Of a stretch of DNA of 64,000 bases, positions 1 through 64,000 are shown in pieces. Every line of letters begins with the position of its first letter. The stretch's first letter is position 1. This stretch comes from Heliocybe sulcata (lineage: Eukaryota > Basidiomycota > Agaricomycetes > Gloeophyllales > Gloeophyllaceae). Location of the stretch: the NCBI GenBank assembly GCA_004369045.1, contig ML213512.1:308698-372697 (forward strand), read 5' to 3'. The position numbers and the translations under genes were made by a program. The notes under the pieces are model-generated. The model did no database searches. It saw only the letters and a program-made list of their open reading frames with translations, and had not been told where the DNA came from.

Positions 1-246
1 TTAGGTATTATCTTTCCAAATTTATCATATCTCCGAAACCCTTTATTTATGTCCTCAAGCTCACGCGGCGTATCGCTCCTTTCTGCTTAAGGAGCGATAC
101 TACCGTGCGACCAGTTGTGAATAATCCAGGTACTTGAGCAATGTGACGCTGCACTAGCGGCAGTAACAGTCTCCGAGTCCTTCGAAACTGCACGCGCGGA
201 CGGTGATTAATCCTGATCTCTTTTCTCATCATTGTGCTTTTCCAGG

Positions 247-1359
247 ATGTCAGTGGGACAAGTGTCACCTTTAGATCCGACCCTGTATGTTCTTGACGAT
301 GAAGAATCGGCGTTCTTCAAGTCTCATATCGGGATCGCCGACGACGAGGAACTGAAGAAGCACATACTGGCGGTACAAGAGAAGGCTTATAAAGTCAGTA
401 TGATCCCAATCGTGACAGAACAAGCGTTCAAATTCAACGTATGCCGCTACTTTGCACCCGCTAGGTCTACCCGTACCCGTGCATCCGACGCTTTGCATTT
501 GCCAAGTCAGTACCTTGGGGTTACCTGCGCTCTTGAACTATCTGACGGCGGTAACAAAGGCTGAAGATCTCCCGTCTGCCTGCATATCCGCACTTCCTCG
601 AGCTTGGGAAAACGCGTGATCCAGCCATCTTCCTGGACATTGGTTGCTGCTGTGAGTATTGCGAACACGAGGCATACTCATGATATTGCCGCTAACGCAT
701 ACGTTCGCAGTCGGTAACGACGCTCGCAAGGCCGTAGCAGATGGATATCCTATCCGTAACGTCATCGCCTCCGACCTACGCCCAGGTAGGCCCTTGGAAA
801 GCCTGCGAACGTATATTCTTTGATCAAACACTTGACAGAATACTGGGAGCTTGGTCACGAACTGTTCAGATCGACTCCTCAAAGCCTCCCTGTCCCTTTT
901 GTCGCCGGAGACGCCTTCGACTCCGAGTTCCTAACCCCCACACAGCCTACCTACTCGCCTCCAACAACGCCAGTACCAGACCTGCAATCCGTGACCGCCC
1001 TAACACCTCTCATAGGCCACGTCTCTGCCGTCCACGCTTCCGCATTCTTCCACCTGTTCGACGAGGCGGGACAATTTGAGCTCGCGCAACGGATGGCATC
1101 CCTGCTCTCCCCGCAGCCCGGCTCGATCATCTTCGGATCGCACAGGGGGCTGCCTCAGAAAGGCATGCGGACGAATGCGAGAGGTCAGCAGTCCTTTGCT
1201 CACTCTCCTGAGAGCTGGGACGAGTTGTGGAATGGCAGCATCTTCGAGAAAGGCAGGGTCCGCGTTGATGCTAGGGTTGTGCAAGTTGATAGGCCAGATC
1301 TCAACCGACCTACCGGCGGTGGCCATTACCTCCTGGAGTGGTCAGTGACGAGGCTGTAG
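247..1359 (+). CDS. Small SAM-dependent methyltransferase, 5 exons, 291 aa
   Basis: Exons 247-393, 465-505, 560-651, 711-785 and 839-1359 join in frame to 291 residues. The first part is hydrophilic with a DDEE-rich motif near residue 12, and residues 88-97 carry the SAM-binding motif I (FLDIGCCFGND), which is built across the third intron. Later blocks (VIASDLRP, VPFVAGDAFD, GSIIFGSHRG and a C-terminal HYLLEWSV) match the small methyltransferase family that is multi-copy in Agaricomycetes and often found beside secondary-metabolite genes. The substrate is unknown; a small molecule is an inference from the family. No membrane segment or signal peptide is seen. An ATG 15 bases upstream (232) is in frame but sits inside a pyrimidine-rich stretch ending in CAG, so I prefer 247. 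Confidence 0.85.
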
Positions 1360-1712
1360 ACGCCATGTGTACATTGTCCCAAGAGCGAGACATCTGCACA
1401 TAGGCGTCGCTTCTCCGCCACAGAACGTGTAACGTCAAGGATCTCAGCCTTGCGCTTGAGGCCTTAAGCCGGAGGGCCAGAATAACGAGTTCTTATTATA
1501 TTACGCATATCAGAATGAAGAGACTACTAACATGGAAGATATATAACATACCTTGCAGCGGAAACGGAGACAGCTAGACCACGCGAGACAGCAGAAATGG
1601 TATCACAGTCATTGTCAAACACATAGCATAGGACAGATAAGCGAGCAAGTACTTCCCAGAACCAGGAGTGCTGCAGTGGTCAGAATGGGTGCCTGTGCAC
1701 GCTTTTATTGAA

Positions 1713-1719
1713 TATATAA
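1713..1719 (+). promoter_or_regulatory. TATA-like element upstream of tRNA-Gln
   Basis: TATATAA lies 24-30 bases before the first base of the tRNA. An upstream TATA box at this distance is known to drive tRNA genes in fission yeast and plants. That it acts here is an inference from position. Confidence 0.4.
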
Positions 1720-1742
1720 CTTTTTGTGTGGCAAAATGCCAC

Positions 1743-1825
1743 GGCGCTGTAGTGTAGCGGTTTATCACGTGGGATTTTGACTTTGTTGATTTCCCAAGCC
1801 CCAGGTTCGATCCCTGGCAGTGCCT
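1743..1825 (+). tRNA. tRNA-Gln (anticodon UUG) with a 10-nt intron
   Basis: The sequence folds as a cloverleaf. The acceptor stem GGCGCTG pairs with CAGTGCC (one G-U pair) and the discriminator base is T. The D arm GTG/CAC encloses an AGCGGTTTA-type loop, the anticodon stem is TGGGA/TCCCA, and the T arm CCAGG-TTCGATC-CCTGG contains the B box. The 17-nt anticodon loop becomes a normal 7-nt loop with anticodon TTG if a 10-nt intron after position 37 is removed, the standard place for nuclear tRNA introns. The D stem has only three pairs, as is common in eukaryotic tRNA-Gln. The first run of four T on the coding strand lies about 35 bases downstream. Confidence 0.86.
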
Positions 1826-3175
1826 CTGACTGAGAAAGGTTCTTGGGAAAGCACCTCATCATTTTGCAGTTTTGCAGTGTATTTGGGATACACCACAGGT
1901 AGCACGCAGAACACCCGAAGGCATACAATAGAATAACGAGACACACTCAGAGTTTGATGGGAAGCATAGGTCAAGTTGCAATATGTCGTATACGCGCCCC
2001 TCGGAGCAGGAAAGCCTTCACCATCGTCAACACGGCGCAGTATGCCCGCCCAGATAATGACCAATATTCAGCAAAGTTTGCTTCTAGAGATCAAAGGTGG
2101 TTGGTAGGAAAAATTGTCCCCCATCATAGCTCCAGAACAGCCTCCTCATGGAATCGACCTCTTCTACCATTATCCATGGACGTGTCCGGTGACCAGGCAA
2201 GGTTGAGCACAGCGATGACTCTAATCTAGCCAGTAGGGTGGGTAAAAAAAGACTCGTACATACTACAACGGGTATAAACTTACTTTGCGATAGAACTTAT
2301 TGAAGCAGTTTCTAGGCGTCGCTAGGCACTCCCGGCTTCGCCTCCATGTCATGTCATCCTTGTCCTTCTTGAGAACTTGGAGCGTCTGGCCCGGGGAGAG
2401 CTCCGTTCCGGTCTGCAAGGGAGCTTTATCAAGTCTATTCGCCGTAGAACGTCCTCAATGATTGCGGTACTTGAAGACCGTGCTTCACCATTGGTATACA
2501 AGCTACGGAGGTTAGAGAGGAGGAATTCTACAGGCATATCCCGGACTTGAGACGGTCCCTGACAGCTAGCTTGTCATACCGGAGGGACTTCTGTGCATAT
2601 TCCTTGGGCTTGATGTGACCCAGTACAATCAAAGTTTCCTCCTATCAGGCTCGTCTCCGAGAACATAAGGGGCTGATCTTCTGGGAGACCTATAAGTCGG
2701 GAGCAACTCCTCATCTGCAGCGGCCATCACACTCAGGCGACACAGATGGCTGAACCACAATTTGTTCAACGAGCAAAGATCCGTCGGAAGCAAAGAGAGC
2801 TAACAATCCTCGAGAAACAACGGTTCGTTCGACCAAGAAGTCCGCAAAATCTCCCAAGGGTGCTCTGGGCGACAGCAACGAAGCCGAAAAGTACCAGACA
2901 GAGGCCTCTCAAGTTGGCCCATCGACCACAAACTCCGCGTCCGAAGCTGGCGGCCCTAAGACTGGTCAAAGGTCTTCGGATAGCGCATGTTCGAACCCTG
3001 GATTGGCCTTTGAAAATTTGATATCCCATTTTCGGTTTTGGTCCACGTACTTGTATGAAACTAGTCAGCTAGTGCCCGCATTTTTGCATTCCCTTAGACA
3101 GCTCAGGTTGCCAGCAACTAACGCTCATTGTGCAGCTGCCCATTTCTGCCAATTCCTAGTATCACTGACCTTCCC
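1826..3175. other. Intergenic, with a possible coding relic near 2746-3040
   Basis: No convincing gene. From about 2757 to 3040 one plus-strand frame is open and rich in Ser, Lys, Ala and Glu (for example STKKSAKSPKGALGDSNEAE), but its only nearby ATG (2746) is in another frame and no splice pair repairs this. It could be an exon of an unrecognised gene or a decayed remnant. The minus strand at about 2540-2640 has a short open stretch (LIVLGHIKPKEYAQKSLRYD) that I cannot place. Confidence 0.3.
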
Positions 3176-4303
3176 TCATGCTTTCCTTGCCACCCAGAAC
3201 TCAGCCCGATAGACCCAGCGCATCATCGCCCTCGGGTCAGCTGTATACTCGCACTCGACCGTACGCGTCTTCCCACCGCCCGCCTGCTCCTCGAACACAA
3301 ATCCCGTCCTCTCCGACGCCCACAGCACCTCTCCCAGGCTACACTCCATCGCCGCCTGCTGCCCCGGTGTCCACAGCAGCGGGCCGAGGTTGATCCACGT
3401 TCCGCCAGGCTTCAGGAGCGCGTGGATGTGCGTGAGCGTGGAGAGGAGGTTTGTGGAGGTGTCGATGAAGAAGAGGGTGATGAGGGCGTCGTGGGTGGGT
3501 TGAGCGGGGAGGGAGAGGAAGTCGGCGGAGAGGAGGGTGATGGGGTGGGTGGGGACGACGTCGGGGATCTGGACGGGGCGGAAGAGGTCGGCGCTGGAGA
3601 GGGAATGTGAGAACCAGTGGGCGTAGGGGTAGATTGAGTACTGGTTTGCTTGGGAGCAGGAGCGGACGAGGTGGAAGAGAAGGTTTTGGTAGGCGGAGAG
3701 CTCGCAGGCGGTGGCGGCGTATCCTCGCAGAGCTAGCTCGTATGCGAGGCGGCTGAGACCCGCGCCCGGGAGCAGGATGGAGGAGCCTTGGGGCAGCGAG
3801 AGGGTTTCGAGAGCGGACAGGATGGATGCGTAGGTGATCTGCCGCTCTCGGGCGCCTTCGGCGGACCAGTCGCGCACGAGGTGGCGCAGGGATTCGCGGA
3901 CGCGGGTCAGGTCGCCTGCACCAGGCAACGGAGAGACGCCATACTGAGACTCCGCAAGCGAGCAGACCTTGGCAAAGAACTGCGCGTTCAAGTCGATGAC
4001 CTCAGCGTAGCGGTTGAGTTTCTTTGTGTAGCCCATGTCGTAGGCGACGCGTTTCTGTTGCCAACTCAAGAGTCTTGTATAGCTGGCGCGCATACGGCCC
4101 AGCTCCTGCTTGGAGAGGCGGCTGTATTGCGAGTAGGAGTTGACGGCATGTTGGACGGAGAATGGGGGCGAGACGCGGGAGTTGACTGTGTCGTAAATCT
4201 CGCGGAGCGGGAGCAGCTTGAGAGAGGCTAGCGCGATGAGCAGAAGAGCGAGCAGGACGAGGGCGTCGGAGGAGAAGAGAGACGGCCAGGACAAGGTCGG
4301 CAT
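3176..4303 (-). CDS. N2227-family (carnosine N-methyltransferase-like) protein, 375 aa
   Basis: A single exon encodes a protein with one N-terminal hydrophobic segment (about residues 10-30, ALVLLALLLIALASLKLL) followed by the N2227 methyltransferase fold. Visible family blocks are the SAM-binding loop ILLPGAGLSRLAYELA, the following GYAATACELSAYQN strand, a YPYAHWFSHS segment, and the C-terminal part with ITLFFIDTSTN and LLKPGGTWINLGPLLW. The family includes carnosine N-methyltransferase (histidine imidazole methylation). The fungal substrate is not settled by sequence. The N-terminal segment suggests membrane anchoring. The frame is open upstream to another ATG at 4405 (409 aa); I chose 4303 because the hydrophobic segment then lies at the N-terminus. 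It is divergent from the SRPBCC gene, with 259 bp between the starts. Confidence 0.88.
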   Translation of the reverse strand: MPTLSWPSLFSSDALVLLALLLIALASLKLLPLREIYDTVNSRVSPPFSVQHAVNSYSQYSRLSKQELGRMRASYTRLLSWQQKRVAYDMGYTKKLNRYAEVIDLNAQFFAKVCSLAESQYGVSPLPGAGDLTRVRESLRHLVRDWSAEGARERQITYASILSALETLSLPQGSSILLPGAGLSRLAYELALRGYAATACELSAYQNLLFHLVRSCSQANQYSIYPYAHWFSHSLSSADLFRPVQIPDVVPTHPITLLSADFLSLPAQPTHDALITLFFIDTSTNLLSTLTHIHALLKPGGTWINLGPLLWTPGQQAAMECSLGEVLWASERTGFVFEEQAGGGKTRTVECEYTADPRAMMRWVYRAEFWVARKA

Positions 4304-4562
4304 GGACGCGCTGGCTTGGACGCGTCGGTGGCGTTGGCTTCTCTCCTTCGCACCATACCATCGCTTGTCTGGATACTGAGTCTTTTCACATGTTCCTTCT
4401 TGCAATGGTCAGCTGGAATCTGGCGACTCCCATGCTCATGCAGAAAATACTTTTTCGAATCTTGACCAGGTGAAATGGCGGCTCTGTCGTTCGACTGCGT
4501 CCACTACATATACAGCATATCCCAGCATCTGCAGGGCAACGAGCTTGAGTCTACTGCGCACT

Positions 4563-5258
4563 ATGTTCCTCGTGCGTGCATTCATCGCCGCTGCCACTGT
4601 CAGCTTCGCGGCCGCGGCCGACGTCCCGACCCCGCCGCGTACCAACCAGACGAACCTGCCACCGCCGGGACCGGAGCTCTTCAACGCATCCACCCGAGTC
4701 GCCATCTCCGCGCCCATCGACACCGTCTGGGCCGCCGTGCTCGATTTCCCCTCCTATCCCTCCTGGAACCCCTTCGTCCGGTGCGTCTTCACCCCACTAC
4801 TCCTCCCACATTAAATGTTCTAACGAACGCACAGCTCCGCCGTGCTCACCGACGATGCCTTCATCCCCCTTCCTGCCTCCGAGCAAACTGTCGCGGAGAA
4901 TATACGCGCTGTCTTCCAAGTCCAGATCCCGCCCCTTCCGCTGCCCGTGTCCGCGAGCACCCCGTCCGACCCTTTGCATGCCCAGATCTCCTTTGAGAAC
5001 ATCACGCACCTTGAGCCCGACTTGTACCGTGTCGCGTGGAAGCAGATCGCCCTGCCTGATGCGGTGCTGAGTGCTGAGCGTTGGTCCGCGGTGAGTGTCA
5101 TCGCGGTCGGGCCAGATGCGAATAAGACGCTGTATGAGAGCCGTGAGGCGTACTCGGGTGCGCTGGCCCCGGAGTTGCAGGTGCTGTATGAGCAGGGGTT
5201 GCAGGAGGCGTTTGATGCGCAGGCGGTCGCGCTGAAGGGTCTGCTTGAGGGACAGTGA
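4563..5258 (+). CDS. Secreted SRPBCC (polyketide cyclase/START-like) protein, 2 exons, 213 aa
   Basis: Exons 4563-4780 and 4835-5258 join in frame. Residues 1-18 (MFLVRAFIAAATVSFAAA) form a signal peptide. After a Pro/Thr-rich linker comes the SRPBCC opening strand VAISAPIDTVWAAVLDFPSY with the typical WNPF turn, then the long curved sheet (QISFENITHLEPDLYRVAWK) and the C-terminal helix (LYEQGLQEAFDAQAVALKGL). This fold binds hydrophobic ligands in polyketide cyclases, START proteins and Bet v 1 relatives. A secreted version in a fungus has no obvious assigned role. It shares a short divergent promoter region with the N2227 methyltransferase gene. Confidence 0.82.
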
Positions 5259-6429
5259 GACGAAGTCTGGAGCTCAAGCATGGCTGTCTTGGACGCGACC
5301 CGAGACTTGACCTTGGAATACTTAATCGATCTACTCTTTGGCGTCTTCTAACTGCATCTCTCTCTTGTACCTCAGCGAACCAGGACTGTTCCTTCGCAAT
5401 CAAGGATAGGCAGGGGACGCAGTCGTCATGTCTTCCGGAACTCATTATAATATCTTGTGGCTTTGTCCCCTTTAACCATACCTGGCCACCTCAAAAACCG
5501 CTCATTCGTTCCGGTAGGGTGTTTACTGTCTTGCCTTGTTCTTTTCTGTCCCCACAGTCCGGGAAATGAATGGCGACAACTCTCCTTATTGCTCATCATG
5601 CCAGCACCTGCCATTAGCTGCTTTTGGTCTAGACACCTGCATACAGGCCTGGAGCACCAAGAGCTCGAGATGTTGATCTAGTCATGCAGAGGACTCGGGA
5701 GGAACGCTAGTCAGCGGTTCTCGATTGGACTGCACTGCTCGTTTCGCGTCTCAGGAAGCAAAGGAGCTTCATCTTCTCCTCCCGAAGGGCTTGCCTTTTC
5801 TTAGCACCTCGCCATTCTAGTCCTGACTCCTCTAGATCTGCTTCCTTATCGTCGCTTTGTTCTGTTTTGGGCGAGATTGTACAGCGCTCGACTTTGAAAA
5901 TCTTGGTCGTACCGGCCTTGTATACCAGGTGCTTAAGCGCACCATGCGCCTATCCAACTCTCGACGTGGCTATTTACCGGTTACCTTTGATTCAGCCCTC
6001 CGCGTCATTCCTTTGCCATTGTTCGTGCGAGTGGCATCGAGATCACGGCTCGCCGGGCCGGGCCTTTCCGCTACCGCTACCAAGCATTGTCCCTGCAATG
6101 GACCAATCGTCTCTGTCCCTAGTCAAGAGGAACGTGTCGCGAGGGCTCTTCGAGCGTCTCTAGTATTTCCATTGCTGGAGTCGATGGGGGTTACGGGTGG
6201 CATCTCACTTATGAAACACCGACATGCCCAAAGAGAAAGAAATTCTGATCATGGGATCTTGACCTGATAATGCCACCTCTTTTGCGCGGAAACGGGTCTA
6301 CAACTAAATCTCACAAAATAAAGGGGAAAAGTGCTTCTGCCGATAGCATCGACTTCTTCTGTCTTTGGCTATATCGGTAGTGGGTACTTTGCGCCGTCCC
6401 AGTTCTTTGATCCCATGTCGAGTCTTTGT

Positions 6430-6835
6430 TCTGCATCAGAAGGTGTTGGATAACGTATGGCGCAACCGTCCCTGCTTCCTTGACTGCTTCGAAACGGATA
6501 TCTGAAGATCTTCGGCGTGCCGATGCTGTATATGATCGACTTGTGGGCTCAGAGCTGCTGGCGGTTCTTGACCAGACCAGGCCCTTGTGGTGAAGAATGC
6601 CACACAAGATCGCAGATTTATCCTTGATTGCGCCACTAGTCCGCATTGTTTCCTTGGCATTTTTCATGGGGTGACATCGGTGAACAGGCCCGTGCTACCC
6701 GTATGCTGTCCTTCAGCCGACGACAGCAAGCCTTCACCTATGATCAGCCGTCGCAAACAGACCCTCGACCTTGTCCTGTCGCTGCGCGGCACGTCCTCGG
6801 CTATCCGCAACGGACGCGTTGCTAGGGAGTAGTGA
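6430..6835 (-). pseudogene. Possible cytochrome P450 relic
   Basis: Two minus-strand stretches resemble consecutive parts of fungal class II cytochrome P450s. At about 6700-6780 the sequence LRRLIIGEGLLSSAEGQHTG recalls the N-terminal 'GEGLL...EG..H..QR' block. At about 6430-6500 EAVKEAGTVAPYVIQHLL recalls the block that precedes the I-helix. They are in the expected order, but the frame between them is interrupted and neither the heme-binding Cys motif nor the ExxR motif is found downstream. The resemblance rests on short blocks, so chance similarity remains possible. Confidence 0.25.
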
Positions 6836-7082
6836 GTGTTACAGGACGACCGACCGCTTTGCCTTCGAGCAGTAGTACGACGTTCGAGCCAGTGCTATGC
6901 CATCTGGGTCGCCCCTGATTGAGCCACTGATGCCCGCCATTGTTCGCCAGTCACACCCAAGCGTCGCGTATTCTGATGTCTGGACGCTTGGTTACTGGCT
7001 GGTCTTTGCGTCACCGGCATCAGCACAAGGCTGGTGTGCCACACTTCCTTTCTTCGCGACCGCTTTAAATGTGCGCGATGAA

Positions 7083-7090
7083 TATATAGG
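7083..7090 (+). promoter_or_regulatory. TATA box for the gene at 7145
   Basis: TATATAGG lies 62 bases before the ATG at 7145 and is followed by a CT-rich tract of repeated CTC (about 7113-7136), a common arrangement around fungal transcription starts. Confidence 0.5.
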
Positions 7091-7144
7091 GGTGCAACCA
7101 ACACCGCTACCTCTGCTCCTCCTCCTCCTCCTCCGTTCTTACAG

Positions 7145-7870
7145 ATGTCCGCAGATTGCGTTACTCGCGTTCCGGGCAGCCCGGATTGTGGCATCCAGCC
7201 GTACGAGTCCCACCAGCTACGATGGCCTGTGAAACGCGAAGAGGAGGAAAATCAGACTCCCAGCGCGAGCCACCTCGACCCCGTCCTTCACAGTCATCAT
7301 ATCACAGAAGGCGTCCCCTTCACGCACCTCCAGCAGCTCATCCCCGGCCTTTCGGTTGCCTTCCACGACGCTTCGCCGCACAACCCGTACACACGCTGCC
7401 GTGGCAGGTCGTTCACGCACGTCATCACCATCTCCCTCCAGCCGTGGTCAAACCCATGCATGCTGAGCACCTCCGCGTATGGGACACATCATCTCACCTT
7501 ACACCTTCATCGCCTGGCGGACATGGGCCCCGGAACCGCTCGCATGGACTGGACGCCCGTCGCGCGAGTCATAGCCAGCTACGGTTGCTGCATGACGCAG
7601 ACGCACCTAGCGGCTTCGCTGGACTTCCTCTCGCGAGCGCTCCCATACCTGCCCAAACAGCGGTTGCCCACCCCGCGGGTCAAAGCCAATGTGGTTATCC
7701 TCGCGCCGAAAGGCATGCCTGAACTCGCCATGGATCTTGCGGCGAATTATTTGGCGTGGGCGAGTGAGAAGGAGGAGTTGAAGGTTAGGATGTGCATAGC
7801 GGAGGAGACACAGGGGGTGACAGAGCCCTGGAGAAAGGCGCTTTTAATGAACGAGTCCGCGTCTTTATAA
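7145..7870 (+). CDS. Uncharacterised single-exon protein, 241 aa
   Basis: An open frame of 241 codons follows a good TATA box. The protein has no signal peptide or membrane span. Three blocks stand out: GVPFTHLQQLIPGLSVAFHD, then SFTHVITISLQP, and a C-terminal region with NVVILAPKGMPELAMDLAAN followed by YLAW and EETQGVTEPWRKALL. The order and spacing recall basidiomycete proteins with a degenerate dual-specificity-phosphatase-like fold, in which 'lvlaP.G...dama..Ylaw' replaces the catalytic loop. I see no CX5R active site, so any phosphatase activity is doubtful. The family link is from memory and weak; the gene itself looks real. Confidence 0.65.
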   Translation: MSADCVTRVPGSPDCGIQPYESHQLRWPVKREEEENQTPSASHLDPVLHSHHITEGVPFTHLQQLIPGLSVAFHDASPHNPYTRCRGRSFTHVITISLQPWSNPCMLSTSAYGTHHLTLHLHRLADMGPGTARMDWTPVARVIASYGCCMTQTHLAASLDFLSRALPYLPKQRLPTPRVKANVVILAPKGMPELAMDLAANYLAWASEKEELKVRMCIAEETQGVTEPWRKALLMNESASL

Positions 7871-7973
7871 GTGCATTTATTTGCCAAGGTAGACGACTAC
7901 TCCGTTTGTCGGTATCAACGGCCACGAGTAAATTGGTATATATTATTATCATTAAGACAGAGAGCCAACGCCT

Positions 7974-9230
7974 CTAGTACACGACTGCGTCCGGGACGAA
8001 GGTGAAGGTCTGTTTGCGAAATTTTCGAACATTTCTTCAGCCAACTGTCAAAAAAGCTGACGAATGGTGGACTTACAGCACTGTCTGCGCCGCCAAAATT
8101 GCTCGTGAAGGCGCCCAGGTCACCAGTCACCGCGAAGCTATTCGCACTGGGCACGTATGCTAGATAGGTCGCGGGAGTACCTGCGGGAGAGTGAGATACG
8201 AGGGAGACGCGATGGTCAGACACAGAGGTGATAGCCAGATCGAAGAATCAAACGCACTCCCGTCGGTGTTAACCCATTGCACGGTTAGAGCGTTGGAGCT
8301 CCGGTCCCAGGCCCACACCGCACTCTCCGTCGCATCCGGGACACCGGCTACTGCACTATAACTGCTCGGCTGCACGACTGCTGGTGAGCCCGGTGGAGCT
8401 GGATGAAGAAGCTCAAGTGGCTGCACATGAAAATGGCGGAAGATGAGGACGTACTTGAAGTCACGCCGCCGAGGTATGCGTAATTGTATGATCCAGAGCC
8501 GAGATTATTATCCGTATTGGCGAAACCGGTCATGAAGCCGAGCATAGGGAAGTTGCTTATGCCGTTCTGTGCAGCGCCCGCAAGTTCTCCATTGTTCAGG
8601 GGGTCCATCATTTATAGGAGGTTCAAGGCGAATACTTACCTCGGCGGTGATATCGAGCCGAGTGTAGCCAGCGGAGGACGCGCAGGAGGATGTGCCAAAG
8701 GATACGCGCAGTGCCGCCGACGCATCAAGGGTTGGTTGATACTCGCCGAAGCTGTTTGGAGTTGCAGCGACATAGCCCTGCAAGCCTCCGTCAACGGCTA
8801 CTACTCTGATGATACCAGTGTGTCTATGAGGAGGTAACATCAGCTCGGAATTTCCGAGGCTTTTTCTCATGCGTATCGGACGTACGAGGTAGTGGGACAC
8901 GAGGAAGGCGCCGCTGCGGGGTTACCAATTGGAGGGCACAGGAGAAGTGAGCTCGTGGACGACGCCGTGACGGTCATGCATCATACCTTGACGAGCCTTG
9001 ACACGCGTCGGTTTGCGCAGGGGCAATCCACGGGCAAGACGTTGGGCATTTGTCAGGCGCTTCCCGAAGCTTGACGCAACGCCATCCAAGGATCGCAAGC
9101 GCAGACCAGTAGGGTTAATTGAGGCATAGTCACGCGCAGCCAGAGTCTTGGCGGGATCCCCTGGCGCACCTTGGACGAGGGTCGCAGCAGCGGTCAAGAA
9201 GATAGCTAGGATAGCTTTGCTGTAGAACAT
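7974..9230 (-). CDS. Secreted basidiomycete multi-paralogue protein, copy A, 7 exons, 282 aa
   Basis: Exons in transcript order are 8987-9230, 8886-8913, 8640-8823, 8455-8566, 8258-8398, 8077-8180 and 7974-8009; all junctions keep frame. Residues 1-19 form a signal peptide ending ...LVQGAP. The TNAQRLARGLPLRKP block near residue 65 and the C-terminal TFTFVPDAVVY end are hallmarks of a large, uncharacterised secreted family of Agaricomycetes. Between them lie GYVAATPNSFGEY, LGFMTGFANT, YAYLGGVT and VQWVNTDGS. Exon 2 is only 28 nt and adds a Cys-containing linker (APSSCPTT). The function is unknown. The gene is the first copy of a tandem pair with the one at 10039-11288. Confidence 0.85.
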
Positions 9231-9328
9231 GATTAAAAGAATGACTGTGGTTGAGAGCGGCTGCGGTGGATGAAGTGTGAGCAAGTAGGAAACAAGGGAT
9301 AGCCCTGGAAACTCAATGCAGACCCTGC

Positions 9329-9342
9329 GGGGTTTATTAGGG
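9329..9342 (-). promoter_or_regulatory. Conserved promoter element of secreted-protein copy A
   Basis: On the minus strand CTAATAAACCCCGC lies about 100 bases upstream of the start codon; the identical block precedes copy B at the same distance. The TAATAAA core may be the TATA-type element, an inference from its retention in both copies. Confidence 0.35.
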
Positions 9343-10038
9343 GACACAGAGGGACATCGGAATGGAATAGACTGCATAGGGCACCTAGATCGCGGTGGCG
9401 TTTCATTATGCTGTGGAACAGTTAGATTGCCCGGACTATAGAGAAGTTGTGCCTGGGATCTGGAAAGTGATCTCGTGCGCTCCAATCGGATTCATAGGAG
9501 TCAATAAACGAGGAAGCGACCTAGAAGGGCATATTTCAATTTTTGCGCAGCATATAATGCAAGGCTCGAACGTACTCATTCACTTGTCACCCACGTTTAG
9601 GATGGAGTGACTCTGCTACTAGCAGTTGCCACCAGATTGGACGAAATATTATAGGAGTAAGGGGACGGGAGACGGAGAACACGGCTACTTCCGCGCAAGT
9701 CGTCTGGTATCAATCAGTAGCGTAACGGCGAGCACTATCATAGCAGGATGGTTATGTGATATGACTGGGCCCTCCCAGGGTGGACGAGCATCGAGAGAAC
9801 GACGACGTGTTTCAGAACGGCATACTCCGGTCCCTTCAAGTGCTTGTACTCAGAGCGAGTTGAGCTGTCAGATGTATTGGCAAGTATTGTCCCGGATTAG
9901 ACATTCGTAAAGAGCGGCTCTGTTGCCATCTATTGTGATGTTCATGGCGGAGGACAGACAGGGGATTAAAACGACTGTTCCGTTTATGCGGCATCAGCGT
10001 GCACTATATGATTATCATTAAGACAAGAGCCAACGCCT

Positions 10039-11288
10039 CTAGTACACAATTGAGTCCGGGACGAAGGTAAAGGCCTGATCGCATGGTTTTCAAACAGTTC
10101 TCCATCAACCAAATGCCGGAAACGCTGACCAAGGGAGGACTTACAATACGGGTTGCGGATCCAAATATGTTTCTGAAGGTGCCTAGGTCACCAGTCAAGA
10201 TGATGGCAGCGTCTCCGGCTAGGTATGCCAGGTAGGTCGTGGGAGAACCTGCCGGAGAGTGAGATGCGACGGAAAAGCGATGGTCAGACACAGAGGTAGA
10301 GCCCATGGTCGAAAAGTAAACGCACTTCCGTCCGTGTTAATCCACTGCACAGTCAAAGCGTTCGAGCTCGGTTCCCAGGTCCACACCGCACTTTCCACCC
10401 CGTCCGGGATACCGGATGCTGCGGAAAAACTGTTCGCCTGTTGGATTGCTGGGGAGCCCTCTGGGGCTGCATGAAGGAGGTAAGTGCCTGCACAGAGAAA
10501 TAGAGGAAAAGGAGAACGTACTCTGGGTGACACCGCCGAGGTATGCGTAATTCGATGATCCAGAGCCGATGCCATAGTTCGTATTGGCGAAACCGGTCAT
10601 GAAGCCGAGCAGAGGAAAGTTGCTTATGCCGTTCTGTACAATGTCACCGTTGTCAAGAGTTCCATCAGTTATAGCAGGTTCAAGGCGAGAACTCACCTCG
10701 GTAGTGACATCGAACTGGGAGTAGACAGCGGAGGACAGGCAGGAGGATGTACCAAAGGATACACGGAGCGCGCCAGACGCAGTGGTGGCTAATTCATACT
10801 CGCCAAAGATGTTTGGGGTTGAAGATACATAGCCCAGCACGCCGCCTGCATCAATGTCCGTTACTCTGATAGTACCAGTGTGCCTATGAGAGACAATGTC
10901 AGCTCGAAATTTCCGACGCTCTTTCCATACGAATCGGACGTACGAGATGGTGGGACATGAGGAAGGAGTAGCTACGGAGTTGGCAATTTAGAGGGACAGG
11001 AGAAGTAAGTTTGTCATCCACGACAGGGGGATCATGCATCATACCCTGACGAGCCTGGACGCGCCTTGGTTTGCGCAAGGGTAATCCACGGGCAAGACGT
11101 TGGGCGTTAGTCAGGCGTTTCCCGAAGCTTGACCCATCGCCATCCAAGGATCGCAAGCTCAGACCAGTAGGGTTAATTGATGCATAGTCACGCGCAGCAA
11201 GCGTCTTGGTAGGACCCTCTGGTGCACCTTGGACGAGGGTCGTAGCAGCGGTCAAGAAGATAGCTAGGATAGCTTTGTCGTAGAGCAT
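10039..11288 (-). CDS. Secreted basidiomycete multi-paralogue protein, copy B, 7 exons, 283 aa
   Basis: Exons in transcript order are 11045-11288, 10944-10971, 10697-10883, 10522-10633, 10326-10466, 10145-10248 and 10039-10074. Exon number, phases and sizes equal copy A except that exon 3 is one codon longer. The signal peptide, TNAQRLARGLPLRKP block, YAYLGGVT, VQWINTDGS and the terminal FTFVPDSIVY are retained, and the 28-nt exon 2 now encodes TPSSCPTI. Both copies keep open frames and consensus splice sites, which argues that both are under selection. The function is unknown; secretion is inferred from the N-terminus. Confidence 0.85.
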
Positions 11289-11462
11289 TGTTAAAAGAGC
11301 GACTGGGTGGTAGAGAGCGGCTAGGGTCGGTGGAATCTGAGCTAGAAAGCAAAGTAACAGCCCTGGAGACGAAGTCAGGCCTTGCGGGGTTTATTAGAGG
11401 ACATCGAGGGACATCGGAATGGAAGAGCCTCCGTAGTGCGGCCGAGACTAAAGTGGCGTTTC

Positions 11463-11502
11463 ATTATGATGTTGACGGTTATATTATGATGTTGACGGTT
11501 AT
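11463..11502. repeat. Perfect 20-bp tandem repeat, two units
   Basis: ATTATGATGTTGACGGTTAT occurs twice head to tail. Unit A has a single, diverged counterpart at the matching place (near 9406), so this small duplication arose after the 2-kb duplication. Confidence 0.85.
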
Positions 11503-12383
11503 ATTCAGTGACACCGCGGCTGGTCGCCATATAGGAAACTGGTGCCTGGGATCTGGCAGGTGATCGTGCGCTCCGATCGGATGCATAGGCCTATACAACA
11601 GCCAGTAAACTGCTGCCCCGATAGCGTCAATCCTTGCGCAGGAAGCCAGGACGAATGATATTACTCACTTGTCAGCCATCCTTATAGCACCTTGAAATGG
11701 AGCGACTAGTACTGGTTGTTGCGACTAGGTCAGACGAAATATGATAGGAGTAAGGGAACTCAATCTACCGAAACTGGAGCATATTCTCTTCGGATTACGG
11801 ACAGTCTCCGCGCAAGCGGTTCAGTATTCGTAGATCAAACCTCTAGCGGATAAGTTGGACACCGACGGTGTCAGCAAGCCATGTAGCACGATATTCGTAC
11901 CGGGCACAAAGGACAACCTGCACAATGCTGTGACTAGGCTAGGAGGATGGTTTAGGATGGTTTCGCTGCATGATATGATTAGCTTGTACGAGCATCGAGA
12001 GCGAAGAACAACGGCGTTTTCCAACCGGAAATATGAAGAGTAACCGGAGGGACAGAGTCCAGTCCCTTCTCGGGACGACCTATCTGAATTGTCTCGGCTG
12101 AATATGGAAAACGGTGGTCTCGCCTTAGACAAGGAAAAAATGAAGAAAGTAGGAGGCCCAAGACTACTCGTTCCTCCGGACGAGATAAATTACCATTTAC
12201 AGAAGGTGTGCCTGACGCTCTATAGGGGTTTTCAGACCCTGCCACGGTCTGCAGCTTAATGGAATAAAATTTCGATAGCATTCGATGCGATGCAGCTATA
12301 CCGATGATTAAGAGAGCAAAGACGTAATGTGGAACGTACAGCAGTGTACAATGATGAAAGCAAGGTCCGGCTTGAGCAGGAGC

Positions 12384-13350
12384 TTAGTACAACCGGGCCA
12401 TCGACGGGCCCGATACGAGCATACCAGGATGCTGGTGCTGCGGAGGATGAGAGCCCAGTGGGTTCGCAAAGGGTCCTGGGTTCGGTATTGGATTGGAATG
12501 CGCGAGGATCTCCGCTGAGGACATCTCCCGTCCATGAAGCATGTACGCCACTCGTAGCTCCTGTAGCGAATGTAGTTGGTAAATGAGGGTAAAACTCAGC
12601 AAGAGGACATCGCCCACCTCGAAGCTGTGCTGGTTGAACTGTGGTGAAGCTGTCATCGACAGCAGCTTGGCGCCTGTCTCGTCCCGCGCATAGACCTTGG
12701 GTTGGCCCTGCCCTTGTGCTATGTCCCCGAGCGACATAGACATCGTGTCTGACCGGGATAGAGGTGGTGGTAGTGGTGAAGGAGCTGGCACAGTCGGTAC
12801 GGGCTGAGGCGGGTATCTGAGACCGGCGCGGTAGGCATTGCAGCGCAGCTCCTGTACGGGCAAATTATAAGATGCGGATAAGTCTGAGGTGCCACTGAGG
12901 CGTACCTCTACTGAGAATCTGGAGAACTCTGGTTGTGCCGTAATATTCTGATAAATGACGCCTGACTCGGTCATTGGCCGGAACCAGTGAGCGGCCGGAG
13001 GTTCCGGAGGTGCGGTAGACGTCGAGGGAGTTGGCTGCGTGGCTGATGATGCAAATAAGGATGACGACGACGAGGACTGCTGGGGAACCGGAAATGGCTT
13101 GAAAGATGGTGGCAGCCCCATCGACATTCGCAGCTGATCATCGGCTGGTTGTTCGGGGCATGGCTGAGGAGGGTGAGCAATAGTGGAATAAGAGCGCAAG
13201 TAGTCCTGGACACGAGCTTCCTACAACAAGGTCGATGTCTTATTCAACAGCGAAGAGCCAGTCAATTCGCACCTCGAAACTAAGTTCATTCGGCCCCTGC
13301 CCTGTAGCGATGTGCATAAACATCTCTCTATTCAGCCTCGGATCAGCCAT
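12384..13350 (-). CDS. Protein with three GLEBS-like (Nup98/Rae1-binding) motifs, 4 exons, 267 aa
   Basis: Exons in transcript order are 13273-13350, 12906-13220, 12618-12851 and 12384-12560; all three introns are phase 0. The protein carries one motif three times: residues 14-33 (IATGQGPNELSFEEARVQDY), 119-138 (ITAQPEFSRFSVEELRCNAY) and 197-216 (MTASPQFNQHSFEELRVAYM). The pattern I-T-A-x3-F/Y-x3-S-x-E-E-L-R-x3-Y is that of the second half of the GLEBS segment, through which Nup98/Nup116 binds the beta-propeller Gle2/Rae1 and through which Bub1-type proteins bind Bub3. Each motif is interrupted by an intron between its two Glu codons. Linkers are rich in Pro, Ser and Gln, with no FG repeats, so this is not a complete nucleoporin. 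Binding to Rae1/Gle2 or Bub3 is inference. Confidence 0.75.
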
Positions 13351-13998
13351 GGTGTATTCAGAGTCTTTCTGTAAAACAAAACGTCAGTATTGGCGGGCAG
13401 AAGTGTGGCTTGTGGCTCTAGAATCCAAGGGCTTGCATGTGGTAAGAAGGAAAGCGCATGTGGCTCGAACCGTGACGTCGGCAAACGCGCTAGTCACAGT
13501 ACGTCACATGTCACCCTGCCCATACTTAGCGGGAATCCGTGCATCAATATCAATATTCAATTCCCGCACTCCCGCATTCCTCTGGACCGACTACTCACTG
13601 TTTCCTCTTTCCTCAAGAACCTTGCGCTTGGCGTGCCCGTGTCTAACTCTCCAGAATCTTGTCGGCTCTGCTTTGCCAGCTCGGATCTTCCAGACACCGT
13701 TTGCAGTCGAAATTTCGGAACGCCGCACGCTTCGCTCGGGACTTGGTTGACAGATCTTACTCTCTCTATGACCATTTGGCATCTCTACCTTGGGTGATTA
13801 TTACTTGGAGCTTCAAGGATTCCTTTCCGCGCCAAACTTCAGCAGTCTCTGGTTGACGCTACAATGTCAAACACGCTTCCTGAGACCTTCCAGAGTATCA
13901 TCTACTTACCTGGCTCTGAGGAACGAAGCTTTGAGGTTTGATTGCTTGTCTCTTCGCTGTCTGGCAGGCGCTGATACGTATCAAAGGAACTACGCATC
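13351..13998. other. Intergenic, divergent promoter region
   Basis: Lies between the start of the GLEBS-like gene (minus) and the hypothetical gene at 13999 (plus). No other gene is visible; untranslated exons are possible. Confidence 0.4.
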
Positions 13999-14499
13999 AT
14001 GGATTATCTTTTCGCCTACAGCACTACTAGCGCGCCACCTGTCCCATGTCCTGAGGGGCAGGCCCTCCGTGGAACAGAATCAGAACGTGCTACCTATGGT
14101 CTATCTCCCTCTACGTTTCAACCAACTGCAATAACCCCAAGAATGGAGGCAGAGCTGTTCCTCTTCGAGTTCTCTAGCCCGCATCAGGTAGTCCTTATTG
14201 CTGATTCTGTCAACAATTTCATAACGGTGCTGTAGGAACGGTCTCTGGTAGATTACCCCATGAGCGACTCCTCAGTGCCTTCGCCCCGTCTCACGATTCG
14301 GATACCCTCTCTTCTCGAACGCCAAGGGTCTCTTGATCGTGAAAATTGTCACTCTGGAAAACGTCCGCTTTCGCCTACAGGACTGCTTTTGAACGGCGTT
14401 TCAGATCCAACCAACGTTGCCGACCTCAAAGGCGGCGGCAGGCCAGTAAAGAAAATGCCTGTTCGGCACCGCCCAGTCACAGCAGTACCGGTCGCGTAG
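13999..14499 (+). CDS. Hypothetical small protein, 2 exons, 150 aa
   Basis: Two open stretches join in frame through a consensus intron: exon 13999-14187 ends ...FSSPHQ, the intron runs 14188-14235 (GTAGTC...TGTAG), and exon 14236-14499 begins ERSLVDYPMSD. The protein is hydrophilic, Pro/Ser-rich, with LTIRIPSLLERQGS and a basic C-terminal part (GGGRPVKKMPVRHRPV). I recognise no domain. The N-terminus could lie further upstream if a 5' exon exists. Support comes from the clean in-frame intron and coding-like composition only. Confidence 0.45.
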
Positions 14500-14971
14500 A
14501 CTCATAACAAAGGTCAGACGTCAGGAATGACCTATTCTCTCTTGGCCTCTTTGGATACGGCTTATGATTGCGTGGATTGGGTATTATGGATGTATTAATA
14601 CTGTGTATGATGTACAACATTCGATTTGTATTGATGTCGGGCTCTTATCTTGAAGACGCCTGTAGGAAAGCAATGGTGAATGTAACATATTCAACGGATA
14701 CTCTACTAAGGCGAGCTTTTCCACTGTCGCCTCTGTTAAGGCCGTCATGAGCTGGACCTTATATATAATAAATATAAACCGAAGAGCTGCGTGGCGTTTA
14801 ACTCATATGAACTATATGAGCGCTCGATTCTGAGTTTCCCACGATCTCTAGACTCCGTGCAAGTGATGGCTTCAAAACACGAGCCACAGCTTTACCAGTG
14901 TCTGGAGCAGCACCTGCGGTGGTTCACCACGGCCACTGATTTAAGTACCCTTGCAGCAGAAGCAGCCATCG

Positions 14972-17900
14972 ATGGCTACAAGTTCAACTGGTAAAGGTGA
15001 CGGCGAGGTCAGTTCTCTGGTCATTCAGTCGCAGGACCTTGGAATTAATGCCTGGCATATCGTAGGATACGTACGCCAGGGCGACCAAAGCAGAAGTGGA
15101 ACAGAACTGGGATCTGGCGTTCAAACTCTATGTTCGAGCAGTGGAACTATACTTACACGCAAGCCGCACAGCCACGGAGAATGTGAGCCGAGCGGAGTAC
15201 AAGGCGCAGGCCGCAAAAGCCTTGAACAGGGCCGAGAAGATCAAAGCTTTGAAGAGGGACCTCGCACCTGTCCCGGTGGATAGGTTTTCTGAACGCAAGT
15301 GATGTTCCACGCAAACACTCGGTCGCACAACGTCTGAAAACTCTTCGATCCCAGAACAACAATACTACATCCTCGACAAATCATGTGTAATAAATGGGAA
15401 ACGATTTGATCCTTGGAACAAACCATCGCCAGGAGCGCTGTGAATAGACAGTCTCCCCACTGTGCCGACCCTCTCTGACAATAGTACCCAGTGATCATGA
15501 ACAACCACGATTTTCCTCCGAACAAGTCGAGTGCTTGGCGGAATGGCGTCGACCTCGAGATGTGTCTCCCGAGTGCCGTCTTGCCTCGACAGCTCTTACT
15601 CCGCTGGACATCATACAGCATCTTGTGGCCGATTGCTCTGTTTGCTCGTCGCTCGCTGCCTGCATTGAGCACAGTAGACGATTTGGCACAAAAGTCAGTG
15701 AGCGACTGCCTTACTCCATAGGGCGTTCATAACTTCTGTGCCTGCGTATCAGCTAGGACTCTCATCTCTGTATCCACAAGACCCGAGTGGTACTCCGCGA
15801 GCCGCGGTTGATGGACAGTACACAGTGCAGGTTCTTTTCAACGGAACACATCGTCGAGTGGGTCGATCATCATTCATTCTGTCTCTAAGGGACTAATTTG
15901 ACCCTCCCGCAGATAAGTAAGACATGTAATGGAACTCGTTTGGTCATCTCATGAGCCTGTAGATATCGATGATAAGCTACCATACTCAACTGATGGAGTG
16001 CCATTATGCATGTCTGCCATAGCTCGGGGCGATCTTTGGCCTTCGTTGCTCGGAAAAGCAGTGAGTGTTACTATGCTCATTATTATGAGTTCTTACGCCC
16101 GCGTCAGTACATGAAACTGATGGGCGGGTACGACTTCCCTGGATCGTAAGAAATGGCGTTGGCTGCTGTCAGCCACTTGACTAATGCATACTCCAGGAAC
16201 TCCAGCATTGACCTACAGTAAGCGGCATTAGGTGGCAGGGGATCCAATCTGACATTCGTCAAGTGCTTTGATTGGCTGGATACCTGAACACCGGGAGTTT
16301 CAAAGGTAGGATTTCGATAGATGCGCTGAGTCATTCATGCTCAAGCTCACAGTGTAACTTTTGAACGTGAAACCACGTGGAATCGCTTATGTCTGGGGTT
16401 CAATGAAGGTAGCGGAGATAACATCTTACTGTCTTATTTTGCTGTTTGATTGTAGCTCTTCTCAGGTCGATGCCTTGCCACAGTGGGAACAGATGAAAGA
16501 CAGGATATTCAGTGGAACAATCGCCACCTGCTGTCTGCGCATTGTTACGCAGTCATTGGTATGTCTTATGCATTTTTCGCACTCTTCTTCGACATGCGAG
16601 TTTGATTTAGATGTACAGGAGGCCGGCGGAGAACGCACATTAACCCTGCTTGACCCCTTGATTTCTTTTGAGCGCAGGCTCACCGAGGAGACTGATACCG
16701 ACCAATCTCGTGGGTTTTTCGGGCGGCTCTATAACTCCAACCCGCTCTGACGGAATACAGGTGTTTGGAAGATGTCATGGGACAATGCATGCAGCGTTTT
16801 CCATAGTATATATCTCAGCTGGGATCCTGCACTTTTCCCTCATCAATTGACGTTCCATGGGTAAGGAGTTGTACGCCGCATCACAAGTTCTGACCCTGAC
16901 GCCACTCAGAATCTGGAGATCGAACGCTGACGACAACGGAGCACAGAGTAAGTTGAGCTCACGCTGCCTTCGGCGCATTATTACTCACCGGCAGTAGCCG
17001 CTCATTCCTTGTTGAAATTGCGTCCGACATCCGCTGCTGAGTCCGACTTGTGGGTAGTCCTGACACGCCACGTCGTCGACCGACGAAGAGCATCGGAGTA
17101 CATTTCCTTGCGAGTGGAGAAAGATGGTACTCTGTCTGACTATATGTCGATCAACAAGTTGGCCTCTCAGGTGAGTGTTCCACATCAGAAGCATATGGAT
17201 TGACTCGAAAGTATGAGCCGCAGGGCATGTATACCAATAACCCTCATACCTTGGTAAGGACTTCAGGGCATGTGTCCTGGGCTCCTTTCTGATGCGCCTT
17301 CAGGTGCGGACCCGACTTCAAGGGTCTGAGGACTTTGTTTGCGTATTAGCATCATATGATGGTGCTTTCGATGACACGGCTTATACTGTTACTGTGTATT
17401 CCACCGCTGAGCTAAGCTGGGACAAAACCGTTCCTCCACCAGCGCATGTTAAGAAGGTGCGTGTATCGCTTTCTAATATAGCTCATCCTTTATCGTGGCA
17501 TTAGGTTGAAGGCGCATTAACGATGAAGACCGCTGGAGGAAGTTGCTTATATTCCACCTTCATGCTCAATCCCCAGTATCATCTCAGGATTCATGGCGAT
17601 AACAACACGAAGTCCAAAACTGCGAACAAAGGGAAGATTGACTTCTTGTTGCATGGAGACAGAGGTATCCCTCTTAATGTCACAGTGCTGTGGTCCCAGG
17701 GACAGCGGATTACCGAGTGAGGTGGACCGAATTTGGAGCCTGGAATATACTAAGTGCATCCGCAGAGTTAGCCCGAACGATATCGCAGTCGGTTCCGGTC
17801 CGTATAGCTATGGCCTTGCCCATGCCAAGAAAGACCTTCCCCGTGAGTTTCTTTCTTCTTAGTATGGCTTGTGAGCTGATGGTGCGGCAGCCGGAGACTA

Positions 17901-18514
17901 CACGGTTGTGGTGTCGGCTTTCGAGCCTGAGCAACAAGGCAAATTCTCGTTGCAGGTGGAGAGTCCCTATCCGTTCGATATGGAGTCAATACCGCAGGAA
18001 GGAGCGGGTATGTACAATAAGACTGTCCGCGGTGCTTGGTTAGTTGCATCCTGCGACCCTGGACAGAACAACGAGTACTGAATGTCGAACAGGGACAATG
18101 ACACCGCTGCAGGGGCTCCCCCGTACAACCGATACTTCTCAAATCCTTGGTACGACATACAAGTGAAATCACAGACACAACTGAAGTCAGTTTACGTCCT
18201 ATACTCTGTCCTGTCGTACTTGATCGCCATAATCTTCTAGGATCCGCCTGCAGATAAGCCGACCATCACCTATGACAACTATTAACATCTCTCTGTACCG
18301 AGACGCAGCGCCTCCACAACTTCTCCTGTCCTCTGGCCCTTACTCTGACTCAATTTGCGGGGTCATTACTCCGCAAATTCCGTTAGCCCCGGGTAACTAC
18401 TTCCTCGTGCCGTCGACGTACGAGCCAGGCTTCCGAGCGCCATTCAGGATTATCGTATATTGCACGACATCAGGAGTAGCCGTCGGCCAGCGGAAACACT
18501 CTGGGAATAGGTGA
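14972..18514 (+). CDS. palB: Calpain-7/PalB (Rim13)-type cysteine protease, 22 exons, 802 aa
   Basis: Exons: 14972-15007, 15066-15294, 15355-15439, 15492-15693, 15753-15861, 15963-16060, 16108-16145, 16197-16217, 16264-16305, 16353-16408, 16466-16558, 16611-16709, 16761-16860, 16910-16947, 16995-17170, 17224-17253, 17304-17456, 17505-17716, 17766-17842, 17891-18038, 18093-18185, 18241-18514; frame holds throughout. An N-terminal MIT domain (about 12-90) is followed by the calpain core: Cys165 in HLVADCSVCSS, then YMKLMGGYDFPGSNSSIDLH, His331 in SAHCYAVID, and two C2-like domains (LASYDGAFDDTAYTVTVYS, YTVVVSAFEPEQQGKFSL). PalB cleaves the PacC/Rim101 regulator at ESCRT-III in alkaline-pH signalling. 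At the third catalytic position the family N-P-W reads D351-P-L. Intron 2 is GC-AG, and exon 15 has a tandem CAGTAG acceptor (one-codon ambiguity). Confidence 0.9.
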
Positions 18515-18538
18515 CGTATGAATGACGGAGGAAGACAT

Positions 18539-20379
18539 TTAAGCTATTGAGGCTTTTGATCTGAATGAGGAGGGGGTGAGGAGGAATTCGTTTACACGCT
18601 TGAGCGTGGTCCGGGAGGGGTTTGCGAGCGGGTAGCTAGTGATAATCCACTGAAGGCGCGTACGTATCGTTTCTTTATCTTTGTATATGTGGGAAGTCCT
18701 CGAATTTAGTGCCTCCGAGGCTGTGTGGTTTGGGATTACTTACCTGCTCTTATTACGGGATTACCCTCCTCGCTGAGGGTGAGCCGGCCGCTATCGTCGA
18801 AGAACTTCTGCAATGCTGCGAGAGCTATGCCGACGGAGACGTCCCTACCATCGTCGCAGACGAAACATATTCTCCTTTCATTGGCAAATTGCGAGCAGAC
18901 GAAGGACATCGACTGCGGCAGGATGACTTCAAGAAAGTGCATCTGTCCTTTCTTTCCCTCGGGGGTGGACAATCTCAATACATTGGAATACGCATCGACA
19001 GCGTTCTCATCGACATCGCCTGGACTGATTGCTGTCTTGACGTTGCCTTTATGATGGACAATTACGTACGCAACACGGCCTCCTCCACTGTCTGGAGGCA
19101 ATGATTCAGGCAAAGTATCGGGCAAGTCAGCCGTCTTGCACAGTAGGAGCACACCGGCTACTCGGGCAATGGGTGTAGGCAGGGCTGTCCATTTGGCGTT
19201 CGCGTGTCTAGCGGCGCGCTGACGGTTTCCTTCCACCAGCTTCTCGACCATAGAAGGTATTTCGGAGCGACTGCTTTCTAGCAGAGTCTCTCTGTTCTCC
19301 CAGAATATTTCTGGTGTGAGGCCCTACTTGAATATCAGGCGAGAAGTAATATAGGGAGTTGGATGAGAGCGGAGTGTTACCTTTCCCCATAGCTCATGGT
19401 CATCACCCGATCCTTGGACATAAGCGAACCCTCCTTGTCTTCTCTCCATGCCGGATGCAATCTGCTTTGAAGCTGAGACGCATACGATAGATATGAAGCT
19501 CCGCTCATCCTTCGGAGGAAGAGGTGGGAAAACCGATGTGGCAGGAGTGATCCAGAGTGGTCGGAGGGGCTGAGGCAGACAAGGCAAAATGTATGACGAT
19601 TCCTGTGGATGCCAAGTTTGTGAGAACTGGTGCGATGTGATCAGACGGCGGGCTGGCAAACGGACAGCAAGAGATCTGGCCCATTCATCAAGCCTTTCTT
19701 CTATCTGGCGATGCTCTTGCGCACTGACCGCAACTGGCGGAGTGTACAGTCGGGTATCCCAAGGCTTGCCATCAAGCTCTTCTTCTCGAAGTCGCAGTAC
19801 CGCGCGATTAATCACAGCGCACCATATAGGGACCGTCTTGGAGAGGGCGTCTGGCATACGTTTGCCTGCTCTTGTCGAGTCCACTATGATCATCCTATCT
19901 AGTATATTTATCTTATACGCAGGTGTCAACAAGCTTAGACGTACCCATGGCACGATACAGCCAGAGGCAGGAGGTGGAGATTGGGACGTCTCAAATTAAA
20001 GCTCCAATTCCCGTAGTGGCCGTCTGTAGACTTGAAGTACCCCGGCTCTTTGGCAGCCTGACGTCTTGCCAGTCAAAGACAGAATCCGTTATAGGGATTG
20101 GAAAGGTCCTACTATCTTAGGATCTGTGTACCAGGCACCACAACGTAAGTTAGCTGAGACGAACATGTCAGTAATTGCATCCAACACCACCACAGAGAGA
20201 CAGTTGACCGTACGAAGAATCGGAATATCAGGGTAGGCCTGATAAACTTCTTCCACAAAGTTTACATCTTCCGAAATCGAATGAAGGCGATTGAACATGT
20301 CCAAAGACTCTTTCCGCAGCAGATTTAGTGCTTGCACTTGTTCATTCCGGGCATCAAATGCGCCATCGCCTTCAGACAT
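18539..20379 (-). CDS. RIT1: Initiator tRNA A64 2'-O-ribosyl-phosphate transferase, 7 exons, 510 aa
   Basis: Exons in transcript order are 20214-20379, 20113-20153, 19945-20057, 19666-19894, 19381-19602, 18744-19323 and 18539-18720. Family blocks appear in order: SLDMFNRLHSISEDVNFVEE, NLRCGAWY, YFKSTDGHYGNWSFNLRRPN, MIIVDSTRAGKRMPDALSKT followed by VPIWCAV, RPLWITPA and YVQGSGDDHELWGKGLTP. The C-terminal half ends in a DUSP-like domain with the loop FVCDDGRDVSVGIALA. The enzyme uses PRPP to modify initiator tRNA-Met so that it is excluded from elongation. Length is close to the yeast protein (about 513). The last exon (60 codons, ending SFRSKASIA) was found by splicing. Its stop is 24 bp from the stop of the convergent palB gene, so the 3' UTRs must overlap. 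Confidence 0.93.
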
Positions 20380-20591
20380 TTATCACTCAGCCAGCGGCGA
20401 CGGCTCAAGCTTTCTGTGAGAGCAGCGGAATAGCAGGACGGGTGGCTAACTTGAACCGGTTAAGTCGTTGCACAACTGCAAGCACCAGAATTTGTGGCGT
20501 GCGAACTACGCTGGACCTCGAATTTTGTGGCCGGCCGTGTTGGTTTACCTCTCAGTCCTCTGTAGCCTACGCCCCGAGGGTCGCTTCTATC

Positions 20592-23098
20592 ATGCTGTCG
20601 GACTCAGATACTGAGGATGTTCATCAACTCACCGTAAACGAGCATTTCGCGAAGGCATATGCTGTCAGGAAGGAACGGGAAGAGTTGCAGAAGCGTACGT
20701 ATGTATTTCAGCAATTAACAACTACTCACGAGTCAAACTTGGGTTCTATGCAGTGAAGGACAAGTATGGATCCGATGTTGGCGACGAAGACGAGGAGGAA
20801 GAGGACTCGGAGGAGATGGAGTCGGAGGATGAAGACGGGGAGGAGCTCACAGCCGCAGTTGATGCTGCCATTTTCAAAACCCTGGCCAGGATTAAGAACA
20901 AGGATCCTAGCATCTACGATACCACCAAGAGCGTCTTCGAAGGTATGTCTACCCGAAGGATATGGGGCTTTCCTTAATGTTCGGCTGCTCAGAGGAACGA
21001 AAGAAGACACAAGGCAGTAAAGTCTCTTCTCGGATATCGAAGAAGGACAAGTCAAAGGTGCGTTTACCTCACTATTGCCATAGGAACCCGACTGAGACTT
21101 ATACAAGCGTAATCTTAGCCCATAACTATCCGCAAACAGGCCCTCGACTCCGTCCTGAATCCGACCTCTCGCTCACCCTCCCTGGACCCTCCCACGCACG
21201 TCCAAGAGCAGAAGGCTCTGCGAGATGAGACCATCTCTGCCTTCCATCAGGGCCTCAAGGAGGAAGATGACGAAGATGATCTACTCGTGCCCCGTGAGAA
21301 GACAAAGGACGAGATAGAGGAGGAGGAGGAGGAGTACCGTGAATTCCTACAACGGGAAGTGGGTGACATCCGACAGCTGGTGACGATAGAATCTGAAGAC
21401 AGGGTCGTGGACGGCGCGGATGAGGACGAGAAGGAGCACAAGAAAAAGAAGAACAAGAAGAACAAGAAGAGTAAGCAGGGCAAGGAGGAGGAGGATCAGG
21501 AGTTCTTGATGAAGTGAGTTCAGTCCATCATAGTTTTCTTGTAACGTGTCATACTTAATTCTTGTAGCTACATTTACAACCGCGGATGGATTGACCGCTC
21601 CGTCAAACGTCTCCCTACCTACAAAGAGATAACGGAGAAGGAAGACAAGGGCGCAGGCCAACGTACGGCCAAATCGGAAGAGGATGGGGGCGAGGATAGC
21701 GAGTCTGGAGAGCTGGACGATGAAGAGTTCGAGGAGGTTAATGAGCAATTCGAGACCTCGTACAACTTCCGCTTCGAAGAGCCGTACGTCCCGTCCATCC
21801 CGCTCCTGCTTTCCAGTGCTGAATATGATGGTTTTCTTAAGGGATGCAGCTACCATCAAGAGTTATCCTCGCCAACTGACGGGCCTTGTACGACGCGAGG
21901 AGAGCACGAGAAAGGAGGCTAGGGAGCGGAGGAAGGAGAGGAAAGAGCAGGAGATGCTGCAGAAGAAGGAAGAGATTAAGCGGCTGAAGGCGTTGAAGAT
22001 CAAAGAGCTGCGGAGCAAACTCGAGAAGATTGGAAAGGAGGGTGGGAAGGACGTAGAGACCACGAAAGGTCTGTGGTGACCGCCGGTTCGGAGGTAAGGA
22101 CATAGTGCTGACCATTGCGTTCGGTGGCGCACATAGCTCTGCAGGAGCTGGATCTTGACGCCGACTGGGATCCAGAGGAGCATGAGCGCCAGATGGCCGA
22201 GATTTATGGTCGAGACGAAGGTGCGGATGGGGAAGCGTTCGATGATGAGAAGCCCACTTGGGACGATGATATCGACATTGGTGACATCGCACCGGAGGAG
22301 GACGAAGAGGCCCAGTCGTCCAGGAAGTCGAAGAAGAAGCAAAAGAAGAAGGATAAGAAAAAGGATGAGGGGGATATGGTTGACGGGGTCGATATCGATG
22401 CGATGGATGCGGAGAATGTCCAGTACGAGGATGATGAGGAGTGGGACGGCACGGAGGAGATGAGGAAGAAGAAGTTAGAACAGTATATGGATTCGCTGCA
22501 GGAGATGGACTTCAATGACATGGTGCGTCTACTGTGAATTTCAGACCTCGATCTCCCGTCTGATTCATCATGGACATGTTTCTAGGTCGGCGGGATGCCC
22601 ACGCGGTTCAAGTACGCGCCTGTTGCATCACAAAATTTCGGACTGAGCCCCGCGGAGATCCTCATGGCGACGGACCAGGAGCTGAATCAGTACATGGGAA
22701 TCAAGAAGCTCGCGCCATATCGCAGAGGAGGGTGGGATAGCAAGCGGAATGACAAATTGAGGGAGTTCAAGCAATCAGTGGCGGAGCGGCAGAGAGAGAA
22801 AGGCGGGTTTGTGCCGGGTGCGGCGGACACTGAAGAGGGGAAGAAGAGGAAGAGGAAAGGGAAGAAAGAGCGGTTGAAGATGAAGGCTGCTCAGGGTGGA
22901 GAGGAGGGTGGCGATGAGGGGGATTATGAAGAAGGCATGGGAATGGGCGTGGAGGAAAGCGTCTCACTGGAGACCAAGCCGAAGAAGAGGAGGGCGGTGA
23001 TTGAGCAGAATGATGGCGAAGAAGAGGTGGCCGACGGGGCGTCGAGTAAGAAGAAACGGAGACGCCACGGGAAACACGGGACTGGTGCTGAGAGCTGA
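20592..23098 (+). CDS. KRI1: Ribosome biogenesis factor Kri1, 8 exons, 697 aa
   Basis: Exons: 20592-20694, 20754-20942, 20993-21057, 21119-21513, 21568-21783, 21842-22068, 22137-22522 and 22586-23098. The N-terminus (SDSDTEDVHQLTVNEHFAKA), the acidic stretch, KTKDEIEEEEEEYREFLQRE, the NYIYNRGWIDRS block, FNFRFEEPD-like YNFRFEEPD, LRSKLEKIGK and the C-terminal domain (FKYAPV, FGLSPAEILMATDQELNQYM) are those of Kri1. Yeast Kri1 is a nucleolar protein that works with Krr1 and snR30 in 40S maturation. Long Lys- and Glu-rich tracts are normal for the family. It is divergent from RIT1, with 212 bp between start codons. Confidence 0.95.
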
Positions 23099-24519
23099 TA
23101 TGTCGTGCGTTCTGTGTATCTCATTGTTTTATTTGCCGCCCCCATGTCATCGTCAGGGATACCTATGTATATGGGCCCATTCTAATCTTGTGCGCTGGCG
23201 TCTGACGTCCAATCCAGCAGTCGACAAGATTATTTCGCACCATAGCTGTCAATGCTCGGAAGAATACTGCAGGAATACTGCTTGCGACGGCTGCCTCACC
23301 CTTGCTTAGGCCTGGCATCACGACGACCCTTGTTGGTGTCGCATTCGTTTGCCGCCCTTCGCTCCTCTTCGGTTGGCCGCGTGCAGTGGCAGTTTTCAAT
23401 GGAAGCGTTGGATTGGGTTCGTATCTGCCGAGTGTAAGCCTGATCGCCGTACGTCCAACATTTACTTCCGGGGGCTTATTCTCAGCGACTGTTCTATCCT
23501 GAGTAGTATCCATGACCTGGAGGGACCCATAACTTCAGGATCACCTTCATCGCGACCCTGTTGAACGACTCCTACAGACTGTGTGAAACCGAAGGGTTCT
23601 CAGTTGCAAGTTACACTGCGCCGCAGATGTTCTTGACCATGATGGGCATCTGTGGCATCTGCTTCCCCGATCATGCAGGCGGAACGTAGGCAACCGTGAG
23701 ATTAATCCAAGCACCCCACCCAGCAGCAGGCGATGCATCTTTTCATTTGGATAGTTCTCTGGCGGTGTTGCGAACTTGATGGAGGGACTCTTCTTCGTGC
23801 AGCCTTACCCTAAACCTATTTGATGTTCCCGTCAAGCTGAGAGGGAGCCGACGCGCTCGGACGGGGTAATCTGAAGGTGTTTCAAACTCTGCTATGAACT
23901 GTATTGTAGCGGGGGTTAAGGGGATCTATCTATCAGCTGAGCATGTACTTACGTCTGGAGTGCATCATCTTGACCCTGTTCTTCTCCGGTTGAGCGTCTC
24001 AGACCTTGCACGCTGAATTGGAAGCAGATTAACCTAACGACGGTAGCCAATGAGGAGTTTCCAAACTATCCGCGTGTCAGCGTATGTACTAGACTCTTAG
24101 CTAGCCTCTCTGCTGAATCCCAGTCGTCCACCCGCCCTTGGATTGATCGCATTATGTTCGGGGAGCACGCTAGTACTAATCTGCATTTCTAGCAGATAAC
24201 ATAGAGCCCGACTTCCGTGCCAAGACCACACCACAGCCTCCTCCCCTCGTGTTGAACAGAGTACGCGATATCCGGTCGAGAGGAAATTAGTTGGTTGTGA
24301 CAAGCACGATACAGCATCCATGCGCATTGACATGAAACTATTGATACAGGATACGCATGCAGGTACCAAGCTATAAGCTACAAGGATTACTCATCGTGTT
24401 CGAGATAGTAATTAGTACGAAACTGGTAACCAATTATAGGAGCAGTAGAATTCGAATCGTGAAAGTCGTTAGACGCGTCAAGTCCAGTTCATCAGAGTCT
24501 AAGGAGAGGACGGGAGGGC
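23099..24519. other. Intergenic, 1.4 kb, convergent 3' ends
   Basis: Between the ends of KRI1 (plus) and the LRR gene (minus). No gene-like open frame, tRNA or obvious repeat is seen. Confidence 0.5.
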
Positions 24520-26200
24520 TCAGCCACTCCCAGTATTGCAGATGCCGCATCCGGTGCCAGCCTGCAGACCCGTGCCATCAATACTGCAATTCTTCAGACC
24601 AGTGGGACACCCGCTGAGTGTCCCACTCAAGCCTGAGTTATTCGCCAGCGTCAACAGTTGCAGTGATGCAGGCAATGCCGAAGGAAGGGGCGCCTGGATG
24701 TTGTTCGAGTCAAGATGGAGCTCCTTGAGTGAAGTGAAGGAGGAGATGGCTTGCGGAATGGTGGCGGTGAGATTGGTGGAAGAGAGGTCGAGGAGCTGGA
24801 GCGAGGATGTGAGAGAGGAGCTGAATGCAAAAGACTGTAGGGGATTGTTGAGCGGTTGGCCATTGACGATCCTGAAGAGCGTGTATTAGGCGCCACGAAG
24901 AGCAACAGTAGAAAAAATTAACGTACAAGCTCTGCAGTGATAGCTTTCTGATAGATGACGGCAATTGGTTGCCCATCTGCGCGTTGTTAATCAACGCCAG
25001 TGTGCTCAGCTTGGTTATGTTCGTGAATAGACTGTCAGGCAAGGATGACAGCGCGGTTGACTCGAGATGGATCGTCGTGAGGGAAGTCAAATTCGTGAAC
25101 GACGCAGGAAGCGATCCAGCTGCGGGGCCACATCAGAAGATGTTTTTGAATCAATGCGGGGGTTCTCGCGTACCTGGCATGGCATTGTTGCCGATTACGG
25201 AGAGGTTCTGCAGTCCGGCGAGTGCGCCGAGTTCATTCGGCAGTAGAGAAGGAACGGAGGGGAACGTCAGTTGCCTGCGAGATATGTGTCAGTGTGTTCC
25301 TTGGATTCCGGTTATAATATGATTGACTTACAGCGAAGCGACACGTCCGGTACCATCGCAAGTTACGCTGTTCCACGCGCAGAAGCGAGTGTCCTTCAGC
25401 CACCCTTGGTTCTGCAGAGCGGTCTGCGCGGTGGAGGTTGAAGAATCGTAGATACCCTTCAGTCCACAGAATTGGATAGCGTTAACGACTGCTTGTGCGT
25501 CACTGCCGCCTGCACTGGAGAGGTCTGAGGACAAGGACTGGAGAATGGGAAGACAGGAGGAGCATGGATACGACGATGGGTTGGCCGGGGCGTTGAGTGT
25601 GTACTGCGATATGCACTGCTGTGCGTCGACTGAGAGCATATTGGGAGAAGAGGATTTGGTTGATGTTACGGAAGTCGGAACTCGGCCAGATAATGCCGAT
25701 GAGAGCTGGACTATCCGGACGTTTAGGAAGATCGTGTCGAAGAATAAGTACATCAGGAGGACGATCATGAGGATCAACCAAATCTGTCTTCGCTTCTTGC
25801 TCTGTTCATGCCTCTGCTGACAAAGACATCGAAGTATCTTGTCCTCAACCTTCAGCGGTTCCCATTCTGGGAGACGGTTATGCTGTCTTTGCATCGCTTC
25901 TGGGTTCTTGCCTAACGGGCGCAGGTCGAAGAATATGTTGGTAAATCGATGCGTGAGCCGGTCGCGGAATCCTGACCGGTGACCGCTCTGCGCTTCGAGA
26001 TCCCTAACCTTCAAGCTGGGACCTGCGCTGTTCATAGTTGCAGCGGATGCAGTGCGGAAACTAGGCGGCGGAGGCGCGGCAGAGAATCGAGTCAGAGGGT
26101 GCTCGATGGGTGAATCGTCGACGGGGGTTAAGTGTTCATGAAACTTCGAGGCAGAGTGCCAGGAAGATCTGAGGTTGTACGGCTGAGCTCTGCTCGTCAT
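24520..26200 (-). CDS. Single-pass membrane protein with leucine-rich-repeat ectodomain, 4 exons, 504 aa
   Basis: Exons in transcript order: 25332-26200, 25174-25274, 24927-25119 and 24520-24871. Residues 1-140 are hydrophilic and basic near the membrane (HEQSKKRR). Residues 141-163 are a strong transmembrane segment without a cleavable signal peptide, suggesting type II topology. The outer part has a Cys-containing cap (YPCSSCLPILQSL and FCAWNSVTCDGTGRVASL, like the WNGVTC caps of plant LRR proteins). Five or so LRR units follow (LPNELGALAGLQNLSVIGNN, LPASFTNLTSLTTIHLESTA, LQLLDLSSTNLTATIP, SLKELHLDSNN) and a Cys-rich end. No kinase domain is present. Similar LRR surface proteins occur in basidiomycetes without known ligands. 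A TATATAG element lies about 110 bp upstream of the ATG. Confidence 0.85.
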
Positions 26201-27021
26201 CTATAGCGTAAAGTAAAATCTAGAGGAGATTGGGTATCGTGAGGATGTCGTAGAGAGCGAGGAGGGGTATACTGCCAGCGTATGCAGACAACTGCGGCTC
26301 GCCCTGCTCTATATAAGAGGGAGACACCCTCAATCGCGTTGTTAGCAACAATAAGGAAGCCATACATTGTACAAAAGCACAAGGCGGCAGGCATACGGGT
26401 CGAGTACAGTCAGACATTGTTCCCTCCCGATCCAGCACAATGGATACAGCGTGCGAAATACTGGTTAGGCGCAGTCCATATGAGGCAGAAGCTGAGCTTG
26501 AATTCCGTCAAATACTACAGAACCCCGTTCTTCAGCTGCACTTTTGGCGTCGTAGTTTAACAACTTTGTCAAACTTCCTCTTAGATAGTATTAACATATT
26601 TTTAAGTAAATTCTGAGATGCTCTCACGCTTCTCGGATGGCCGGGCTGCATTAAATATCCAGTACAGAAATGTTCAGGGTCCTCTAATTATTTAATCTCC
26701 GACCCCCGATCTGGTTCACGGTTGAGGCATGCACCGCCACTGATTCCGGACGCGGGAACATCAATAAAAGCCACGTGCGGGTACCACCGAGAGAAGGAGA
26801 ACTCCTTTTGAAAAGAACAGCGATGGCCGTCGGGTCACGGTGCACAACAACGCTGATGGGCCAAATGATGAAGAAGATTTGACGGCATTGCACTAAGGTT
26901 CAGAGCCTTCGCAAGAGTGCTATATATTGCTCGCTGCGAACACATACTTTTGCTGCAGACTTACACTCGGTGCCCTCTCGAAGTCAACTGAGAAGCAACG
27001 AATCAACGGAATTAGTGTGGC
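26201..27021. other. Divergent promoter region, 0.8 kb
   Basis: Separates the LRR gene (minus) from the Zn2Cys6 gene (plus). It contains a minus-strand TATA element at 26309-26317 (CTATATAAG read on the plus strand) and AT-rich sequence around 26560-26620. No gene is seen. Confidence 0.45.
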
Positions 27022-30000
27022 ATGTCGGGCGCTACGAGGAAAGATGTCCAGAGGGCGGGGTATGGCCCAGCCAGAGTGTCGTGCGAGGAATGCCGGAGGT
27101 GAGTAGCGAGAGGTAGCCCCGTCTGCAGGAGAGTAAACCAATTATCTCAGGATGAAATCGCGGTGCGACAAGCAGCGCCCATGTGGTCCATGTATACGAC
27201 GAGGCTGCGCAGACATATGCCCCAACGGTAGGTGTCAGTAGGGATGACGGCCCCCTGGTCAGACAGGACTGACAGCCACCTCAGGAACATTGCCAACACG
27301 CAGAGTGTTTAGGTGTGTCTACTGCCTTTCCAAGCAGGGGTGGCGACTCATGCATCGTCTACGCAGATCAATATATGCCGACAAGGAGGCCCTACAGCAG
27401 AAGATTGAGCAACTATGTAACCGAATACAGTCATTAGAAGATGCCGTTCGCTCCATGTACTCTAAGGTCTCCCCGGACACACATCCCCTCCTGAGCGAGG
27501 ACTTGCTCGCCATCAAGCTCACCGACAGACTACCCGAGGGCTTTATGGGATCTGACGCCAGCTCTTCGAGTAACGCTCTACCAGAAGAACCGACGGACGG
27601 TCTGACAGAAGCATTTGGGACACTGACAATTGGAGAAGACGGGCGAGCCAAGTTCTTCGGACGGTCCGCGGGGCCCGAGGTGCGTCCCGTCTGCAATGCA
27701 GTGCAGATTGATGGCGAAGCATGATTAACCTTACCTCTAATCTCGCGTCGCAGATTCTCTTCCAGGTACGCATATGATCTCCGCCCATATTGCGGTTACA
27801 TCCCACTAACATCAGCTACCATAGGGTTTACGTGGAGAGGATACACCGGAAGGAGACCAGAGCGGCCCATCGTTCCTCGAGTTCAGCCCGGGACGCTCAC
27901 CAAATATCGAGCCTACGCAGTCGAGCGAGTACGACGACGAGACACTCGCGCACCTCGAATTAACCCTCCCAACGGAGCACCGAGCCTCCGGCCTCTGCGA
28001 GTCCTACCTGGAACACTCCTCCTGGTTCTTCGGGCCCATCCAGCGTGACGAACTCATTAACGAGATCCTCAACCCAATATACGCCTCTATCGCAAGTCAG
28101 AAGAAGGGCCACCTGCGCTCGTACAACCCGCAGAAGCTCACAGTGCTCTTCTTGGTCCTGGCGCACGGTGCGCTCGCGGACCTTGGTCTGCCGCCGTATA
28201 ATGCCGAGGCGGAGTGCTATTACCAGGCGGGCAGTTCGATGATTTCGATACGAAATATCACGGACACGCCGACCATTGAGACTGTACAGGCATTTGCGTA
28301 CATGAGTGTATACAATGTGCTTTGTGAGAAGAGGTATGGTCTGGGGAATGCGTGGCCGCTGATATCGGTCGCGGTGAAGTTGTCGCAAGCTGTGAGTTTG
28401 TTCTTGTTACTTTGACATCGTGTTCTCATCTTTCTGCTTGCAGATTGGTCTCCGTAAGTAAACATCTCCTGTCTGGGTATCTGAAGTAACCGATTGCTCC
28501 TCGTTGGCAGATCTCGATAGTTCTTACTGGCTACTGGATGAAACGACAACACACAGACGAAGACTGTTATTCTGGGAGCTTGTCTCCCAAGAGCTACCAA
28601 TGGTACGCCATTTGTTGAGGTCGTATGATTACGAGTGCTAACGATGCATCAAACCATAGAGCCTGAGTACTGGGCGACCACCATCGACCCATTGGGACTT
28701 TGCGAACTGCAAAGTACCAACACCAGAGCCTGACCAAGTGGTCGACTTAGTGGACGAATGTGAGTAATCGAACCATATAAACTCGCACCTCCACTCACTC
28801 TCGCTTTCGTGTCAGACTGTACCTGGCGGTACACGTTTAACCGGGACATATGGTGGCAGGCGGTGAAGCTCACCATCGCCGGCCAGACCCCTAGCTACCG
28901 TGCTATCCTCGATCTCGACCGGAAGCTTGGCTCAATTACGATGCCCAACTCGCTTAGAGCGGAGTCCGAACCGACAGAACTAGACTACTATGAGCCTACG
29001 GCCTGTATGCGGAGCTTGTTCGCCAATCACATACAGTACTACGGTGAGACGTCTGAGGTCCGGTAATTCAATGGTGCTAATGTTAACGCCATTCAGTGCG
29101 GATGTACATCCACCGACCGTTCTTCGCGAAGGCGTTTTTGGACCATTCGGCAGATCCCATTCATAGCCCGTACGGCGTGTCGGTGATGACGACGTACCGG
29201 ACGGCGCTGCTCATTCTGAAGAGCCTGACGCACTTCTTGCAACGCGCGCCCGTGTTGTGTCAACGCTTTTTCTTCGTGTGGTTGCATGCGTTTTCGGCTG
29301 CGGTACGTTGTTGTCCGTGCTGAAAGTCCGCATGGCTAAGGAGACTGTCAATAGATAGTGGTTGCGTTTATAGCCAACAAGTCGCCTAATCCGACTATCG
29401 CAAGAGGCGCTTTTGACCGCCTGAATGCCGCCATCGAGTTGTTTGAGAAGGGAGCGGCACAATCGCATCGAGTGCAAATATCCTTGGTAGGAACTCTGTT
29501 TCTGGGCGTAATCAGTTATTCACCGTCTTCCTAAAGCCGATCCTGCGCGAGCTACGAGATAAAGCGCACTTGAAGCTCTCTCGGCTGCCCGGCGCGGACG
29601 AAGCACTCGCTAATCTCGACGACGATGATCATCTGGCGACGTTCGTCGGCAGGACGAAGTTCAAGCACGTCTCGCAGTCACAATCGAGCCCGCACTCGTC
29701 GGCGGATTCACCCGACTCACAGCGGACTGATATGACATCAGACTCGTTTCCTCCCGCGGGCGACAAGCTGAATTCGAATATTGCGAGTGCCATGCAGAGT
29801 ACGTTTGACCCCGGCAGCCTGACAGCGCCATTGTCCCTTCAGTACTCTTCCACTGGCAGGGTGACTCAGGGACTTCCAGGTACACAAGATGCGGCGATGG
29901 ACGACCCGCAGGCGGCGTTCGGGCTAGGTGCATCCTACAATATTTACCGGACGTATCTGGATCCTGTAACTCCGAATGTGGGTCCGAGTGCTTTTACTGC

Positions 30001-30181
30001 TGAAGAAATGGGCGATGGTGGATTTGACCCGACGCTCGATCATGGTGGTTTATTATTTGATCTGAATCCGACTACATTTTTCTCTCCAGCGGGGGTAAGC
30101 CCATTAACTACGAAAGGTTACTGATCTTGGCTAATTGGCGACATATGTCTTTAGCAGCAGCCTCCGGCGTCGTCGAGATAG
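27022..30181 (+). CDS. Zn2Cys6 transcription factor with fungal-specific TF domain, 14 exons, 808 aa
   Basis: Exons: 27022-27098, 27151-27227, 27285-27312, 27367-27679, 27754-27765, 27825-28391, 28444-28453, 28511-28602, 28660-28759, 28816-29043, 29097-29302, 29355-29486, 29537-30094 and 30155-30181. The zinc cluster spans exons 1-2 with spacing C-x2-C-x6-C-x5-C-x2-C-x8-C. A coiled segment follows (ALQQKIEQLCNRIQSLEDAV), then the middle homology domain: YLEHSSWFFGPIQRDEL, TPTIETVQAFAYMSVYN, IGLHLDSSYW, RRRLLFWEL, SLSTGRPPS and MYIHRPFFAKAF. Such proteins bind CGG half-sites and commonly regulate local metabolic genes. Two exons are minute (12 nt and 10 nt). The last exon has a tandem TAGCAG acceptor. 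The gene lies 600 bp from the convergent sesquiterpene synthase; regulation of it is only an inference. Confidence 0.92.
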
Positions 30182-30784
30182 TTATGGATCGGAATGGACA
30201 TCTCTGTTATTCGGACTTCCCATCTGTATTTTGTCGTCTAGTCATTTGCTCTGACATGCACTCTGATATTATTATATAGCAACTCCATGTACTGCTCGTC
30301 ACCTATATTTATTATATGCCGGCTCGGGAAGGTGAAAACCTCGCGCCGCATTCTTGATCAAGGGAATGTAACATGTTCTCATTAGTCGGGAAGTCTCTGC
30401 CAATCTGCATCCCGGGACCCTGGTTCTCTGGCTTGGGCTCACTGTCCTGAGTTGTTAGCTTGGATTGATTATATGTAACTGGTTCTATTCTGGCTTATAT
30501 ATCGGGACCTGAGGCCTAAGGTGCGCTCTGTTTTCTCCTTGACATGGGGATATGCCTTTGTCACGACTCGCGGCCGGGTCGAAATGTACGGCGTATAAGT
30601 GAAGTTGAAAATGTGAGTTACAGATGGAGGACAATTACGACATTACAGTTGAACCGTATTGGAACGCGTGCCTATCGCGAATATAGAGAATAATAAGAAT
30701 ACTAAATATCAGACTTGCAGACTTGTAGACTTTACTTTTCGTATCCTACCGGCGGGACATTGCCAAGGAAATGAGATACCTGGG
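30182..30784. other. Intergenic, convergent 3' ends
   Basis: AT-rich 3' flanks of the transcription factor and terpene synthase genes. No gene is seen. Confidence 0.5.
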
Positions 30785-31900
30785 TCATAGGGAATTCCGC
30801 TGAACCTTAGGACGCAAGGTAACGAACCGAGTCCTCTTCACATCTGCAACACTAGGTCCGAAGTATCTCTGAGTAAGGAAGCTCCATTCTAGGTTGGTAG
30901 CGACCCATATCTCGAGGCCCTCGACGAATGTTGCAACAGCTTTGTCAACAGTGGTACCCCACGATGGAAGACTGCGCCTTCCGGAGTGGAAGCGGTAATA
31001 TAGTTCTTCGAAATGTCGGCCGACGTAGTCACAGGCCTCCTGCAGATGAAGGCCCTGTTCTTGCATGAGAACCGTGACGACGTTGTTGCCGTCCTGTCCT
31101 TTGGATTGTTCGACGTTATAAGAATAGAGATCCTACAATACACGAGTCGGTCCATCGTTTGACACCACCCGAGAAGAATGACACTCACATTCGACCAGCT
31201 TATCATATCTAGCGCACACAAACACATGCCTTGGAAAACGAGATTTTCGAATACTTCGTCCGGTATATCGGCATCCGAAGCGTACTCTAACAGATGAAAA
31301 CAGGGCCGGACCCCACTGTTTTCCCTCCGCAGGTCAGTGTACGCTTGAATGCCAAGAACCTTATTTTTTTCACGGAGCTCCGCCTCCTTGGCAAAAGCGT
31401 TCGCATAGTCTTCCCATGATTCCATGAACCGCCGCAGGAAATTCGGATGTGCATGGCGCACGAGTCGTGTTCGGAATCTGCAGCAGAAGGTTGGTCAGTG
31501 ACCATGTGACCGTAGACCGTTCAACTTACTCTCGAGTTATCTTTGCTACCTTGGAATCATCGGCATAAGAAGGATCTTTCATTGCCATGATCACTGTTTG
31601 TCCAGTCTTGAAGGCGTCGTGCCCTGACTGTGCATCGCTGACCTCATCCACAACAAAGAGCAGATTGATGAAGTCGAGGCAGGCTCTGAGACGCTCGTAA
31701 TTGGCATGTGGGTAAGCGCGAGACGCTAGGAGCTCGTTACTGCCCAGAACGAAGGCCAGTCGCTTTTTGTCGGTAAAGAGCTGCTGTTCTATGACCCATG
31801 TCGCAGACTCGATGCCGGCTTTTTCACAGTGGGGATTTACGGTACACTTGAGGCGACAGATGGAGAATAGGTCGGGGAGGCGAAACTGCTTCGGCGCCAT
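30785..31900 (-). CDS. Sesquiterpene synthase (class I terpene cyclase), 3 exons, 335 aa
   Basis: Exons in transcript order: 31530-31900, 31189-31477 and 30785-31132. The protein is a single alpha-domain cyclase of usual basidiomycete length. The first metal-binding motif is DEVSD in LLFVVDEVSD (about residues 84-88). The second (NSE) motif is NDLYSYNVEQSKG, assembled across the last intron. The C-terminal Arg-Tyr pair that senses the diphosphate is in LTQRYFG. Family blocks RLPDLF, SWEDYANAF and LPSWGTTVDKAV are present. It should ionise and cyclise farnesyl diphosphate; the product cannot be read from sequence. A TATA box lies 66-75 bp upstream. The neighbour across 600 bp is a Zn2Cys6 regulator, but no P450 or oxidoreductase gene sits beside it. 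Confidence 0.93.
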
Positions 31901-31965
31901 GGCAGTGAGGTGTGGTGTGGCACGATATAGACGACAGGAATGCACTCCCTTGCAAGCTCATTGCT

Positions 31966-31975
31966 CCTTTATATC
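31966..31975 (-). promoter_or_regulatory. TATA box of the sesquiterpene synthase gene
   Basis: GATATAAAGG on the minus strand, 66-75 bp before the start codon at 31900; the only strong TATA match in this promoter. Confidence 0.55.
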
Positions 31976-33745
31976 TCCGCCCTCTGCCACGGAGCGAGGC
32001 TACGCAGATCGCTTGCCGCCACGGCGAGATCGCATTAGTGCAGCGATGAAACAAACAGGAGCGGATCCTTCCTGTGACCCTCTTAGTGCGGGTTGGGGAA
32101 CGCACCCCACACTATTGGCGAAGACGATTGCAGAAGCATAGCAGGCTTTCAAAGTCTGTACGAGATTGCCGTAACGACGATGATGCCCATCATAACCAGG
32201 GGGACATGTAACAGATTGGGACCGTGATAGGCTTGCTCTGTGTGCGAAGAAGCGCTTCTGTCCATATCCACATGGGATCACAACCTCTTAAAAAGGCCGA
32301 CAAAGGTCTCGCTGGCTACCGCGGTAGTCGAATCAGCAGCACTATAATCTGCGTTCTCCCATGTTAGTCCAGAGCCATGAGAGCGAGAATGAGATCTTAC
32401 CACAATGACATGTACAGCTCATTGTCCGGGAACATGCATGTTCCCAGACACGAGTGAACAGACCCCGCGAAGCCGAAGTCCAGGGATGTGGCTGAGCCTC
32501 TTGCCTCAGCCCGTTTCGTATGCTCATTTAAAGATGTGGCCACAATCAGATCCTAGACAGGCAAAATCTTCTTGCAGATTTTGAAACAATCAAGCGGCAC
32601 CTGAGAAGATTTGAGTATTGACCAGTACGATTCAGTGGATCTGTAGATCTTAAACGCACCCGTGTATTCGTGGCGACCAGCTTAATGTCAATCGACTCTA
32701 CCTCTTTCAGGCTCACAGTCTCCAAAGATACGGATCGCAGTCATATACTGTACCTTCTCCGATAAAGTATGGACTTGCACGCTGGGGCCACCACATCAAC
32801 GACTGCCCTCCTCAGTCGGTTATGAGACACAATAGGCCTGTTTTCTTGGACTAAAAGGTCCCGAACTGAGGCGGCTCTCGCGAAGAGAAAGGAAGCCCTC
32901 CCCACAGACCATTGACCTCAAGAGTCCTTCTCGGGTCGGAGAGAGATGTGCACGCAAGTGCATCTGCATCCCGTGTGATCTTGAACAATGAACTCCAGCC
33001 CTCGTAACTGATGTCGACACCTTGACCCCGTGAAAGGATGAAGGGACGTAGGCATATGGTACCCAGCGTGGCCATACCAACTGCGGATTCTCCTTCGTAC
33101 TACGCTCCGAGGAGGCGTCGTGTTGAATTCCTTTTCGCGCGCTGCGTCATCGAAATTAGTCGGCTGAAAGAGGTGGTTGTCTATGTCACTGCTCTTTGGC
33201 GTCCTCGAAGCGGTCAAACAGAGTTGGCAAGGAACGCGAAGGTCATATCCTACGCACACATACTAGGACGTAACCGTGTCGCACTGATTTCGGTTCTCGT
33301 ACACACTGCGTACCCGCATCCGAGTGGTGGCCGTAAGTTGTCTGGCCCAGACATTGCCCATAATTTCAACTTAAGCAACGTCTCCCCCAAATCTCGAATC
33401 GGGCTCCGGCGGGTACCTGACGAGGCTTGCTCAGTGTCACGTCTTGTCACCCGAACTAGAGGGCTAGTCTGAGCGCTTCCAACAGCGTTTCAGCCTCTAT
33501 GTCGTTATCCTCGGTATAATATTATAATTCATTTGCGAACTCCATGATGCAAATAACGCTGCTTTATGAACGTGGAAGTCCGAATAAGCTGGAGAGTCCA
33601 TTCATGAGCAAAGCCGAGGACACCTTCCATCCGGGCAGCATCTGGAAAGCGAGACGAGAAGAATGTTTGCCTGAAGGAAGTCCTAAGGGCGGACAGCATT
33701 ACAATCAGTGTCTTCTGAAACAACGATTGTACAAACGACTTGCCT
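31976..33745. other. Gene-poor stretch upstream of the terpene synthase
   Basis: About 1.8 kb without a gene I can defend. The minus strand at 32851-33075 has an ATG-started open frame with coding-like text (VDISYEGWSSLFKITRDADA, then SLSDPRRTLEVNGLWGGLPF) that I cannot assign. Another minus-strand piece at about 33330-33460 reads SPIRDLGETLLKLKLW. These may be exons of an unrecognised gene or decayed sequence. Confidence 0.35.
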
Positions 33746-34891
33746 TCAAGCACCACCCGCTGTAAAGATAATACTAGAAGATGGCACGGCAGATGCGATT
33801 GAGGAGATGATCGTGCCAGACGGGGTGGCGGGCACGGCGGTCCCAGAAGCTGTAGCTGATGCTACGGAGGAAACGATAGTGCCAGATGACAAGGCCGACG
33901 TGATGGACACTATGGCAGTGCCAGATGCAGTAGCCGATGCGGTGGGCAGCTCACCCGTGACTGTCATAGGAGACCCAGAAGAAGAGAAGGTAACAGTGGT
34001 GGCACTCGAGGTTGCACCGGGCTCGCTGACACCACTAGCGGTCACTGTGACTGTAACGGTGGCCACAGGCGCACAAGTAGATCCGATGGTAGAACTGGGG
34101 TATACTGTGGATATAACGGTGGTGGCAGGACTGGGGCACACGAAACTACTCGAGGCGACAACTGTATTCGTGCCTGATACGATGTTGCTGGATGGCACCA
34201 CAGTAGCCGTAATCGAGGTGGGGGATGCGATTACAGTCGTGGGGTACGACGTGGTATCGGGATCGAAGGTAATGGTAGGATACGCGGCTGTGTCAGGGTC
34301 CCATATAGTAGTGAGGAATGAGCTGGTATAGAATGTGGTTGTATCCAGATCCGAAGTGGTCGCGGGAACCGCCGTCGCACTAGAATAAACGACGGTGGAA
34401 GGGCTTGCGCTGCCCGGGTACGCAGTTACAATGGACGTAACAACGCTGGGGCACGCCTCACTGGTGGGGAACGACGAAACGCTGGCGACACTGGTCGTAG
34501 TAGGGAAGAATGACGATAGCACCGAACTGGACGGTGATGCCCCAACGCTGGAGATGATTACAGTTGTAGCGGTTCCGGAAGCTAAGAACGAAATCGATGT
34601 CACGTCAAGGTTGGAAATGACAGCCGTATAGGATCACTTACCAGAAGCCGATGATACGACCGTAGTCGGCTCAGCACTGGAGATAATGATGGTGGTAGGA
34701 CTTCCGGCGACGGTTGCAAGTACCGTGGTCGGTTCCAGGATGGAGCTCGAGACAGTAACAGTCGTGGGGCTGCTTGCCGCGCTAGAGACAACGACAGTGG
34801 AGGGACTGCTCGCGACGGAGGACTCGACTGGAATCGCCAAGCTCTGAGAGACCAGAACGGGGAGAACTGCAAGTACGTAGGCCAGGAACAT
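33746..34891 (-). CDS. Secreted Ser/Thr/Val-rich low-complexity protein, 2 exons, 361 aa
   Basis: Exons 34642-34891 and 33746-34581 (transcript order) join in frame. Residues 1-20 (MFLAYVLAVLPVLVSQSLAI) are a signal peptide. The rest is almost wholly Ser, Thr, Val, Ala and Pro with repeated short units such as SSPTTVTVSS, SYPTTVIASPTS and SVASATASGTAVP, plus a few Cys (EACPS, FVCPSP, STCAP). This is the composition of heavily O-mannosylated wall or matrix proteins. The C-terminus (SSSIIFTAGGA) lacks a clear hydrophobic GPI tail. A TATAAAAGG box lies about 65 bp upstream. No homologous family is recognised. A long antisense open frame (33708-34331) is a by-product of the biased codons. Confidence 0.75.
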
Positions 34892-34955
34892 GACTGGTTG
34901 ATGAGTCGAATATGGGGACCCTCGCTCTGGCTTGATTTTGACCGGGACCGTGGAC

Positions 34956-34964
34956 CCTTTTATA
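34956..34964 (-). promoter_or_regulatory. TATA box of the Ser/Thr-rich secreted protein gene
   Basis: TATAAAAGG on the minus strand, 65-73 bp before the start codon at 34891. Confidence 0.6.
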
Positions 34965-35434
34965 GCCACTCGCGTTGGTCAACTATCACATCAGGTGCCG
35001 GATGCTCGTGACAAGTTTTGCCCGCGGGGTTAACTCGAGGCGTAGTAGATGTGTCTTAGTAACTTTGCCAAGGGTTCGCAGAGACCTGCACAGCTTCGTA
35101 TCGAGGCTGCGCAGGTAAGATTGCGCGGCAGCTCTGTATTCTGTCCGTGATCGCAGTGGCGAGAGATGCCCGAGTGAGAGAGTACCACATGAATGCGTCC
35201 AGCATATACCGATTCTCTATTTGGGTCTGGACGTGTCCCCTTAGAGTTGCGGAAGCTATGCAAAAGATGGTCGGGCTTGCGGCGAGTCCAATTGAGTGGA
35301 GAGATACGGCCGACTGGGAGGCCACGACGCAGAGCCGCTCTGCACAGAGTCCAAAGTATATGCACAATGCTATATCGATCGTAGACGCGTTCGCTGCTTC
35401 CAGTCCGAACCGGGTCCAGGATTCCGCGTGTCTA
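34965..35434. other. Intergenic, nothing recognised
   Basis: Both strands carry open frames (35056-35469 minus, 35147-35479 plus), but neither has a recognisable domain, promoter or splice pattern. Confidence 0.4.
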
Positions 35435-36673
35435 TCATACAACATAGACATTCTCCTTCTGCAATTCATATCCGTTTAGCTTCTGAAAGTACGCCAGCCT
35501 CTCTTGCCGTCTCTGCGCGAAGGCTGTGAGGCAAAGAATTCTCTGCGGGTGCGAGTAAAACGAACTTACCTCCGCGTCCTCTGGCTCGATATCGATGCTC
35601 TCACCCTTGACCTTGGTACCCGAGGCCTTCCGTTTGCCTTGGACCTTGGCCGAAGGCTTGTGTTTCTGTACAGGTTCATCCTCGCTGCTAGTCTCCTCGT
35701 CCCGGACTTTGCCTCGCACTCTTCTGGAGGCACGTTTGCTTCCTGCAGCGGCATTTCGTTTCACGTGCCGCTTGGGCAGCATGCCTTCCAGCTTCTTCGC
35801 GTATTCCACGGGGTCAAGGATCTCATCATATTCGGATCTCTGCACAGGTTGTATGCGCAACTTCTTGCGTCCCCGTCCTTGTGTAGTAGCGATTGCGTGG
35901 AATCCGGAGCTGCGAGAGTTGCCAGGGGCAAGCTCAGATGATTTGGCCGGTTTCGAAGGGGACGGCGTGGATGCCATAGATGCTGTGCCAGGCGTGCTGC
36001 ATGGAGTATCCATGGACCTGCGCTTAACAGCGCGTTTGTGAGGAGTAGCTGGGGGTCGTGGGGTCGACTCTTCGGTGAATCTTTTCTCCTTTTCCTGCGG
36101 CAGTTCGTGCTTAGCAAAAGCTTCAACCTCTTCGGAGGCATACAAGTCATCGATGTTATCCTCAGTCAGCTGCTCCGGTATTTCCTTCTTCTTAAATGCT
36201 GGACGTTCGCTCTGTCCTCTCCTCTTCTTCAGCTTTCTTTCAGCCGCTAGAAAACCGAAAGGATCTTCCACTTCGTCCAGCACGTCCTCCTCTTCCGATA
36301 TCGGCAGCTCATTCAGTTCAACGGCTGCGGGGCGCAGATCCTCTGAGGTAGGCTGCAGCGGTGATGACGGTGGCAGGGACGATGAGACCTGCGCCGATTG
36401 CGCCGCCGAGCGTCCTTGCGGTAACCTTGGTTTTCTCCTGGGTCGTCCCAGAGGCGTTGACTGCATGAAGGGAGCATCCTCTCTGTGCGTAGAAGTACCC
36501 AATATCTTTAACTCTAGTTGTCCTTCTCCCTCTTTCTGGCCGGTCGCACTGTTCCCGCCACTGCCCAAACGACTTGGGCCTCGGCGATGCGTCTTCGAGA
36601 CCTTGAGCTTGCCACGCTCAGCATCCAAGATGTTCGACTTAGTACCGAGTGTATCGCGAGTACGGAGGTGCAT
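35435..36673 (-). CDS. Conserved unknown, basic nuclear-type protein with C-terminal KEN motif, 2 exons, 393 aa
   Basis: Exons 35570-36673 and 35435-35512 join in frame through a GTAAGT...GCGCAG intron. The protein is highly charged with several basic clusters (RKLKKRRG, HKRAVKRRS, RGRKKLRI, HVKRNAAAGSKRASRRVRGK), suggesting a nuclear location. Acidic blocks are SEEEDVLDEVEDPFGFLAAE and EDNIDDLYASEEVEAF. The C-terminus RRQERLAYFQKLNGYELQKE plus NVYVV contains a KEN tripeptide, the APC/C degron core, and I believe this end is conserved in fungi. No enzymatic domain is seen. The frame is open to 36757 upstream; I start at the ATG at 36673 (MHLRTRDTLGTKSN). Confidence 0.65.
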   Translation of the reverse strand: MHLRTRDTLGTKSNILDAERGKLKVSKTHRRGPSRLGSGGNSATGQKEGEGQLELKILGTSTHREDAPFMQSTPLGRPRRKPRLPQGRSAAQSAQVSSSLPPSSPLQPTSEDLRPAAVELNELPISEEEDVLDEVEDPFGFLAAERKLKKRRGQSERPAFKKKEIPEQLTEDNIDDLYASEEVEAFAKHELPQEKEKRFTEESTPRPPATPHKRAVKRRSMDTPCSTPGTASMASTPSPSKPAKSSELAPGNSRSSGFHAIATTQGRGRKKLRIQPVQRSEYDEILDPVEYAKKLEGMLPKRHVKRNAAAGSKRASRRVRGKVRDEETSSEDEPVQKHKPSAKVQGKRKASGTKVKGESIDIEPEDAEVSSFYSHPQRILCLTAFAQRRQERLAYFQKLNGYELQKENVYVV

Positions 36674-37096
36674 GGGAACGATAGCAGGAATGATTACAAT
36701 GGATGTATGCAGTGCGACAAGCTGGACGTGGCGGAGTTTCAGCGCGTTGTGAATCACGCGCGAACCACCATCCGGATGGCATCACGTGACCCACGGCGTC
36801 TCGTGCGGTACTAATGAGGCTTTGAGGTGGAGAGTCGGTTTGTCTGTGATGAATCCGAATCGAGCTTCTCGCTCAAGGTGTGCGGTCACTGAATCGGTAC
36901 AGTCGTCAGGGCGTAGTAAGCAGCCGAGTGACATTGATGAGGTTCAGCCAAATCTTAGGCGGAACTACTGGCGGAACTACTGCGATGTGTCCATTAATCC
37001 TGTAAATACCTATAAATATACACTAGCGACCAAAATATTGATTAGATATGGTTGACGACACCATAGTGAGATTGAAGGAGAATCCTACGTGCCCAA
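36674..37096. other. Intergenic, nothing recognised
   Basis: Promoter region of the gene starting at 36673 (minus) and 3' flank of panB. An exact repeat of GGCGGAACTACTG occurs near 36958 and 36970. No gene is seen. Confidence 0.45.
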
Positions 37097-38125
37097 CTAC
37101 ACAACTCCCTCAAGAAACTGCCTCCACTCCGTTTCATCCATCTCGTAACTCTCGTTCACCACCTCCGGGAACGCTCTCGTCTTCACCGCGTTCACATATG
37201 CAGACACGCCTTTCATCTCCTCCGTCTGGACGTCCGCGAACCTTCGCACGAATTTAGCCTTGTGCCCGTGCCACCTAGCCATGAGATCGTCCCAGACCAG
37301 AACCTGCCCGCTTGTATTCGGGCCTGCACCGATCCCGATCGTAGGCACCGACAGCTTGTTCGTGATGTGGGTCCCAAGGATATGTGGTATCGCCTCCAAG
37401 ACGACTGAAAACGCTCCTGCATCCTCCAGAGCCAAAGCGGAGTTGTACACTGAGCGAGCAGATGCAGCGTCCTTGCCCTGAACGCGGTACCCGGAGAGCG
37501 CGGTGTGACGTTGTGGAAGGAGCCCGACGTGCGCCATAACAGGAATACCAATGCTCGTGAGCCTCCTTACGGTCGGTGCAATCTCCTCTCCTCCTTCTAA
37601 CTTGACGGCTTCGACACCACCTTCTTGGACCAGCCGTACGGCGTTACGCACCGCTTCTTCGGGACTGGTATGATACGATCCGAAAGGCATGTCCGCTACT
37701 AGGAAAGGCAGCTTGCTGCCCCGGGCGACGGCGCGGCAATGGTGGAGCATTTCGTCTAGGGTTAACTTCGTAGTCGAGTCGTAGCCAAGGCAGACTTGAG
37801 CTAACGAATCCCCGACCAGTGTAATATCCGCGCCGTAGGAGTCGCAGGCACGACCAGTAGGGAAGTCGTAGGCGGTGACCATTGCGATGGGGGTCCCAGA
37901 CTGTCGCATTTGGTGCAAGTGCTGTATCGTGACCTTCTTCCTGCCTTCATTCCACTGCGCATCAGAGTCTGTGTATAGATAATTATCCTAAAGCTACGCA
38001 CGTGCGGATCGCTCGCTGGCTATTCCAGTCTCCTTCTTATCTGAAGGCCATGCACTCATCCACCTCCGCGCTACAGGAGACAGCGCCGGCCGCAAGCTCA
38101 GTGCACTGAGCATGTTCCTTGTCAT
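37097..38125 (-). CDS. panB: 3-methyl-2-oxobutanoate hydroxymethyltransferase (ketopantoate hydroxymethyltransferase), 2 exons, 331 aa
   Basis: Exons 38002-38125 and 37097-37968 join in frame. The first 40 residues (start MTRNMLSALSLRPALSPVAR) are Arg- and Ser-rich without acids, a mitochondrial presequence. The enzyme core is complete: TIQHLHQM, MVTAYDFPTGRACD, LVGDSLAQVCLGYDST, LVADMPFGSYHTSPEEAVRN, GGVEAVKLEGGEE, IPVMAHVGLLPQRHTALSGY, the catalytic Glu in VLEAIPHILG, and IGIGAGPNTSGQVLVWDD. It makes ketopantoate from alpha-ketoisovalerate and 5,10-methylene-tetrahydrofolate in pantothenate and CoA synthesis. The presequence was recovered only by splicing the small first exon. Confidence 0.96.
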
Positions 38126-39271
38126 GGTGAAGAATTTCGCAGAAAATGAGAGCTATTATCGGGCCATCGTAGGATAGATCTGTCGTCCCAGACACCAGAA
38201 ATAAAATGGACCATGCTGGCTCAGATGGTATGATCAAAATATGCGGCAGACTACAAGAGGGTATAGCCGGCTGTCTCAGCCACCCACCGGTATAATTTGG
38301 CCCGTGCCGGGGGGATGCACCGCCTCCTCATCCCCATCACCTGCGCGTCGTGTCCGAGCCCGTAATCTTGAAGGTATATATCACTAACCAGCTGTAAATA
38401 CCTTAGGACTTCATGCATGGGCCTGTGTTGATGCGCGGGCGAAGGAGCAGACCGCAGGTGGGCGTATGTGATCAATTTGATGGGTGGAGAGTAGTTCGCT
38501 AACGTCGCTCAGCCGCAGCGCTAGTAGGCTAGGGAATATGAGCATGGGACACACGGAACAGGTCGACATTATAACGCTGAGCTGGTTAAGGCGCAATGCT
38601 CCTCAGATTGCTCGGAAGTTGCGGTATAAGTATAAGACACCCCAAGTGAAGCGGGATGGTAAGAGGAGTTCAGGTCAGCACAATGGCTATGCCTCCGAGC
38701 TAGCGTCGCGGCTGCTACTGCTATATGAACTGCGTCGGGAAGGAAGTACTCCGAAACGGGGGTGTACACTGAACTCTGCGATGTGAGCTTGCATCATCTC
38801 TCCGTCTTGATGTACTGATTGCCTTTTGCACAGAGATTTCCGCAGTGACGGAGGATCAGGCTACAGGTAAGTAGGATGGCTGTCCAAGGGTCTAAGCGAC
38901 ATTAGAAAGACAGCTTCTTTGTATGATGCCCTCATGCCATACTCTCACATGCCCTTCATTTCAGGCATTTGTTGTATTTTTAGCAAATAGAGACTTTTCC
39001 TCAGCGGCAGGGCACATGTCTCTGAAAGACTCGACCATAGCCATCCTTGCGCTCATCTTTGGTTCGTCAACGAATGCTCCACAAAGCGATGTCCCTACTC
39101 AGAGGCGAATGCAAGCGACTCTCGACCATCACTTCTCCGCGTCCTCCCCGCTGCGAATCTCAACAAATAAGGTAGGTGAGCAAGAACAAAATCAATTGCG
39201 GGCTTGCTCTGGGGTACTGTCTCTAGCAGACACCATCGAGGGGTAGGCGAATTCCGGAGATATGGAAAAGG
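38126..39271. other. Intergenic, 1.1 kb
   Basis: No gene recognised. A plus-strand open frame at 38484-38786 and one at 38923-39246 have no domain and no consistent splice links. Confidence 0.45.
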
Positions 39272-39280
39272 TATATAAAG
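39272..39280 (+). promoter_or_regulatory. TATA box of the Pro/Ser-rich secreted protein gene
   Basis: TATATAAAG lies 55 bp before the ATG at 39335. Confidence 0.65.
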
Positions 39281-39334
39281 AGTCTGGAGGTGCTGTAATA
39301 TCGTCAGGACACCAGAAGCCCCCTTCGCTATACC

Positions 39335-40225
39335 ATGCATCCCTCCTTCGCACTTACGCTCCTTCTGCCTGCCATCCTTGCTCTGCAAGGCTCTGCCGCC
39401 CCTGCGTCCGCCCCGAGTTCCTCCATTGGTAGTGTCACTGCTACATCTACTGCCACTGCAAGCACCGTCTCGGTGACGAGCTCGGTCGCTTCAGGCAGTG
39501 TCAGCAGCTCAGCTGGCCCCACGGTCCCGTCGTCCTTCTCCATCAGCGAGTCCTCTGCGCCATCCAGCGTACCAGTACCGTCTGGTTCCCCCTTCCCATC
39601 GAGCGTTCCCTTCCCATCGAGTGTCCCGTCCGGTCTCCCTTCAGGGTTTCCTTCGAGCGTTCCCTTCCCATCGGGTACAGCATTCCCTTCTGGTGATCCG
39701 TCAGGCCTCCCCTCGAGTTTCCCGACGGGCTTGCCATCAGGCTTCCCAACGGGCTTGCCATCAGGCTTCCCAACGGGCATCCCCTTCCCCTCCGGCTTTC
39801 CGTCCTTCTCTTTCCCATTCCCATTTCCGAGCGGATCCGCAGCTCCCAGTGGCTTCAGCCGCCACCCTCATCACCACCATAGCCATAGCTGGAGCGCCTC
39901 CGCGAGTGGCAGCGCCCCCACAGCGACCTCGGAGACTGCCTCTCCTACCGAGACTGCCACCGCCTCATCGTCGACTGGCGGCGTTGACCCCTCAAGCATC
40001 CCAGCCTCGTCATCCGTGACGGTTAGCAGCGGCACCGCCTCTGCGACGCTGTCTGCCAGCAGTAGCGTGGCCTCTCCCAGTACGTCGGCCAGCGGTAGTG
40101 ATGTCCCGAGCAGCGTCCCCTTCTCGTCCGTCACCAGCGTGGCTTCTTCTGCCACGGCATCTGCGAGCACCAGTTTGATCTCTTCGAGCGTTGCATCAGT
40201 GGGCTCGACTGTGACCCCCCAGTAG
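39335..40225 (+). CDS. Secreted Pro/Ser/Phe-rich repeat protein, single exon, 296 aa
   Basis: A signal peptide (MHPSFALTLLLPAILALQGS) is followed by a Ser/Thr-rich segment. A central Pro-Ser-Gly-Phe repeat domain comes next (units such as SGLPSGFPSSVPFP and TGLPSGFPTGLPSGFPTG), then a His-rich patch (RHPHHHHSHSW) and a second Ser/Thr/Val-rich tail. Composition suggests a heavily O-glycosylated wall or extracellular matrix protein. The His patch might bind metal, which is speculative. No GPI signal is evident, because the frame ends ...GSTVTPQ without a hydrophobic tail. It lacks introns, unlike almost every other gene here. Confidence 0.75.
   Translation: MHPSFALTLLLPAILALQGSAAPASAPSSSIGSVTATSTATASTVSVTSSVASGSVSSSAGPTVPSSFSISESSAPSSVPVPSGSPFPSSVPFPSSVPSGLPSGFPSSVPFPSGTAFPSGDPSGLPSSFPTGLPSGFPTGLPSGFPTGIPFPSGFPSFSFPFPFPSGSAAPSGFSRHPHHHHSHSWSASASGSAPTATSETASPTETATASSSTGGVDPSSIPASSSVTVSSGTASATLSASSSVASPSTSASGSDVPSSVPFSSVTSVASSATASASTSLISSSVASVGSTVTPQ
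39725..39772. repeat. 24-bp in-frame coding minisatellite, two perfect units plus a partial third
   Basis: Two identical 24-bp units (first 20 bases ACGGGCTTGCCATCAGGCTT) encode TGLPSGFP twice, followed by the start of a third unit. Looser relatives extend over about 39590-39780. Copy number is likely to vary between strains. Confidence 0.85.
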
Positions 40226-40785
40226 CGCCTAAGGTATGTGAGTTTGCTTTAGATGTACATGAGTGGGCACGATTCTGATCAAATCACCGGTGGTCGATCC
40301 AGTTTCAAAGCCCCCTGGCTTCAGGATCATTATCTTACGCTTCATATGCTGGATATTTGACTCTTGCGGTTGATCATTGAATTATGTATCACTGCCCTGT
40401 CGCGTATTTATTCTCGTTATCGGTTGGGGCCGGGAGCCCTACTGTGTATTTATTGTATTTATCGACTGGCACGCTTTTTGCATTATATCACATTGAGCAC
40501 TCTGAGTGCTAACTAACGGCTCCGACTGGATGATCCACGGCGGATGTCCGAGTATGTTCTTTGTGGCCACTCGGGTGAGCATGTCTCGGTTTCACTGATG
40601 CCGCGAAGGGGAACCAATCTCGCTGTTCCCTCGACCAGCTGGGCTGCTTTGCTACGACTTACTCTGGGACGAGTTTTGATGGACTGCGGCATCCAGTAGC
40701 CAAGAGTTCAATCCGGGGTATCATGGAGATGCGAATAAAAGGTCCGTAAAACAATACAGCTACATATCAGATTGTCCGTGCGTTT
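40226..40785. other. Intergenic, convergent 3' ends
   Basis: 3' flanks of the Pro/Ser-rich gene and the DUF4203 gene. No gene is seen. Confidence 0.5.
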
Positions 40786-42120
40786 CTACATACTGAACCT
40801 ACTAGGAGGCTTCTCGAAGAACTTGGACGCTATTCGCGACTTCAAATCTTCAAGCACCTCGTCATCGTCAGAGTCGGTGGGATAGAACGGCTTTGTGAAT
40901 ATCTTGTGTTGCGCAAACGCCGCTACGGGGCTAAGTTCAGGGGGATGTCAGTTCGGGTGGATGTTGTTACGGTGGGAGACGTACATCACCGCCAAGGACA
41001 CCCCTATCACGATGATGGTGGATATTGTAGGATGGTAGCCATTGCCGATCAAGTCCTTGGATATCGTGTCAGTAAGGCAGTCAGAGGGTAGACGAAATTT
41101 TGACTAACTGCGATGTGAGCGGAGTTCCTGTCAAATAAAGATCGTAGACCCCGACTCATGCCGTCTTGCTTGTGTAGAATCAGATCCACGCCGAGACCCG
41201 TCAAGAACGTCCCACAAGACGTTGCGCTTAGCAGCTGCGCACTTCCATCAGAGTCTGAAACTTGACAAGGACGAGGAAGGACTCACTATGGCCGCGCGCT
41301 GTCGGAAAAGCAGCAGGATGGCACTTGCCACCGTGGTGACGGCGACTATGACCCAGTTAACGCCGTAGATGGGCAGTAGGAGGTTGTCCTTCATTATAAC
41401 TGCCCTGACTCCGACAGCGAAGCCGCCCTCGAGACATAGGAGGGCGATCCCGCCTGCTCTCGCGAAGGAGAAGAGGCCGAGGCTGAAACCGCCAACGTAC
41501 ATGCCAAGTACTATCAGGGTGAGAGGAATGTCCCCGATGTCTGGAACGCCCATTGTATTGATAATCGCAGCCCATCCTAGGAACATAAAATATTGAGTGA
41601 CAAATGGCGATCTCACATTTGCTAGCCTGCTTCCCAGAGAAATTGTAGTCTGGGGGTCAAACATAACCCCCGAGAATCCGAGCTCTCTGGGACCGGTCTA
41701 AGCTGACGTGGAAGTGATATACTCACCACCTAGTGCTAAAGCAAGCCCTGTAGCGACAGCAGTCGTAAACCGGGATCCTCGAATGCCGGCGATAGTGAGA
41801 GGTACGCCAATAGCAAAAGCGAACAGGAACCAAATTATGGCAGCCGCGTTGAAGGCTGAGCCACTTCCATCCGAGGCGGGTCCTTGTGGGATGAATTGGA
41901 GGCTATCGGAATCGATAACTACAATTTGGCCATCTCTGTTTTCTACGACCGCCTTTCGGGGAAACAGCGACGGTGCAGCGGCTAGCACGGATTGGAAGGG
42001 AGGGATAGGTGTTGCCCATGATGGTCTCGCGAGGCTCATAATGATAATAACCTGGACGAAGAGGGGGATGAATGGATAGCACGAGTGCCTAGCTGGCATT
42101 GCGTGGGTCTCTCGGGGCAT
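40786..42120 (-). CDS. DUF4203-type multi-span membrane protein, 5 exons, 341 aa
   Basis: Exons in transcript order: 41727-42120, 41287-41576, 41109-41234, 40985-41055 and 40786-40930. A signal-peptide-like N-terminus is followed by a luminal part (SVLAAAPSLFPRKAVVENRD) and six or seven transmembrane helices, including AIIWFLFAFAIGVPLTIAGI, IPLTLIVLGMYVGGFSLGLF and the third exon's CGTFLTGLGVDLILHKQDGM. The Trp-Ala-Ala-x-x-Asn-Thr block, GVNWVIVAV and the short acidic cytosolic tail (FYPTDSDDDEVLEDLKSRIA) match the DUF4203/TM7SF3-like family of basidiomycetes, whose function is unknown. The start could instead be the Met at 42099. At the first intron the acceptor 41577 leaves the Gly run slightly longer than I expect, so that junction is the least certain. 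Confidence 0.8.
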
Positions 42121-42511
42121 CGTAACTCAGACACCCTGGAGAAGCAGAATAACGAAAAGAAAGGAGCCAGTCCACAGAAAACACGAAAAGACTGACAGCG
42201 CAGGATCATAGTGCCAGTTAGCAAGAAACCTGGCCAGCCAGGACGAAGCTCATGGTGGTCAAGCCAGAAGAAGAAATGAAGTAGTCGGCGACATCCGTCT
42301 GCAACAAGCTGCAGCGCCTAAGTATAGCCAAGCTTTATATTTACAGCATGCAGTCGCCTCGACGCTGGTCGCCATGGGTTTGCGACCATCGCGTTGTAAA
42401 AGGAGCCACCGTCTGATTTAGAATCCTCGCATAGATGATAACGAGCAAACAGACACAAACAACGCGTCAATAACGCGGTAGTGGCTTGACCTCTCCCCCA
42501 ATTGCATCGTT
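42121..42511. other. Divergent promoter region
   Basis: Shared 5' region of the DUF4203 gene (minus) and the HAUS3-like gene (plus). No other feature is seen. Confidence 0.45.
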
Positions 42512-44633
42512 ATGAGCCACACCCTCTCTCAGCTCATTGCTCGTCTGGGGGGCACTACTATAGCAGAGAATGACCTTGACTGGGCATCTGACATACCAGC
42601 CGGAAATGAGCTTATAGGATGGCTGGTAGCGCAAGGCGAAGGAAAAGCCGCTCACAATGACCAAGACTTGGAGCTCACAGGGGATAATGCGCTTGGGCTC
42701 CGTTTCAGTAGTCTAGCACTGGAGACGGAAGAGATAGAGACGTAAGCTGGATACGTCTATTCGCTTTTGTAGGGTCGACAAACGTATCTGTTCTGACATG
42801 TTCAAGGATTCGCAAAATCAAGCAGCTGAAGCTCACTGTGCCTGACTCTACAGACGAGGGTCCATCCTCAAAATACCTCGCTCCCTCCCGCCTCAAGTGA
42901 GAACATATCTTGTACTCGGTTCATGTGGCAGAATCCCACCATGTGCTTTTTCAGACTGAAGAGATCCTCTATGGAAGTCGAAGCGGACATGCTGCAGGAT
43001 GGGGCCAAAGTCCTCAGGCGCCGCTTGCAAGCAATGAAGTGGGTCTACTGTCATCTGGCAGCACGTTCTATGTATCTTACTATCACGTAGGCTGGCATGT
43101 CAGAATGCAAAGGAGACCATCGCAAGTCTCAATCAGGAGCTCAAGGAAACAGACGCGTCCCTTCGTCACAGGCGGGAGCGTCTCTCCGAACTCTCCATCG
43201 AGGTATGAACGACGATTGAATATCAACTTCATATAACTGGTTTGGCGATAGGCGGACACAGTTGTCTCCACATCGCACAACGCCGCACAGTTGCTCATTC
43301 GCGACCTGCTCGGCAAGGGCGACTCCAGATTGATTGTTGACACCCAGTGAGTCGTTTAGATCTCGGGCTCGAACCCGGCGTCGAAATCTGATCCTTCCTT
43401 AGGTCAGTCGGGTCGTGCGTCGAGACCCTTGCCTCTTTGCGTGACCAAATTATCCGCACCCAGGAAGATCAAGCCCGTCGCATTGAGGTCTTCCAGGAAA
43501 GCTTGCCGACCGCTCGCGAGATCGAGAAGGAGTTCTCAAGGCTGCAATCCGCTGCCATGAAGAGTGAAACTTTAATCGATGTGGCACTCACGGAAGAGCT
43601 AGACGCCATCTGTGGGACATTGGGTTCTGATGGCGCTCGTGAAGTTTTGCACACCCTTCTCGAGGAAGACACAGAGGCCCCGCCTACGGTTAACGAGTCT
43701 GTTGGAGATATCCGGGCCCAGCTTGAGCGAGCTTGGCTCTGCGACCAAGTAGCCGCTCTGAGAGCTCAGGGGGAGATGCTAGATAGCGTAAGTGAGCTTC
43801 GCACTAGCCAGGCATACTAAATTTAAGTGACAACCGCGTGCAGACCATAGCCAACTTTGAGGAGAGGCTGATTCCTCCGATGAAAGAGTTGCACCAGAGT
43901 CTCTCTACGTCTGATTCCAGAACCCGTGAAGCGGAGGCACTGATATCGGTACTGATAGAAGAGCTTGAAGAGATCGCGGACGACGTGCAGGAGGTGAAGA
44001 ACTCTTCCTCTGCCTCCTTGAGCAATGAGTCTGTTGGAGCCGACAATGCGCTACTGGAATCTCAGTTAAAGGAGCTTCTCACAAGGTTGAATAGTACGTG
44101 TTCATTCCTCCGGAGTCGACGTCAATCAGGACTAATGCCCACTCAGAGCAGGGCAGCGTTGACGACCTACCGCTAGTTCTACTAGATAAGAACGACATCA
44201 TGTCGCATTTACGAGCAGTGATGAATAAGTTAGACAAAGGCTTTATGAAAGAAGCAGAATGGACGAACTCGCTACCAGAGAGACTGAACGAAGTGTGAGT
44301 CCCTGGAGCTGGGATTGCTACTGATTGAACTTACGTTCTCCTCTTGGCAGGGCTCACGGTCATGACGCTCTGCTATCCGCTGTTTATCATAACTCGGCCG
44401 TGAATACTTCGCCTCCCTTTGGGGTATCATCGCGGATATCTGGCCTCGCCCAGGAAGCTGAGAAGACGGTTGCTGGCTTGCGGGGTGATATCAGTAACCT
44501 AACGAAGGTGGGTTCTTTTGTTAATGAGGTCTTGGTGGATCGATAATTGAAGTTTGCACAGGAGATTGCGGTGGATGAACGCAAGGAGCAGAAGTTGAAG
44601 GCGTTTGTTCACAGGTGGGCAGCAGAGAGGTAA
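42512..44633 (+). CDS. Coiled-coil protein, probable HAUS augmin-like complex subunit 3, 10 exons, 540 aa
   Basis: Exons: 42512-42741, 42807-42896, 42955-43038, 43091-43202, 43252-43346, 43403-43787, 43844-44093, 44147-44294, 44351-44507 and 44562-44633. The first 75 residues form a compact domain (LSQLIARLGG, LDWASDIPAGNELIGWLVAQ) like the HAUS3 N-terminal domain, where a short helical unit precedes 'fL.Wl'. The rest is almost continuous coiled coil (NAKETIASLNQELKETDASL, RHRRERLSELSIE, SRTREAEALISVLIEELEEI). HAUS3 is a subunit of augmin, which recruits gamma-tubulin to spindle microtubules. Length is near the usual 550-600. The assignment rests on architecture; another coiled-coil spindle or vesicle-tethering protein is possible. 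Confidence 0.7.
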
Positions 44634-45603
44634 CAATTGAGAACGCTGCAACGAGTTCGACATGCTTTTGGTAGTGAGACTTCTCTACTCTTGTGCCGCT
44701 GGTCAACGGAATAAACTGAAAGATGACGAGAGGATGAACTGGCCTTCGAAGTCCCATAAATGGGCAGTATGTTACCATATCCGGTATGACCTGTATAGTG
44801 CCTCAGAACCCTCCTTAGATGCATTAATCCCTTGTATCCGTCCCGCATCGACTGAGTCTTGAGAGTCTCTACTACCTGTACTAGTAAGTCTCGAAAGACT
44901 GAAGCCGAGAGGACGGTTGTCGGAGTCGAATCTCGCGCCTTTTGCCCGACAACGGCGGGAAGCGCCGAGGAATATTCATGTAATTATAACCTGAGCCCGC
45001 CACAGCTTGTTACTGTACTAATCTTGGCTCTGCTCCTTTATGTCGCCGACCCGAGCAAGTGATAAAGACGGCCAGGACGCTTCAAGAATCACCCGTTCTG
45101 GCCGCAAACTCAATGCGGGGCAGGATCTACGTGACAAAATCTAAGCGAGATTCAAGGCGGCCAAGCGGTGGTACAAGGATGATGCACTGCAAATCATGTG
45201 TGCATTTCACGAGTTTCTAGTCTCAGTTAGCCGCTTCAACCTCTGGGATTTGGGCCATAACTAGGCGGCATCTTTCATATCAAGGTGTCTGGTACGGTCG
45301 AGAATCGGTATCTCCACCATCAAAATGATAGTCAACGGGGGTTTTCTCGAGCAGTCTCCCTCAAAGACGCGGGGGGAGAGCGGTGTAGCGGGCTCGAGAA
45401 CGGCAATATCGGAGAGGCGGAACCTGGGCGGCTCCCCCGAATCACGAATGCGGGGAATCATTAGGGGCCAAGGTGCGCTTGATATGTTTTCACGTGTTAC
45501 CCCGCATTCGAACTCGTCTTGAAGTCATGGTATTGTCCGGAGCCCAGAAGCTATATAGACAACGGGTCGTGTCGCTCATGGAGGCTCCAACTCTGCGCGC
45601 ACC
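44634..45603. other. Intergenic, about 1 kb, upstream of SFC1
   Basis: No gene recognised. The part at 45350-45480 is GC-rich, with AGGGG and CGG motifs that could be stress or carbon-source elements; this is only suggestive. Confidence 0.4.
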
Positions 45604-46810
45604 ATGTCACGATCTGCTGAGAAGAAACCCGTCGGTTTTGCGACACACATTATTGCTGGAGGGTTAGCCGGCGCGATGGAGGCGGTGTGTCCGCAGAATC
45701 CTTTGCTTTTGTGGTGTGCTGAATCGTCCTAGCTATGCTGTCAACCACTAGACACGATCAAGGTGCGAATGCAGTTGTCGCGGTCGGGCAGAGCACCAGG
45801 GGTATGTTGCCCCTCATACTCTCCTTATCCGCTCAGCACTTAGTACGCTTGTCTAGACGAAAGCTAGGGGTTTTGTGGCAACCGGTGCTTATATTGTCAA
45901 ACGGGAAACACCTCTTGCATTGTACAAGGGTCTTGGCGCCGTTCTCGGTGGAATTGTCCCGAAGATGGCAGTTCGATTCGCGAGTTTCGAGTCGTACAAG
46001 GACTGGTTAGCGGACCCGGAGACAGGGAAGACGAGCATCGGGAATGTTTTCTTAGGTTGGACTTCTCTTATGTCCGCATCTGTGGTTGTCTGATTTTCGC
46101 TCAGCTGGCTTGGGTGCGGGTACCACGGAGGCCGTACTGGTCGTTACACCAATGGAAGTCGTTAAGATCCGACTGCAAGCCCAGAGCCACTCACTTGCCG
46201 ATCCCCTGGATATTCCAAGATACCGCAACGCTGCCCATGCAGTGTATATGATTGTTCGGGAGGAGGGCGCCGGAGCTCTGTATCGTGGCGTGACCCTTAC
46301 GGCCATTCGACAGGCCACGAATCAAGGTACGTTGTTCACTTCTCGAAGTGGACTCCACACTCACTCGTGGTGTAGGCGCAAACTTTACAGCGTATCAGCA
46401 GCTAAAGAAGTTGGCACATAGCTACCAGCCTGAACTACCAGACTTGCCGTCGTACCAGCACATGTTGATTGGACTGATATCCGGTGCTATGGGTCCATTC
46501 TCGAATGCACCTATAGACACGATCAAAACTCGTATGTTTGTCCAATCGTTATTCTGAGCGAAGGCTGATCGGTATTTCAGGATTGCAGAAATCTCCGGCC
46601 GAACCTGGGGTGTCCGCTGTCCAACGCATCACCGCAATCGCCCGGGATATGTGGAGACAGGAAGGTATGCGGTCCTTCTACAAGGGCATTACACCTCGGG
46701 TGCTGCGTGTGGCACCTGGTCAGGCAGTAGTTTTTGCGGTTTACGAACGGGTGCGGAAGATCATCGAAGCTATCAAAGAGACGGACGTGAACGAGAGCTA
46801 TTCGGAATGA
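45604..46810 (+). CDS. SFC1: Mitochondrial succinate-fumarate carrier, 6 exons, 318 aa
   Basis: Exons: 45604-45684, 45733-45801, 45857-46055, 46105-46326, 46376-46531 and 46581-46810. It is a classical mitochondrial carrier with three repeats, each bearing the P-x-D/E-x-x-K/R signature: PLDTIK, PMEVVK and PIDTIK. Sequence blocks specific to the Acr1/Sfc1 subgroup are present: VRMQLSRSGRAP, RETPLALYKGLGAVLGGIVP, IRLQAQSHSLADPLDIPRYR, ATNQGANFTAYQQLKKL and FYKGITPRVLRVAPGQAVVF. The protein exchanges cytosolic succinate for mitochondrial fumarate across the inner membrane and is required for growth on two-carbon sources through the glyoxylate cycle. In yeasts its gene is induced by acetate or ethanol. 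Confidence 0.96.
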
Positions 46811-47101
46811 ACATTTGCTATCCAGCGTGTCGTGGTACAGTTAATACTTTGTATTATACATTCAAATGGAACAAGCGCCTTATACTGTTCTCATTAATGC
46901 AGCCTTGCAATTGATGTGTGTGGTTGAACCTGGGTAACCCTTCCCGGGCCGTCCGAACGTGAGATATTGCACGTGCTCATTTGCAAACACATCCAAATAC
47001 AAGATTTGGATAGTGCCTCTGCAGTAAACAGTCTGCTGTACCAGCCATTGGTACGCGTTTTCTCCTCGCTTTGCTGTATAGAACGCGTCCTGGCTCTCGA
47101 C

Positions 47102-50100
47102 ATGTCTATATGGGCTCCCCAGCAACAGGGTCTGCAGGAGATCCTGCAGACTATCCACGATTCGACGGATACCCAGAACAGAGAAATCCAACGAACAATC
47201 ACGCATGTGAGGGATATGGGTTTTGTCCATACTGCCGGATTCTAATATGATTCACAGAAACTGAATCAATTTACCCGAGTCCCAGACTACATCGCCTATC
47301 TAGCCTATGTTCTTGGCCAAATGCCCCAGGAGGAGGAGCGCATCCGAACGATTGCTGGATATTTACTCAAGAATAACTCACGACTCATCCTTCATTCATC
47401 GCCACAAGTGGCGCAGTATGTCAAGAATACGGTCCTGCAGGCGTTCGGAGACTCGTCCGATATGATACGGAATGCAGCCGGTCAGGACTTGGTAGCCTTT
47501 CTTGGAGCGCTTGAGCCGAGAAATTGGCCGGAGTGTCTGCAGCAGCTTGTCGCCGCGCTCGATTCAACTGATTTAGGTGTCCAAGAGGTGTGTACATTCT
47601 TCAGGGTCCAAATAAGCTTTGTGATCGGCGGTTTGGTTGGGTTCATATAACTGTCATTGATTAATACCGCCCTATAGGCCGCCTTCAATGTGCTGGAGAA
47701 GGCATGCGAAGATTACCCCCGCAAGTTGGACATCGAGATCAATGGCACAAGACCGTTGGATTACATGATCCCCAAATTCCTGATGCTGTCTGAGCATCCT
47801 GATCCACGTATGCGCGCTCATGCTGTCGCATGCCTCTCGTATTTCGTGCCGATCAACTGCCAGTCGTTGTTTGCACACATCGATACTTTCATTGCATGCC
47901 TTTTCAAACGCGCGTCGGATGAGGATCCTGCGGTTCGCCGGCACGTCTGCCAGGCGCTTGTACTCCTGCTCGCGTCGCGGCCGGAAAAGCTCATGCCCGA
48001 GATGAACAACGTTGCGGAGTATATGTTGTACTCGACCAAGGACAAGAATGAGCATGTCGCGTTGGAGGCCTGCGAGTTCTGGCTCACGTTCGCAGAGGAT
48101 GTCGATCTCGCGCCTTACCTGCATCCGCTGCTAGGGAAAGTGGCTCCCGTCCTGCTCGATTGCATGGTGTATGGGGAGGATGATCTGCTGTGGCTGGAGG
48201 GTGATGCGGAGGATGCAGAGGTGCCCGACAAAGAGACCGATATAAAGCCGCGGCACTATGGCGGGAAATCGCATGGGTATGAGCGGGAGGGTGAGGTGGT
48301 AAATGGTGAGGCAGGTGAGGCAGGTGCACCAAAGCCGAAGGTTAGCGCTTACGGCGAGGAGACGATCGACTCTGATGAGGAGGATGAATACGAGATGGAT
48401 GATGATGACTTTGCGGACGAGATGTCCACTGAGTGGAACTTGCGCAAATGTGCGGCTGCTGCTTTGGACGTCCTAGCTGTTAGGTTCGGGGCCGATCTGC
48501 TCAACGTACTTCTGGACCCTCTGAAGCAAAAGTTGTGGAACGCGGATTGGCTGCAGAGGGAGAGTGGTATATTGGCGCTGGGTGCTATGGCTGAGGGTAA
48601 GAGCTTTCATTAATTCGCGGTCTTGACCTCCCATTCATCGGTTGCCGCATTCAGGGTGCATCGACGCCGTCGAGCCTCACCTTCCGATGTTGGTTCCATA
48701 TCTCATCCAGACCCTGAGTGACCCTAAGGTTTGCAGATCTCATGCGGTCCTTGCGTGCTGCCCTGACGTCTTACATCTAGCCCTTGGTCCGCTCCATCAC
48801 TTGCTGGACGCTGGGCCGGTACGCTAGCTGGTGTACACAGCAGACCACGGAGGACCATAAGAACCAGTTCTTTGTTCCTACGATGGAAGGTGTACGTGAA
48901 GTTATTGATTAGCCTGATGACCCTCGATCTCATATGCCCTTCAGCTACTTCGAATGGTTCTTGATAATAACAAACGGGTGCAAGAGGCTGGTTGCAGCGC
49001 GTTTGCGACTCTTGAGGAGGATGCCGGACCGGAGCTGGCGCCTTATCTCGAGCCTGTCCTCCGAAACCTGGTCTTCGCATTCGACAAGTATCAGCACAAG
49101 AACATGCTGATCCTGTACGACGCTATTGGTACGCTTGCGGATGCGGTTGGGCGGGCTCTTGCGAACCCGATGTATGTTGATATCCTGATGCCGCCACTAA
49201 CGAAGAAGTGGGCCAAGCTCAAGGATGACGACGAGGATCTCATTCCATTGTTGGAGGTAAGTCGGTGCTCGCTATACGTCTGATCTAAGTCTTCTCACTG
49301 GTACGTCAGTGTTTGGCGTCAGTGACGATCGCGATGGGCCCTGCGTTCCTACCATATGCTGGACCGGTCTTCGAACGATGCACGACCATAATCCACAACG
49401 CCCTCCTGGCATATCAGGCGTACCAGCAGAACCCAGATATGGATGAACCCGACCGTTCATTTCTGGTTGTTGCGCTAGACCTCCTGTCGGGCTTGACGCA
49501 GGGTCTTGGTATGGCATTGGAACCCTTACTTACCCAGACGCAACCGAACTTATTCAGCCTGCTTACGGTGTGCCTTAAACACCCCCAAGCACCCGTACGG
49601 CAGTCCGGCTATGCGTTAGTTGGTGATATGGCAATGTCCTGCTTCCCGCTGCTTAGGACGCATATGCCGGGCATCATGAACGAGCTGATCCTGCAACTCG
49701 ACCCAGAACCGAAGGTGGAATTCATTAGCGCCTGCAATAACGCCGCGTGGTCGGTAGGAGAAGTGGCGTTGCGCTATGGTCGTGGTGAGAGTCGATTATG
49801 TTCTCGACGAGGATCTTCTATTAACGGCTTTTCTGGAACTGTAGATGATCCCGAGTTCCAGCAATGGGTTGGACCCTTGATCTCCCGACTAATACCCATT
49901 CTTCTGCACCCTAAAGCGCCGCGTAGCTTACACGAGAATGCAGCCGTGTCAATAGGGCGTATTGGTCTTATGCATCCTGCTCTGGTTGCTCAGCACCTGC
50001 CTGAGTTTGCGATGGCGTGGTGCCAGGCTCTGTACGAAATACGAGACAATGAGGAGAAGGACTCCGCATTCCGTGGATTCTGCACCCTTGTGCAGACGAA

Positions 50101-50354
50101 CCCGTCCGGGATCGCGAAGGTCAGGTGACCGTACCTCATGCAGTGACACGAGTGCTAAAATTGCGCTATTTCAGAGCATCCTTTGGTTCTGCAACGCCAT
50201 CGTGCGGTGGAACTCGCCTACGCCGGAGTTAAATTCGATGTTTCAAACGCTCCTCAACGGATTTAAGCAGCATGATCCGGCCGGCTGGGCACAGCAAGTG
50301 GCGAGCTTCCCACCCGGGATTCAGGAAAGGCTGCACCAGCGGTACGGAGTGTAA
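47102..50354 (+). CDS. KAP104: Karyopherin beta-2 (transportin), 9 exons, 926 aa
   Basis: Exons: 47102-47206, 47258-47587, 47678-48596, 48655-48728, 48781-48891, 48945-49256, 49310-49784, 49845-50119 and 50175-50354. HEAT-repeat importin of usual length (yeast Kap104 about 918). Diagnostic stretches are [51 protein letters not shown], the acidic loop ([20 protein letters not shown]) that releases cargo when Ran-GTP binds, [59 protein letters not shown] and the terminal QRYGV. It imports PY-NLS cargoes such as hnRNP proteins. The intron after exon 4 has a non-consensus GTTTGC donor. Confidence 0.96.
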
Positions 50355-51025
50355 TGCAGACGGAGCTATGTCTGTACCTGCTGGAGTGAATTGAAAAGAA
50401 GTCAAGAATAGCTATGTCGCATTCCCGTTCCCTGGCTTCTTCTCTGTTGTTTCTGTGCTATCACGACTCTCACCTTTGTGCATCTGGATCTTATCGTAGC
50501 AGTAGTGTTTCCTCGGTTTGTTCTTCCATCATGCTCATGGCTCTCTCCTTATGAATGTCGTATATTGTCCCCGTCTGTTTTGCATACGTCCATTCACATC
50601 TTTCGTAGCAGTAGTCATTTCTCGTTCCAATGCATCAAGTAGATAGTCTATATAGTAGTTAGTATTCATGTCGAACAAGGACACTCAGATTCCAAGCATC
50701 TGTTTCTCCTCCTGTATACTATCGTTTCTCTCATATCTGCGTCCGGGTCTGAGGCCTGAGGTTTCGAATAATAATATATTGTCTGCGTACACTGGCAGTA
50801 CAACAAAATTGTAATCTACTCCTTACAGTCCGGGCCCGCAGAATTGACGTATGAGAGAGAGTCTCGTATAGGGACGTGTGGCGTACGTGAAGGCGTCGGG
50901 GCGCGTGCGTGTGACGTGGATATGGGGGGCGTGGTTCGTCAAATGCCCATGAAGATACAAACAAACGTGGATGCAATAAATAATGGTGGATGCGTCGATA
51001 TATGAAGGTTGCTGGATCGTTAGGG
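50355..51025. other. Intergenic, convergent 3' ends
   Basis: 3' flanks of KAP104 and the PKA gene. The sequence TTTCGTAGCAGTAG, or a close variant, recurs near 50495 and 50602. No gene is seen. Confidence 0.5.
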
Positions 51026-52410
<1,385 letters not shown>

Positions 52411-54470
52411 GGCAGGAGACAAAGAGGCAACGTCGAGGACGGCGACAAGGTCTATAGAGCATTGTTCTTGGTTTGGCGGATGCCAACGGCGGAAGCAATC
52501 GGTCTTAACCGAAATACGTACTTAAACGCCCACATCGGCGAGCGCTAATCTCAGTTAATTATACCCAGTCTCAACCTTATGATGGATTAGGGAGTAGACA
52601 AAAGTATGTGATTTCATTTGCGAGGAGTACGGTCGGAGGAAGTAGAGTCAACATGCGCGTATGGCGGGAGTAATGGCGGGAGTAAACAGAAGAACCCGAC
52701 GAGAGGAGTAGAGAGTCGTAGGCGGTCGTACACCTACCCGTTATCAGCGGGTACATATGTGTAGGCTTACCGGAATCTGTTGGAAGCGCATACATAGCCA
52801 CAGGGCATGCGGAAGGTGCACATCTGTAAACACAGCATAAATAGCTCCGGCCTAAGAATATAGAGGACAGACATGCCGGGGAGTTGGAGACCATTGGGAG
52901 AGGAACCGAAGGATACGCCCTTTGTGTGTGGGTTCTCCCTGACCTAAGCACATATAATCTTCGAGTACGTCGAAACGCAGTCCACCTGCGAAGACCGGAC
53001 ATGTTCTGATAAATGGCAGTAATTGTAGTCAGTGAATCTGCTCCGTCAAGGGAAGATGGACGCACCCGGACTCGGACCGGCGGCACATGAGCGGTGGCGA
53101 GCATGGATGACGAGGGAAGTAGGATTTATGTCCCGCGACCAGATTGCAAGCTCTGTATTTTCCACATGAACTTACCTTTTTGCGGGTGTAGCAAACAGGC
53201 ATTCTGTTGAAGTCACTGTCATGGAAGTGAGATCCAGATAATCGGCGGAATGACTCGAGGTCAGGCCTAGGGAAAGTCAGTGTCAGTAATGTGCAGCTGT
53301 GGAGAGCCTATGGAGCATATACGTACCATATGCAAGTCTCCGAAGGCATTGTAATGTAATCGGCAACCTCATCCAGTTACCACTCACTTGTAATGACATT
53401 ACGACCTCATTTCAATAGTCCTTAATGTTCCGGGTTCATTTTTATGGGGACCAGACTTTCCCGACACTGGCATCCGATTGCTCTGGCCTAATGATAAAAA
53501 GTGGGCTAGCAAAGATCAGGCAAAACCTGGGGATAACTGCTCTATCGTACCTTATTAACCGAGTCGGCCCACTTCGTATGTAGCGGACGCCGCTAATTCG
53601 TCGCAAACAACAAGAATGCTATTATGATATGTACTGAGAGCTTCGATTATATGCTAAAAAATCTGTTCGTACCTCCAGCGTCATTCCTGGTCCAGCCGTG
53701 AGCAACCGTCGATATCCGGCATGCATACTCTCATCAAGTACCCAATGTATTCTCGAGCGAGTTTGTGGTTTTGAGAGCAAGGTTCTACGAGTAGTCAGTC
53801 GAAGAAGAACAAGAGGTGGAATCTGTGTGCAGAACGTCAGCCACAGATTGTATTTGGCTGGATTTGGCTCTATGCGACGAGCCACATTGATGTGTCACAA
53901 GCTGTCACATCCGTGTGGCGCTACCTGCTCCGTCATTTCCTCGCGTTTGCTGTGATGGCACTGACTACTTCATTTACGACTATCTACTGAACCATCTCCG
54001 ACTGCAGGGCAAAGCGAGAAACTGGCTAGTAAACCTGAGATTCGGCGAGGTCATCCTTCTTCTTGGTGAGCATCAAAACCTGCTGCTTTTACCGTGATGT
54101 TCTAGTAAAAGGGTCGACTCGCGCTTGAGCTCCTGATACCACCGTCTGTCCTTGCTCGAACCCCTCAAATTGTCCGATACCCGACGCGCCATCTCAAGAG
54201 ATAGCCGTGGCACGCCTTAAGGCCGGACAGACATGACTCAAAGGCTCTACATAGGCTGCCTTGGCTGAGAGATTCAAAGCCGGCTAGCAAAGGAAGAGTC
54301 TACATCGGGTTGACTCTTCTTCTCACATCCGGTGCCCTCTAGTGCCTGGGAGCGGGGGGGAGATGCCCGTGGCGTTGGATTTGCCAAGCCTGGCAGATGG
54401 AGGCCGACTCTGCTGGGTGGTCGCAGATGTGGTTTCATTATTGACGCCGAAAGAAGATGGAGGAGCGCGC
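52411..54470. other. Long intergenic region with coding-like minus-strand pieces
   Basis: No gene I can assemble. On the minus strand a candidate 91-nt exon at 53176-53266 is bounded by CCCTAG and AAG|GTAAGT and is open in two frames. One frame links through a 60-nt intron to upstream text VADYITMPSETCIW (ending at 53327). Another open piece ends near 52858 (LEDYMCLGQGEPTHKGR). No family is recognised and no start codon is evident, so this may be an unrecognised gene or a decayed one. Confidence 0.3.
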
Positions 54471-54478
54471 TATAAAAG
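54471..54478 (+). promoter_or_regulatory. TATA box, probably for the J-domain protein gene
   Basis: TATAAAAG lies 232 bp before the start codon at 54710 in a GC-rich context. The long leader makes the pairing tentative. Confidence 0.35.
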
Positions 54479-54709
54479 CGCAGTAGCTGGAGATAAATGC
54501 TGCTGTGTGTGGTCACGTGCTCACAAGTGTGGGTTTGGGTTGCTGGACGGCGGCCATTGGGATCCAGTCTGCGCTCGAGGCATGAGATCGAACGCGTGGC
54601 GCACTTTGCGCTCCTGAACTTTCTTTCTCTCTCTGATTTCTCCTGTAAAACTCCGATATACTAACGACTTCCATGAATCAGATCTAGAGCTGCATCTCAA
54701 CCATCTGTC

Positions 54710-56477
54710 ATGTCCTCCGCAGCTTACGCCCTGGGTCGCTTTGCCGCCTGGTCCTACGTCCCCGACTACGCTACGAAGCAATGTCTCCGCCTCTACCACA
54801 GCTTCCACCGCTCCGTACTCCGCCGCCCCACACCCGTGCCTGGGAGTGAGCAATACCGCACTCACTACCGAGTCACCTTCGCCGCCGTTGTCCTTCTTTT
54901 CCTGTCTTACAACCTGGTAGAAGCGATGCGCTCCCTGCCACCTAATCTCTATGAAGTGCTAGGCGTACACCCAAATGCCGATGACAATGCGCTAAAAGCG
55001 GCTTTCCGCGCGTTTGCGAGGAAGAATCACCCCGATCGCGTCGGGCCTGCTGGGGAAGCGCTGTTCATTGAAGTCAGAGACGCTTTTGAGGCGCTCAAAG
55101 ACCCTGTCAGGAGGTTTGCATATGATAGGTACTGTTATAGATCGGACCGCTTTGAAAACGCGCTCACATCCTGCGACATAGGTTTGGGCCGGACGCGCTA
55201 GCATGGTCGCATTGCACTGCGGTGCGCGAATATCTCCGGCATGGGCTCATGCAAGCCTCCGGCTTCCACATTGTCAGCGCCGTAGTTCTCCTGTTTTTAT
55301 CAGCTATCGGAAAGCCCAGCCCCGTCGCATTCGTGAGTGGCCACGCTTAATGTCTTACTCATGGCTTATATGGCTTCACTTTTACTCTTAGTGGCGTTAC
55401 CTCCTTCTCCTCTGGCTCTTCGCTTCCGAACTCTCCTTCCTGCTTGGGCCATCTCCCTCGCCACCCTCTCAAACGCACTTCATACTCCTAGGAGATCCAG
55501 GGTCAACTGCCTCCGGTGGGTTACTAAACCTGTTGTTCCCTCGGCGCCTACCGTATCAGCATGTTCTGTTCCTGCATCAATTATTCCTGTTTTTGTCCGT
55601 GGCCCTGTCGAGAGTGGCACCGGTGCTGTTCCCTCAGTCGCCGGACGAGATGGCGTTTCAGGATGACCGTGTTTGGAGTGCTGTTGTCGAGCGCATGAGG
55701 AATACTGCTATGACATTGGACAGAGAAGGTGAGGTGTTCTGTCTCTCCTACGGATTGAGAAATATACTGAAGTGGAGGCTTTCTGGGTCTGTTCTATATT
55801 TAGTGGTTGGTCTTATTGACAAGGAATTTCGGACGCTGCAGAGCCTCCGCTCCCCTGGAACACCTGTGAACGGTGGTTCTCCGTCTGCCGAGTTATCAGA
55901 CCAGCACGCTCAGGAGGTCATTGAGCTCCTGACGAAGGAGATGGAGAATATGATCATTGAGAGTAGGCTCAGGAAGGAGGTTGCCGCTGGCCCTCTGCGT
56001 ACGGTCTGGGAGAACGCTCTCCGGCGTAGACTGAGTCAGACGGCCGTGCAAGTCGAGTCTCACTCCTGTCCCTCGCCTGCACCATTGCCGGCCGTGGCAA
56101 ACACACGGACGCCATCTCCACCGCCTACGCAAGCACACTCCCCATCACCGGCGCCTATGGAAGTAAGCTCCCGGACTCCAACCCCGGTTCCACCAGCACA
56201 AACCCTACTTCCAAACGAACTCAGAGCATCTGAGAGCCTGCCTTCTCCGCCTGGTAGTGTCTCGCCCGTTGAGAAGTTGATCAAGCTCGAGCGCGACTTG
56301 GAGCGACCGACAGCCTTGTTGGGCGTTGGACGTCTGCCCTCGCCGCGGCCGTCACCTGAGCCACCGGTCTTCCCGAGGCTGAGCCAGCCCCCGGTTCTGC
56401 CGAGGTCGAGCCTGAGTCCTGTGCGTCAGCCGTCACGGCAAGCGAGTCATACACGAGGTCGCTCGGTGTCGTATTAG
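54710..56477 (+). CDS. J-domain (Hsp40) membrane protein, 4 exons, 526 aa
   Basis: Exons: 54710-55128, 55182-55332, 55392-55728 and 55804-56477. A membrane segment at about residues 52-70 (TFAAVVLLFLSYNLVEAM) is followed directly by a J domain at 79-145 (LYEVLGVHPNADDNALKAAF, with HPD at 107-109 and the FEALKDPVRRFAYDRFGPD end). Three or four further hydrophobic helices follow (FHIVSAVVLLFLSAIGK, WRYLLLLWLFASELSFLLG, LPYQHVLFLHQLFLFLSVAL), and then a Pro/Ser-rich cytosolic tail (PSPPPTQAHSPSP). The HPD motif should stimulate an Hsp70, probably at the ER. The last intron (55729-55803) is 75 nt and stop-free, so its retention would give a 551-residue form. I prefer splicing because the donor GTGAGG and acceptor TTTAG are good. 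Confidence 0.82.
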
Positions 56478-57268
56478 TGGAGATGTCAGGGTAGGGGCGT
56501 GTTCGCTGGAGTCATCTGCTTTGCTACCTGAACTGTTTGTTGTAGAGTCTAGAAGAAGACTGTATTGTTATTTTCATTGTCCGCGTCCCTCGATGTAACA
56601 CACTTTCTGACAATAAACCGGGTTCCGCCCGGGATGTATGATTATCGCTCTTGCCAGTCGAACTGAACATGACGTGAGTGACACAATCAAACTATCAGCC
56701 TTTCCTTGAGACCTGCGTCGTTTCGAGCCTCTGCTTTCGCTGCTTCATGGAAGCCTCCGCAAGCATAGCTATGCTTCTGGCCCTAACCTCGGATCATCTT
56801 TTCACATGCGTCTATCCTATGCCGGCGTTGTTGGCAAGGTTGCACTTGTGTGTCTCTGCCAATCACGAGGAGTCGGCAGTCTCATATAAGTTCCGCCTCG
56901 AGCGCGACGCCGGTCTACCGAGTCTTAGTGCCACAATTGAGGTGGAACCTATTCATTCCAGAATTCTTCTTGTGACTCGCTTCCTCAAGACAATAACAGC
57001 GGATCTGTGAGCTTGTTAAAGCTTGTTGTTAGAACATATATCCTAATAGACCAGAATATGCACACGACTGCTGACACTAAAACCAGCGGGCGTGCGGCGA
57101 TCAGGAGCGGCCGTCCACAGGCTATACCGAGTCAAGTTATGAATCCCGCCCAGGCTGATTTGGCCGATAAGTCAGGAACAAAGAGATTGTCCGACAGAAG
57201 GCTGTACATGAGACCGTTCATACTCGCCGCATAACCTCTAGCGCCCGTGCTCACCGGCTCGTAGGCGG
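56478..57268. other. Intergenic, nothing recognised
   Basis: The plus-strand open frame at 56678-57010 has no domain, promoter or splice support. No other feature is seen. Confidence 0.45.
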
Positions 57269-57275
57269 TATAAAA
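57269..57275 (+). promoter_or_regulatory. TATA box of the microprotein gene
   Basis: TATAAAA lies 86-92 bp before the ATG at 57361, preceded by GC-rich sequence. Confidence 0.55.
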
Positions 57276-57360
57276 GGACAGGGCCCGTGGATTGAGGGAA
57301 CAGATCCCCGCCTCGGGCTCTTCGCCTTCCATATTCTCTAAACCCTCTATCTCATTCACT

Positions 57361-57549
57361 ATGCGTTCCATGAAGGTCTACGAGCACCCTGACTTCACCT
57401 ACTCTCCCGAGCCGCGGAACAAACTCCTCCTCGCGGTCGAGGGTCTCGCATTCATCGCGGTATCCACCTTCGCAGCCTTCAAGTTCTTTGCGACGACTGT
57501 GCCAGCCAAGGATAGGTCCGTGTTTTCGCCTCTCATCCATAAAGCATGA
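57361..57549 (+). CDS. Predicted 62-residue single-pass membrane microprotein
   Basis: A short ORF follows a strong TATA box. The peptide opens MRSMKVYEHPDFTYSPEPRN, has one hydrophobic helix (LLLAVEGLAFIAVSTFAAFK) and ends in a short polar tail. A GT...AG pair near the end (57515 to 57573) could replace the last residues with an Ala/Pro-rich tail (SAATATPAPAPL), so the C-terminus is uncertain. The size and one-helix plan suit a small subunit of a membrane complex, for example in mitochondria or ER, but I recognise no family. Confidence 0.5.
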   Translation: MRSMKVYEHPDFTYSPEPRNKLLLAVEGLAFIAVSTFAAFKFFATTVPAKDRSVFSPLIHKA

Positions 57550-58666
57550 GTGACTGACCGCAATTGGCATAGTGCAGCTACGGCAACCCCAGCGCCAGCG
57601 CCTTTGTGACAGCGTGGTGAACACTGAAACTACCGCAATCTTGCGGTTGCGGGTGTGGCGGCCGCCACTCTGCCAATCCCATCACGAAACCAGATCTGAA
57701 TCAACCTGACAGTTCCTGTCAAGCGGCCCACCAGGGCTTGCCAAGAGGAGGATGTTTGAAGCCGTATTTATCGAGGGGCCGGTGCCCTCATTCGACCTTC
57801 TTTCGTTGTTTCGCAACATATTTGGGAAGGAGGAAGGAGGATGTGTGACATATTGCTTGACCTGTTCACATTGCTTCATGATCACGGAATGTATCACATT
57901 GTATGCATAGCACCGCACTCTCACCTGTCGTCTCGCACGCCCGCCATTTATGATTGTATCATTCCTAGATTCATCTTGGTTCCTTGCTTGATTCTTTGTA
58001 CGGGCAGCCTTCATACGGTGTATACCCTCATACATGTTCACTTCACGACAATCGATATGACTCTCCGGGGCTCTTATGCGTGACGACCGGATTGTTTCCG
58101 GTAGCTCAGATAGACGGCGGGACCGTGTGGAGGACCGGTGGACAGAGAGCGAAGTGCTTCCCGTGGACAGAAATGGACTGTAGATCCGAACGCAAGCTCT
58201 TTCATTCAAGTTTAACAGACAAAGTCCGAAGTGTGTTTACGCACCTCATGACCCAACCGCATCCTGACGGCAAGAAATGCCCCGCAGAGACCGTCCATAT
58301 TCGCTTCCACTACGGCTGGAGCAGGACAAAGACTACCCAACTGCGATGCCACGATTTGCTCGGTCGTTGCGGAATTCCGGAAAGTATAGCAACCTCGTCC
58401 CGGGCATACAGGACATCACATAGTGGCGGAGACTGACCTGTTACTGCGCGGAGGCGCGGATTCGGAGCAAGGATCCCTGCCTGGGCGCTTGTGGCGGACC
58501 GTCCGGTACGGGTTTCTTACTGCATGGACTGCATGGAATGGCAGTCAAGATCCTCATCGCTTTTAGTGGCTGAATATCCCAAGGGTCAAACGCCAGGGTA
58601 GAATTCATCAATAAATAAGGTAACGTTAAGAAAGAGAGCACACAGGAATCTGATCCGAAAGCCCGT
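57550..58666. other. Intergenic, 1.1 kb
   Basis: Open frames occur on both strands (57682-58209 minus, 57984-58436 plus), but none shows a domain, TATA box or splice pattern. Confidence 0.45.
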
Positions 58667-59397
58667 CTAGAACTGCCCAATCCGCTGCTTCATTTGCTCC
58701 TTGACCGTCTGGTACGCGCTCAATAATGTTTGCTCGTTAATAACGATTTCCGTGGTGTCTGCTCTTGGCCGCGATACGCGGGATGCGATGGTTGTCGAGT
58801 CTGTCTCGACAATGACCCTGCAAGACATTGCGAAGGAGCGAAGTGATAGTCATCGCACCAGATGCAAAGGAAGGGAGGAGAATGGGACGCACCCATCGTC
58901 GATCGTCTCGTCCAGACATAACAGCACCAAGTCTAGGTTCTCCAGCACACCCCTCTTCTCCACCTGGTTCCGTAGCAGCATATGTAAAGCATCCGTGAAT
59001 GCGTTGAGAGCGTAGTGGATCATGAGTTCGTTCTCGTCCGGAGATGAGATGAGGTAGAAGACCAGATCCAGCGAGTGCTTGTATACGCATAGGTGCCCAT
59101 CGTACAGGATGATATCACCTGTTCAATACCATACACAATACCGCCAGCCCAGGAAGGACGCAAGGTTATGTCTAGTTCAGCACTCATACGTGCAGCTCAG
59201 CAGCACACCTACTCACCCGTTGGCTTCTTCGTCTTTGCGAACAAGCCCTTCTCGAATGCCTTTTGATCCTTCAGCGTCAAGAGCGTCTTGGGCTCGCCCT
59301 GAGGATGGCTTTTTGGTCGGTAGTATTTGGCCAAGACACGGTGCCCGTCGGTGTCCATGATGATGAAAGCGCGTATGGTGTATAGCGAGAGATTCAT
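58667..59397 (-). CDS. RET3: Coatomer (COPI) subunit zeta, 3 exons, 185 aa
   Basis: Exons in transcript order: 59217-59397, 58893-59118 and 58667-58817. The longin-like small-subunit fold is complete: MNLSLYTIRAFIIMDTDGHR, VLAKYY, LKDQKAFEKGLFAKTKK, DIILYDGHLCVYKHSLDLVF, SPDENELMIHYALNAFTDAL, NQVEKRGVLENLDLVLLCLD, ETIDDGVIVETDS and the C-terminal helix EQTLLSAYQTVKEQMKQR. Zeta pairs with gamma-COP in the coat that returns vesicles from Golgi to ER. Length equals that of yeast Ret3 within a few residues. Confidence 0.96.
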
Positions 59398-60346
59398 GGT
59401 GGAGGTATAGCGGATTGGAACGATGTATCAGAGTGCTTTCGAGTCCGATTTTGATAGGAATCCTGAGAGCAGTTGCGACGGCGGTGACGAGAGAGAACCT
59501 AAGGCCCAAGGACGTGTGGGCGCTTACCGCACGGCTTGCTCTCAGCCACCACTGCATATACGCAGTCTCCTCTTTCTGCATAGCTCTCGCAAGTACGAAT
59601 GGCTCTCGTCCGTTTCAAGCTTGTATTCTTTACTCCGAACGCGTCCACGCGCACCGTCCTAGATAAGCTGTTCGCCCGGAACCCACAAACAATCGGTAAA
59701 ATAGGGAACTACGAGCAATGCGCGTTCATCACTCGAGGCACCGGTTAGCGTTGTACTACGTCTACCAAAACGGTTCTGAATACAAGTCACGGCTGCGACG
59801 TAATATCAGGTCAATTCAAGCCGACTGCTGAAGCGAATCCGACAATTGGCAAGCCAGGGGAGCTGGAATTTGTGGAAGAGGATAGGATAGAATTGGTGGT
59901 GAATGATCAAGGAAAGAACATGGAAATAAAAGAAGCGATATCGGCGTTGAAAGAGGTGAGTAATGACTGTATGTTCGCGCTTTTGCCTCACTTGGATTCT
60001 AGGCACATCCATATGAAGAGGTCGCGTACGATGTATACCGTCTCGAGGAATTTTGAAATGAAGTGTTGCAAATTGTACTCCTTCCACTAGTAGGTCCTCC
60101 GTCGCGGAGTGTACGAGTATGCGCGGGCTTTTCACCATCCGTCCGGGATGACCTCCTGTTCTGACTACGGCGCCTCAGCGGAGCCGTTATCATCCTGTCC
60201 TGGCCCGCGACGGCAGCCCGTTTCGAAACATGCCTGCTGCATAGCCGCCTGTCGTCCAATCCGCCCGCACCCCCGGCTTTCTTTTATCTATTCAAATGCG
60301 GACCGTACTCTCTTCCTCGAGTCGGGCGCTAGCCGGCAGGCGAAAG
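59398..60346. other. Intergenic, nothing recognised
   Basis: Promoter of RET3 (minus) and upstream flank of the small gene at 60600. No recognisable coding sequence. Confidence 0.45.
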
Positions 60347-60354
60347 TATAAAAG
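60347..60354 (+). promoter_or_regulatory. TATA box upstream of the small gene at 60600
   Basis: TATAAAAG about 246 bp before the first ATG. This implies a leader of some 200 nt, possibly containing an intron. Confidence 0.45.
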
Positions 60355-60599
60355 CTCTGCCTCTCCGATCGGGGTGGCCCATCGTATCTTCAACTCGACG
60401 CTCTATCTGGGTTCAACCACTCGCTTTCTCATTTCAGACTCGCACTCGCTACTACTGCTCACTATCATCGCAAACCGCAACCGTCTCTGCGAACACGCTT
60501 ACGATTAAACCTTGATTTGGTCGCTGCCAATCAATCTTGAGTACAAACAAGCGCCATAATCGTCCACTTCCCCCAAACTACCTATCATCCATCATAAGC

Positions 60600-60884
60600 A
60601 TGTCCTCGGCTACTACCGTTGACTTGGCCATCCAAACCAACCAAACCCCCAACGCCCACTGTGGAAATGCCGGAACCCGGTGGCAGCAACGCCGCGCTGC
60701 TTTTCGACTTACGTTGCCGCTGCCAGCATACCCAACCTTCCGCATGCACATCTCCGCGTATGCGTGGGCGGAAGACCAGGCTTCGTACCACGGTCCGCGC
60801 AAGGACAATCTTCCCCGGAGGAGGAATGCCAACGCGGGCAGGCGAGCCGCTGATGAAGCGGTAAAGGAGGTCCAAGAGAAATAG
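60600..60884 (+). CDS. Hypothetical small protein, 94 aa
   Basis: The first ATG after a clear TATA box opens a frame of 94 codons. The peptide begins MSSATTVDLAIQTNQTPNAH, is basic towards the end (RRRNANAGRRAADEAVKEV) and shows no domain or membrane segment. A second plus-strand frame from 60619 is also open for 81 codons, so the reading frame used is not certain. I cannot suggest a function. Confidence 0.4.
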   Translation: MSSATTVDLAIQTNQTPNAHCGNAGTRWQQRRAAFRLTLPLPAYPTFRMHISAYAWAEDQASYHGPRKDNLPRRRNANAGRRAADEAVKEVQEK

Positions 60885-61523
60885 CGACGGGCTCACCAAG
60901 ATGCTCCGTGTTGTTGCGCTATTGGCTTCGTTGTATATTTTATAAATCTATCCCCAATTGATGCTGAGAATCCTGAAACTGCTGGAATCGATATCCGCAG
61001 AGCAGACTCTAGGCAGGATGCCGTCACCTTAAGCTCCCTCCTCAACCTACCAATCATCGTATGTCTTTCTTAGACATACATTCCAGCTGGAAATTAATTT
61101 GAAAGGGTCTTACTTGCTCCGGAAACAATCTTAAAATTTAAATCTTCAATCCATTACTTTTGTATTCATATCTTACTCAGAGTATCCCAGAGCATCCGTG
61201 CCTGGGCCTGAACGAGTAAAGAGATAGAGAAATACCAGCTGGCATGCAGCTGTTGCGATGCTCGACCTCAGCTAGCTAATTGGCGCCGGTAAGTAGCTGC
61301 AGCCGCGTGCGTTTGACATTCTCTCTTAATACCGCCATCACCTCATGCATGACTTGCATGACTTGGTAGACTTGGGAAAAATGCTCTGTGGATTACTCAC
61401 ACTTATCTGGCCGAGCTCTCAGGTGGTGGTCACTGCTGGCACCGGCATCAAGGCAACGTTATCTCCCCCACATTTGATGGGCATATGCACGCGGTACCTC
61501 GTTCAAGCTCAAACGTCTGCGGG
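60885..61523. other. Intergenic, nothing recognised
   Basis: AT-rich around 60940 and 61130-61150. It includes a small direct repeat (GCATGACTT twice near 61343). No gene is seen. Confidence 0.45.
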
Positions 61524-61532
61524 TATATAAAG
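61524..61532 (+). promoter_or_regulatory. TATA box of the metallophosphatase gene
   Basis: TATATAAAG lies 53-61 bp before the ATG at 61585. Confidence 0.65.
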
Positions 61533-61584
61533 ATCATGTCGCTCTGAGAGGCGCATCGGCCACTCTGCTCCCCCGACGGCAGCC

Positions 61585-63595
61585 ATGAAGCTCGCTCTAG
61601 CGCTCATCCGCCTCGCAACGCTCGCTGGTCTGGCCTACGGTTGTGCTGAACATGGCGACGAGCACGACCACTCCGTGCACCTGCACAAGCGGTTGTACCC
61701 TCAGACGCAGCTCACTCCGCCTAGCCGTCCTTTGGAGTGGGGCGACTTGAATATCATCCACACCACGGACAGCCATGGCTGGTTGCTTGGGCACCAGAAG
61801 ACGTCGTTCCCCGAGCCGAACTATAGCGGAGACTTTGGTGACTTCGCGTCCTTCGTGGCGCACATGAAGGAGATTGCCTTGCTGAAGGACGTCGATCTTC
61901 TTCTCGTGGATTCTGGAGACTTGCATGACGGGACAGGTTTGTCAGATGGGTTCCCGCCTGGTGGTGTTGACGCGCACGATACGAACCAGTTCATTGCCCA
62001 GCTGCCGTACGATGTGATGGCTATTGGGAATCACGAGCTGTACATCTACGCCAACACCTACGACATGTACACCAACTTCGTTCCGAAGCTTGGAGACCGC
62101 TACCTCTCCTCGAACGTCAACATCACGGTCTACGACAAGAACAACAACAGCGTCAGCGTACCCGTCGGCTCGCGCTATCGCAAGTTCAAGACGCTTAAGG
62201 GACGGCAGGTCACCGCTCTGGGTGTCCTATACGACTTCACTGGCAACGATGTCAATACGACAGTGCAGAAGGTGGAGAACATGGTCAAGGAGGAGTGGTT
62301 TGCGGACGCGATCAAGGATGAACCAGACTTCTTCTTATTGGCAGGCCACATGCCCGTGTCTAACGACAACTGGCCCCTCGTATTTGATGCAGTGCGTGCA
62401 GTGCATCCGGACACGCCAATCATCATCCTTGGTGGCCACACCCATATTCGGGACTGCAACCAGCCGGATGGGAGGTCCATGGCGCTGGAGAGCGGGAGAT
62501 ACATGGAGACTGTTGGATGGATGAGCGTGAACTTGGACACGCCCGACAGCACAGGCAACTTGACCTTCACCCGGAGATACCTCGATCCCAATCGTGTTAC
62601 GTACCAGGTTAGTGAAGTTATATTCCGGTATATGACTGTTCTGAGATACCTCTAGTATCACACCTTGACGAGCAACTGGACGTTCGACACTTTCCAGGGA
62701 AAGGCTATCACTCAGGGTCTGCTTAATCTCTCCGAGGAGTACGACTTATCCGACCAGTACGGAGTCGCTCCCCATGACTTTACGATCAGCCAGTGCGTTC
62801 TTTTAATGCTGCTCTCCATTTATGGTTTACTGACCTACCGTGTCGCAGGTCTCCCTACCCCTCGGATAACTCCTCCCTCTCTCTCTTCATACAACAAGCC
62901 GCCCCTATTGCGCTGACCATCAACAACACGCGTGCCAACGTCCCGAACATCATGATCACCAACTCCGGCTCCCAGCGCTTCGACATCTACTCAGGTCCAT
63001 TCACGAAGAACGACCAGCTCACCGCGTCGCCGTTCGCGGATGCGTTCCTGTACATCCCCAACGTCACGTTCTCAGTGGCGAATCAGGTGCTGCCGGCGCT
63101 GAACGGGCAGGGCGCGGAGGAGAAACGTGGGCTGGAGAACCACATGTATGGTCGTGGAGATGTGGAGAGCGTGTATAGGAAGTGGCTGGCTGAGATGAAT
63201 ATGCATGCGGAGAGGGAGCTAGAGAGAAGAGTGGCTGCGAACGGGACGTTGGGATACGTCACTAAGGATGTAAGCGCCATTGCTCTCATCCGTCGCCATC
63301 ATCTTATTAATTTTACCAGGCTTGCCCCGGCGTGGGCGACGACACCTACCACACGCCTCTTCCATACTACTCGTCTCCCGACTTCATCGGCTCGATCCCG
63401 CCCTCGAACGTTAGCGACTTGGATCCCGTTGACCTCGTCTTCGTCGATTTTATCGAAACGCAACTGCTTGGGATTCTGAACACGGTGCAAAAGGCCAAGA
63501 ACTACACTACGGCGGACGTGCTGTCGTATACGCCGATTTTGTCCAATGCGGTGTTGGGGTTGTATGCTGAGAGGGCCTGGAATACGACTTCGTGA
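61585..63595 (+). CDS. Secreted calcineurin-like metallophosphatase / 5'-nucleotidase-like protein, 4 exons, 618 aa
   Basis: Exons: 61585-62607, 62656-62792, 62849-63269 and 63320-63595. A signal peptide (MKLALALIRLATLAGLAYG) and a His-rich segment precede a metallophosphoesterase domain with all metal motifs: IIHTTDSHGWL, LLVDSGDLHDG, MAIGNHELY, LLAGHMPVS and ILGGHTHIRDC. The second half resembles the 5'-nucleotidase C-terminal substrate domain (NVPNIMITNSGSQRFDIYSG, TASPFADAFLYIPNV), and several N-x-S/T sites suggest glycosylation. It resembles the fungal extracellular or vacuolar phosphatase group that includes yeast YHR202W. The substrate (nucleotides or another phosphoester) is not determined. 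No GPI or membrane tail is seen at the C-terminus. Confidence 0.92.
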
Positions 63596-64000
63596 GGGAG
63601 GGTGGTAATATATGGTGGCTCTTGTATCTTATTTGCACTAATATTATAGGCTTTTGGCTATCAGAACATTTGCATGGTGCACGAAATACGGCGACCAATG
63701 TTCTAGCTGTTGCGGCTGCGGGGTGATCCCGGACGTGACACTTGACTGTGACGCACTGTGACCAAACGCGTCCAAGCTCGACTTACCCGTTACTGCGGTC
63801 TCTTGGTCCACAACGTCCTGCACTGCAAGCTGATTGGTATTTCCGGTCATGGGGAAGATGGCGCTTCAGCTTGAAGAAAACTCAATTTACCTGGCAGCTT
63901 TCTACAGATCATATCCACCAGGAGAGCCTTTCCATTACGGACTGTACGCAAGGACGAGGTATGACAAGGGCTGCCTTTATCATGCGACCCAGGCGCCTGG
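63596..64000. other. Window end, possible start of a minus-strand gene
   Basis: On the minus strand an open piece near 63896-63945 (NGKALLVDMICRKLP) is followed by a GTAAAT donor-like site, and a second piece at 63786-63829 ends at GTAAGT. This could be the truncated 3' part of a gene outside the window; I recognise no family. Confidence 0.25.

Follow-up and report, generated by a model that had tools for sequence, protein, structure and literature searches.

In the portion of the literature covered here, GLEBS is described as a single motif carried by large nucleoporins, by checkpoint proteins or by BuGZ. The available text of PMC3783196 reports that E201/E202 of Nup98 form salt bridges with R216/R172 of Rae1, the equivalent Glu pair of Nup116 being E154/E155, and that in HeLa cells overexpressing the Nup98 GLEBS, Rae1 is mislocalized and poly(A)+ RNA accumulates in the nucleus. 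According to the part of PMC9203020 consulted, the loss of any of four of the five GLEBS segments of Neurospora BuGZ abolishes Bub3 binding. Among the GLEBS literature matches listed, no fungal protein with multiple GLEBS motifs, or of the Nup98 type but non-FG, is apparent from the titles and the opening lines of the abstracts.

The window, i.e. the entire stretch of 64,000 nucleotides analyzed from contig ML213512.1 of Heliocybe sulcata, contains at 12384-13350 on the reverse strand a gene, designated P, whose model and codon-usage score point to a Pro/Ser-rich, non-FG protein of 267 residues encoded by four exons. These exons (13350-13273, 13220-12906, 12851-12618 and 12560-12384) measure 78, 315, 234 and 177 nt, all multiples of three, and are separated by three predicted GT..AG introns of phase 0. 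Intron 1 (13221-13272, 52 nt) falls between Glu26 and Glu27, intron 2 (12852-12905, 54 nt) between Glu131 and Glu132 and intron 3 (12561-12617, 57 nt) between Glu209 and Glu210, the respective junctions being GAG/GAA, GAG/GAG and GAG/GAG, where the slash marks the splice point. These three intron sites are the only Glu-Glu pairs of the protein. The four-exon model with phase-0 introns between Glu codons had already been put forward in a previous sequence-only reading of this DNA and could be reproduced. Since introns 2 and 3 are in frame and devoid of stop codons, the frame 13220-12384 is open even when unspliced; the predicted removal of these two introns rests on the motifs that they interrupt, and that of intron 1 receives comparative support from the paralogue described below.

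Codon usage was scored with a training set of 2125 codons taken from seven long ORFs of the window. The annotated frame obtained the best score of the six frames in all four exons of P, with a weak absolute score for the gene (0.055 bits per codon). Read in frame, intron 2 scored -0.244 and intron 3 -0.031, the latter value being near that of exon 2 (-0.002). Proline plus serine make up 27% of P, and neither P nor its paralogue contains any FG dipeptide, in agreement with the earlier description of the product as a non-FG protein. An AlphaFold2 model of the unspliced frame, computed from the single sequence without an alignment, had a mean pLDDT of 36, with no confident fold and no folded domain. 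The protein is probably disordered, as would fit both its Pro/Ser content and this model of the unspliced frame. A search of NCBIfam produced no match for P or for the paralogue.

Three GLEBS-like motifs were located in P, at residues 14-33 (motif 1, codons 13311-13273 and 13220-13200, within 13200-13311), 119-138 (motif 2, codons 12944-12906 and 12851-12831, within 12831-12944) and 197-216 (motif 3, codons 12656-12618 and 12560-12540, within 12540-12656). Their positions are those given by the sequence-only reading, which had also attributed the full core to every copy. Counted by eye over the ten fixed positions, the full core is present in motif 2 only (10/10), motifs 3 and 1 fitting at 8 and 6 positions. 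Motif 3 displays Met for Ile and a Tyr one place early, and in motif 1 the Thr, Ala, Phe and Leu are all absent from their places; of the three copies, motif 2 alone is clean. The human NUP98 sequence given in the same reading is identical to PDB chain 3mmy_B at 20/20 positions. When P was compared with the human NUP98 20-mer, the three best non-overlapping windows started at residues 119, 197 and 14, and the first, second or third window score was reached by none of 2000 shuffled versions of P. The gapless alignment of motif 2 to NUP98 was confirmed, with 10/20 identical residues; motifs 3 and 1 are each identical at 7/20 positions, and motif 3 at 10/20 to the Nup98 of PDB 9hcj_U0. The Ser, the Glu-Glu pair and the following Arg are kept in all four motifs of the window (three in P and one in the paralogue), every one of which contains E-E-x-R, an adjacent Glu pair followed by x-R that is considered here as a sequence feature only.

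A comparison of P with the 24736 families of Pfam, at E-values up to 10, retrieved a single family, Nup98_GLEBS (PF21240), with an E-value of 2.4e-4 and a score of 21.6 bits, below the gathering cut-off of 27. The match involves residues 117-138 and covers profile positions 18-39 of 39 only. The whole paralogue matched Nup98_GLEBS at E 0.28, with 11.7 bits against the same 27-bit cut-off, and its motif submitted as a fragment matched that family only, at E 0.045. Among the fragments of P, motif 2 retrieved Nup98_GLEBS at E 0.082 and motifs 1 and 3 retrieved no family. Reversed or shuffled controls remained without any Pfam match in 5/5 cases. The N-terminal half of GLEBS (profile positions 1-17) is absent from both proteins, the match beginning at position 18 in P and at position 27 in the paralogue, where 13 and 11 residues, respectively, precede the first motif.

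Profiles made solely from the window motifs were also searched against 177635 PDB sequences; these profiles share rows and the searches are therefore not independent. The profile of the three P motifs gave ten matches, of which the top eight were Nup98 GLEBS chains (E 0.0087 to 0.79). With all four motifs, Nup98 GLEBS chains occupied the top eight of 15 places (E 8.7e-5 to 0.14), the next other protein being a pyridoxal kinase at E 0.92. Upon removal of P motif 2, the best match was the Nup98 of 9hcj (E 3.4e-5), and five pyridoxal kinase sequences (0.13-0.17) ranked above the 3mmy-type NUP98 chains (0.19-0.27). The profile of the two motif-1 copies, from P and the paralogue, had Nup98 as its sole match (E 0.37), and a column-shuffled control profile retrieved two unrelated proteins and no Nup98. 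One of the eight Nup98 GLEBS chains, 7byf_B, bears the name Peptidase S59 domain-containing protein, and its 20-residue motif is that of the human protein. A whole-protein phmmer search of P against the PDB found nothing at E up to 10. These comparisons support well a resemblance of the window motifs to GLEBS of the Nup98 type over its C-terminal half, and do not support a full GLEBS. The GLEBS resemblance that the sequence-only reading had proposed to check by profile search is thus retained for the C-terminal half, with a Pfam score that stays below the cut-off.

On sequence comparison, a second gene, designated Q, is a diverged paralogue of P; it is absent from the earlier reading and new here. 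Located with P by TBLASTN at 13864-14499 on the forward strand, it lies head-to-head with P and has a predicted product of 178 residues encoded by three exons (13864-13935, 13987-14187 and 14236-14499). According to the gene models, the divergent start codons are separated by an interval of 513 bp (13351-13863), which constitutes a shared upstream region. The TBLASTN searches were run in the window with the low-complexity filter and the composition correction turned off. Q was found at E 2.5e-7 with the whole of P and at E 2.0e-7 with a 36-residue piece of P exon 2, the next match to this piece being at 0.014. The other matches of P are Pro/Ser-rich stretches, the best of which (E 1.3e-5, at 3804-3463) has an internal stop, and they were taken as low complexity. 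The local alignment of P and Q scored 131, the best of 1000 shuffles reaching 71. The two proteins align without gaps over 42 residues, 22 of them identical, in a block that includes motif 1 of P and runs across the first splice junction (SFE/EARVQDYLRSYST...PPQPCPE in P, SFE/ELRIMDYLFAYST...PPVPCPE in Q). The identical residues use the same codon in 8 cases and a changed codon in 14, and over the 42 codons, positions 1, 2 and 3 differ 18, 17 and 28 times, a distribution that argues for constraint on the motif-1 block at the protein level.

The GLEBS-like motif of Q occupies residues 12-31 (codons 13897-13935 and 13987-14007, within 13897-14007). Apart from its Pfam match, it is the best window of Q against both Nup98 20-mers, with a score that was reached by none of 2000 shuffles. 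The predicted intron 1 of Q (13936-13986, 51 nt, phase 0) separates Glu24 from Glu25 in SFE/ELR; a second Glu-Glu pair, at residues 19-20, carries no intron. The predicted intron 2 (14188-14235, 48 nt, phase 0) falls between Gln and Glu, with no recognizable motif at this place. A second, degenerate motif was considered there and rejected: the second-best window of Q, starting at residue 84, scores only 12 and 9 and, although it spans the junction, does not line up with the Glu pair. No significant similarity links the part of Q past residue 70 to the part of P past residue 60 (776/1000 shuffles reach the score). The codon-usage score of Q is slightly negative overall (-0.028); the annotated frame is the best one in exons 1 and 2, and in exon 3 it scores -0.079, two other frames being better. 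Given the loss of likeness past about residue 70, the position of intron 2 away from any motif and the frame of exon 3, we place the least trust in the 3' part of the Q model. Following motif 1, a block of the form DYL..YST...PP.PCPE is kept in both proteins (13987-14064 on the forward strand in Q, 13220-13143 on the reverse strand in P). Most of it lies beyond the Tyr at which the GLEBS profile of Pfam stops, and it may constitute a second binding element.

The first introns of P and Q both split the Glu pair and have in common a 20-nt block, identical at 17 positions and placed at nearly the same offset. Among the 10 possible intron pairs only this one stands out, its similarity being reached by 1/1000 shuffles, or roughly 1 in 100 once the ten comparisons are allowed for. 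The shared block together with the common splitting of the Glu pair suggests that the first intron is most likely older than the duplication that gave rise to P and Q. The block, which reads ATTG..TG.CTCTTCGCTGT in both genes (13221-13272 on the reverse strand, 13936-13986 on the forward strand), was kept although 14 of the 22 shared codons changed, and it may accordingly have a role in splicing.

The history of the introns within P is less clear-cut. The regions around each motif were cut out on the spliced model and their alignment scores compared with those of 1000 shuffles. The regions of motifs 2 and 3 align without gaps with a score of 59 (shuffle maximum 43) and those of motifs 1 and 2 with one gap and a score of 51 (shuffle maximum 46); the likeness of motifs 1 and 3 is weaker, 9/1000 shuffles reaching the score. 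Exon 2 resembles exon 3 to an extent attained by 2/1000 shuffles, and exon 4 is not convincingly similar to exons 2 and 3 (331/1000 and 27/1000). The triple-repeat score of P was reached by 4/1000 shuffles and that of its best pair by 0/1000, so that the internal repeat, taken alone, is suggestive rather than strong. AG/G is a favored site of intron insertion, and all five intron junctions of P and Q are of this form. The introns of P could consequently have been gained independently at GAG/GAG, the modular appearance of the exons being accidental. Such parallel insertion would be in keeping with the absence of any likeness among the three introns of P, whose pairwise scores are reached by 947, 541 and 283 of 1000 shuffles. 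The coding sequence of P, however, contains 13 AG/G sites, and three random picks among them would strike all three motifs once in 286; the similarity of exon 2 to exon 3 and that of intron 1 of P to intron 1 of Q, the best of the 10 pairs, also speak against it. We consider independent gain doubtful, yet a serious contender; it concerns the origin of the introns only and is compatible with the function proposed below. The duplication of modules together with their introns is favored over it because of the likeness of exons 2 and 3 and of the motif regions and because of the 1-in-286 coincidence, and is best described as plausible but unproven. The exon duplication with introns advanced by the sequence-only reading is thereby sustained by exons 2 and 3 and by the regions of motifs 2 and 3, and weakened by motifs 1 and 3, by the dissimilar introns and by the favored AG/G site; inheritance of a Glu-pair-splitting intron through gene duplication is supported for intron 1 of P and intron 1 of Q.

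Other coding regions were noted in the window. Adjoining Q, at about 14865-15303 on the forward strand, two exons joined by eye encode a short protein consisting of little beyond an MIT domain (PF04212, E 1.3e-8). On the reverse strand, the ORFs 8922-9491 and 10899-11390 form a pair judged by eye to be similar over about 100 residues, with M-L/F-Y-x-K-A-I-L-A-I-F-L-T-A-A...ARDYASINPTG in common; their products look like a tandem pair of small, secreted proteins, and the ORF 10899-11390 has no Pfam match. A HEAT-repeat gene is found at 47678-50128 on the forward strand, with HEAT matches in Pfam and a weak TPR_IMB1 match below the cut-off; we take it to be a transportin-like gene, which would make it another nuclear-transport gene of the window. 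Finally, 27825-28415 gives a Fungal_trans match of 23.1 bits for a cut-off of 23.

The explanation that we retain, and to which we grant about an even chance of being correct, is that P and Q are divergent paralogues encoding small, probably disordered non-FG proteins that would dock on Gle2/Rae1 through half-GLEBS units and thereby tune export. The recognizable units, three in P and one in Q, would each repeat the C-terminal half of the sequence by which Nup98-type proteins bind Gle2, and most likely the Glu-Glu pair of each unit anchors it to the top face of the WD40 propeller of Gle2/Rae1. P could then behave as a soluble, trivalent ligand: away from Nup98, it would hold Gle2/Rae1, cluster it or compete for it, its action on this factor tuning the export of mRNA or of pre-60S particles. 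Direct support exists for the motifs and their specific likeness to the GLEBS of Nup98, for the paralogue, for protein-level constraint on the block around motif 1 and for the position that intron 1 occupies in both genes; splicing, disorder, binding, a choice of Gle2/Rae1 over Bub3 and an effect on export are what we infer. By analogy with the BuGZ segment deletions that abolish Bub3 binding, as given in the part of PMC9203020 consulted, half a motif such as those of P may bind weakly.

The partner might also be Bub3, as in Bub1, Mad3 and BuGZ, with P acting in the spindle checkpoint or in transcription control. GLEBS is common to Rae1 and Bub3 ligands, and the Glu pair of Neurospora BuGZ is needed for Bub3 binding in the available text of PMC9203020. 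The ELM pattern for Bub3, as quoted in the part of PMC11917139 at hand, fits 0/3 P motifs and 0/2 Nup98 motifs, human included; by pattern, the P motifs thus resemble Nup98 rather than the Bub3 class. Motif 1 of P fails it at one position only and so, judged by eye, does ERSFEELRI of Q, with no match over the whole Q motif. No Bub1, Mad3 or BuGZ occurs among the PDB profile matches, a weak objection as the human NUP98 motif retrieves none either, and neither protein has a Pfam match to a zinc finger, a kinase or a TPR. On balance a Bub3 ligand seems improbable, Rae1 being preferred from the residue pattern alone.

The motifs could otherwise be derived from GLEBS, or merely resemble it, and serve another partner such as a different WD40 protein, in which case P and Q would form a disordered family peculiar to their lineage and unrelated in function. 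The match confined to the C-terminal half, the drift of motifs 1 and 3 of P and the conservation of DYL..YST...PP.PCPE mostly outside the GLEBS profile would all suit such a family; yet both Glu and the Arg are invariant in 4/4 motifs, and no Pfam family or PDB protein was matched better than the Nup98 GLEBS, so that we hold another partner to be rather unlikely while allowing it some weight. Fortuitous resemblance or the remains of decaying pseudogenes might be suspected from motif 1, with only 6/10 core positions, from the small size and low-complexity linkers of the protein and from the codon usage, weak in P and slightly negative in Q (0.055 and -0.028 bits per codon). The shuffle tests, the clean controls of the Pfam and PDB profile searches, the synonymous bias of the divergence between P and Q and the open spliced frames of both genes make this highly improbable.

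A bolder extension of the Gle2/Rae1 reading would posit a lineage-specific fungal family of multi-GLEBS decoys that titrate Gle2/Rae1, with splicing as a switch. Every motif is complete only after intron removal, and introns 2 and 3 of P are short, in frame and free of stop codons, so that a transcript retaining them would still be translated to full length, with individual motifs disrupted. If this were true, the valency of P for Gle2/Rae1 would be tuned by splicing; we regard it as distinctly improbable. Searches for relatives were performed in collections that say little about fungi. The pattern of P gave 2 matches and 0 confirmed orthologues in viral_contigs (a viral collection), and the exon-2 alignment of P and Q gave 87 pattern matches in genome_contigs (prokaryotic) and 27 in viral_contigs, 0 being confirmed in either. 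Fungal databases may well contain orthologues that have escaped annotation.

We judge the finding as a whole to be genuine, out of the ordinary and coherent; the paralogue and the intron common to both genes reinforce it, and splicing and binding stand as predictions. The closest known system is the GLEBS of Nup98/Nup116 (PF21240; PDB 3mmy, 4owr, 7vpg and 9hcj), which has the ITA...F/Y...S.EELR core in the same register, was the best match in the Pfam and PDB profile searches, and whose salt-bridging Glu pair is also present, as a sequence feature, in the window motifs. P differs from it by three copies in place of one, Q having a single copy; unlike Nup98, both lack FG dipeptides and any autopeptidase match in Pfam, and the profile is matched over its C-terminal half alone. 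Each copy is split at the Glu pair by a predicted intron, which may be a further difference. The Bub3-binding GLEBS of Bub1, Mad3/BubR1 and BuGZ (ELM LIG_GLEBS_BUB3_1, in the part of PMC11917139 consulted) shares the S-x-E-E core with the motifs of P, which also possess the Glu pair described as essential in BuGZ (PMC9203020, available text); it differs in the flanking positions, where 3/3 P motifs misfit the ELM pattern, and in the zinc finger, kinase or TPR that Pfam does not find here. An intron between the two contact Glu residues, common to both products of a gene duplication old enough for 14 of the 22 shared codons to have changed, would offer a test case for the spread of a short linear motif by exon modules. 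If the proposed function is correct, a factor that serves the export of mRNA and ribosomes would have a natural competitor or scaffold in a small non-FG protein made up mostly of linker and three half-GLEBS modules, and P would be the natural counterpart of the overexpressed-GLEBS experiment in which, according to the available text of PMC3783196, mRNA accumulates in the nucleus.
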